NCBI GenBank assembly: GCA_019638695.1
Contig: JAHBTG010000027.1
Span: 1-35,109, forward strand
Length of the DNA stretch: 35,109 nucleotides
Source: Bacteroidota bacterium
GTDB lineage: Bacteria > Bacteroidota > Bacteroidia > J057 > JAJTIE01
Reading direction: 5' to 3'
Of the stretch, positions 1-35,109 are shown piece by piece. How positions within the stretch are numbered: position 1 is the stretch's first letter; each line of letters begins with the position of its first letter. A model generated the notes under the pieces. That model made no database searches and was not told the origin of the DNA. It was given only the letters and a program-made list of their open reading frames with translations. The translations under genes and the position numbers were made by a program.

Positions 1-154
1 TCTTCAGCAGGAAGGGCACCAGGCTTTCGTCTGCACCCAATATTGCCCGCAGTAAATGCGCAGGTTCAATGACTTGCTGGTGATGCTGGCCGGCCAGTTC
101 GGCGGCAGACTGCACGGCCTCCTGGGCTTTGAGGGTATAGTTGTTGAAGTTCAT
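1..154 (-). CDS. clpB: ATP-dependent chaperone ClpB, N-terminal fragment
   Basis: The reverse strand starts with ATG at 154 and reads MNFNNYTLKAQEAVQSAAEL, then GQHHQQVIEPAHLLRAIL, before leaving the window. This is the opening of the Clp_N repeat domain of ClpB: the F-T/N-x-K-x-Q-E-A start and the I-E-P-x-H-L-L motif are family hallmarks. ClpB is the cytosolic AAA+ disaggregase that works with DnaK on aggregated proteins. Only about 51 residues are visible, so the AAA+ modules cannot be seen. ClpA/ClpC share this domain, but the NFNNYT-type start and IEPAHLL fit Bacteroidota ClpB best. It is divergent from the lipoprotein gene at 439. Confidence 0.85.
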   Translation of the reverse strand, partial: MNFNNYTLKAQEAVQSAAELAGQHHQQVIEPAHLLRAILGADESLVPFLLK

Positions 155-438
155 GGGATAATCGGTAGAATGGAATGTGACGCACCCGGTTCAATTACCG
201 TGCAAAACCTGATTCTTCTGAGCCGTTTGCATTTTTGCTGCCTTTTTGTCATTAATTGTATCTTGATTGATGTCATATTGGCATTTTACGCGACAGATCA
301 GGGGGTATACAGTGTTCCGGTTAGCTTATATTTTAAGGGTAAATTGGTATCTAAAATTCTTATTATCTGGTGATACAACTTAACAGGATTAGTTGTAATC
401 TTGCTGTATAATTTATTCAGAAACTAATTCTTCCTATT
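155..438. other. Divergent intergenic region between clpB and lipoprotein gene
   Basis: This 284-bp AT-rich stretch lies between the divergent clpB and first lipoprotein starts, so it must carry both promoters. I found no perfect TAnnTTTG element on either strand and no convincing heat-shock operator. The open frame that crosses it on the plus strand is antisense to clpB and has no recognisable product. Confidence 0.6.
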
Positions 439-1038
439 ATGAAAAGACTCATAATTCTACTTTTTGCATGCCTGTCACTGCTGGCTTGTAATAAAAAAGG
501 GGGTGAAGACAAAGGCGGTGCCGAGACCAAAGAAGCTGCTACTGCCAAAAAGCTGGACGAGGCTGGCATGAAAGCATTGCTGGAGAAACTGAACCTGGAG
601 GGTTATACCAAGTCAGCTCCCACGCTGGCCCCTACCAACAGCAGCGTGGCTTTTACGAGCACGGCACAGAACGCCAAAGGCGTCAATCTTCAGGTGCTGG
701 TGAATGTGCATCCCTGCCTGGATTGCGGGTATAATAAGGAGTCTCTCCAGAGCGGCTACCTCTGGATAGAGGGTGATGCTAAAAAGGGTGTGGAGGAAAT
801 AGAGGTGGGTGGTAAAAAAGCCTACTATGTATATGGCCGCATTTACAAAAAAGACAAGGATGTGAATATGGCTATGCATACCATACACCTGCTCTACAAT
901 AATGGCACTAATGGCACCAGCATCCATGTAAAAGGAGACTTCTGGCCAGAAAGCGAAGCCGAACTGGACAAGGTTTCCAAGGAAGAGCTGCTGGATGCCG
1001 CCAAGAAGACCCTAGAAGCAGTTATGCCTTTGCTGTAG
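439..1038 (+). CDS. Putative lipoprotein, tandem family member 1
   Basis: This is a 199-aa protein of unknown function. Residues 1-17 form a type II signal peptide with lipobox L-L-A-C, so Cys17 would be lipidated. The following CNKKGGEDKGG segment is a charged tether. The folded part (about 40-199) shares a pattern with the next two proteins: an L-x-L-E-G-Y-T-K-S start, a V-N-V-H-P-C-L-D-C segment with two cysteines, an I-E-V-G-G-K-K-A-Y strand, and a C-terminal D-F-W-P-E-S-E-A-E-L motif. It is the most diverged of the three copies. It has no enzyme motif. The Lys/acidic residues after the Cys resemble a Bacteroidota lipoprotein export signal, so surface display is possible but is inference. 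Confidence 0.85.
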   Translation: MKRLIILLFACLSLLACNKKGGEDKGGAETKEAATAKKLDEAGMKALLEKLNLEGYTKSAPTLAPTNSSVAFTSTAQNAKGVNLQVLVNVHPCLDCGYNKESLQSGYLWIEGDAKKGVEEIEVGGKKAYYVYGRIYKKDKDVNMAMHTIHLLYNNGTNGTSIHVKGDFWPESEAELDKVSKEELLDAAKKTLEAVMPLL

Positions 1039-1129
1039 ACCAACCCTCCTTCCATGATATGAGAGGAGTATATTCCTTTATGACATTGTTATAACTTTAA
1101 TTCAATTACCCTATAAAACCATTGACACT

Positions 1130-1747
1130 ATGAAAAAGTACTTACTGATGGCGACTACCTGCGTGGTATTCTTTGCCTGCAATAAGAAGGCTGAAGACAA
1201 GAAAGCCGAAGGCAACGAGCCTGAGAAGAAAGAAGCCGAAGCCCCCAAGGTGGAGCCTGTAGCCAACAAAAAACTGCTGCTGGAGAGCCTGAAACTGGAA
1301 GGTTACAAGAAAGGTAGCATTGCGGATACGGACTATTATTCCAATGTATACTTCACAGACAGCGAAAAGTCTCCTGAAGGATATGCTGTGAATGTTTCTA
1401 TTAACGTAAATCCCTGCGAGAAACTGACCGGCGGCTGCAAGACAGATGCAGAGACAATCAAGAAAGGCCTGGGCAAAGCCGAGAAGAATGAAAAACGCGA
1501 GGTGGTAGAGATTGAAGTGGGTGGCAAAAAAGCTTACCTGGAGCACATCATCAAGTTTGACGGCACACCCAAGGGAACCGAAAACTGGGCAAGACTGGTG
1601 TATCCTAACGGACGCTTCTATATGTCTATTAATCTCAAAGGCGAAGGTTTTGCCACTACCAGCGAAGCCGAGGTTGCCAAAATGGACATCTCACACTTCA
1701 AGACCGTGGCTACCCAACTGGCCAACCAGATCATTCCCCAGATCTAA
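1130..1747 (+). CDS. Putative lipoprotein, tandem family member 2
   Basis: This is a 205-aa lipoprotein of unknown function with signal peptide MKKYLLMATTCVVFFAC and lipidation at Cys17, followed by a Lys/Glu-rich linker to about residue 45. The globular part repeats the family pattern: L-K-L-E-G-Y-K-K-G, S-E-K-S-P-E-G-Y, N-P-C-E-K-L-T-G-G-C with two cysteines, I-E-V-G-G-K-K-A-Y, and K-G-E-G-F-x-x-x-S-E-A-E. Its signal peptide and linker are nearly identical in DNA to those of the following gene, indicating recent duplication. A weak -7-like TAACTTTA lies at 1092-1099. It is probably co-transcribed with the gene at 1779, 31 bp downstream. Confidence 0.87.
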   Translation: MKKYLLMATTCVVFFACNKKAEDKKAEGNEPEKKEAEAPKVEPVANKKLLLESLKLEGYKKGSIADTDYYSNVYFTDSEKSPEGYAVNVSINVNPCEKLTGGCKTDAETIKKGLGKAEKNEKREVVEIEVGGKKAYLEHIIKFDGTPKGTENWARLVYPNGRFYMSINLKGEGFATTSEAEVAKMDISHFKTVATQLANQIIPQI

Positions 1748-1778
1748 ATTTCCCTCTACTTTGATATAAAAGATCATC

Positions 1779-2384
1779 ATGAAAAAGTACCTGTTGATGG
1801 CAAGCGCCTGTGTGGTGTTCTTTGCCTGTGATAAAAAAGCCGAAGACAAGAAAGCCGAAGACAAAGGCAGCAATGCCGGTGCCGAGGCCCGTACCAACAC
1901 GGTAGCAAAAGCCAAGGAGATCCTGGGCACGCTGGAAGTGGCAGACTATTCCAAGAGTGCTGTCAACAGCTCCAGCCAGGATGCCTCCGTTAACTTCAAC
2001 GATAATGTGAAGTCTCCCGAAGGGTATTATATCCACGCCGGTGTACTGGTGCGCCCCTGTCAGATGGATAAGGGCTGCACCTATACAGAGGATAAGCTCA
2101 AAGACCAGGTGCTCTTCAAAAAAGAAGAGAAGCAGAAGGTTTCTGTAATAGATGTGGACGGGCAGAAAGTATATCTGCTGCATGCTACCTACTTTGATGC
2201 TGCCAACAAGGTGGCCAAGAACCAGGGCCGTGCCTTCTATGGCAATGGCAACTATGAGGTAGTGGTAGACCTGCAGGGTTCCGGCTTCAAGAAAGACAAT
2301 GAGGCCGAAATAGCCAAGCTGGATGCCGCTCAGTATGAAGCTGTGGTGAAGCAGGTGATGGGTGCGCTGATTCCCAAACTGTAA
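1779..2384 (+). CDS. Putative lipoprotein, tandem family member 3
   Basis: This is a 201-aa lipoprotein of unknown function. Its signal peptide ends at lipobox F-F-A-C (Cys17) and is followed by DKKAEDKKAEDKGS, a strongly charged linker. The shared core is visible: V-K-S-P-E-G-Y, R-P-C-Q-M-D-K-G-C with the conserved cysteine pair, I-D-V-D-G-Q-K-V-Y, and a closing G-S-G-F-K-K-D-N-E-A-E segment. The pair of cysteines suggests a disulfide in the periplasm or at the surface. The gene follows the second paralogue by 31 bp and is closed by a clear terminator at 2411, so members 2 and 3 form one unit. Confidence 0.87.
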   Translation: MKKYLLMASACVVFFACDKKAEDKKAEDKGSNAGAEARTNTVAKAKEILGTLEVADYSKSAVNSSSQDASVNFNDNVKSPEGYYIHAGVLVRPCQMDKGCTYTEDKLKDQVLFKKEEKQKVSVIDVDGQKVYLLHATYFDAANKVAKNQGRAFYGNGNYEVVVDLQGSGFKKDNEAEIAKLDAAQYEAVVKQVMGALIPKL

Positions 2385-2410
2385 GCCAATAGTCTTCCAA
2401 AAAGAACCTG

Positions 2411-2441
2411 GCCACCCGTACATTGTGCGGGTGGCTTTTTT
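2411..2441 (+). terminator. Rho-independent terminator after the lipoprotein genes
   Basis: A perfect 8-bp stem (GCCACCCG at 2411-2418 with CGGGTGGC at 2428-2435) with a 9-nt loop is followed by six T residues. It lies 26 nt after the stop codon of the third lipoprotein. It also argues against starting the next gene at the GTG at 2425, which lies inside the hairpin. Confidence 0.9.
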
Positions 2442-2475
2442 ATGCCTTGGTGGCATGTCAGACAGTGAAAACCGG

Positions 2476-2483
2476 TACTTTTG
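2476..2483 (+). promoter_or_regulatory. Bacteroidota -7 element (TACTTTTG) before TM2-like gene
   Basis: TACTTTTG matches TAnnTTTG exactly and lies only 7 nt before the ATG at 2491. No good -33 TTTG is seen at the usual spacing. If used, transcription would begin at or within a few bases of the start codon. Confidence 0.5.
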
Positions 2484-2490
2484 GAATTCT

Positions 2491-2937
2491 ATGCGCTGGT
2501 TGCTGATAGTCCTGTTTTGCCTGGTGAACGGTCCGTTACTGGCCAAAGGAGACCGCCCCGGGTCTTCCCCGCCTGCTGCCGTTACCGGGCACCTGCCTGC
2601 CTGGATAGCGGAAACACCGCCCCGGGCAAATGAGCCGGCCGGCACGGCCCGCCGGGCAAGCTCCCGCCCTGCTGCAGAAGATACCTCTTATGCCCAGTAT
2701 CCACGGGCAAAGCCCTTTAAGAGCCGCATAGTAGCCATAGCCCTTTGTGCAGGACTGGGCTTCACCGCCGCCCACCGCTATTATATGGGTGCCCGGAAAT
2801 TTGCCCTGGCCCCCGGTTACCTGGGCCTTAACGTGGTCATGTGGTTTATGGACCTGGTAGCCCTTTGTGTGAACGGACAAGACAGTATGGACCGCTTCCT
2901 CTACAATGACCGCTTCTTTGCGGGTGTGGATCTGTGA
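2491..2937 (+). CDS. TM2-domain-like membrane protein with signal peptide
   Basis: This is a 148-aa protein starting at ATG 2491. This start gives a clean N-terminal signal sequence (MRWLLIVLFCLVNGPLLA) and avoids the terminator upstream. A Pro/Ala/Arg-rich linker (about residues 22-70) leads to a C-terminal region (about 75-135) that looks like a TM2 domain. That region has a hydrophobic segment ending in H-R-Y-Y-M-G, then G-L-N-V-V-M-W-F-M-D-L, the usual G-x-H-R-x-Y-x-G ... W-x-x-D arrangement. TM2 proteins are small inner-membrane proteins mostly of unknown function. The domain assignment rests on motif resemblance. The DUF1460 gene begins 46 bp downstream and is probably co-transcribed. 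Confidence 0.75.
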   Translation: MRWLLIVLFCLVNGPLLAKGDRPGSSPPAAVTGHLPAWIAETPPRANEPAGTARRASSRPAAEDTSYAQYPRAKPFKSRIVAIALCAGLGFTAAHRYYMGARKFALAPGYLGLNVVMWFMDLVALCVNGQDSMDRFLYNDRFFAGVDL

Positions 2938-2983
2938 GTAAGTAACTCCCCCACACGGGCTGTTTGTGTCCGTATATTGAAAC

Positions 2984-3829
2984 ATGCGCCTGCTGTTCGG
3001 TTATCTTCTGTGTCTTCCCGCGTTACTATCTGCCCAGCCAGTTTGTTACGTGGTCGGGCATAGCGACAGCATTGTGCTGGCACAGGTGCGCGGTGGCGCA
3101 CGGGATGAACGTTTCCCGGATTTCCTGCGGGCACGGCAATGCCGGTTTGCAGGCACCCCTTACGGGAGTGGGGGCAAAGGCAGCCAGAAAGGGCAGACGC
3201 TGGTAAACCTGGAGCAGATGGATTGCCTCACCTATGTGGAGAACCTGCTGGCACTCTACATTACCCGCCGTATGCTGGCCTATCCTCACGCCGCCGTGAC
3301 GGCCCGGGACACGCTCAATCTCTTTGCCCGCAACCTCAACTATATCCGCTATGACCGCGGGATCAACTGCGAATGGGAAGACCGGCTGTTTTACTTTACC
3401 GGCGCTATGGCGCAACTGGCCGGTTTCGGTATCCTGGATGACGTATCTGCCATTGCAGGCGAGCCCTACACCAAGCGTATCCACTATGTGAGCAGTCACC
3501 GCAGCAGCTATCCCGGTATCCGCAACTGGGCGCAGGTGCTACGGTTGGAGCAGGAGCTCAGCAGCCTACGGCGTTCCTGGTATCCCACGGCCCAACTGGG
3601 TCGTTACCAACTGATCGCCAGGGACGGCGACATCATTGCCTTTGCCAGTACGCTGGAGGGCCTGGACATCAGCCACGTGGGCTTTGTACTGCGCGATACC
3701 GATGGTAGCCTCTGGCTTAACCACAGTTCCAGCGTCAGCAAACGTATAGAATGCCAGCAGGACCTTTGCGAGTACCTGGCCGGACGTAAGACCGTTAACG
3801 GGTTCTTTGTGTATCGGTTTGTGTGGTGA
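2984..3829 (+). CDS. DUF1460 family NlpC/P60-like exported enzyme
   Basis: This is a 281-aa protein with a signal peptide (MRLLFGYLLCLPALLSA). It has the DUF1460 (N-acetylmuramoyl-L-alanine amidase-like) landmarks: F-A-G-T-P-Y-G-S-G near residue 52, L-V-N-L-E-Q-M-D-C-L-T-Y-V-E-N-L with the likely catalytic Cys81, a mid-protein W-E-D-R-L-F-Y-F segment, and D-I-S-H-V-G-F-V with His231 as the likely catalytic histidine. Solved family members have a cysteine-protease-like fold related to NlpC/P60 peptidoglycan enzymes, so a cell-wall hydrolytic role outside the inner membrane is inferred. Length is normal for the family. It ends 58 bp from the convergent htpG. Confidence 0.85.
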   Translation: MRLLFGYLLCLPALLSAQPVCYVVGHSDSIVLAQVRGGARDERFPDFLRARQCRFAGTPYGSGGKGSQKGQTLVNLEQMDCLTYVENLLALYITRRMLAYPHAAVTARDTLNLFARNLNYIRYDRGINCEWEDRLFYFTGAMAQLAGFGILDDVSAIAGEPYTKRIHYVSSHRSSYPGIRNWAQVLRLEQELSSLRRSWYPTAQLGRYQLIARDGDIIAFASTLEGLDISHVGFVLRDTDGSLWLNHSSSVSKRIECQQDLCEYLAGRKTVNGFFVYRFVW

Positions 3830-3887
3830 TGCCGGGGTTTGCTGCAGGTGGGCCAGGAGTGGGTATGCTCTTCATCCCGTTTGCTAT

Positions 3888-5693
3888 TCAGGCCATGTAG
3901 GCCAGGTCGCGCTGGATAAAGCCGGTGAGGCGATCCCCTGTGAGCATTCCCTGGCTGAGCAGGGCCAGCTCATAACTGTGGCGGATGAGGTTATCCTTGC
4001 CTTCTCCGTCAGATTGCAGGAGTATCTTGCGGGCCAGGGGATGCGCGCTGTTGATGACAACGGTGTAGTTTTCGGGTAGTTCACCGCCTCCCAGCAGGCC
4101 ATAGCGGTTCATATCCAGCAGGCGGCGCATATGCTCCGGCCGTGTGATGAGCACGGGCAGTTCGTCTTCTCCCAGTGGTTCGCATTCTACCTGGGCGCCG
4201 GGGTGGGCCAGCACGGCCTGGTATTTATCCTTGAGATAGGCCTCTTCTTCTTCATTGAGCAGGCTGCTTTTTTCCACCCCTTTATCTATGAGCTTGTCCA
4301 GTGTGGCACTGTCCACCCGGGCAAAGGAGACGTCTGATAACTGATGGTCCAGGTATTGCAGCAGGTGCATATCCAGTATGCCGTCGAGTAGCAGCACATC
4401 ATAGCCGCGCTTCTGTGCGGCCTGTATATAGCTGTGCTGTTCGTCAGCATCCGTGACATAGAGGAATACTACCTTTTCGTTCTTGTCGGTTTGCGTGGCT
4501 TTTACCTTTTCCTTGTATTCTTCTATGGTATAAAATTCCTGTTTGAGGTTGTAGAGCAGGCAGGCGTCTTTGACACGGTCATAGAAGGCATTGTCTCTTA
4601 CCATGCCATATTTGACGAATACCCCTATGCTTTCCCACTTCTGCTCATATTCCTTGCGGTCCAGCTTAAATAGTTCAGACAGCTTATCCGCCACTTTCCT
4701 GGAGATATGGCTGCTGATCTTGCGCACGGCAGCGTCGGTTTGCAGGTAGCTGCGGGATACGTTCAGCGGAATGTCCGGGCTGTCGATGACTCCCTGCAGA
4801 AGCCCCAGGTAATCGGGTACAATGTCTTCTACATTATCCGTAATAAATACCTGGTTGCTGTAGAGCTGGATGCTGTTCTTCTTTATCTCAACGTTGGGCT
4901 TGATCCTGGGGAAATACAGGATGCCAGTGAGCGTAAAGGGGTAGTCCACGTTCAGGTGAATCCAGAACAGGGGCGGTTCCTGCATGGGATACAGCTTCTG
5001 GTAGAAGTTTTTGTAGTCCTGGTCTGTAAGTTCGCCCGGTTTTTTGATCCACGCCGGTTCGGTGTCGTTGATCACCTGGTCATTAAACTTCACGGGAATG
5101 GGCAGGAAGCGGCAGTATTTGCGCAATACTTCTTCTATGCGCCAGCTTTTGAGGTATTCGTCGCTGTCGTCATTGATATGCAGGATAATGTCTGTGCCGC
5201 GTCTTGCTCGGGTACCGGGCTGCATCTCAAAGGTGGTGGAGCCTTCGCAGGTCCAGTGGACGGCGGCGGCTCCAGGCTGCCAGCTTTGGGTGACCAGCTC
5301 TACTTTGTTGGCTACCATAAAGGCGGAATAGAAACCCAGGCCGAAGTGGCCGATGATCTGGCTGGCAGTGTCCTTGTATTTTTCCAGGAACTGCTCTGCG
5401 CTGGAAAAAGCTATCTGGTTGATATATTCCTCCACTTCGCCGGCTGTCATACCTATGCCGTAATCACTGATGGTGAGGGTTTTGGCCGCCTCATCTATCC
5501 TGATCTCTATGGTGAGGTCTCCCAGTTCACCGGGAATCTCGCCTTTGGCGCTCAGGGTCCTGAGCTTTTGGGTGGCATCTTGCGCATTGCTCACCAGTTC
5601 CCGCAAAAACACCTCCTGGTGGCTGTAGAGGAACTTCTTGATGATGGGGAAGATATTCTCTGTGTGGATGGAGAGGTTACCGGATTTGGTCAT
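3888..5693 (-). CDS. htpG: Molecular chaperone HtpG (Hsp90)
   Basis: This is a 601-aa cytosolic Hsp90. The GHKL ATPase domain is at the N-terminus: E-L-V-S-N-A-Q-D-A (ATP/Mg-binding helix), D-Y-G-I-G-M (N2 box) and G-H-F-G-L-G-F-Y-S-A-F-M (lid/G2 region). The middle domain follows, with the I-P-L-N-V-S-R-S-Y-L-Q element that carries the catalytic Arg. A shorter C-terminal dimerisation domain ends ARKILLQSDGEGKDNL...IQRDLAYMA. I chose ATG at 5693, giving MTKSGNLSIHTENIF; a GTG sits one codon earlier and is less likely. No perfect -7 element was found in the 78-bp gap upstream, so it may be transcribed with the L,D-transpeptidase gene or from a weak promoter. Confidence 0.97.
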   Translation of the reverse strand: MTKSGNLSIHTENIFPIIKKFLYSHQEVFLRELVSNAQDATQKLRTLSAKGEIPGELGDLTIEIRIDEAAKTLTISDYGIGMTAGEVEEYINQIAFSSAEQFLEKYKDTASQIIGHFGLGFYSAFMVANKVELVTQSWQPGAAAVHWTCEGSTTFEMQPGTRARRGTDIILHINDDSDEYLKSWRIEEVLRKYCRFLPIPVKFNDQVINDTEPAWIKKPGELTDQDYKNFYQKLYPMQEPPLFWIHLNVDYPFTLTGILYFPRIKPNVEIKKNSIQLYSNQVFITDNVEDIVPDYLGLLQGVIDSPDIPLNVSRSYLQTDAAVRKISSHISRKVADKLSELFKLDRKEYEQKWESIGVFVKYGMVRDNAFYDRVKDACLLYNLKQEFYTIEEYKEKVKATQTDKNEKVVFLYVTDADEQHSYIQAAQKRGYDVLLLDGILDMHLLQYLDHQLSDVSFARVDSATLDKLIDKGVEKSSLLNEEEEAYLKDKYQAVLAHPGAQVECEPLGEDELPVLITRPEHMRRLLDMNRYGLLGGGELPENYTVVINSAHPLARKILLQSDGEGKDNLIRHSYELALLSQGMLTGDRLTGFIQRDLAYMA

Positions 5694-5771
5694 CACGAAA
5701 GCTTGATTAAGGTGAAACGATGGGAACTTCCCAGCAAAAGCAGTGCAAAAGCGGGTATGTCTGCAAAAATG

Positions 5772-6374
5772 TCAGGGTAATATGACAATGCGGGTGCCTA
5801 CCTGTACGACGGGGTAGAGGTCTGCCACATCCCGGTTGGTGAGCGACAGGCAGCCCAGCGTCCAGTCCACGCCTTCCCGGATGAGATCATCCTGCCCTGA
5901 GGGCACGCCGTGGATACCCACTTCCCCGCCTACGGTAGCTTCCTTGGGGATCTTGCCTGCCGCTTTTGCTTCTTTATGCAGGCGGTAGCTCTCGGCAGTG
6001 GGGTAATCTATCCACAGGAAGTATTTCCAGCTGCGGTGCGGGTACTTGGCACGGATACGAAATTCTCCCTCGGGCGTGCATCCGTCCCCTTCCCTGCGCT
6101 TATCACATACCGGGTCAAACCCCAGCACCATAGGGTAGGCCCGCACCACTTGCTGTCCACACATGATCTCCAGGCGGCGCTGCGCTTTATGGGCCTGCAG
6201 CCACACGCTGGCCGGTGCATATCCCAGGGTCCGCAGAGTGTCTTGCAGGGGTTGTTCCCAGCGGGCACCGTTTGGCCGGGTATGCCCGGAAGATGGGCCT
6301 GTTTTTTGAGTAACTGCCTGTTCACAACCTGCCAGCAGGCAGATAGCGGCTATGGTGGTTATGATATGCCTCAT
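5772..6374 (-). CDS. Lipoprotein L,D-transpeptidase (YkuD domain, YafK-like)
   Basis: This is a 200-aa protein with lipobox L-L-A-G-C (Cys17). The YkuD catalytic domain spans about residues 60-200: P-M-V-L-G-F-D-P-V near the start, a D-G-C-T-P-E-G-E-F segment, L-W-I-D-Y-P-T-A, then G-I-H-G-V-P (His155) and W-T-L-G-C-L-S (catalytic Cys175). The classic motif is S/T-H-G-C; here His is replaced by Leu. Together with the D-Y-P segment this resembles the YafK/DpaA branch, some of whose members cleave rather than form peptidoglycan cross-links. An envelope location and peptidoglycan substrate are family knowledge. The exact reaction is uncertain. Confidence 0.88.
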   Translation of the reverse strand: MRHIITTIAAICLLAGCEQAVTQKTGPSSGHTRPNGARWEQPLQDTLRTLGYAPASVWLQAHKAQRRLEIMCGQQVVRAYPMVLGFDPVCDKRREGDGCTPEGEFRIRAKYPHRSWKYFLWIDYPTAESYRLHKEAKAAGKIPKEATVGGEVGIHGVPSGQDDLIREGVDWTLGCLSLTNRDVADLYPVVQVGTRIVILP

Positions 6375-6376
6375 AT

Positions 6377-6405
6377 TTTGAACTGCGAAATATTCCTTAT
6401 TTTTG
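6377..6405 (+). promoter_or_regulatory. Bacteroidota-type promoter of the YceI-like gene
   Basis: TTTG at 6377-6380 and TATTTTTG at 6398-6405 are separated by 17 nt, matching the -33/-7 architecture of the Bacteroidota housekeeping sigma factor. The ATG at 6426 is 20 nt downstream of the -7 element. Confidence 0.75.
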
Positions 6406-6425
6406 CATGAAGAGAGACCTAACCG

Positions 6426-6962
6426 ATGCGCTTGATTATAGGAGTACTGTTTTTATCAACGTTGTTGATGGCATTCATGCAACCTGTTGATATGCTGAAA
6501 TATAAGTATTCCATTAAAGATGTGCAGGTACGTTTTGAAGGTAAGCATACAAAAGGCACATTACATACCGCAGAGGGTACGGTAGTATTCGATCCTTTAC
6601 AGCTCGAAAATAGCACGTTTTCCATAACGATCCCGCTGACCACCCTCAATACGGGGCCATCTACAAAACATGCACTGAGCGAAGATTGGCTGGATGCGGC
6701 CCGGTTCCCCGTTATCCGGTTTACTTCCCAGGGTACCGTGAGAAAAGAAGCCTCCGGGCAATACGTCCTCGCCGGGGACTTGTCCCTCCATGGTGTGACA
6801 AGGGCCATTGAAATACCTTTTGAGTACACCCGGCAAGGCAAGAAAGCCACTTTCTCCGGTGTATTTGCGCTTGCCCGTAGAGATTATGGAATGGTGATGC
6901 CCGGCCGCGTGGCTGATACCCTGAATGTATCCATCCTGGCAACTACTATCCTTGATCAATAG
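6426..6962 (+). CDS. YceI-like domain protein
   Basis: This is a 178-aa exported protein. A signal/anchor segment (MRLIIGVLFLSTLLMAFM) precedes a lipocalin-like YceI domain: V-Q-V-R-F-E-G-K-H, G-T-V-V-F-D-P-L, S-F-S-I-T-I-P-L-T-T-L-N-T-G, L-D-A-A-R-F-P-V-I-R-F-T-S and L-S-L-H-G-V-T-R. The last two are the typical W/F-D-x-x-x-Y/F-P-x-I-x-F and G-x-L-T-I-x-G-x-T-x strands of the family. YceI proteins form an eight-stranded barrel that binds isoprenoid or other lipids in the periplasm; the ligand here is unknown. The stop lies only 3 nt before the GTG start of the HTTM gene, so the two are translationally close. Confidence 0.9.
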   Translation: MRLIIGVLFLSTLLMAFMQPVDMLKYKYSIKDVQVRFEGKHTKGTLHTAEGTVVFDPLQLENSTFSITIPLTTLNTGPSTKHALSEDWLDAARFPVIRFTSQGTVRKEASGQYVLAGDLSLHGVTRAIEIPFEYTRQGKKATFSGVFALARRDYGMVMPGRVADTLNVSILATTILDQ

Positions 6963-6965
6963 TCC

Positions 6966-8606
6966 GTGCGCTGGTTGAGTTCTTGTATCAGGTCCAAGAG
7001 TACGCCTCATCTGATAGGTGAGTGCTTGTTGCTCCTGGGTACGGTTCTGGTTATCTCGCTTTACACCTGGATTCCCTGGATTCTTAACCTGGGGATCTCG
7101 GGAGATATCCGGTGGAGTTTCATACAGGAATATATCCAGCGGAATACCACTCCCCACGAGTCTGTGAACCAGGTGATTCATAATAACCTGAGGCATCATG
7201 TGCTTTTTGCGGTTGCGGTCATCATCATTCCGGGGCTTGCCTTCCGCTTTGGCAATACCAGGTGGATGCTGGAGCGGGTATTGGGCGGTGCTACTGCGCT
7301 TTCGCTGGCGTACATACGCATACTGGTATCTGTCATCCTGGTATTTGCTTATTTGTTTGAACCCTTGCAGCAGCTGGCGCTTTTTCCTTCGGATCAGGTG
7401 GTGAACATGGGCTTTGGCCTGCTGGCCAACTGGATGCCCCGGACCTGGCCCGGCATGTTTGGCACCGAAGCCTTCTGGTATGGATGGCGCACGCTGCTTA
7501 TACTGGTATTGGTGGGCTATGCACTGGGGTGGAAGACGCGCGTAGTTTCCATTGTGGCAGCAGTCATGGTGTTCTGCACCGAGAGCTGGATAAGAGGGTA
7601 TACAGAATACTATAATCACCAGCACCTGGTCTCGCTTTATGTGGTCCTGGTATTGGCGTTTTTCCCCAGTGGAGATACCTGCTCGCTGGATAATTATTTC
7701 CGAAAAAGAAAGGGACGGGCGATTCATCCTTTAACGCCTTCCATGACCTATAGCTGGGGACGTTTTTTTGTTTTCCTGGTCATAGGACTGGCTTATACAG
7801 AGGCCGGTTTGAGCAAGCTTATGCACCAGGGCTGGTTTTGGTTTGATGGGGAGGGGATTTATGGCCTGGCCAAAGGCTCCACCCTTTCGCACACCAATTT
7901 CTCTTTCAATTTTGCCTACCTGGATATACCCATGTGGTTTTATACCCTTCTGGGATTGGGCACCATTATATTTGAGTTGCTGGCGGCGCCTGCTATCCTT
8001 TTCTGGAAAACCGCCAGGTGGGTACTGCCCTTTGCTATCAGTTCCATGCATATTGGCATCCTGCTTTTTATGCATATCATGTTTAATGACCTGATAATAC
8101 TGCCTTTTGTGCTGATACCTATTGAATCCATATACACGCGTTTCCGTTCTGCAGGTTATCCTGGTTTTGCGGCGCCTGCTGCCAAAGGGTACTCCTATAA
8201 CATCAAACTAGTGCTGGCAACCTTGATTACCAGCGCTTCCTTACTTATAGTACGCTATCAGGTAGAGCTGTTTCCTTTCACTGCATTTCAGATGTTCAGC
8301 TATCATTTGTCTGAAGACATGAATGCCTACGAGATCAGCCTGCATGTCATAGACAAACAGGGCAACCGCGCTATTGCCAGCCTGGAAAAAGACCTGGGCT
8401 TCTTCTGTATCAATCAACGTTTTGGCAGGCTATACCATTATTCCTCAACCAAAAGAGATTTTATCCTGGACAATATGTTGAAAGAAGCATACCCCAATGC
8501 TTCTGCTATTCAACTATCCGTTCGTTACTGTAAGGCTAAGGATTGCCCGCAAGGGCTCTCGGATTATGTGGTGCTCTTCAGTTATCCGGAGAAACCAAAC
8601 CCTTAA
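6966..8606 (+). CDS. HTTM-domain integral membrane protein (vitamin K carboxylase-like)
   Basis: This is a 546-aa protein with roughly ten hydrophobic segments. Residues about 115-400 look like the HTTM (horizontally transferred transmembrane) domain shared with vitamin K-dependent gamma-carboxylase: A-Y-I-R-I-L-V-S near the start, G-W-R-T-L-L-I-L-V-L-V-G-Y-A-L-G, H-Q-H-L-V-S-L-Y, Y-T-E-A-G-L-S-K-L, and a long Met/His-rich helix pair around H-I-G-I-L-L-F-M-H. A soluble C-terminal tail of about 120 residues is probably on one face of the inner membrane. The start is GTG, 3 nt after the YceI stop; no upstream ATG is available. The next gene encodes a DCC-family protein, a known genomic partner of HTTM genes. 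The bacterial function is not established. Confidence 0.82.
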   Translation: MRWLSSCIRSKSTPHLIGECLLLLGTVLVISLYTWIPWILNLGISGDIRWSFIQEYIQRNTTPHESVNQVIHNNLRHHVLFAVAVIIIPGLAFRFGNTRWMLERVLGGATALSLAYIRILVSVILVFAYLFEPLQQLALFPSDQVVNMGFGLLANWMPRTWPGMFGTEAFWYGWRTLLILVLVGYALGWKTRVVSIVAAVMVFCTESWIRGYTEYYNHQHLVSLYVVLVLAFFPSGDTCSLDNYFRKRKGRAIHPLTPSMTYSWGRFFVFLVIGLAYTEAGLSKLMHQGWFWFDGEGIYGLAKGSTLSHTNFSFNFAYLDIPMWFYTLLGLGTIIFELLAAPAILFWKTARWVLPFAISSMHIGILLFMHIMFNDLIILPFVLIPIESIYTRFRSAGYPGFAAPAAKGYSYNIKLVLATLITSASLLIVRYQVELFPFTAFQMFSYHLSEDMNAYEISLHVIDKQGNRAIASLEKDLGFFCINQRFGRLYHYSSTKRDFILDNMLKEAYPNASAIQLSVRYCKAKDCPQGLSDYVVLFSYPEKPNP

Positions 8607-8624
8607 GCCGCTTGTTGGAGTATC

Positions 8625-9044
8625 ATGAATCTGCCTGATAAACCTGTGCTATTGTTTGATGGGGTTTGCAACTTCTGCAACAGTACCGTCAATTTTATCA
8701 TGAAGCGGGACCGCTCCCGGAGCATCTTGTTTGCCAGCCTGCAGTCTGCAGAAGGCGCTGCGCTCATGCGGCACTTTGGGCAGGACCCCGGGAACCTGTA
8801 CAGCATCGTGCTGATACATAAGGGCAGGTATTATGATTGCAGCACTGCCGCTTTGTGCACGGCCCGCATCATGGGTGGCATCTGGCGTCCTATGGGATGG
8901 GCAGGTTTGGTCTTTCCCCGTTTTATCAGAGATGCCGTTTACCGCTGGATAGCGCGCAACCGTTATAGCTGGTTTGGCAAGAAAGAGGCCTGCCGCATTC
9001 CCACACCCGAGGAACGGGCCCGTTTCTATTCCCTCACTGCTTAG
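8625..9044 (+). CDS. DCC family thiol-disulfide oxidoreductase (DUF393)
   Basis: This 139-aa protein has the diagnostic N-terminal motif L-L-F-D-G-V-C-N-F-C, with the redox pair Cys15 and Cys18, and then N-F-I-M-K-R-D. The C-terminal half carries the usual Y-R-W-I-A-R-N-R-Y-S-W-F-G segment. DCC proteins have a thioredoxin-like fold and are predicted disulfide oxidoreductases without a fixed substrate. The gene follows the HTTM gene by 18 bp on the same strand, which suggests the pair act together, perhaps on cysteines of the membrane protein (inference). Its last 4 bp overlap the convergent argH stop. Confidence 0.9.
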   Translation: MNLPDKPVLLFDGVCNFCNSTVNFIMKRDRSRSILFASLQSAEGAALMRHFGQDPGNLYSIVLIHKGRYYDCSTAALCTARIMGGIWRPMGWAGLVFPRFIRDAVYRWIARNRYSWFGKKEACRIPTPEERARFYSLTA

Positions 9045-10372
9045 GCAAGGAGGTTTTTTTCGGCCTCCAGGGATGTACTCATATCCCAGCGGCCTGCCGT
9101 CGCCTGCCAGCGTTTCCGGATGTTGTCCAGTCCCAGGTTCCCCAGGCTACCTGTATGGGTATGGCTGAGGGTTGCCGGGCGTACAAAGGTACCGGCCTCT
9201 ATGGACTGGCCTACCTGATGATAGGCATCCCGGAAGCTCTCTCCCTGTTTTACCCGCTCGTTCACCGCATCTACACTGAAGGCGTAGCGATAAAGTTCGT
9301 CCTCCAGTATATCCTTGCGCACTTCCATGTGTTCAAACATCAGGACTGTCATCCGCAGGCATTGCTCCAGCTCGTCGAATGCCGGGAAAAAGTGCTCTTT
9401 CAGGAGCTGCAGATCGCGGTGATAGCCGTGCGGCAGGTTGGTAGTGAGCAATGCTATCTCATTGGGCAGCGCCATCAGGCGGTTGCAGCGCGCCCGTATC
9501 AGCTCAAATACATCCGGATTCTTCTTGTGGGGCATGATGCTGCTCCCCGTGGTAAGCCTGGCAGGAAAGGAGATAAAGCTGAAGTTCTGGCACAGGTACA
9601 ATATGGCATCCATGGCCATTTTGCCCAGCGTGGCGGCTATGCCGGCCAGCGCCTGCGCTACCACCCGCTCCGTCTTGCCGCGGCCCATCTGGGCGTATAT
9701 GCTGTTGGTCACCGTGTCTTCAAAGCCCAGCAGGTTCGTTACCAGGTCTCTATCCAGCGGAAAGGAAGAACCATAGCCTGCGGCAGAGCCCAGGGGATTG
9801 CGGTTGTTGATACGATAGGCGGCTTCCAGCGAGATGAGATCATCCGTCAGGCTCTCGGCATAAGCGCTCAGCCACAATCCGAAGCTGCTGGGCATGGCCA
9901 CCTGGAAATGCGTATAGCCCGGCAATAGATGCGCCTTTAGCTCATCCGCCCGTCTCAGCCAGCACGTAAACACTTGCTCTATTTGCGGTAGCAATGCTCG
10001 CAACCTGTGGCGTACATACAGCCGCACATCCAGCAGCACCTGATCATTGCGGCTGCGCCCGGTATGCAGGCGCTTGCCCACATCTCCCAGCTGCCGGGTG
10101 AGCAGCAGTTCCACCTGGCTGTGGACGTCCTCAACCCCCGGCGCTATGGAGAACCGCCCTTCCCCGATCTCCCGGTGGATACGCAGCAACCCCTCCCGCA
10201 GCAAGGCGCCTTCTGTTGCGCTCAAGAGCCCTGCTTTCGTCAGCATATGGCTGTGCGCCAGCGAACCCAGCACATCCCAGGGTGCCAGCAGCAGGTCAAA
10301 TTCGGCATCCCGGCCTATGGTAAATGCTTCTACCAGCTGATCTGTATCGGAGTCTTTCTGCCAGAGTTTCAT
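9041..10372 (-). CDS. argH: Argininosuccinate lyase
   Basis: This 443-aa enzyme splits argininosuccinate into arginine and fumarate, the last step of arginine synthesis, in the cytosol. The fumarase/aspartase superfamily signature G-S-S-I-M-P-H-K-K-N-P-D is intact and carries the catalytic serine region. T-G-R-S-R-N-D-Q and T-H-F-Q-V-A-M-P (with the catalytic His) are also present. The start ATG overlaps the stop of the upstream peptidase gene by 4 nt (ATGA), showing translational coupling. It is the last gene of the operon and converges on the DCC gene with a 4-bp overlap, leaving no room for a terminator between them. Confidence 0.97.
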   Translation of the reverse strand: MKLWQKDSDTDQLVEAFTIGRDAEFDLLLAPWDVLGSLAHSHMLTKAGLLSATEGALLREGLLRIHREIGEGRFSIAPGVEDVHSQVELLLTRQLGDVGKRLHTGRSRNDQVLLDVRLYVRHRLRALLPQIEQVFTCWLRRADELKAHLLPGYTHFQVAMPSSFGLWLSAYAESLTDDLISLEAAYRINNRNPLGSAAGYGSSFPLDRDLVTNLLGFEDTVTNSIYAQMGRGKTERVVAQALAGIAATLGKMAMDAILYLCQNFSFISFPARLTTGSSIMPHKKNPDVFELIRARCNRLMALPNEIALLTTNLPHGYHRDLQLLKEHFFPAFDELEQCLRMTVLMFEHMEVRKDILEDELYRYAFSVDAVNERVKQGESFRDAYHQVGQSIEAGTFVRPATLSHTHTGSLGNLGLDNIRKRWQATAGRWDMSTSLEAEKNLLA

Positions 10373-11433
10373 GACAATAGGTTATTCAGGAGGTTGATGT
10401 AGAAGTCTATCCCTTGTTCCAGTTCTGCCACATAGAGGTACTCGTCTGCCGTATGGCTGCGGGCAGAATCCCCCGGACCTGCCTTGAGGCTGGGAAAAGG
10501 CATCAGCGCCTGGTCAGACAGCGTGGGGCTTCCATAGGGCTGGCTCCCCAGCGCCAGTCCGGCCTGCACCAGCGGGTGGTCCGCCGGGATGCCGCTGGGG
10601 TTCAGCCGGGTACTGCGGGGTATTACCTCGCAACTCGTATACCGGCATATGATCGCCAGCAACTCTTCATGGGTATAGGCGTCCGTACTGCGGATGTCTA
10701 CCACGAAGGTGCAGCGGTCGGGCACTACATTGTGCTGTGTGCCTGCAGATACCTGGGTGACGCTCATGTTTACCGGTCCCAGCAGGGCAGACTCGCGGGG
10801 GAAGCGATAGTGGCGGAACCACTCGATGGCATCCACTGCCAGGTACAAGGCGTTGATCCCTTCTTCCCTGGCGGCATGCCCGGCTTGTCCGTAGGCAGTG
10901 CAGTCCAGTACCATAAGTCCCTTCTCTGCCACGGCCAGTTGTAACCGGGTGGGCTCTCCCACAAGGGCGCAATCTATAGGCGGTAGCTGTGGCAGCAGGG
11001 CCGCTATGCCGTTTTGCCCGCTGGTTTCTTCTTCTGCCGTACCCGCCCAGATAAGGTTGTAACGCAGCCGCTCCTGTGCATAAAAGTGACGGAAGGCGGC
11101 CATCAATGCCACCAGGCATCCCCCGGCATCATTACTGCCCAGACCATACAGCCTGCCGTTCTCCAGGGTGGGGGAGAAGGGGTCGCGGGTGTACCCTGCA
11201 TTGGGGCGTACGGTATCGTGGTGGCTGTTGAGCAGCAGGGTGGGTTTTCCTGCATCAAAATGCAGGTTAGCGGCCCACACGTTGTGGAGGTAGCGGTGAG
11301 CGGTAATACCCGCCGAGGAGAGCTGGGCCTGAAGAATAGCTGCAGTGGCGCTTTCTTCCCCGCTGAAGGAGGGGGTGGCAATCAGCCTGCTCAGCAGGTC
11401 CAGGGCGTCTTCCAGCCGTTCGCGGGAGGTCAT
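10369..11433 (-). CDS. argE: M20 family N-acyl amino-acid deacylase (ArgE-like)
   Basis: This 354-aa M20 zinc peptidase has the metal ligands and catalytic acids in order: L-L-N-S-H-H-D-T-V (His and Asp), G-S-N-D-A-G-G (bridging Asp), A-G-T-A-E-E-E-T-S (catalytic Glu and ligand), V-G-E-P-T, and a C-terminal S-H-T-A-D-E-Y (His). In clusters with an acyl-ornithine transcarbamylase, this enzyme removes the acyl group from N-acyl-citrulline rather than from N-acyl-ornithine. Given Ala90 in the neighbouring transcarbamylase, N-succinyl-citrulline is the expected substrate (inference). It overlaps argB and argH by 4 nt on each side. Specificity among M20 enzymes cannot be read from motifs alone. 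Confidence 0.9.
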   Translation of the reverse strand: MTSRERLEDALDLLSRLIATPSFSGEESATAAILQAQLSSAGITAHRYLHNVWAANLHFDAGKPTLLLNSHHDTVRPNAGYTRDPFSPTLENGRLYGLGSNDAGGCLVALMAAFRHFYAQERLRYNLIWAGTAEEETSGQNGIAALLPQLPPIDCALVGEPTRLQLAVAEKGLMVLDCTAYGQAGHAAREEGINALYLAVDAIEWFRHYRFPRESALLGPVNMSVTQVSAGTQHNVVPDRCTFVVDIRSTDAYTHEELLAIICRYTSCEVIPRSTRLNPSGIPADHPLVQAGLALGSQPYGSPTLSDQALMPFPSLKAGPGDSARSHTADEYLYVAELEQGIDFYINLLNNLLS

Positions 11434-12227
11434 AGCCGTATGCGGGTGAAGTTTCGCCCGGTGCGGAAGGCTACTGCCAGGAAGTCTGCCGGTTGAAACA
11501 GCACTACTTCCTCCACCCCCTGCTCCAGGGTGCGGAAAGCATTCTCCAGCTTGGGGAGCATCCCGGCGAATATCCTGCCCTCTGCCCGCAGACGGTCATA
11601 ATCTCCGGGGGAGAGCTCTTCCACCAGGCTGGTGAGGTCTTCCACATCCAGCAATACGCCCGGTTTATCAAAGCAATACAGCAACCGCACGCGGTATACC
11701 TGTGACAGGCAGATGGCCACGCCGGAGGCAATGGTGTCGGCATTGGTATTGAGCAGGTTGCCTGCCCCGTCGTGGGTGAGCGCGCAGAGTACGGGTGTCA
11801 GTCCCACGTTCAGCAGTTGGGTAAAGGGTTCGGGCTTCAGGTGTTCCACCGCGAGGTCGCCCACAAAACCGTAGTCAATATCCGGATGCTGGCGCTTGTG
11901 GGCAGGCAGGCAGTTGGCATCTGCACCGGTGAGGCCGATGGCATTAATGCCCCTGGCCTGCATTTGGGCTACCAGGGTGCGGTTCAGCAGACCGCCGTAT
12001 ACCATGGTCACCAGTTCCAGCGTCTCCCGGTCTGTAATGCGGCGGCCGTCTACCATGCGGGCGGCAATGCCCAGGCGCTCCCCTATGCGGGTAGCTGCCT
12101 TGCCACCTCCGTGCACCAGGATAAACGGCTGGCGGAGGGTGGCCAGTTCGCGCAGCAGGCCGTCCAGCACCTGGGCATGGTCCATGACATTGCCGCCTAT
12201 TTTAATAACCAGTAGTTCGGGAAGCAT
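11430..12227 (-). CDS. argB: N-acyl-L-glutamate kinase (ArgB)
   Basis: This 265-aa amino-acid-kinase-fold protein phosphorylates the side-chain carboxylate of N-acyl-glutamate using ATP. Visible signatures are V-I-K-I-G-G-N-V near the N-terminus, I-L-V-H-G-G-G-K-A-A-T (substrate/phosphate loop), R-R-I-T-D-R-E-T-L-E, N-T-N-A-D-T-I-A-S-G and the C-terminal G-M-L-P-K-L-E-N-A nucleotide segment. Length is normal for the single-domain form. It lacks the N-terminal helix linked with arginine feedback in hexameric kinases, so inhibition by arginine is less certain. The acyl group is probably succinyl, to judge from the transcarbamylase. It starts 48 bp after argF' and overlaps argE by 4 nt. Confidence 0.95.
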   Translation of the reverse strand: MLPELLVIKIGGNVMDHAQVLDGLLRELATLRQPFILVHGGGKAATRIGERLGIAARMVDGRRITDRETLELVTMVYGGLLNRTLVAQMQARGINAIGLTGADANCLPAHKRQHPDIDYGFVGDLAVEHLKPEPFTQLLNVGLTPVLCALTHDGAGNLLNTNADTIASGVAICLSQVYRVRLLYCFDKPGVLLDVEDLTSLVEELSPGDYDRLRAEGRIFAGMLPKLENAFRTLEQGVEEVVLFQPADFLAVAFRTGRNFTRIRL

Positions 12228-12275
12228 ATGCAGGGGTATTCGGGTAAAGAGATTCTTGGGGATAAGATTATGGGC

Positions 12276-13265
12276 CTACAGCTTGGCAGAGTATACGGAT
12301 GGTGAGGTACTCTCGTTCGTCAGCCCCTCCAGCAGGCGGACCAGGATTGCCTGGGCGGCCCACACGCGGTTGCCGGCCTGTGCCTGCACCAGCGCATGCG
12401 GACCTTCCAGCAGCTCGTGGCTCAGTTCCACCCCGCGGCGCACCGGCAGGCAGTGCATAATGCGGGTGGATGCCTTGGGCAGATGTGCCTCGGTGAGCAT
12501 CCAGCCGGTGTCCCGGCAAAGGACCTGTCCATAGGGTTCCCAGGCGGACCAGCTCTTTATATAGACAAAGTCTGCATCCGCCACTGCTTCCCGCAGGTGG
12601 TGAGTGATCTGTGCGCCCGTGGTAAACTGCGGATCCAGCGCATAGCCCTGCGGGTGTGCAATGGTCAGCGGATAGCCGGCTGCCAGCATCCATTCCGCAA
12701 AGCTGTTGGCCACGGCCTGCGGTAAAGCCCGCGGGTGGGGCGCCCAGGCCAGCACCACTTTGGGCGCCTGCGGGGCGTGCCAGTGTTCCTGCACGGTTAC
12801 CAGGTCTGCCAGGCTTTGCAACGGATGGCGGGTGGCGCTTTCCAGGCTCAGGACAGGGACGCTGCTGTATCGTTGGAACTGGCGGATAAAGGTCTCGGCA
12901 TAATCCGCTGCCCGGTCCTGCAAACCGGGGAATGCACGTATCCCTACTATATCACAGTATTGGGCGATAACTGCCGCCGCATCGGCGATATGTTCTGCCT
13001 TGTCCCCATCCATCACAGCCCCGTCCTGTGTTTCCAGGCGCCAGCCTTCCTGGTCCATATTCATCACCATGACGTCCATACCCAGGTGGCGTGCAGCTTT
13101 CTGCGTGCTCATCCGGGTGCGCAGGCTGGGGTTGAGAAAGAGCAGGCCCAGTGTCTTGCGCTGTCCCAGAGATGCGTGTACCCAGGGTGCGGCTTTTAGC
13201 TGGCGTGCCAGGTGCGCTAATGCTGAGGGGTCACCCGCATCGGCTACGGAAAGGAACTGCTTCAT
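12276..13265 (-). CDS. argF': N-acyl-ornithine carbamoyltransferase, predicted N-succinyl type
   Basis: This 329-aa protein has the carbamoyl-phosphate loop S-L-R-T-R-M-S-T-Q-K, H-P-L-Q-S-L-A-D (instead of the H-P-x-Q-x-x-x-D of ordinary OTC) and H-C-L-P-V-R-R-G. The Q-K-A-A-R-H-L-G-M segment and the W-A-P-H-P-R-A-L-P-Q-A-V motif are typical of N-acetyl/N-succinyl-ornithine transcarbamylases. The specificity residue (Glu92 in Xanthomonas AOTCase, Pro90 in Bacteroides fragilis SOTCase) is Ala90 here, within D-G-D-K-A-E-H. Alanine at that position was reported to turn AOTCase into an SOTCase, so N-succinyl-L-ornithine is the predicted substrate and N-succinyl-citrulline the product. Its ATG overlaps the argD stop by 4 nt. 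Confidence 0.93.
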   Translation of the reverse strand: MKQFLSVADAGDPSALAHLARQLKAAPWVHASLGQRKTLGLLFLNPSLRTRMSTQKAARHLGMDVMVMNMDQEGWRLETQDGAVMDGDKAEHIADAAAVIAQYCDIVGIRAFPGLQDRAADYAETFIRQFQRYSSVPVLSLESATRHPLQSLADLVTVQEHWHAPQAPKVVLAWAPHPRALPQAVANSFAEWMLAAGYPLTIAHPQGYALDPQFTTGAQITHHLREAVADADFVYIKSWSAWEPYGQVLCRDTGWMLTEAHLPKASTRIMHCLPVRRGVELSHELLEGPHALVQAQAGNRVWAAQAILVRLLEGLTNESTSPSVYSAKL

Positions 13266-14395
13266 GAGGTAGCCAGGACTTGGGTGAGCGCCTGGGTAAA
13301 TACCTCCATCTGCGCGGCGGGCAGGTTCAGCGCCGGGAGCAACCGCAGGGTGTGCGGTTCCATAGAAGTGCCGGTGAAGATATGGTGCTCCATCAGCAGG
13401 CGCTTGCGGACGGGTGCACAGGGTTGGTTGAGTTGAAGTCCGATCATCAGGCCATGTCCCCGCACTTCTGCCACACCGGGGACCTTGCGGAGGGCATCCA
13501 TCCAGTATTCTCCCGATAGCCGGGCGTGGCTTAGTAGGTTCTCTTTATTCAGAATGTTCAGAACCGACAGGCTAGCTGCACAAGCCAGGTAATTGCCCCC
13601 GAAGGTGGTGCCCAGCATACCATGCCGGGGGATAATGGCAGGACTGCTCAGTACAGCTCCTATCGGGAAGCCGTTTCCCATACCCTTTGCCACGCTGATG
13701 ATGTCGGCTTGCACCCCGGCTATCTGGTGCGCAAAGAAGTGACCGCTCCGGCCGAACCCGCTTTGCACCTCGTCCAGTACCAGTAGGGCACCCAGTTTGT
13801 CACACCACTGCCGTAACGCCTGCAGGAAAGCCGGGGTGGGCACCCTGACGCCCGCCACACCCTGTATCCCTTCTACAATGAAGGCGGCAATATCTGTGCG
13901 TCCTTCCAGGTTGTTCAGCGCTTCTATGTCGTTAAACGGCAGGAAGCTGACATGGCCGCTGTGGTTGGCAGGGGCTACCATCTGGGGGTGGTCAGTGGCT
14001 TCCACTGCCAGCGAGGTGCGTCCATGAAAAGAGCCGGAGAAGGCAATGATATGAGGCTTGCCGGTATGAAAGCTGGCCAGTTTCAGCGCATTTTCATTGG
14101 CTTCTGCACCGCTGTTGCACAGGAACAGCGCATAGTCCGGGTAGCCGCACTGCTCCCCCAGTTGCCGGGCCAGCTCCTGTTGCAGGGGGATGTGCACCGA
14201 GTTGGAATAGAAGCCTATACGCTGCAGTTGTGCGGTCAGTTGCTCCACGTAATGGGGGTGACTGTGGCCTATACTGATCACCGCGTGCCCTCCGTAAAGA
14301 TCCAGGTAGCGGGTGCCATCTGCGCCGTATACCCAATGCCCTTCGGCATGGGTGGGCGTGATGTCATAAAGGGGATATACATCAAGTAGATTCAT
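13262..14395 (-). CDS. argD: N-acyl-ornithine aminotransferase (class III, PLP)
   Basis: This is a 377-aa class III aminotransferase. I start it at ATG 14395 (MNLLDVYPLYDI); the 11 codons upstream are AT-rich and not homologous. Landmarks are Y-L-D-L-Y-G-G-H-A-V near residue 33, S-G-A-E-A-N-E-N-A-L-K (PLP phosphate contact), F-H-G-R-T, D-E-V-Q-S-G-F-G-R-S and V-A-K-G-M-G-N-G-F-P-I-G, with Lys forming the Schiff base. It transaminates N-acyl-glutamate semialdehyde with glutamate to give N-acyl-ornithine. Membership of this operon favours the arginine role over a catabolic ornithine or succinylornithine role. It lies 36 bp after argC and overlaps argF' by 4 nt. Confidence 0.95.
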   Translation of the reverse strand: MNLLDVYPLYDITPTHAEGHWVYGADGTRYLDLYGGHAVISIGHSHPHYVEQLTAQLQRIGFYSNSVHIPLQQELARQLGEQCGYPDYALFLCNSGAEANENALKLASFHTGKPHIIAFSGSFHGRTSLAVEATDHPQMVAPANHSGHVSFLPFNDIEALNNLEGRTDIAAFIVEGIQGVAGVRVPTPAFLQALRQWCDKLGALLVLDEVQSGFGRSGHFFAHQIAGVQADIISVAKGMGNGFPIGAVLSSPAIIPRHGMLGTTFGGNYLACAASLSVLNILNKENLLSHARLSGEYWMDALRKVPGVAEVRGHGLMIGLQLNQPCAPVRKRLLMEHHIFTGTSMEPHTLRLLPALNLPAAQMEVFTQALTQVLATS

Positions 14396-14431
14396 GGCTA
14401 TATATTTATATAAGTAATTGATTATCAAAGA

Positions 14432-15400
14432 TTAAAATGCACTTCCTTTAAGCTTTAACCCCGTCGTTTCTTCCCAGTCCATCATCAGGTTGAGGTTCTG
14501 CACGGCCTGCCCGCTGGCGCCTTTCAGCAGGTTGTCGATAACCGCTGTGATGACGGCCTGACCTTGCAGTAACTGCACCTGCAGCAGGCATTTGTTGGTA
14601 TTGGTCACCATTTTCACATCCAGGTCCCGGTCGGTTACATGGGTGAAAGGATGGCCTGCATAATAAGCTGCGTACAGTTCCTGCAACTGAGTGAGGCTGC
14701 CCTCAAAAGGCAGGTAGGCCGTGACCAGGATACCGCGGGCAAAGTTGCCCCGGTAAGGCACAAAATACACCGGCACCTCTGCGTTGGACGGATGCGCCGT
14801 GCGCAACAACTGGCTCACTTCCTGCAGATGCTGGTGGGAGAAGAGCTTGTAGTGGCTGATATTGGCCGACCGCCAGGAAAAATGCGTGGTCTCGGTAGGT
14901 TTTTGCCCGGCGCCGGTACTGCCTGTGATACCCGACAAGTGTACCGGCCCCTGCACCCACCCGGAGGCCGCCAGCGGCAACAGCGCCAGCTGGATGGCGG
15001 TAGCAAAACAGCCCGGGTTGGCAATGTGCCGTGCCTGCCGGATTTCCGTGCGGTGCTGTTCGGGGAGGCCGTATACGAATCCTTCGTTACCGGGCAGCAG
15101 CCGGTAATCCTGGCTCAGATCTATGATGCGCAGGTGGTGCAGGTGAGGGTTCGCCTCCAGGAAGGCGCGGCTCTGGCCGTGCCCCATGCACAGGAACAGC
15201 ACATCTGCTTCAGGGTCGGCCTCGGCTGAAAACCGCAGGTCCGTGTCTCCTGCCAGGTCTGTATGCACTTGAGCGACAGGGTTACCGGCATTGCTGGTGC
15301 TTTGGACAGCGGTGAGCATTACCTCAGGGTGGTGCAGGAGTATGCGGATAAGCTCTCCGGCGGTATAACCGGCTCCGCCTGCCAGGGTTACTTTAGTCAT
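14432..15400 (-). CDS. argC: N-acyl-gamma-glutamyl-phosphate reductase
   Basis: This 322-aa enzyme makes N-acyl-glutamate semialdehyde with NADPH. The N-terminal Rossmann motif T-L-A-G-G-A-G-Y-T-A-G-E-L-I-R is the ArgC hallmark. The catalytic cysteine lies in N-P-G-C-F-A-T-A (about residue 132), followed by G-I-T-G-S-T-G-A-G and the substrate-binding H-R/Y-x-N-x-x-E-like region near V-P-Y-R-G-N-F-A-R-G. Length fits the short (type 2) bacterial form. Its ATG lies inside the end of argG (8-nt overlap), so translation is coupled. Confidence 0.96.
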   Translation of the reverse strand: MTKVTLAGGAGYTAGELIRILLHHPEVMLTAVQSTSNAGNPVAQVHTDLAGDTDLRFSAEADPEADVLFLCMGHGQSRAFLEANPHLHHLRIIDLSQDYRLLPGNEGFVYGLPEQHRTEIRQARHIANPGCFATAIQLALLPLAASGWVQGPVHLSGITGSTGAGQKPTETTHFSWRSANISHYKLFSHQHLQEVSQLLRTAHPSNAEVPVYFVPYRGNFARGILVTAYLPFEGSLTQLQELYAAYYAGHPFTHVTDRDLDVKMVTNTNKCLLQVQLLQGQAVITAVIDNLLKGASGQAVQNLNLMMDWEETTGLKLKGSAF

Positions 15401-16592
15401 GGTGGCTGATATTGGAGTTTACGGCATGGAAAATGCGGTTCTGGTTACCAAATATGCGGGCAAAACCCCGCACGTCCTCGCCTGTCCAGCCGGTGTTCAT
15501 CTCGCCATAGGCGCCGAAACGGCTGTTCATCAGGTCATGGGGCGATGCTATGCCCAGCAACTGATAGCGTCCGGGGTGCAGTTGCACATGCACAGTGCCG
15601 GATACTTGCTGCTGGCTGCTGAGGAGGAATGCCTCGATATCCCGCATGGCGGGATCCAGGAACTGCCCTTCGTGCAGCCAGTTGCCATAAAAGAGGGCCA
15701 GTTGCTGCTTGTGGTAGATCTGCCACTTGGTGAGCACATGTTTCTCCAGCAGTTCGTGTGCCTTGATGAGGATAAGCGGTGCCGCCGCCTGAAAACCTAC
15801 CCGGCCTTTAATGCCGATGATGGTATCTCCCACGTGAATATCCCGGCCGATGCCGTAAGGCGCCGCCAGCGTTTCCAGGGCGCGGATAACCGCCACAGGC
15901 GTCATCTCCTGGCCATTCAGCGCAGTGGGTTCACCTTGTGTGAAGGTGAGGGTAATCTCCTGTGGACGGGTGGCCGTAGCTTGCACGGGCCAGGCTTCTT
16001 CCGGTAGCGGCAGGCGGCTGCCCAGAGTCTCGCGCCCGCCTACGGAGGTGCCCCACAGGCCCTGGTTTATGGAGTAAGCCGCCTTGCTAGAATCCATAGC
16101 TATACCTTTTGCCTGCAGGTAGGCGATTTCCTGCTCGCGGCTCAGCTGCTGGTCCCGGATGGGGGTGATGATCTCGGCTTCTGGCGCCAGCGACTGAAAG
16201 ATCATGTCAAACCGCACCTGGTCGTTACCGGCGCCCGTGCTGCCGTGTGCGATGGCCTGGGCACCTATCGCCCGTGCTGCACGGGCGATAGCTACCGCCT
16301 GAAACACCCGCTCCGCGCTTACGCTCAGCGGGTAGGTGTTGTTCTTGAGCACATTGCCGAATAGCAGGAAGCGCAGGCAGTCCCGGTAGTAGGCAGGCAC
16401 CACCTCCACGGCTTTCCAGCTGGCGGCGCCCATCTGCCGGGCACGGATGCCTGTCTGCTCCAGTTCGGATGCGCTGAAACCGCCGGTATCTACCGTGACG
16501 GCGTGCACTTCATAGCCCAGGTCCTGGCTAAGGTATACGATGCAGTAGCTGGTATCCAGCCCGCCGCTATAGGCGAGGAGTACTTTTTTCAT
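15393..16592 (-). CDS. argG: Argininosuccinate synthase
   Basis: This 399-aa enzyme joins citrulline and aspartate using ATP. The P-loop-type pyrophosphatase motif V-L-L-A-Y-S-G-G-L-D-T-S is at the very N-terminus, followed by the A-H-G-S-T-G-A-G-N-D-Q-V-R-F loop that binds citrulline and aspartate. G-V-G-G-x-E (here S-V-G-G-R-E) and G-I-G-R-D-I-H-V-G-D follow. I start at ATG 16592 (MKKVLLAYSGG); the 39 codons upstream in the same frame are not homologous and cross the GNAT stop. It follows GNAT by 13 bp and overlaps argC by 8 nt. Confidence 0.96.
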   Translation of the reverse strand: MKKVLLAYSGGLDTSYCIVYLSQDLGYEVHAVTVDTGGFSASELEQTGIRARQMGAASWKAVEVVPAYYRDCLRFLLFGNVLKNNTYPLSVSAERVFQAVAIARAARAIGAQAIAHGSTGAGNDQVRFDMIFQSLAPEAEIITPIRDQQLSREQEIAYLQAKGIAMDSSKAAYSINQGLWGTSVGGRETLGSRLPLPEEAWPVQATATRPQEITLTFTQGEPTALNGQEMTPVAVIRALETLAAPYGIGRDIHVGDTIIGIKGRVGFQAAAPLILIKAHELLEKHVLTKWQIYHKQQLALFYGNWLHEGQFLDPAMRDIEAFLLSSQQQVSGTVHVQLHPGRYQLLGIASPHDLMNSRFGAYGEMNTGWTGEDVRGFARIFGNQNRIFHAVNSNISHHD

Positions 16593-16605
16593 GAGAAGAG
16601 AAGGG

Positions 16606-17310
16606 TTAGTAAAAGAGATTAAGAATGGGAGTATGTCTTCTGAGCTGGCGCAGCAGGATCTTATGCTTGATGCGCATCCAGCGGCCATAGAGTTTGAGGT
16701 TCTGGCCAATGTCTTTTTTCTCCCGCCTTCGTTTTATTTTCTCGGCGCGCTTTTGTTTTTTCTCCAGTTCGGGCGGGATGAACAGCATGGCGGTGCACAT
16801 GCAGTTCTTGCGCTCCTTCATCATCAGGATATCGTAATTGACGCAGCTGCGGCACCCGGCCCAGAACTCCTCATCATCTGTGAGCTCGCTGTAGGTAACA
16901 GGTCTGTAACCCAGCGAGGAGTTGATCTTCATGACTGCCAGACCGGTGGTGAGGCCAAAGATGAGCGCCCCGGGGTATTTCTGGCGGCTGAGCCTGAATA
17001 TACGTTCTTTGATCTTGGTAGCCAGTCCGTACTTGCGGTACCGTGGATTGACGATAAGCCCGCTATTGGCCACATACTGGCCGTGGCCCCAGGTCTCTAT
17101 ATAACAGAATCCGGCCCATTTGCCTTGTTTGGTCAGGGCAATGACGGCCTTGCCCTCGGTCATTTTGGTGCGGATATATTCCGGTGTGCGTTTGGCAATG
17201 CCGGTGCCGCGCGCTTTGGCCGAGCTGGCCATTTCTTCCACAATCTGCTCAGCATAGCCTGCATGCTGGGCGGTGGCCACAATGATATCGAATTTGACTT
17301 CTTTTTTCAT
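16606..17310 (-). CDS. GNAT acyltransferase, first gene of arginine operon (candidate N-acylglutamate synthase)
   Basis: This 234-aa protein carries a GNAT domain in about residues 10-150. The acyl-CoA pyrophosphate loop is G-L-I-V-N-P-R-Y-R-K-Y-G-L-A-T-K-I, fitting R/Q-x-x-G-x-G/A. A basic, helical C-terminal tail (about 185-234) and a cluster of cysteines (W-A-G-C-R-S-C, N-C-M-C-T) follow. No argA, argJ or ArgA-like kinase fusion is present in the operon, yet the pathway needs an enzyme to acylate glutamate, so this gene is the natural candidate, with acetyl-CoA or succinyl-CoA as donor. That is inference from position; the family is broad. Its leader contains a possible attenuator (17364-17502). 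Confidence 0.85.
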   Translation of the reverse strand: MKKEVKFDIIVATAQHAGYAEQIVEEMASSAKARGTGIAKRTPEYIRTKMTEGKAVIALTKQGKWAGFCYIETWGHGQYVANSGLIVNPRYRKYGLATKIKERIFRLSRQKYPGALIFGLTTGLAVMKINSSLGYRPVTYSELTDDEEFWAGCRSCVNYDILMMKERKNCMCTAMLFIPPELEKKQKRAEKIKRRREKKDIGQNLKLYGRWMRIKHKILLRQLRRHTPILNLFY

Positions 17311-17363
17311 GATGAAAGAAGACAGGACGGAACGAAAAAATGAAAGGAAGGGGGGAGAAAGGG

Positions 17364-17390
17364 CGCATCCCTTGCGGATGCGGCATCCGC
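17364..17390 (-). promoter_or_regulatory. Two mutually exclusive hairpins in the arginine operon leader
   Basis: Read on the minus strand, GCGGATG (17390-17384) pairs with CATCCGC (17380-17374) around a 3-nt loop. Alternatively CGCATCC (17382-17376) pairs with GGATGCG (17370-17364) around a 5-nt loop. Both stems are perfect 7-bp GC-rich helices and share bases 17376-17380, so only one can form. The second stem is followed by a pyrimidine-rich tract rather than a clean T run. They lie 54-80 nt before the GNAT start and 28 nt after the small ORF at 17419. Confidence 0.35.
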
Positions 17391-17418
17391 ATAGGACGCC
17401 GGAATAACTATGTACCCC

Positions 17419-17502
17419 TTAGGGCCTGGGTCGCCTGGGCGCGCACACAGCCGGGCTGCTCAGAGCAGCTGCCAGGAACGGGCTGTGGAGTTTGGATAGC
17501 AT
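17419..17502 (-). CDS. Possible 27-aa Arg-ended leader peptide
   Basis: An ATG at 17502 opens a 27-codon frame that stops at TAA 17419. It begins MLSKLHSPFL and ends A-P-R-R-P-R-P, giving three arginine codons (AGG, CGA, AGG) in the last five residues. It lies 108 nt before the GNAT start of the arginine operon and just before two alternative hairpins. That is the layout of an amino-acid-sensing attenuator leader. It has no detectable Shine-Dalgarno sequence and may be chance; the Arg codons AGG/CGA look uncommon in the neighbouring genes. Confidence 0.3.
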   Translation of the reverse strand: MLSKLHSPFLAAALSSPAVCAPRRPRP

Positions 17503-17520
17503 TCTTCAGGCGATTGCGGT

Positions 17521-17545
17521 GCAATTATCCGAAAAAAATAATTGC
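17521..17545. promoter_or_regulatory. Perfect 8-bp inverted repeat upstream of arginine operon
   Basis: GCAATTAT (17521-17528) and ATAATTGC (17538-17545) form an inverted repeat around a 9-nt A-rich spacer. It lies about 210-235 nt upstream of the GNAT start and could be a repressor operator or a leader hairpin. It does not match the consensus ARG box. Confidence 0.35.
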
Positions 17546-17570
17546 CATAGCCTAATGAAGACAAAAAAAC

Positions 17571-17605
17571 TAAAAATAATCTGTTTTGTTGCGTATCCTG
17601 CCAAA
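17571..17605 (-). promoter_or_regulatory. Candidate promoter of the arginine operon
   Basis: On the minus strand TTTG (17605-17602) is followed after 23 nt by TATTTTTA (17578-17571), one mismatch from TAnnTTTG. The spacing is at the long end of the accepted range. If real, the operon leader is about 255 nt, long enough to include the inverted repeat, the small ORF and the hairpins. Confidence 0.35.
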
Positions 17606-17685
17606 AAGGACAGCCTGTAAAAGGATTCTGATAAATGTAGAAGGGCTTTGTCAGGGGCCAGGTGGGTTTTCCCTTCTGTTATCCT

Positions 17686-17707
17686 CCTGAGCGCAGCGAA
17701 GGATCTC
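17686..17707 (+). repeat. CCTGAGCG..GAAGGATCTC dispersed repeat, direct copy
   Basis: This is a 22-bp element. Its inverted copy with one base change lies at 18054-18075, so the two bracket repeat copy A head-to-head. A third, more diverged copy in direct orientation is at 22708-22729. Confidence 0.7.
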
Positions 17708-17800
17708 TGTCCTGTGGTCAGGATATGCCCTGCTCTCGCGCGGCTTCAGCCGCGTGAGCACCCTCCTGCGCTGCGCTGCTGGCACACACAGGGTACAGCT

Positions 17801-17853
17801 CAATCCTTTATTTGTACTTTTTTCTTGATAAAAAAGTACCCAAAAATCAAGGC
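17801..17853 (+). repeat. 53-bp repeat core, copy A
   Basis: These 53 bases are identical to 22795-22847. The centre is a perfect inverted repeat, GTACTTTTTT / AAAAAAGTAC with a 6-nt loop (17814-17839), able to form a hairpin on either strand. Confidence 0.9.
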
Positions 17854-17938
17854 CCCTGCCGGGGCGGCAATCTTTGCCAGACCCGAGGCCATTAATCCTC
17901 CCGGATCTGACAAAGGATACCGATCCAATGGAATTGGG

Positions 17939-17995
17939 TTTTGGGCAGTTCGCCTAGCGGCCGCTCCCGCGGTTTCGCCCTTTTCGCTTAGGCCG
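17939..17995 (+). repeat. GC-rich repeat block, copy A
   Basis: The block runs from TTTTGGGC to CGCTTAGGCCG and matches 22925-22980 with a few changes. Its most conserved end, CGCCCTTTTCGCTTAGGC, also appears inverted around 22528-22544. Confidence 0.8.
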
Positions 17996-18053
17996 TTTTT
18001 GCAGGGATGTTTACTCCTGGGCGGGGGTTGGGAGAGGGCTATTCCGTCAGGTG

Positions 18054-18075
18054 GAGATCCTTCGCTCCGCTCAGG
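18054..18075 (-). repeat. CCTGAGCG..GAAGGATCTC dispersed repeat, inverted copy
   Basis: The reverse complement reads CCTGAGCGGAGCGAAGGATC plus TC, one base different from the direct copy at 17686-17707. Confidence 0.7.
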
Positions 18076-18159
18076 GTGGCCCGGGGCGGCGGGGGATGCC
18101 GAAACGAGTTTGGCAGGACGGGGATAAACTCTCCCCTATGGAAAAAGACGAAGTATACG

Positions 18160-19131
18160 TTAGAACAACACACCCAATGCGGTATGCAATACCAGGTCGC
18201 GTGCAAGGCCGTCCGGCCGTTTTTCTCGGGTGACCAGCGGCTTGGCGCCCAGCAGGGTGAGGTATAGCCCGGGCGCCAGCCGAAAGCGGGCGCTCAGGTT
18301 GGCATTCAGCGTCAGGCCGGTGCTGCCTGCTACCGGAGTAAAATTGGCGCGGGAGAATTCAGGGGTATTGGGGTAGTATACTTGGTCTTCCATGATCTTG
18401 AGAATACCCAGCAAACCTATACCGAAAACACAGCCATTATCCCGGATACCCAGCAGCCGTTCTGCCCGGAACATCACATCCGGTTTTCGGCGGAGCTGAT
18501 TGCTGTCGGCATATTTGCGGGCAGGGTGGTCTTCGGGAATAGGCGCACGGGCCAGGAAGCTGTTGTTGTTCCAGTCATGGGCATACTGAGCCCCCAGGGC
18601 AAACAGCCATTTGTTGGGCAAAACGGCAGAGGCACCTCCCAGCACATCCAGGGTGCCCAGGCTGGTTTGGTAGGGCATGGGGGCACTGTAGTGGCTTACG
18701 GTGCTGTTGGCCAGCGGGAAGGTCTTGTTGGCGTCATTGCCGGGAATGCGTAATCCCCCGGAGAGGTAGAAGCGCCACTCCTGCCGGGTAGCTACCCGGA
18801 GCCGCGCAGAAAGCACCGGATCTCCCAGGCCACTGAGGCTGCCCAGTTCGCCGCTGGTGGCTACAAAAGGAAGATAGGCTTCCAACTGCCAGCTTTTGCC
18901 CAGGTTAAGGGCTGCCCGCAGCGCGGTGGTATGCACTTTTACCTGGTGTTCGGCCCCGCCATAGGCATACTCCAGCCGTAGGTGCAGCTTGTGGTCTTCT
19001 TCATCGGGGCGGTTGGTGGCCAGTCCGGGTAAGGAAGCCACGCCTGCATCGCTGTCTCCCTGGGCATAAAGCGTATACGGGGCGGCCAGGCCGGTGATCA
19101 GCAGTAGCAGGATCAGGTGTATTGCAGGCAT
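18160..19131 (-). CDS. Putative outer-membrane beta-barrel protein
   Basis: This is a 323-aa protein with a signal peptide (MPAIHLILLLLITGLAAPYTLYA). The mature part opens with L-A-T-N-R-P-D-E-E and then alternates short amphipathic strands and turns (W-Q-L-E-A-Y-L-P-F, W-R-F-Y-L-S-G-G-L-R-I-P). It ends in a strand with C-terminal Phe (L-H-T-A-L-G-V-L-F), the usual outer-membrane insertion signal. The pattern resembles barrel families such as the phenol-degradation MetA-like group, but I cannot assign one with certainty. It lies 18 bp after the repeat-protein gene and is probably co-transcribed with it, so the two may form an envelope unit. Substrate unknown. Confidence 0.72.
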   Translation of the reverse strand: MPAIHLILLLLITGLAAPYTLYAQGDSDAGVASLPGLATNRPDEEDHKLHLRLEYAYGGAEHQVKVHTTALRAALNLGKSWQLEAYLPFVATSGELGSLSGLGDPVLSARLRVATRQEWRFYLSGGLRIPGNDANKTFPLANSTVSHYSAPMPYQTSLGTLDVLGGASAVLPNKWLFALGAQYAHDWNNNSFLARAPIPEDHPARKYADSNQLRRKPDVMFRAERLLGIRDNGCVFGIGLLGILKIMEDQVYYPNTPEFSRANFTPVAGSTGLTLNANLSARFRLAPGLYLTLLGAKPLVTREKRPDGLARDLVLHTALGVLF

Positions 19132-19149
19132 GGGTATAGAATAGGTTGG

Positions 19150-21882
19150 TTAAAAATACAAAAACCTGAGTTTGAGCTGCTGCTTTTTCTGGGTATCCTC
19201 GGTTATCCAGCAAATAGCTGCCGTACGGCCTTGTACAGCCATGCGGGGCTGCAGCTGTGCGCCTTCGTCTGTCCATATATACCTGGGCGCGGCGGCCTGT
19301 CCGTTCTGTAGCGCAAGGGTGGTATAGCGCACCTGCTCGGGCTGCTTGCCTACTTTTTCCTGCCACACGCACAGCACCTGGCCGCCCGGCAGCAGCGCCA
19401 GGGAATAAGGAAACAATTCTCCCATAAACCCGGCTACCGGCATGCCGGAGGGTTCCCACAGCGGCTGTCCCTGTGCGTCAAAGCGCTGGGCCATCAGCTG
19501 GTAACCTACCTGTTCCTCTGCACGCTGGTCCAGCCAGCATTGCAGCCAGCCGCCATCCGGCAACGTCAGGGCCTGAGGGTGAGACTGCCTGCCGTAACAT
19601 TCGCAGGCATAGCGGCCCTGGGGTTCCCACAGCGGTTGCCCGGCGGCATTGAGGCACTGCATCATTACCTTGGTGAAATCCTGCCCGTGCCGGTCGTCCG
19701 TCCAGGTTACCAGGCTGCGCTGGTCTTTGAGCGGCAGCAGGGTGGGGTAGCGCTGGTGAGCGGGTTGCGGGGCCAGGCGCCTGCCGGTTTCTCCCCATAG
19801 GGGATAGCCCAGGCTATCCAGCTTTTGCACAAAGATGTTGTAATGACCGCTTTGGTCATCCATCCAGCTCATCAGCAGCTCTTCTCCGGCCAGCGGCAGC
19901 AGGGCCGGACTGGTTTGATAGCCTGCCTGTGTGGCAATGCCCGCACCGTTGGGCGCCAGTTGGTGTTTGCCTGTTGCGTCCATGCGGGCTACATAGATAT
20001 CAAACCCTTTTTCGATGAACTGGCGGCTGTCTGTCCACCCGGCCCACAGGTGCCCGGCGCGGCTGCGCACCAGTTGCAGCCCGTTCTGGGAGCGGAATGC
20101 GCCGGTGACCAGGTGTCCCTGGGCTTCCCGGTTGCGCAGCCCTTCTGTGTTCATATGCTGCAGGTAGATGTCGTCATCCGTACCGTTGCGGCGGTCCAGC
20201 CAGGCTACATAACAGCCCGAGGAGGTAGTGAGCAGGCGGGGCAGGCTCTGGTAACCCGTTGCGTTGCATACCGGCAACCCCCCGGCCAGCCAGGCGCACT
20301 GGCCCAGTGAGTCCAGCCGCTGGAGGTACAGGTCGCTGTTGCGCCAGCCGTTGCGGTAGTCTTCCCATCCTATGTAGAAGTCGTTTTGCCGGCCGGCTGC
20401 CAGCACCGGGTTTTCCAGAGTATGGTAGGCGGTAGTGTGTTCTACGAACAAGGGCTTGCCATCCGGCGGGTAGCCTCCGGCCGGTTCGCCAAACAGGGTG
20501 ATATGGGTATGATAGATCCTGGGAGATACCGGGTTCCGTTCATCTATCCAGCACACCCAGCTTCCGCCTTCCCCGTCTGCTGTGGCCACCAGGTTGCGTT
20601 TGGGGTATTTGTTGACGGCAACGGATATGCCTGCAAAATCCCAGTGGGCTTCGCCCAGGTTATTCATTTTCTGGCAAAAGATATCTGCATGGCCGTTTCG
20701 GTCATCCAGCCAGATAAATACCGGCTCATCGTATACGCCATGCGTGCTGGCCAGTGGTGCGGTTTGGTGGGCTTTGCTCAGGCACATGAGTACCCCTTCT
20801 GCCTGCCAGCGTCCTTTGCCCGTCTGGATATCCACCTGCTGGCAGTAAATGTCCGTATCCGTTCCCTGCAGGTCTTCCCACCAGATATAGGCATCCGCAC
20901 CTTTGAGTACGATGCGGGGGTTGAACTGGTCTCCGAAGGTTTCGCATACCGGGTGGTTGTAGACCAGCCGCCCGTTCCTGGAGACGCGGCAGAGATAAAT
21001 GTCTTTGCCGTGCGTGCCGCTGCCCAACGCTTCGTAGGTGCAGATGAGCCCGCCGAAGCCGTCGCCTTTCATGCGCGGGTGACGCAGCGTCATGCCGGTG
21101 AAAGGCGGCGTGACGGCAATGCCCGGGGCTGGCCATTCGCGTTCGCCGGTTGCAGAGAACTTCTGGGCAAAGATCTGCCACCCGGCGCCGCTGCGGAAGT
21201 CTTCCCACAGCACCACGATGCCGCCGTCCGGGGAGAGGTCCAGCTGTGGTTTTTGCTGGATGCCCGGCGTGACCGGGCAAGCGGGCAGTCCGTCGAACTG
21301 CCAGAGCGGCAGGCCGTAGGAAGCGATCTTTTGCACGAAAATGCGCCGTTGCCCTTTTTCTGCCCGGATGTCTTCCCAGGTGAGGTAACACCCCCCCTGC
21401 CCATCTGGCAGAGCCTGTAGCCCGGTGCCATAGGCGCTGGCGGGCGCCAGGTACTCTCCCTCGGATTGCCAGAGGGGTTCTCCCAGCCGGTTGAGGCGCA
21501 TCCCATACATGCCCCGGAGGTATTCGCGCTGTTCTTCCCAGATGACGAACAGGCCGCCTTCTCCGTCGGGTACCAAGCGGGGGTGTGCCTGCACATTCTC
21601 CTGCGGGCAGAGGAGCAGGCCGTCTGCCGGCAGCAGGGGCTGCCCGTGGGCGTCCAGGTGTTGCAGGACCACATTGGGCTTGCCCTGCGGTCCGCGTGTG
21701 GCAGTAAAGGTTACCCACATGCCCCCGGCATTGTCCGCCAGTACCTGGGGCTGGTCATGGAGTTCCTGCACTGCCAGGGTATTGGTAGCCAGCACCCGCA
21801 CACTGTCGGTATGCAGTTGTGCATGGCAGTACCCGGTGGCTGCCAGCCATATCCCCCAACAAAGCCTATAGAATGAAACCAT
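19150..21882 (-). CDS. Exported protein of about 16 tandem 55-residue repeats (propeller-like)
   Basis: This is a 910-aa protein starting at ATG 21882, which gives a signal peptide (MVSFYRLCWGIWLAATGYCHA). Almost all the rest is repeats of about 52-58 residues with the pattern P-x-L-x-x-D-G-x-G-G-x-x-V-x-W-E/D-D-x-R ... I/Y-x-x-Q-K-x-x-x-x-G-x-x-L-W ... G. Examples are P-D-G-Q-G-G-C-Y-L-T-W-E-D, Y-I-G-W-E-D-Y-R-N-G and Y-V-A-W-L-D-R-R-N-G. I count about 16 units, enough for two eight-bladed propellers if each is a blade (inference). There is no T9SS C-terminal sorting domain; the protein ends soon after the last repeat. No enzyme motif is seen, so a binding or scaffold role outside the inner membrane is likely. 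The barrel gene follows 18 bp downstream. Confidence 0.8.
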   Translation of the reverse strand: MVSFYRLCWGIWLAATGYCHAQLHTDSVRVLATNTLAVQELHDQPQVLADNAGGMWVTFTATRGPQGKPNVVLQHLDAHGQPLLPADGLLLCPQENVQAHPRLVPDGEGGLFVIWEEQREYLRGMYGMRLNRLGEPLWQSEGEYLAPASAYGTGLQALPDGQGGCYLTWEDIRAEKGQRRIFVQKIASYGLPLWQFDGLPACPVTPGIQQKPQLDLSPDGGIVVLWEDFRSGAGWQIFAQKFSATGEREWPAPGIAVTPPFTGMTLRHPRMKGDGFGGLICTYEALGSGTHGKDIYLCRVSRNGRLVYNHPVCETFGDQFNPRIVLKGADAYIWWEDLQGTDTDIYCQQVDIQTGKGRWQAEGVLMCLSKAHQTAPLASTHGVYDEPVFIWLDDRNGHADIFCQKMNNLGEAHWDFAGISVAVNKYPKRNLVATADGEGGSWVCWIDERNPVSPRIYHTHITLFGEPAGGYPPDGKPLFVEHTTAYHTLENPVLAAGRQNDFYIGWEDYRNGWRNSDLYLQRLDSLGQCAWLAGGLPVCNATGYQSLPRLLTTSSGCYVAWLDRRNGTDDDIYLQHMNTEGLRNREAQGHLVTGAFRSQNGLQLVRSRAGHLWAGWTDSRQFIEKGFDIYVARMDATGKHQLAPNGAGIATQAGYQTSPALLPLAGEELLMSWMDDQSGHYNIFVQKLDSLGYPLWGETGRRLAPQPAHQRYPTLLPLKDQRSLVTWTDDRHGQDFTKVMMQCLNAAGQPLWEPQGRYACECYGRQSHPQALTLPDGGWLQCWLDQRAEEQVGYQLMAQRFDAQGQPLWEPSGMPVAGFMGELFPYSLALLPGGQVLCVWQEKVGKQPEQVRYTTLALQNGQAAAPRYIWTDEGAQLQPRMAVQGRTAAICWITEDTQKKQQLKLRFLYF

Positions 21883-21888
21883 GCCGGG

Positions 21889-21896
21889 CAAAGATA
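21889..21896 (-). promoter_or_regulatory. -7 element TATCTTTG abutting the repeat-protein start
   Basis: On the minus strand TATCTTTG matches TAnnTTTG and ends 6 nt before the ATG at 21882, so transcription would begin at about the start codon. The -33 region is T-rich but lacks a clean TTTG. Confidence 0.5.
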
Positions 21897-21932
21897 CACC
21901 CCCATTTTTTATGCATAAAAAAAGGGTTTGCT

Positions 21933-21964
21933 CTTGTGCAGACAAATTTGCTCTCTTATTTTTG
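21933..21964 (+). promoter_or_regulatory. Promoter of the tRNA operon
   Basis: CTTG at 21933-21936 and TATTTTTG at 21957-21964 are separated by 20 nt. The first tRNA begins 15 nt after the -7 element. Confidence 0.65.
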
Positions 21965-21979
21965 TGCCCTGCAAAACCT

Positions 21980-22071
21980 GGTGAGGTGGCTGAGTGGTCT
22001 AAAGCAGCACTTTGCTAAAGTGCCGTATGGGTCAAACCGTACCGAGGGTTCGAATCCCTCCCTCACCACCA
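21980..22071 (+). tRNA. tRNA-Ser (anticodon GCU)
   Basis: The acceptor stem is GGTGAGG / CCTCACC. The anticodon stem-loop is GCACT-TTGCTAA-AGTGC, with GCU at the anticodon. A long variable arm and the T arm GAGGG-TTCGAAT-CCCTC complete a class II serine tRNA. The discriminator is A and CCA is encoded, unlike in the next two tRNAs. Decodes AGC/AGU. Confidence 0.95.
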
Positions 22072-22104
22072 GTGATATTCTGCTGCGGATGTCGCTTATT
22101 TATT

Positions 22105-22179
22105 CGAGGTGTAGCGCAGTCCGGCTAGCGCACCTGCTTTGGGAGCAGGGGGTCGCAGGTTCGAATCCTGCCACCTCGA
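22105..22179 (+). tRNA. tRNA-Pro (anticodon UGG)
   Basis: The acceptor stem is CGAGGTG / CACCTCG, with the C1-G72 pair usual for proline tRNA. The anticodon stem-loop is CCTGC-TTTGGGA-GCAGG and the T arm GCAGG-TTCGAAT-CCTGC. No CCA is encoded. Second gene of the tRNA operon. Confidence 0.95.
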
Positions 22180-22214
22180 CGCAGGGGAAATCCCTCTCAG
22201 CCTGCATCCGTTTT

Positions 22215-22288
22215 GCCCCTATAGCTCAACCGGATAGAGCATCAGATTTCTAATCTGACGGTTACAGGTTCGAGTCCTGTTGGGGGTA
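22215..22288 (+). tRNA. tRNA-Arg (anticodon UCU)
   Basis: The acceptor stem is GCCCCTA / TGGGGGT with a G1-U72 wobble. The anticodon stem-loop is TCAGA-TTTCTAA-TCTGA and the T arm ACAGG-TTCGAGT-CCTGT. The discriminator is A and no CCA is encoded. Decodes AGA/AGG. Third gene of the tRNA operon; no clear terminator follows. Confidence 0.94.
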
Positions 22289-22707
22289 CACTCTTTCGGT
22301 TCTGGAGATTTGAGATGCTATACCGGTTGTTTTCCCTTAGGGCCGGCCTCCCGTTGTCTCTTGCCTGTCACCCTGAGTTTGTCTTAGCGCCTCCTGGCTT
22401 AACGCCGTTATGCCGGGGATTCCAAAACCAGTTCGATAGGATGGGCCGCCTACTCTCTCGACCCCCGCATCCCCTTTTGCTGCGTGAAAGATGTCCGTGG
22501 GGCCCTATATACCCCCCTGCCCAGCAGCCTAAGCGAAAAGGGCGAGACTGCGGGGAGAGGACTTAGCAGGCACTCCAGGATAATGATTCTGGTTCTCTTC
22601 CTTTTGAAGGAGGGGTGGGGGGATTCTGCTGCCGCACCCCCTGCCCTCATTCCAGGGGCTCCGCTCCCCCGTTCAGACCGTTCTGTACTCCCCCCCGGGC
22701 GTGTCAT

Positions 22708-22729
22708 TCTGAGCGGCGCGAAGGATCTC
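22708..22729 (+). repeat. Dispersed repeat, third copy (diverged)
   Basis: TCTGAGCGGCGCGAAGGATC plus TC is a diverged copy of the element at 17686-17707. It lies 66 bp before the 53-bp core, in the same orientation as in copy A. Confidence 0.6.
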
Positions 22730-22794
22730 TGTTCCGTGACCAGGCGTACTGTGTGAACGGCTTCCTGCTCTGCTGGCGCATACAGGGTATAGCC

Positions 22795-22847
22795 CAATCC
22801 TTTATTTGTACTTTTTTCTTGATAAAAAAGTACCCAAAAATCAAGGC
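22795..22847 (+). repeat. 53-bp repeat core, copy B
   Basis: The bases are identical to 17801-17853, including the hairpin GTACTTTTTT / AAAAAAGTAC at 22808-22833. Flanking similarity extends upstream (TACAGGGTA.AGC.CAATCC) and resumes 78 bp downstream. Confidence 0.9.
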
Positions 22848-22924
22848 TGAACCGAAAAGGGCGGCGTGCACGGCCTTTCAGCGGCCCAAAACAAACTCGC
22901 CCCCTGTCAGGGGCTCAGACAGTG

Positions 22925-22980
22925 TTTTGGGCTATTCGCCTCTGGCCGCTCCCGCGGGTTCGCCCTTTTCGCTTAGGCCG
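22925..22980 (+). repeat. GC-rich repeat block, copy B
   Basis: This block matches 17939-17995: TTTTGGGC..TTCGCCT, GGCCGCTCCCGCGG and CGCCCTTTTCGCTTAGGCCG are shared. Confidence 0.8.
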
Positions 22981-23467
22981 GTTGGCAGCGGGGGGTACTC
23001 CCCTCCCTGCGGCTGGAGCGGGGAGGCGGGTTACGCACAAGCACCTCTTGTTCTCTTTTTGCTGTTAGGCCAATGTTGCAGGGGGGTGAATATTCGCAGG
23101 TAGAAACATAAAGCAAAAGATACCATCAGGTGTAAGTTGGTAGATCCTTACCTAAAGGATAACGGTTCAACCACATTTTTTAAGGGTTCTGATCATGGCA
23201 GGAATGTTGTTTTCTCCAGGGGAACCCGTAGATAGTGGTCTGCGGCACGTAAAGCCCCGGGCGTAATGGTCAGGTACCTGCCCGGCCTGGGCCGTATGGG
23301 TTCTGTGTAGCAACATGGATCCGGCATCCTTCGATTCCGGTAAGGCAATGCAGAGGCCGGTCCTGTCCTGTTCGGGAGCTTTGCGCTTGTCCAGAGGGTG
23401 TGCCGGACGCAGCCCGCTCCCGGCATTAAGAACCCTTCTTTTTCGGGAAAAACTGTCCGAAATCATA

Positions 23468-23497
23468 TTTCTAGCCTTCTGCTGCGTATTATATTTG
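23468..23497 (+). promoter_or_regulatory. Promoter of hppD
   Basis: TTTC at 23468-23471 and TATATTTG at 23490-23497 are separated by 18 nt. The -7 element is a perfect TAnnTTTG, and the hppD ATG is 28 nt downstream. Confidence 0.65.
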
Positions 23498-23525
23498 TAT
23501 AGGAAACCATCTAAATCCTCTCGAT

Positions 23526-24659
23526 ATGTACGATGCCATCAGTGCAGAACAAAAGATTTTCCAGGGTGCCCAGGACTTCTTACCCATCAACGGAACGGAC
23601 TATATAGAGTTCTATGTGGGCAATGCCAAACAGGCAGCTCATTATTACAGGAGTGCCTTTGGCTTTCAGCCCCTGGCCTACAAAGGCCCGGAGACCGGTG
23701 AGCGGGAGTACGTGAGTTATGTGCTGGCCCAGCAAAAGATCCGCTTTGTACTGACCACCCCCTTGCGCCCCGAGCATCCTATCAATGACCATATTCGCCT
23801 GCATGGGGATGGGGTAAAGGTACTGGCGTTGTGGGTAGAAGATGCTGCCAAGGCATTCCAGGAAACCACCAAGCGGGGTGCCCGGCCCTTTATGGAGCCT
23901 ACTACCGAACAGGATGAGCATGGCACCGTGGTGCGCAGCGGTATCTACACCTATGGGGAGACCGTGCATATTTTTGTAGAACGCAAGAATTACAAGGGCC
24001 CCTTCCTGCCGGGCTTTCACCGCTGGGAACCCGCCTACCGGCCAGAAGAAACCGGCCTGCTCTATGTAGATCATTGTGTGGGCAATGTAGACTGGGGCCA
24101 GATGAACCAGTGGGTAGAGTTCTATGAGAAGGTCATGGGCTTCACTTCCATCAAGAGCTTTGATGACTCCCAGATCAGTACCGAATACAGCGCGCTGATG
24201 AGCAAGGTGATGGCCAATGGCAATGGCCGCATCAAATTCCCTATCAACGAGCCGGCCGAAGGCAAGAAGAAAAGCCAGATCGAAGAATACGTGGAATTCT
24301 ACCGCGGCTCCGGGGTGCAGCACGTGGCCATGGCTACTAATGATATTGTGCGTACCATCACGGCGTTGCGCCAGCGCGGGGTGGAATTCCTGGAAGTGCC
24401 CGATGCGTATTATGATGACCTGATCAACCGCGTAGGTGCTATAGAGGAAGATGTCAATGTCCTGCGCCAGCTCAAGGTGCTGGTAGACCGGGACGATGAA
24501 GGGTACCTGCTGCAGCTCTTTACCAAACCCGTGGAAGACCGGCCTACCCTGTTCTTTGAGATCATCCAGCGCAAAGGCGCCTGGTCATTTGGCGAGGGTA
24601 ATTTCAAGGCCCTCTTTGAAGCTATCGAACGGGAACAGGACCGCCGGGGCAATCTCTGA
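23526..24659 (+). CDS. hppD: 4-hydroxyphenylpyruvate dioxygenase
   Basis: This 377-aa non-haem iron enzyme converts 4-hydroxyphenylpyruvate and O2 to homogentisate in tyrosine catabolism, in the cytosol. Two vicinal-oxygen-chelate halves are visible. The iron ligands are His183 in V-D-H-C-V-G-N-V, His266 in G-V-Q-H-V-A-M-A-T-N-D and Glu345 in F-F-E-I-I-Q-R-K-G. The C-terminal G-x-x-N-F-K-A-L-F-E-A-I-E segment (here G-E-G-N-F-K) caps the active site. Length is typical. It has its own promoter and a downstream hairpin, so it is monocistronic; no homogentisate dioxygenase gene is nearby in the window. Confidence 0.97.
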   Translation: MYDAISAEQKIFQGAQDFLPINGTDYIEFYVGNAKQAAHYYRSAFGFQPLAYKGPETGEREYVSYVLAQQKIRFVLTTPLRPEHPINDHIRLHGDGVKVLALWVEDAAKAFQETTKRGARPFMEPTTEQDEHGTVVRSGIYTYGETVHIFVERKNYKGPFLPGFHRWEPAYRPEETGLLYVDHCVGNVDWGQMNQWVEFYEKVMGFTSIKSFDDSQISTEYSALMSKVMANGNGRIKFPINEPAEGKKKSQIEEYVEFYRGSGVQHVAMATNDIVRTITALRQRGVEFLEVPDAYYDDLINRVGAIEEDVNVLRQLKVLVDRDDEGYLLQLFTKPVEDRPTLFFEIIQRKGAWSFGEGNFKALFEAIEREQDRRGNL

Positions 24660-24687
24660 TACTTCAGGCTTTTACTGAACATTAACG

Positions 24688-24720
24688 GGGGCAGGTGCAG
24701 GGCATCTGCCCCTTTGTTGT
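24688..24720 (+). terminator. Probable terminator of hppD
   Basis: GGGGCAG (24688-24694) pairs with CTGCCCC (24706-24712) and is followed by TTTGTTGT. It lies 29 nt after the hppD stop. The T tract is interrupted by G, so efficiency is uncertain. Confidence 0.65.
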
Positions 24721-24727
24721 AAATTTG
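24720..24727 (+). promoter_or_regulatory. -7 element TAAATTTG before the phosphatase gene
   Basis: A perfect TAnnTTTG element abuts the hppD terminator. It lies 39 nt before the ATG at 24767. No clear -33 element is seen. Confidence 0.5.
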
Positions 24728-24766
24728 AATGTCTTCCCTTATGATTTCCAAGCGTTTGTGTGTCTT

Positions 24767-26251
24767 ATGAGGTCTTTGTCTCGTCATTGTTTATGGACTT
24801 TGCTGCTGTCATGTTCCCTTTGGATGAGCCCGCTCAGCAGTCATGCGCAGTTGTTCAAGAAAAAAAAGACGGAGGGCACCGAGACCGATAACAGCAGCGG
24901 AAAGCTGCCCGAGGCAGCAGATGATGCGGATGACGGGCCGGACCAGGATCATCCCAAGGAAAAGAAAGGTATCCTGCGCAAGGTATTCGGCAAAAAAGAC
25001 AAGAACGGAGACAGTACGCTGGTGGCAGATACTACGCTCCTTCGCCGGGGCGGGCTGGCACGCTCGGTGGATAAGCTCTTTGGCGGTAAGGAAGCAGAAC
25101 CGATAGCACAGGATGCCCAGGCCCAGCGCCAGTTGCAATCCCTGCGCCAGTATGCGTCTCGATACGAGCAATCCCTTGAAGAAGGGGATTATGAGAGCGC
25201 GTTGCGGTATCTCCAGCTATACCAGGGTTCGCAGGATAGCCTGGTAGCGCTCAAGAGCCAGCGGGAAGCCGCCCTGCGAGAGGCCGAAGCCCAGCGTGCG
25301 GAACTGGCCGATGAGCGGCTGCGTACCTATAGCCTGGCAGGCGGCGCCGGCCTGCTCCTGTTGCTGGCAGGGGTGCTGCTATTCCTGTTTATCCAGAAGC
25401 GCAAGACCAACCGTGCCCTCTCTGAAAAGAACGAGGCCCTGGCTGCCGCCAATGCCGAGATAGCCGAGCAGCAATACAAGCTCAGGCTCAGCCATGACGA
25501 AATGGTGGAGAGCATTACCTATGCCCGGCGGATACAGTTTGCCATCTTGCCGGCTATGCAGCATATCCATGCGGCATTTGCAGACTCCTTTGTGTTCTAT
25601 CGGCCCAAGGACATCGTCAGTGGAGATTTCTTCTGGTTCTGGCAGAACGAGAAGCGCGTTATGATAGCTGCTGTGGACTGCACCGGCCATGGGGTACCTG
25701 GTGCCTTTATGAGCGTATTGGGTATGAGCCTGCTGAACCAGATCGCCATCGAGTTCCCGGATGAAGAGCCCGGTGTGCTCCTGGATAACCTGCATATGGG
25801 CATTATCAACAGCTTGCGGCAGACCGAGACCGGCGCCCTGCAACAGGATGGCATGGATATCAGCCTCATTATCTGGGAAAAAGGTACCCGGCAGATCAGC
25901 TATGCCGGAGCCCATAACCCCCTGTACATGGTGTCCGCTGACGGCCTTACCGAAATAAAGGGCGATAAATCCCCCATTGGCGGCGCCCGTTATGCTTCGC
26001 ATACCTTCACCAGCCACTCCCTGGCGGTGCCCCAGGGCGCTACGCTCTATCTCTTTTCCGATGGCTTTCCCGACCAGTTTGGCGGTCCCGATACCCGCAA
26101 GTTTACCTACAAGCGCCTGCGCGAAATGCTGGTAAAACTCCAGCCCCAGAGCCTCTCTGCCATTGGCACCCAGCTGGACTATGCCTTGCAGGACTGGAAA
26201 GGTCACCATGAGCAGCTGGACGATGTGCTGGTCATCGGCATACGTTTGTAG
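24767..26251 (+). CDS. Membrane-anchored SpoIIE/PP2C-type serine phosphatase
   Basis: This is a 494-aa protein starting at ATG 24767, which gives a signal peptide (MRSLSRHCLWTLLLSCSLWM); the longer frame upstream overlaps the promoter. A charged periplasmic region with a Glu/Arg-rich helix leads to a transmembrane segment (about 190-209: G-L-L-L-L-L-A-G-V-L-L-F-L-F). A coiled coil (A-L-S-E-K-N-E-A-L-A-A-A-N-A-E-I-A) precedes the cytoplasmic PP2C-type domain from about residue 250. Metal-binding motifs are S-G-D-F-F-W-F, D-C-T-G-H-G-V-P-G-A-F-M and S-D-G-F-P-D-Q-F-G-G, ending Q-L-D-D-V-L-V-I-G-I. Such proteins usually dephosphorylate STAS-type anti-sigma antagonists. No partner kinase or STAS gene is adjacent. 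Confidence 0.88.
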   Translation: MRSLSRHCLWTLLLSCSLWMSPLSSHAQLFKKKKTEGTETDNSSGKLPEAADDADDGPDQDHPKEKKGILRKVFGKKDKNGDSTLVADTTLLRRGGLARSVDKLFGGKEAEPIAQDAQAQRQLQSLRQYASRYEQSLEEGDYESALRYLQLYQGSQDSLVALKSQREAALREAEAQRAELADERLRTYSLAGGAGLLLLLAGVLLFLFIQKRKTNRALSEKNEALAAANAEIAEQQYKLRLSHDEMVESITYARRIQFAILPAMQHIHAAFADSFVFYRPKDIVSGDFFWFWQNEKRVMIAAVDCTGHGVPGAFMSVLGMSLLNQIAIEFPDEEPGVLLDNLHMGIINSLRQTETGALQQDGMDISLIIWEKGTRQISYAGAHNPLYMVSADGLTEIKGDKSPIGGARYASHTFTSHSLAVPQGATLYLFSDGFPDQFGGPDTRKFTYKRLREMLVKLQPQSLSAIGTQLDYALQDWKGHHEQLDDVLVIGIRL

Positions 26252-26290
26252 TCCACAAATTGCCGGAGCGGCACTTACCGTTGGGCTTTA

Positions 26291-26326
26291 AAATTAAAAA
26301 CGGGGCTGCAAAAAACTTGCGCCCCG
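26291..26326 (-). terminator. Terminator of tRNA-Arg(CCG)
   Basis: On the minus strand CGGGGC (26326-26321) pairs with GCCCCG (26306-26301) and is followed by TTTTTAATTT. It begins 8 nt after the tRNA 3' end. Confidence 0.75.
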
Positions 26327-26334
26327 CTTGGAAG

Positions 26335-26406
26335 TACACCCGGGTGGAATCGAACCACCACCTCAGGTTCCGGAGACCTACGTTGTATCCATTCAACTAC
26401 GGGTGC
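26335..26406 (-). tRNA. tRNA-Arg (anticodon CCG)
   Basis: The acceptor stem is GCACCCG / CGGGTGT with a G1-U72 wobble. The D arm is GTTG..CAAC, the anticodon stem-loop TAGGT-CTCCGGA-ACCTG and the T arm GGTGG-TTCGATT-CCACC. The discriminator is A and CCA is not encoded. Decodes CGG. Confidence 0.95.
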
Positions 26407-26422
26407 GGTGGGTTACCGCCCG

Positions 26423-26430
26423 CAAAGTTA
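26423..26430 (-). promoter_or_regulatory. -7 element TAACTTTG of tRNA-Arg(CCG)
   Basis: On the minus strand TAACTTTG matches TAnnTTTG and ends 16 nt before the tRNA 5' end, almost the same distance as for the tRNA operon at 21980. No -33 TTTG is obvious. Confidence 0.6.
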
Positions 26431-26497
26431 GCAAAAGGCATGGTAATCCGCGGCCTTGCTTTATAAATGTGGCCGGTATTGCCTCTGCTGTAAAAAA

Positions 26498-26749
26498 TTA
26501 TCTGCGCCGGGGAAATACCAGGTTGACTACCACCAGGATCACCACCGCTCCAAGTGCCGCGGTGGCAATAGCGCCTATCCAGCCGGTGCCCAGGTGTATA
26601 CCCAGTTCGCCCAGCAGCCAGTAGCCTACTATGCTGCCCAGCAGTCCTATGACAAGGTTGCCCAGCAGCCCGAAGCCGCTGCCTTTGAACAAAACGCTGC
26701 CCAGCCAGCCGGCTGCAGCTCCTATCAGTAAGGTGACAATGATTTCCAT
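26498..26749 (-). CDS. GlsB/YeaQ/YmgE family membrane protein
   Basis: This is an 83-aa, almost wholly hydrophobic protein with three membrane segments. It has the family pattern I-I-V-T-L-L-I-G-A-A-A-G-W-L-G-S at the start, G-L-L-G-N-L-V-I-G-L-L-G-S-I-V-G in the middle, and A-L-G-A-V-V-I-L at the end, with a basic R-R-R tail. Members are known as transglycosylase-associated or GlsB-like general-stress proteins of the inner membrane; the molecular role is not known. It lies upstream of the same-strand tRNA-Arg, with 91 bp between, and the tRNA has its own -7 element. Confidence 0.92.
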   Translation of the reverse strand: MEIIVTLLIGAAAGWLGSVLFKGSGFGLLGNLVIGLLGSIVGYWLLGELGIHLGTGWIGAIATAALGAVVILVVVNLVFPRRR

Positions 26750-26797
26750 GATTTATCTGGATTGAGGTTTAGGGAAAAGTCTGAAGAATCGCTCATT

Positions 26798-26826
26798 GCC
26801 CGGTATTAGATGCACCGGGCTTTTTT
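26798..26826 (+). terminator. Orphan intrinsic terminator
   Basis: GCCCGGT (26798-26804) pairs with ACCGGGC (26814-26820) and is followed by six T residues. The nearest upstream plus-strand gene ends at 26251, beyond an oppositely oriented tRNA and gene, so what it terminates is unknown. Confidence 0.7.
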
Positions 26827-27051
26827 ATGTACGCGCGAAATCCGGAAAGGGTTGGACGCACCAGGAGGATTTATGGTTGCCAGAGACCCCGCCTCCGCCG
26901 GCCGGGGTGGCGGCTGTGGAAAAAACCTGCCCTGTCCACAGCCTTCTCAGGGCATTTCAAACTATATTTTGGGTGAATTAACGCTGTCGTTAAACTTTCT
27001 TTAATACGCCAGCGTAGTTTTAACATAAACTAAAATTTAGGGGTAATAGCC
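26827..27051. other. Leader region of the HNH gene with a long inverted repeat
   Basis: The only clear structure is GGCTGTGGA (26912-26920) and TCCACAGCC (26935-26943), a perfect 9-bp inverted repeat with a 14-nt loop. The following 100 bp are AT-rich and likely hold the HNH promoter, but no perfect TAnnTTTG was found (TAAAATTTAG near 27030 is the nearest). Confidence 0.5.
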
Positions 27052-27549
27052 ATGGAAGCTAAAGTCCTTGTTCTTAATCAAGACTACCAAGCCATTAGTG
27101 TGTGTAGTCCCCAGCGAGCCTTCACGCTTTGCTACCTGCAGAAGGCAGAGATGCTGGATCATTATCCTCACCTGAGCCTCCGCAGCATCTCCCGTCAGTA
27201 TAATTACCCTTCTATCATTCGTCTCTACACCTATGTGAAGGTGCCTTATCGCAAGGTATCCCTCAGCCGTATCAATGTCTTTCGCAGGGATGGCTATGAG
27301 TGCCAGTACTGTGGTGCCCGCACCAACCTCACCATAGACCATGTGCTGCCCCGCAGCCGGGGTGGCCGGGATACTTGGGAGAACCTGGCTACGGCCTGCC
27401 ATGACTGCAACACCCGCAAGGGGAACAAAACGCCCGGAGAGGCGTGCATGCCCCTGCTGCATGAGCCCTTCCGCCCCAGCTTTATCATGTTCCTCAGCAA
27501 CTTCACACCCCGCCTGCACGACAACTGGCGGCCTTACCTGATGATGTAA
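27052..27549 (+). CDS. HNH endonuclease family protein
   Basis: This is a 165-aa protein. An N-terminal part (V-L-V-L-N-Q-D-Y-Q-A-I-S-V) typical of a Bacteroidota HNH family precedes a zinc-ribbon HNH core. That core has C84-x-x-C87 (C-Q-Y-C-G-A), I-D-H-V with catalytic His97, P-R-S-R-G-G, W-E-N-L, then C116-H-D-C119 and N-x-R-K-G-N-K. The ligands and the H-N-H residues are complete, so nuclease activity is likely. The gene is a common, stably inherited neighbour in this phylum rather than part of a restriction system here. The biological role is unknown. It ends 141 bp before acpP, which has its own promoter. Confidence 0.9.
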   Translation: MEAKVLVLNQDYQAISVCSPQRAFTLCYLQKAEMLDHYPHLSLRSISRQYNYPSIIRLYTYVKVPYRKVSLSRINVFRRDGYECQYCGARTNLTIDHVLPRSRGGRDTWENLATACHDCNTRKGNKTPGEACMPLLHEPFRPSFIMFLSNFTPRLHDNWRPYLMM

Positions 27550-27615
27550 TGCCCGCCTTTTTTCTGCCCGGCTTTTTCTGGACGGATATCCTGCGGAAAA
27601 AAAACTGCGCCCCCC

Positions 27616-27645
27616 TTTGCGGCGGCTGAAAAAATCCTATTTTTG
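27616..27645 (+). promoter_or_regulatory. Promoter of acpP-fabF-rnc
   Basis: TTTG at 27616-27619 and TATTTTTG at 27638-27645 are separated by 18 nt, a full match to the Bacteroidota housekeeping promoter. The acpP ATG lies 45 nt downstream. Confidence 0.85.
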
Positions 27646-27690
27646 AAACCGCTTACGCAAAAATCCCTATCCACCTTATTTATTGTTGAT

Positions 27691-27927
27691 ATGTCAGATA
27701 TCGCAGCAAAAGTTAAAAGCATCATCGTTGACAAACTGGGTGTAGACGAAAAAGAAGTTACCCCCGAAGCCAGCTTCACCAACGACCTGGGTGCAGACTC
27801 TCTGGATACCGTTGAGCTGATCATGGAATTCGAGAAAGAATTCAAGCTCAGTATCCCCGATGAAGCCGCTGAAAAAATCGTTACTGTAGGTGATGCTATC
27901 ACCTATCTGGAAAGCAATGTGAAGTAA
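27691..27927 (+). CDS. acpP: Acyl carrier protein
   Basis: This 78-aa acidic protein carries growing acyl chains in type II fatty-acid synthesis. Start ATG 27691 gives [18 protein letters not shown]; the longer frame upstream crosses the promoter. The phosphopantetheine site is Ser37 in [12 protein letters not shown], followed by the recognition helix [10 protein letters not shown]. Length and sequence are canonical. It lies 59 bp before fabF in the standard acpP-fabF-rnc order. Confidence 0.98.
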
Positions 27928-27986
27928 GGAGCTATCCCCTCCCCTTACACACCACCTTTTGTTCAGATCTCTTAGTTTTTTCTCTC

Positions 27987-29234
27987 ATGGGCAACAGACG
28001 TGTAGTGGTTACCGGCCTGGGTGCCGTAACTCCCTTAGGCAATACCGTTCCGGACTACTGGACCGGATTGACTGCCGGCGTAAGTGGTGCGGATATGATT
28101 ACCCGTTTCGACGCCAGCAAGTTCAAGACCCGCTTTGCCTGCGAGGTAAAAAACTTTGATATTACCCAATACCTGCCCCGGCAGGAGGCCCGCAAAATGG
28201 ATGCCTTCAGCCACTATGCCCTTGTGGCGGCAGATGAAGCCATCGCAGACGCCGGCCTGAACTTTGACGTAACAGACAAAGCGCGGGCCGGTGTTATCAT
28301 TGGCAGCGGAATAGGCGGCCTCGCCACTTTTCGGGATGAGGTAACCGCTTTTGCACAAGGAGACGGCACCCCCCGTTTCAACCCTTTCTTTATTCCCAAA
28401 ATGATTATTGACATCGCCCCGGGGCATGTCAGTATGAAATATGGCCTGCGTGGACCCAATTACTCCTGCGTATCGGCCTGCGCCACCGGCACCAACTGTA
28501 TTGCTGATGCCTGGATGCTGATCAAAATGGGCTTTGCAGATGTTATGGTTACCGGAGGAGCAGAAGCCGCTGTGAATGAGCCGGGTGTGGGCGGTTTTAA
28601 TGCCCTCAAAGCCCTCTCAGAGCGCAATGATGACCCTAAAACAGCCAGCCGGCCTTTTGATAAAGATCGTGATGGCTTTGTGCTGGGAGAAGGATCCGGC
28701 ATGCTGATCCTGGAAGAATATGAGCATGCCATGCGCCGCGGCGCCAGGGTGTATGCCGAACTTACCGGTATTGGCCTCACTGCGGATGCTTATCATATGA
28801 CAGCCCCGGACCCGGACGGGAAAGGCGCCCTGGCTGTGATGAAACAAGCGCTTGACCAAGCCGGGCTCAAACCCGAAGCCGTAGGATATCTCAATATGCA
28901 CGGCACCAGCACTCCCCTGGGAGATGTGGCCGAGACCAAGGCCATCAAGCAAGTATTTGGCGACCATGCCTATAAAATGAATGTGGGCTCTACCAAGAGT
29001 ATGACAGGTCACCTGCTGGGCGCTGCCGGAGCCATAGAGGCCATTGCCTCCATACTGGCAGTCTACCACGGCCTTATCCCGCCCACCATCAATCATTTTA
29101 CAGATGACCCTGAATGCGACCTGAACTATACGTTCCATAAAGCTGAGAAGAAAGACATTACTGCTGCGCTCAGCAATACATTCGGTTTTGGCGGGCACAA
29201 CGCGTCTTTGCTTTTTCAAAAAGTGAGTGTCTAA
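27987..29234 (+). CDS. fabF: 3-oxoacyl-[acyl-carrier-protein] synthase II
   Basis: This 415-aa condensing enzyme elongates acyl-ACP with malonyl-ACP. The catalytic triad is visible: Cys165 in V-S-A-C-A-T-G-T-N, His in N-M-H-G-T-S-T-P-L-G-D, and His in S-M-T-G-H-L-L-G-A-A-G, with the active-site Lys in the preceding S-T-K-S. The C-terminal N-T-F-G-F-G-G-H-N loop is also present. Start M-G-N-R-R-V-V-V-T-G-L-G fits the family. It lies between acpP and rnc in one operon. Confidence 0.98.
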   Translation: MGNRRVVVTGLGAVTPLGNTVPDYWTGLTAGVSGADMITRFDASKFKTRFACEVKNFDITQYLPRQEARKMDAFSHYALVAADEAIADAGLNFDVTDKARAGVIIGSGIGGLATFRDEVTAFAQGDGTPRFNPFFIPKMIIDIAPGHVSMKYGLRGPNYSCVSACATGTNCIADAWMLIKMGFADVMVTGGAEAAVNEPGVGGFNALKALSERNDDPKTASRPFDKDRDGFVLGEGSGMLILEEYEHAMRRGARVYAELTGIGLTADAYHMTAPDPDGKGALAVMKQALDQAGLKPEAVGYLNMHGTSTPLGDVAETKAIKQVFGDHAYKMNVGSTKSMTGHLLGAAGAIEAIASILAVYHGLIPPTINHFTDDPECDLNYTFHKAEKKDITAALSNTFGFGGHNASLLFQKVSV

Positions 29235-29256
29235 CGATCACCCACCGGCGGGTGTT

Positions 29257-30012
29257 ATGGTTCGGTTTACCCAGCGTTTATATAACCTCTTCTTGCACAA
29301 AGACCGCTCTTTTGCCAGAGTTGTCTATGGCATTACAGGATATATGCCCTATGATGTAGAGGTCTATAAGCTCTCCTTTCGGCACAGCAGTATGGTCAAG
29401 GACCCCAGGCAGTCTGCCATGCAATGCAATGAACGCCTGGAGTACCTGGGAGATTCTGTACTGGGCACCATAGTGGCAGATTTTCTGTACCACAAATACC
29501 CTATGCGCCAGGAAGGCTTCCTCACGGAGACGCGCAGCAAGATCGTGAGCCGCCAGAGCCTCAATGATATTGCCGAGAAACTGGGCTTTGAAGGGCTCCT
29601 GGAATACAATCGCAAGGGGACCACCCTCAATCGCAGCATGTATGGCAATACCCTGGAGGCATTTATCGGCGCATTGTATGTAGACCGCGGCTACCGGGCT
29701 ACGCGCCGCTTTATCCTGCGCCGCATTGTGCGCGCCCATCTTAGCCTGGATGACATTATTGAGCGGAATGAAAACTACAAGAGCCAGCTCATGGAGTATG
29801 CCCAGCGCAACCGGCTCACGCCCGTGCTGTTCCAGGTAATAGGAGAAAAGGGTAATGGCCGCCAGCGGGAGTTCACCGTGCGTTGTATCATAGATGGCAA
29901 GGAACTGGGCACGGGTGTGCACATCAAGAAAAAGCTGGCGGAGCAGGAAGCAGCCCGCGAGAGCTTGTTATTGCTTAATGTGAACATCTGGCAGGCGCAG
30001 AGTCCTTCCTAG
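29257..30012 (+). CDS. rnc: Ribonuclease III
   Basis: This 251-aa endonuclease cuts double-stranded RNA, chiefly rRNA precursors. The signature N-E-R-L-E-Y-L-G-D-S-V-L begins near residue 58, with the metal-binding Glu and Asp. L-T-E-T-R-S-K-I-V-S, then G-N-T-L-E-A-F-I-G-A-L-Y and D-R-G, complete the catalytic domain. A double-stranded-RNA-binding domain runs from about residue 173 (N-Y-K-S-Q-L-M-E-Y-A-Q to K-K-L-A-E-Q-E-A-A). I prefer ATG 29257, 22 nt after the fabF stop; a GTG at 29227 inside fabF would add 10 residues. It converges on the epimerase gene with 14 bp between. Confidence 0.95.
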   Translation: MVRFTQRLYNLFLHKDRSFARVVYGITGYMPYDVEVYKLSFRHSSMVKDPRQSAMQCNERLEYLGDSVLGTIVADFLYHKYPMRQEGFLTETRSKIVSRQSLNDIAEKLGFEGLLEYNRKGTTLNRSMYGNTLEAFIGALYVDRGYRATRRFILRRIVRAHLSLDDIIERNENYKSQLMEYAQRNRLTPVLFQVIGEKGNGRQREFTVRCIIDGKELGTGVHIKKKLAEQEAARESLLLLNVNIWQAQSPS

Positions 30013-30026
30013 ATACAGGGAGCTGG

Positions 30027-30926
30027 TCACCCCGCCGTCGGGTTCAGCAGCTGGATGACCGCCGCTTCTGCACGGGGATACTGAAAGGAATATCCCAGGT
30101 CCAGCAGTTTCTGGCAGCTGATGCGCTGGCCTTCCAGCACCAGGGTGGCTTGCTCTCCCAGCAAGGTTCGGATAGCAAATGCAGGTACCGGTAGTCCGCT
30201 GGGTTTACCCAGCAGCCTGCCCAGCAGCCGGGCAAAATCCCGGTTGGTCATCTGCTCCGGTGCGGCAGCATTCAGAGGGCCTTCTACTTGCGGGTGAGTC
30301 AGTGCAAAGTGGATGATGCCCGTAACGTCGTCTGCATGGATCCAGGGAAAAGGCTGCCTGCCATCTCCCAGGTGTCCCCCTGCATAGAACTTGAACGGTT
30401 GCAGCAGCTTGGGAAAGGCCCCGCCCTCGGGGGCAAGCACCAGCCCGGTGCGCACCCAAACGGTGCGGATACCGGCGTCTTGGGCCGCTGCTTCCCACAG
30501 GATGCAGGTTTTGGCCAGGAAATCTTTGCCCGGCCCATCCGCTTCGGTAAATACTTTGCCGGGATGTGTGCCGTAATACCCGGCGGCAGATGCCTGCAAG
30601 AGCACTTGCGGCTTCTGGCTTTGCGCATGAATATAGGTGACCAGTGCACGGGTAGCGTGCACCCTGCTGTCCAGGATACGCTGTTTGTAGGCAGCCGTCC
30701 ATTTATGGTCTGCTATGCCTGCGCCTGCCAGGTTAATGATGGCATCTGTAGGGCCCACGGCATCCGGGTCCAGCCTTTTGCCATCCCACTGAAGAAACTC
30801 CACCCCGGACGGATGCGCGACAGGTGCGCTGCGGGTGAGTACCCGGATCTCATGTCCATCGGCTGACAGCCTGCTGACCAGGCGACTGCCCAGCAGGCCG
30901 GTACCTCCTGCGATGAGTATTTTCAT
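30027..30926 (-). CDS. TIGR01777 family NAD(P)-binding epimerase (YfcH/SDR39U1-like)
   Basis: This is a 299-aa atypical extended SDR. The N-terminal dinucleotide motif is I-A-G-G-T-G-L-L-G-S-R-L. It is followed by I-I-N-L-A-G-A-G-I-A, the family-typical R-V-x-A-T-R-A-L segment, Q-A-S-A-A-G-Y-Y-G (with the catalytic-type Ser/Tyr) and V-R-T-G-L-V-L-A-P-E-G-G. The C-terminal DUF1731-like part includes E-Q-x-x-x-V-L-E-G-Q-R (here E-Q-A-T-L-V-L-E-G-Q-R). Function is not defined for the family; it is usually called a nucleoside-diphosphate-sugar epimerase-like protein. It lies 27 bp after the acyltransferase gene, so the two are probably co-transcribed. Confidence 0.93.
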   Translation of the reverse strand: MKILIAGGTGLLGSRLVSRLSADGHEIRVLTRSAPVAHPSGVEFLQWDGKRLDPDAVGPTDAIINLAGAGIADHKWTAAYKQRILDSRVHATRALVTYIHAQSQKPQVLLQASAAGYYGTHPGKVFTEADGPGKDFLAKTCILWEAAAQDAGIRTVWVRTGLVLAPEGGAFPKLLQPFKFYAGGHLGDGRQPFPWIHADDVTGIIHFALTHPQVEGPLNAAAPEQMTNRDFARLLGRLLGKPSGLPVPAFAIRTLLGEQATLVLEGQRISCQKLLDLGYSFQYPRAEAAVIQLLNPTAG

Positions 30927-30953
30927 GATGCAGAGTCGATTACCTTACTAAAC

Positions 30954-31592
30954 CTAAATCTTCATGACCTGGGCAGGGTTTCCTGCCATGCGTGCACCGG
31001 CGTCTACGTTTCTCAGCACTACGGCCCCGGGTGCCAGCAGCGCCTCGTCTTCCACGGTTACGCCTGCATGAATGATAGCCCCGGCGCCCACCTGCACATG
31101 AGAACCTACCTGGGCTTCGGGGCCCAGGATGACGCCGGCGCCCAGGCTGCAATAGCTCTCCAGGCTGGCGCCGCTTTCAACAATGGCGCCGGTGCGCACC
31201 AGCGATAAGTGCTCCAGGCGGCAGCCTGCGCCAATTACTACATGGGCCAGCAGGATCATACCGCTGGCCAGGTCTGCACTGGGTGCTACGGTGGCAGTGG
31301 GGTGAATGACGGTGAGCGGTAGTTTGTGTACCGAGTCGAATACTGCTTTATAAACTTCTGCGCGTTGAGCGTTGTCTTCCAGGGCTATCACATAATCATG
31401 CCGTTCGTCGGCCAGTAAACCTTGTGCTGTGCGGTCACCCAGGTGACCCACGATGGGGAGATCTCCCAGTTCGGTGAGTTCGGTAGCTTCCGGTGCCAGG
31501 AAGCCGTAGACCAGTGTGCCGGATTCTGCGAGTATATCGGCTACTTCGCGGGCGAGGCTGCCAATCCCAATGATGAGTGTGGGTTTTTGCAT
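30954..31592 (-). CDS. PglD/NeuD-like sugar O/N-acyltransferase
   Basis: This is a 212-aa protein starting at ATG 31592 (MQKPTLIIGIGSLAREVADIL). Residues 1-85 form the Rossmann-like PglD N-terminal domain (substrate-binding). From about residue 90, hexapeptide repeats typical of a left-handed beta-helix acyltransferase follow: H-P-T-A-T-V-A-P-S-A, L-A-H-V-V-I-G-A-G, V-G-A-G-A-I-I-H-A-G-V and A-P-G-A-V-V-L-R. It ends in A-G-N-P-A-Q-V-M, a common close of the family. Members acetylate UDP-amino-sugars or sialic-acid precursors, but no glycan cluster surrounds it, so its substrate is unknown. A -7 element TACCTTTG lies at 31649-31656. Confidence 0.88.
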   Translation of the reverse strand: MQKPTLIIGIGSLAREVADILAESGTLVYGFLAPEATELTELGDLPIVGHLGDRTAQGLLADERHDYVIALEDNAQRAEVYKAVFDSVHKLPLTVIHPTATVAPSADLASGMILLAHVVIGAGCRLEHLSLVRTGAIVESGASLESYCSLGAGVILGPEAQVGSHVQVGAGAIIHAGVTVEDEALLAPGAVVLRNVDAGARMAGNPAQVMKI

Positions 31593-31648
31593 AAGAAAAC
31601 AGGGGACTATGAGAACAATTCCGGCCAAAATATGTTCACCGGAATATG

Positions 31649-31656
31649 CAAAGGTA
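31649..31656 (-). promoter_or_regulatory. -7 element TACCTTTG of the acyltransferase gene
   Basis: On the minus strand TACCTTTG matches TAnnTTTG and lies 56 nt before the ATG at 31592. The -33 match is poor (TTG after 24 nt). Confidence 0.5.
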
Positions 31657-31739
31657 AGACTATGCTGCCCATACCCTGCGCAAGTCCGGAACATGGCGTG
31701 CGCAGGCGCCGGTTATTGGCTTTCCCGTTTGCTGTTATG

Positions 31740-31747
31740 TAACTTTG
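31740..31747 (+). promoter_or_regulatory. -7 element TAACTTTG abutting the PurF-like start
   Basis: TAACTTTG matches TAnnTTTG and ends 4 nt before the GTG at 31752. A TTGG lies about 21 nt upstream as a possible -33 element. Transcription from it would begin at or just after the start codon. Confidence 0.5.
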
Positions 31748-31751
31748 CACC

Positions 31752-33650
31752 GTGAGCGATCCCATATTGCATGAATGCGGGTTGGCAGCCCTGAGGTTGC
31801 GCAAGCCCTTGTCCCACTACCAGAAGAAATACGGTTCTGCCCTGTGGGGCCTCAACAAGATGTTCTTGTTGATGGAGAAGCAGCATAACCGCGGCCAGGA
31901 CGGCGCGGGCCTGGCTACGCTCAAGCTGGACGTACTCCCCGGAGAGCCCTATATTGAGCGCATCCGTATAGTGGAGCCTGCGCCTCCCTGGCAGAGCCTG
32001 ATCAAGGAAGTAGACCGCCGCCTCAAGGCCGTGCTGCGCGAGCATCCCGAAGCTGCGGACGATGCCAAGCTGATGCGCCGGTTGTTCCCTTTTGCGGGGG
32101 AAGTGATGCTGGGGCACCTGCGCTATGCCACGCATGGCGTCAATTCCATGGAAGCGTGTCACCCGGTTCTGCGGGAGAATAACTGGAAAAGCCGCACCCT
32201 GTTGGTAGCTGGGAATTTTAACCTCACCAACGTCAGCGAATTGTTTGCCAAGATGGTGAGCCTGGGCCAGCACCCCCGCCTGAATACGGATACGGTGACG
32301 GTACTCGAACGTATGGGGCATTTCCTGGATGAACATATCGAGGATCTTTACCATGAGTTCAAGCGCCAGGGGAAGAAGAAGCAGGAGATCTCCCCCTTTA
32401 TTTCCCAGGAAATGGACCTGGGCTATGTGCTGGGCCGTGCGGCCAAACGCTGGGACGGGGGGTATGTCATGGGCGGCATGGTGGGTACCGGCCACCTGTT
32501 TGTCCTGAGAGACCCCTGGGGTATTCGCCCGGCCAGTTATTACATCAATGATGACGTGGTGGCTATCGCTTCCGAACGACAGGCCATTGCTACCACCTTC
32601 AATATTCCCATTGCTGAAATACCCGAATTATTGCCCGGCCAGGCCATTATTGTGAGCCCTGAAGGCAAACCTACCCTGGTGCAGGTGCAGGAGCCCCAGT
32701 CCCGGCACAGCTGCTCTTTTGAACGCATCTATTTCTCCCGGGGTTCAGACCCGGATATCTACCAGGAGCGTAAGCTCCTGGGTGCCAATGTGGTGCCGCA
32801 GGTGTTGCAGGCCGTAGACTATGATCTGGACAATACCGTGTTCTCTTATATTCCCAATACGGCCATGGTGGCGTTTGAAGGCATGGTGCGCGGGCTGGAA
32901 GACCATCTGGATAAACAAAAAGCAGAGGCGCTTGCCGCCCTGCAAGGCTCTGACCCGGAGCGTATTCGTGCGATCATCGGGCATCGGGTGCGTGTAGAAA
33001 GCGTTATTCAGAAGGATACCAAGCTGCGTACTTTTATTACCAATGACTCTGACCGGGAAGGGATGGCTGCGCACGTCTATGACGTGACGCATAGTGTCAT
33101 TCGTCCCCGCCTGGATGCCGTGGTGTGTATAGATGATTCCATTGTGCGGGGCACCACCCTGCGCCAGAGCATCCTCCGTATGCTGGCCCGGCTGGAGCCC
33201 CGGCGGATAGTCATCGTATCCAGCGCCCCGCAGATACGTTACCCGGACTGCTATGGCATAGATATGAGCCAGATCCAGAACTTTGTGGCCTTTCAGGCGG
33301 CGGTTGCGCTGCTTAAAGACAGCGGCCAGAAAAAACTGGTGAAAGAAGTCTATAAGCTGGCCAAAAAGGCGCTGGAGAATGGATTGGCCGAAGAGCAGAA
33401 CTATGTAAAGCGCATCTACGAGCCTTTTACTACAGAACAGATATCAGCCAAGATTGCCGAACTGCTGGACCCCCGTCTCGGCCCGGAAGTACGTGTGGTG
33501 TACCAGACGCTCGAAGGCTTGCATGCGGCCATTCCCCATCATTCCGGAGACTGGTATTTTACCGGTAACTATCCTACGCCGGGAGGGAACCGTGTGGTGA
33601 ACCGCGCCTATGTCAACTGGGTGGAAGGTACCGATGCCAGAGCCTACTAG
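31752..33650 (+). CDS. PurF-like amidophosphoribosyltransferase, long divergent form
   Basis: This is a 632-aa protein, about 130 residues longer than ordinary PurF. A short propeptide-like M-S-D-P-I-L-H-E precedes Cys9, the presumed glutaminase nucleophile (E-C-G-L-A-A-L). R-G-Q-D-G-A-G-L and G-H-L-R-Y-A-T-H-G fit PurF, but the usual H-N-G-N-L-T-N loop reads A-G-N-F-N-L-T-N (about 150-158). The phosphoribosyltransferase half is well kept: L-R-T-F-I-T near 415, the PRPP loop C-I-D-D-S-I-V-R-G-T-T (about 457-470), and Y-P-D-C-Y-G-I-D-M. Extra sequence lies between the halves and at the C-terminus. It may be a second PurF of purine synthesis or a paralogue with another amine source. The GTG start is fixed by Cys9. 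Confidence 0.85.
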   Translation: MSDPILHECGLAALRLRKPLSHYQKKYGSALWGLNKMFLLMEKQHNRGQDGAGLATLKLDVLPGEPYIERIRIVEPAPPWQSLIKEVDRRLKAVLREHPEAADDAKLMRRLFPFAGEVMLGHLRYATHGVNSMEACHPVLRENNWKSRTLLVAGNFNLTNVSELFAKMVSLGQHPRLNTDTVTVLERMGHFLDEHIEDLYHEFKRQGKKKQEISPFISQEMDLGYVLGRAAKRWDGGYVMGGMVGTGHLFVLRDPWGIRPASYYINDDVVAIASERQAIATTFNIPIAEIPELLPGQAIIVSPEGKPTLVQVQEPQSRHSCSFERIYFSRGSDPDIYQERKLLGANVVPQVLQAVDYDLDNTVFSYIPNTAMVAFEGMVRGLEDHLDKQKAEALAALQGSDPERIRAIIGHRVRVESVIQKDTKLRTFITNDSDREGMAAHVYDVTHSVIRPRLDAVVCIDDSIVRGTTLRQSILRMLARLEPRRIVIVSSAPQIRYPDCYGIDMSQIQNFVAFQAAVALLKDSGQKKLVKEVYKLAKKALENGLAEEQNYVKRIYEPFTTEQISAKIAELLDPRLGPEVRVVYQTLEGLHAAIPHHSGDWYFTGNYPTPGGNRVVNRAYVNWVEGTDARAY

Positions 33651-33767
33651 CTTCTAAAAAAGGTTTGTTCAGGCAAGAATCCGGTGAGTTCGTAGCAAGT
33701 ATGTATATACGTATCTTGCATAGTGTAATATAGGTTGCAAACAGCTTTCTGTCTTTACTCTTTTGAT

Positions 33768-35109
33768 ATGATCCGCAACTTCTGCTTTCTCTTGCATCTC
33801 TGCCTCTTAGGGATGGCCGCTTCGCTGCAGGCGCAGCCGGCCTGCAATGTAGTGCACAATGGATACTTTCTGCTAGGCACCGGCAGCGGCAGTGGAGACC
33901 TGAGCCGGAATATTACCCTGGACGGCTGGCAATGTTCACATGGCACCCCCAATGGCGCAGTGGGCCCCAGCTCCAGGGGGCATGGCGCACTGAATGCGTG
34001 GGTGAGCAATACCGGCACTTCCGGCGAAGGCTTTTATACCTATGTCAATATGGTACAGGGGCACCGGTATGCCCTGTTCCTTCAGTTTAGCATCTCCAAC
34101 TATTACTCTGTAAACCAGTTGGTAACCCTGCAGATCCGGCTAAGAGACAATACCAACGGATTCCCGGGGTGCAGCAGCGGCAGCAGTGGGCCTACACCGC
34201 CGCTTACCGGGCTTATGCTCTATGAGGAGGTCGGGATGGGGCCTGTGCCTCCCCCGCAGGTTACCTATGAGCAACAGTTGCGCTACCGGTGTTTCACCTA
34301 CCAGGGGGCTACCGGGCAGTTTGTGCTTTGGGTACAGCCCCGTCCCGTGAATGGTTATGTTACCAATATTACCCTGGAGAAGATAGAGCTGGTGGACCTG
34401 GACGATAACCCGATGTCTATTGTAGCCTCGGAGCCAGACCTGCGTATCTGCAAAGGCGATTCCGTCACGCTGGAAGACTTCTCCTGCCACGCTACCGGCA
34501 CCCGGTTCCATTGGGAGAACGCCGCTACCGGCGCCCACCTGGGCACCGGCCAAACGCTCACTGTGCAGCCGGATGCTACCACCACCTATCGGCTTGTCCG
34601 CACCTTTGACACTTGTGAAGATGTCGCCAGTGTTACCGTAGAAGTAGATTCTTTGGAGGCCGACCTGGGTCCTGACCAAACCCTTTGTGCCGGCGATACC
34701 CTGGTACTGGACGTCACCCAGCCCCATGTCACTTATTTGTGGAGCACCGGCGCTACTACCCCTGCTATAGCCGTTGCCGACAGCGGCACCTACTGGGTAC
34801 ACCTGCGCCACACCAGCGGCGACTGTGAAGCCAGTGATACCGTTCACATCGGTGTGACCCCCAAACCTCAGGCTCGCCTGGGCCCCGACCAGGTCCTCTG
34901 TGCCGGTGAAAGCACGCGCCTTACCCTTCCCAATGATGGTACCCAGTATCTGTGGAGCACCGGCGCTACCACGTCTTATCTCAATCTTTGGCAGTCCGGC
35001 ACCTACTGGGTCACCGCCACTACCCCCCAGGGCTGTGAAGCCCGTGACACCATAGATGTCCGGATTGCCGAAGCCCCCGTGGTCAGCTGGGTAACTACTG
35101 ATGCCCGCT
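33768..35109 (+). CDS. Large secreted Ig-like repeat protein, N-terminal part
   Basis: An ATG at 33768 opens a frame that stays open for 447 codons to the end of the window. A signal peptide (MIRNFCFLLHLCLLGMAASL, then QAQ) leads to an N-terminal domain of about 190 residues with G-Y-F-L-L-G-T-G-S-G-S-G-D-L and G-F-Y-T-Y-V-N-M, probably a jelly-roll or carbohydrate-binding-like fold. From about residue 215 come Ig/PKD-like repeats of about 80 residues: L-G-P-D-Q-T-L-C-A-G-D-T-L, then Y-L-W-S-T-G-A-T-T, S-G-T-Y-W-V and a Cys. Such repeats are typical of Bacteroidota adhesins that end in a type IX secretion sorting domain, but the C-terminus is outside the window. Thr/Gly-rich composition supports export. 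Confidence 0.85.
   Translation, partial: MIRNFCFLLHLCLLGMAASLQAQPACNVVHNGYFLLGTGSGSGDLSRNITLDGWQCSHGTPNGAVGPSSRGHGALNAWVSNTGTSGEGFYTYVNMVQGHRYALFLQFSISNYYSVNQLVTLQIRLRDNTNGFPGCSSGSSGPTPPLTGLMLYEEVGMGPVPPPQVTYEQQLRYRCFTYQGATGQFVLWVQPRPVNGYVTNITLEKIELVDLDDNPMSIVASEPDLRICKGDSVTLEDFSCHATGTRFHWENAATGAHLGTGQTLTVQPDATTTYRLVRTFDTCEDVASVTVEVDSLEADLGPDQTLCAGDTLVLDVTQPHVTYLWSTGATTPAIAVADSGTYWVHLRHTSGDCEASDTVHIGVTPKPQARLGPDQVLCAGESTRLTLPNDGTQYLWSTGATTSYLNLWQSGTYWVTATTPQGCEARDTIDVRIAEAPVVSWVTTDAR

Follow-up and report, generated by a model that had tools for sequence, protein, structure and literature searches.

The window analyzed here, a stretch of 35,109 nucleotides, carries eight genes for arginine synthesis that are all read from the minus strand, in the order GNAT-argG-argC-argD-argF'-argB-argE-argH. 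The first gene (16606 to 17310) encodes a GNAT acyltransferase that is, by position, BT3761-like and a candidate N-succinylglutamate synthase; its product matches Pfam acetyltransferase models weakly (Acetyltransf_1, E 1.6e-4). It is followed by argG for argininosuccinate synthase (15393 to 16592), with an internal ATG taken as the start (best NCBIfam E 2.8e-91, all models below their curated cut-offs); argC for an N-acylglutamyl-phosphate reductase (14432 to 15400; TIGR01850, 289 bits, above the cut-off of 233.6); and argD for an N-acylornithine aminotransferase (13262 to 14395), also placed at an internal ATG (TIGR00707, 327 bits, below the cut-off of 410). The gene at the center of this analysis, argF' (12276 to 13265), encodes a knotted-type transcarbamylase of 329 residues. 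Downstream lie argB for an N-acylglutamate kinase (11430 to 12227; TIGR00761, 168 bits, above the cut-off of 151), whose solved relatives carry the name acetylglutamate kinase; argE for an M20-family N-acylcitrulline deacylase and candidate desuccinylase (10369 to 11433; Peptidase_M20 and M20_dimer, with TIGR01910 DapE-ArgE at 125 bits, below its cut-off); and argH for argininosuccinate lyase (9041 to 10372; TIGR00838, 316 bits, above the cut-off of 279.5). From GNAT to argH, the intergenic gaps are 13, -8, 36, -4, 48, -4, and -4 bases in order, with argD overlapping argF' by 4 bases.

This arrangement is shared by many relatives. Among 80 named loci, 64 had full flanks, and the identical eight-gene order was found in 44 of these 64, while the GNAT gene was present in 47 of the 64 (median identity of 73% over 53 loci). 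We found no match to ArgJ in the window's genome, which is 95.9% complete, in a search whose control was positive in 10 of 14 genomes. OTCace_N matched one other ORF in this genome besides argF'. It lies beside a pyrR-like ORF and, from its motifs and this neighbor as read by eye, looks like an ATCase; the same OTCace_N search revealed no second OTCase-like gene in the genome.

The argF' product contains the Pfam domains OTCace_N and OTCace and matches the Bacteroides fragilis SOTCase 1js1 over residues 1 to 317 (phmmer, E 6.9e-95). The best solved relatives were the B. fragilis SOTCase entries, followed by the Xanthomonas AOTCase at E about 1e-48, and identity was 47% over 316 columns to the former versus 36% over 277 columns to the latter. 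Given the full-length match to 1js1, the product likely adopts the trefoil-knotted fold and forms a trimer. Three sites are diagnostic for AOTCases, namely, Glu92, Asn185, and Lys302, and their SOTCase counterparts are A/S/P/V/Q, P, and V/I/E, respectively, as given in a 2015 review (PMC4581275). The argF' product has Ala90, Pro182, and Glu280 at these sites, which is a SOTCase state in each case and differs at all three from the Glu92/Asn185/Lys302 triad of the related Xanthomonas campestris AOTCase (PDB 3kzc family). The same review describes the succinyl group in the B. fragilis enzyme as held by H176, R178, and R278, and we found these anchors conserved as His177, Arg179, and Arg276. Substrate-site residues Trp75, Glu142, and Lys236 are likewise identical between the two enzymes. 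The B. fragilis SOTCase (1js1, 2fg6, and 2fg7) is thus a full-length relative that shares the M-D-G-D-K-x-E-H motif and the H/R/R anchors, but it differs from the argF' product by its Pro90 and by an Ile in place of Glu at the site of Xanthomonas Lys302. The argF' product is very probably a SOTCase with N-succinyl-L-ornithine as its substrate and an ordinary representative of this Bacteroidota family.

The automatic annotation leads elsewhere, since the top NCBIfam model for the argF' product is N-acetylornithine carbamoyltransferase, and residue 90 on its own is a single site. Both points would suit an AOTCase acting on N-acetylornithine in a cluster whose pathway proceeds through acetylated intermediates, like that of Xanthomonas. 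However, the model scores 257 bits versus a cut-off of 288, none of the three diagnostic residues is in the AOTCase state, and, of the 70 Bacteroidetes genomes in which GapMind found the pathway complete, 69 have the Bacteroides-type route and the remaining one has been reclassified to another phylum (PMC7311316). We therefore regard an acetyl-specific enzyme as very improbable. For annotation, this means that the best automatic model says N-acetylornithine carbamoyltransferase, while the residues and the gene cluster indicate a pathway with succinylated intermediates.

The initial annotation had singled out Ala90, and its coordinates, motif, and residue numbers proved right. The codon, which marks the position of acetyl/succinyl specificity, is GCA at 12998 to 12996 on the minus strand (the plus strand reads TGC at 12996 to 12998), and the residue sits in the motif M-D-G-D-K-A-E-H-I, where it aligns with Pro90 of the B. 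fragilis SOTCase (1js1 and 2fg6) and with Glu92 of the Xanthomonas AOTCase. Two structures vary at this column: 2g7m, whose chain is otherwise the same as the B. fragilis SOTCase entries, has Glu opposite Ala90 and is apparently a Pro90 mutant of that enzyme, and the Xanthomonas entry 3l02 has Ala, whereas the other Xanthomonas row, 3m5c, has Glu. The alignment register at residue 90 is secure because the adjacent Glu91 is kept in 230 of 230 relatives. By alignment, the surrounding region is a conserved active-site region, with a chance match excluded by the E value to 1js1.

Beyond pointing to succinyl-ornithine, the initial annotation had presented Ala, as a natural variant, as what would amount to a third solution to succinyl specificity and had proposed that residue 90 be surveyed across Bacteroidota. 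We ran this survey on 230 relatives, comprising 80 named loci, 11 close relatives, 109 from an even draw across the phylum, and 30 that matched the Xanthomonas enzyme, with possible overlap in species between the named and the other sets. The 80 named loci, retrieved through exact matches to short peptides from the argF' query, form an uneven sample. The even draw matched 199 of 392 genomes, the window's genome among them, and 109 other relatives were read; the search with the Xanthomonas enzyme matched 290 of the 392. The window's own sequence was left out of the counts, as were 16 weakly matching sequences (E 6.2e-7 to 8.4e-4) that lacked a tblastn match at 1e-15. Glu was found in none of the 230 relatives, and the states at position 90 were Val (127), Ala (61), Ser (15), Thr (15), Gln (6), Pro (4), Ile (1), and Gly (1), which makes Ala the second commonest. 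The 109 relatives of the even draw gave Val 45, Ala 28, Ser 15, Thr 11, Gln 5, Pro 3, Ile 1, and Gly 1. All eight relatives read from the window's own taxonomic order have Ala90, so that Ala is a habit of this order as far as sampled. On a FastTree phylogeny of 233 rows, built with the trait columns left out, position 90 changes state at least 25 times. Since these changes occur without Glu appearing in any of the 230 relatives, position 90 is labile among non-Glu residues, and since at least eight such residues occur in the phylum, no single one of them is a special solution.

Natural variation at this site is also in print. The 2015 review lists A/S/P/V/Q as SOTCase residues that occur naturally at position 90 (PMC4581275), and GapMind (2020) reports S, P, A, or V in 61 of 69 Bacteroidetes and cites a mutant study (Shi et al. 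2007) in which these four residues led to preference for the succinyl compound (PMC7311316). Because Ala is published as a natural state and is common both in our survey and within the window's order, we rejected Ala90 as a new, or third, solution. The use of succinyl-ornithine, on the other hand, is favored by the three diagnostic residues, the succinyl anchors, the arginine cluster, and the genetics of the phylum. No assay of a natural Ala90 enzyme appeared in our literature searches, which covered open-licence papers.

Two further observations came from these searches. The 30 relatives that are nearer to the Xanthomonas AOTCase in sequence all lack Glu90 (24 Ala, 4 Thr, 1 Pro, and 1 Val). 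The second and third diagnostic residues are Pro and Val in nearly all of them, so that most look like SOTCases. In the one genome of the same family that was searched (98% complete), the best match reached only E 2.3e-6, which is below the SOTCase level, and the SOTCase gene seems to be absent from this nearest sampled relative.

The pairing of Ala90 with Glu280 is the only mildly unusual point of the argF' product. Elsewhere, the pair occurs in 1 of 61 other Ala90 relatives, which have Val (46), Ile (11), Lys (3), or Glu (1) at the Lys302 site, whereas Val90 rows have Glu there in 126 of 127 cases. The window enzyme also has Arg179 where all 80 named loci have Lys; across the 61 Ala90 rows, this site is Arg in 27, Lys in 33, and Cys in 1. 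In the survey as a whole, Glu280 goes mostly with Val90 and Lys179, and Ala90 goes mostly with Val or Ile at 280. Since the Ala90/Glu280 pair is rare, conclusions drawn from Ala90/Val280 enzymes, which are commoner, do not carry over to it exactly. One might read this pair as the mark of a relaxed enzyme that takes both acyl groups, with Ala opening the pocket and Glu280 altering its charge. However, the mutant study cited by GapMind ties Ala at this site to succinyl preference, and the 2015 review includes Glu in its list of states that SOTCases naturally have at the position of Lys302, so that a dual-specificity enzyme appears highly unlikely. The window enzyme does combine Ala90, Arg179, and Glu280, which the survey mostly places in separate SOTCase lineages, and there is a slight chance that its pocket therefore differs in charge, with changed kinetics or a wider choice of acyl groups.

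Coupling tests of residue 90 had low power, with only five independent pairs on supported branches of the tree. On average, Val90 and Glu280 changed the same way in 1.9 pairs and the opposite way in 0, with no difference in 3.1; the corresponding values were 0.3, 1.0, and 3.7 for Val90 and Lys178 and 1.2, 0, and 3.8 for Val90 and Thr89. None of the sign tests with positions 280, 178, and 89 was significant over these five pairs, and formal coupling was set aside for too little power. The raw association of Val90 with Glu280 may be due to shared ancestry. The window row lies on a long branch, and shared ancestry and drift are possible sources of its Ala90/Glu280/Arg179 combination. If the residue pairs were coupled, the window lineage would show an evolutionary trade between positions 90 and 280.

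The succinyl arginine route is already known and is the norm in Bacteroidota, according to GapMind (PMC7311316). That paper presents fitness data from Bacteroides, Echinicola, and Pedobacter in support of an arginine pathway with succinylated intermediates and names BT3761 as a probable N-succinylglutamate synthase and BT3549 as a candidate desuccinylase. By our own reading of it, the features of the pathway are a GNAT gene beside argG, a SOTCase-type transcarbamylase, a DapE-like M20 deacylase, and the lack of ArgJ, and all are found here. The locus thus resembles the described systems (BT3758, BT3760, BT3761, BT3717, and BT3549 of B. thetaiotaomicron, as well as Echinicola and Pedobacter) in its GNAT gene, its argG and argD neighbors, its transcarbamylase, and its deacylase. 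In B. thetaiotaomicron, however, the transcarbamylase and deacylase genes lie elsewhere, judging by the gene numbers in that paper, whereas here all eight genes form one tight cluster.

Published work on relatives tells us what the substrate should be, how residue 90 would act sterically, and what each neighboring gene would do, and from it we infer the following scheme. The GNAT enzyme would transfer a succinyl group onto glutamate, and ArgB, ArgC, and ArgD would work on the succinylated compounds. The SOTCase would then carbamoylate N-succinyl-L-ornithine with carbamoyl phosphate as the donor, yielding N-succinylcitrulline, such that the succinyl group would stay on from glutamate to citrulline. 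A non-Glu residue at position 90 would leave space for the succinyl chain, held by His177, Arg179, and Arg276, and Ala would be one of several interchangeable residues there. Finally, the M20 enzyme would remove the succinyl group before ArgG and ArgH act. Action of ArgB, ArgC, ArgD, and ArgE on succinyl compounds, which the initial annotation also expected, would follow from the known pathway and fits with it.

Elsewhere in the window, three related lipoprotein-like genes lie in tandem (439 to 1038, 1130 to 1747, and 1779 to 2384), with pairwise identities of 59 of 190 to 82 of 201 residues and scores far above those of 100 shuffles. Genes for tRNA-Ser, tRNA-Pro, and tRNA-Arg stand in a row on the plus strand (21980 to 22289), and another tRNA-Arg gene is on the minus strand (26334 to 26406). 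An 83-base dispersed repeat, which contains the near-palindrome GTACTTTTTTCTTGATAAAAAAGTAC, occurs at 17771 to 17853 and 22765 to 22847 in copies that are 94% identical, with more similar pieces around both copies and 35 matches across the window's genome.
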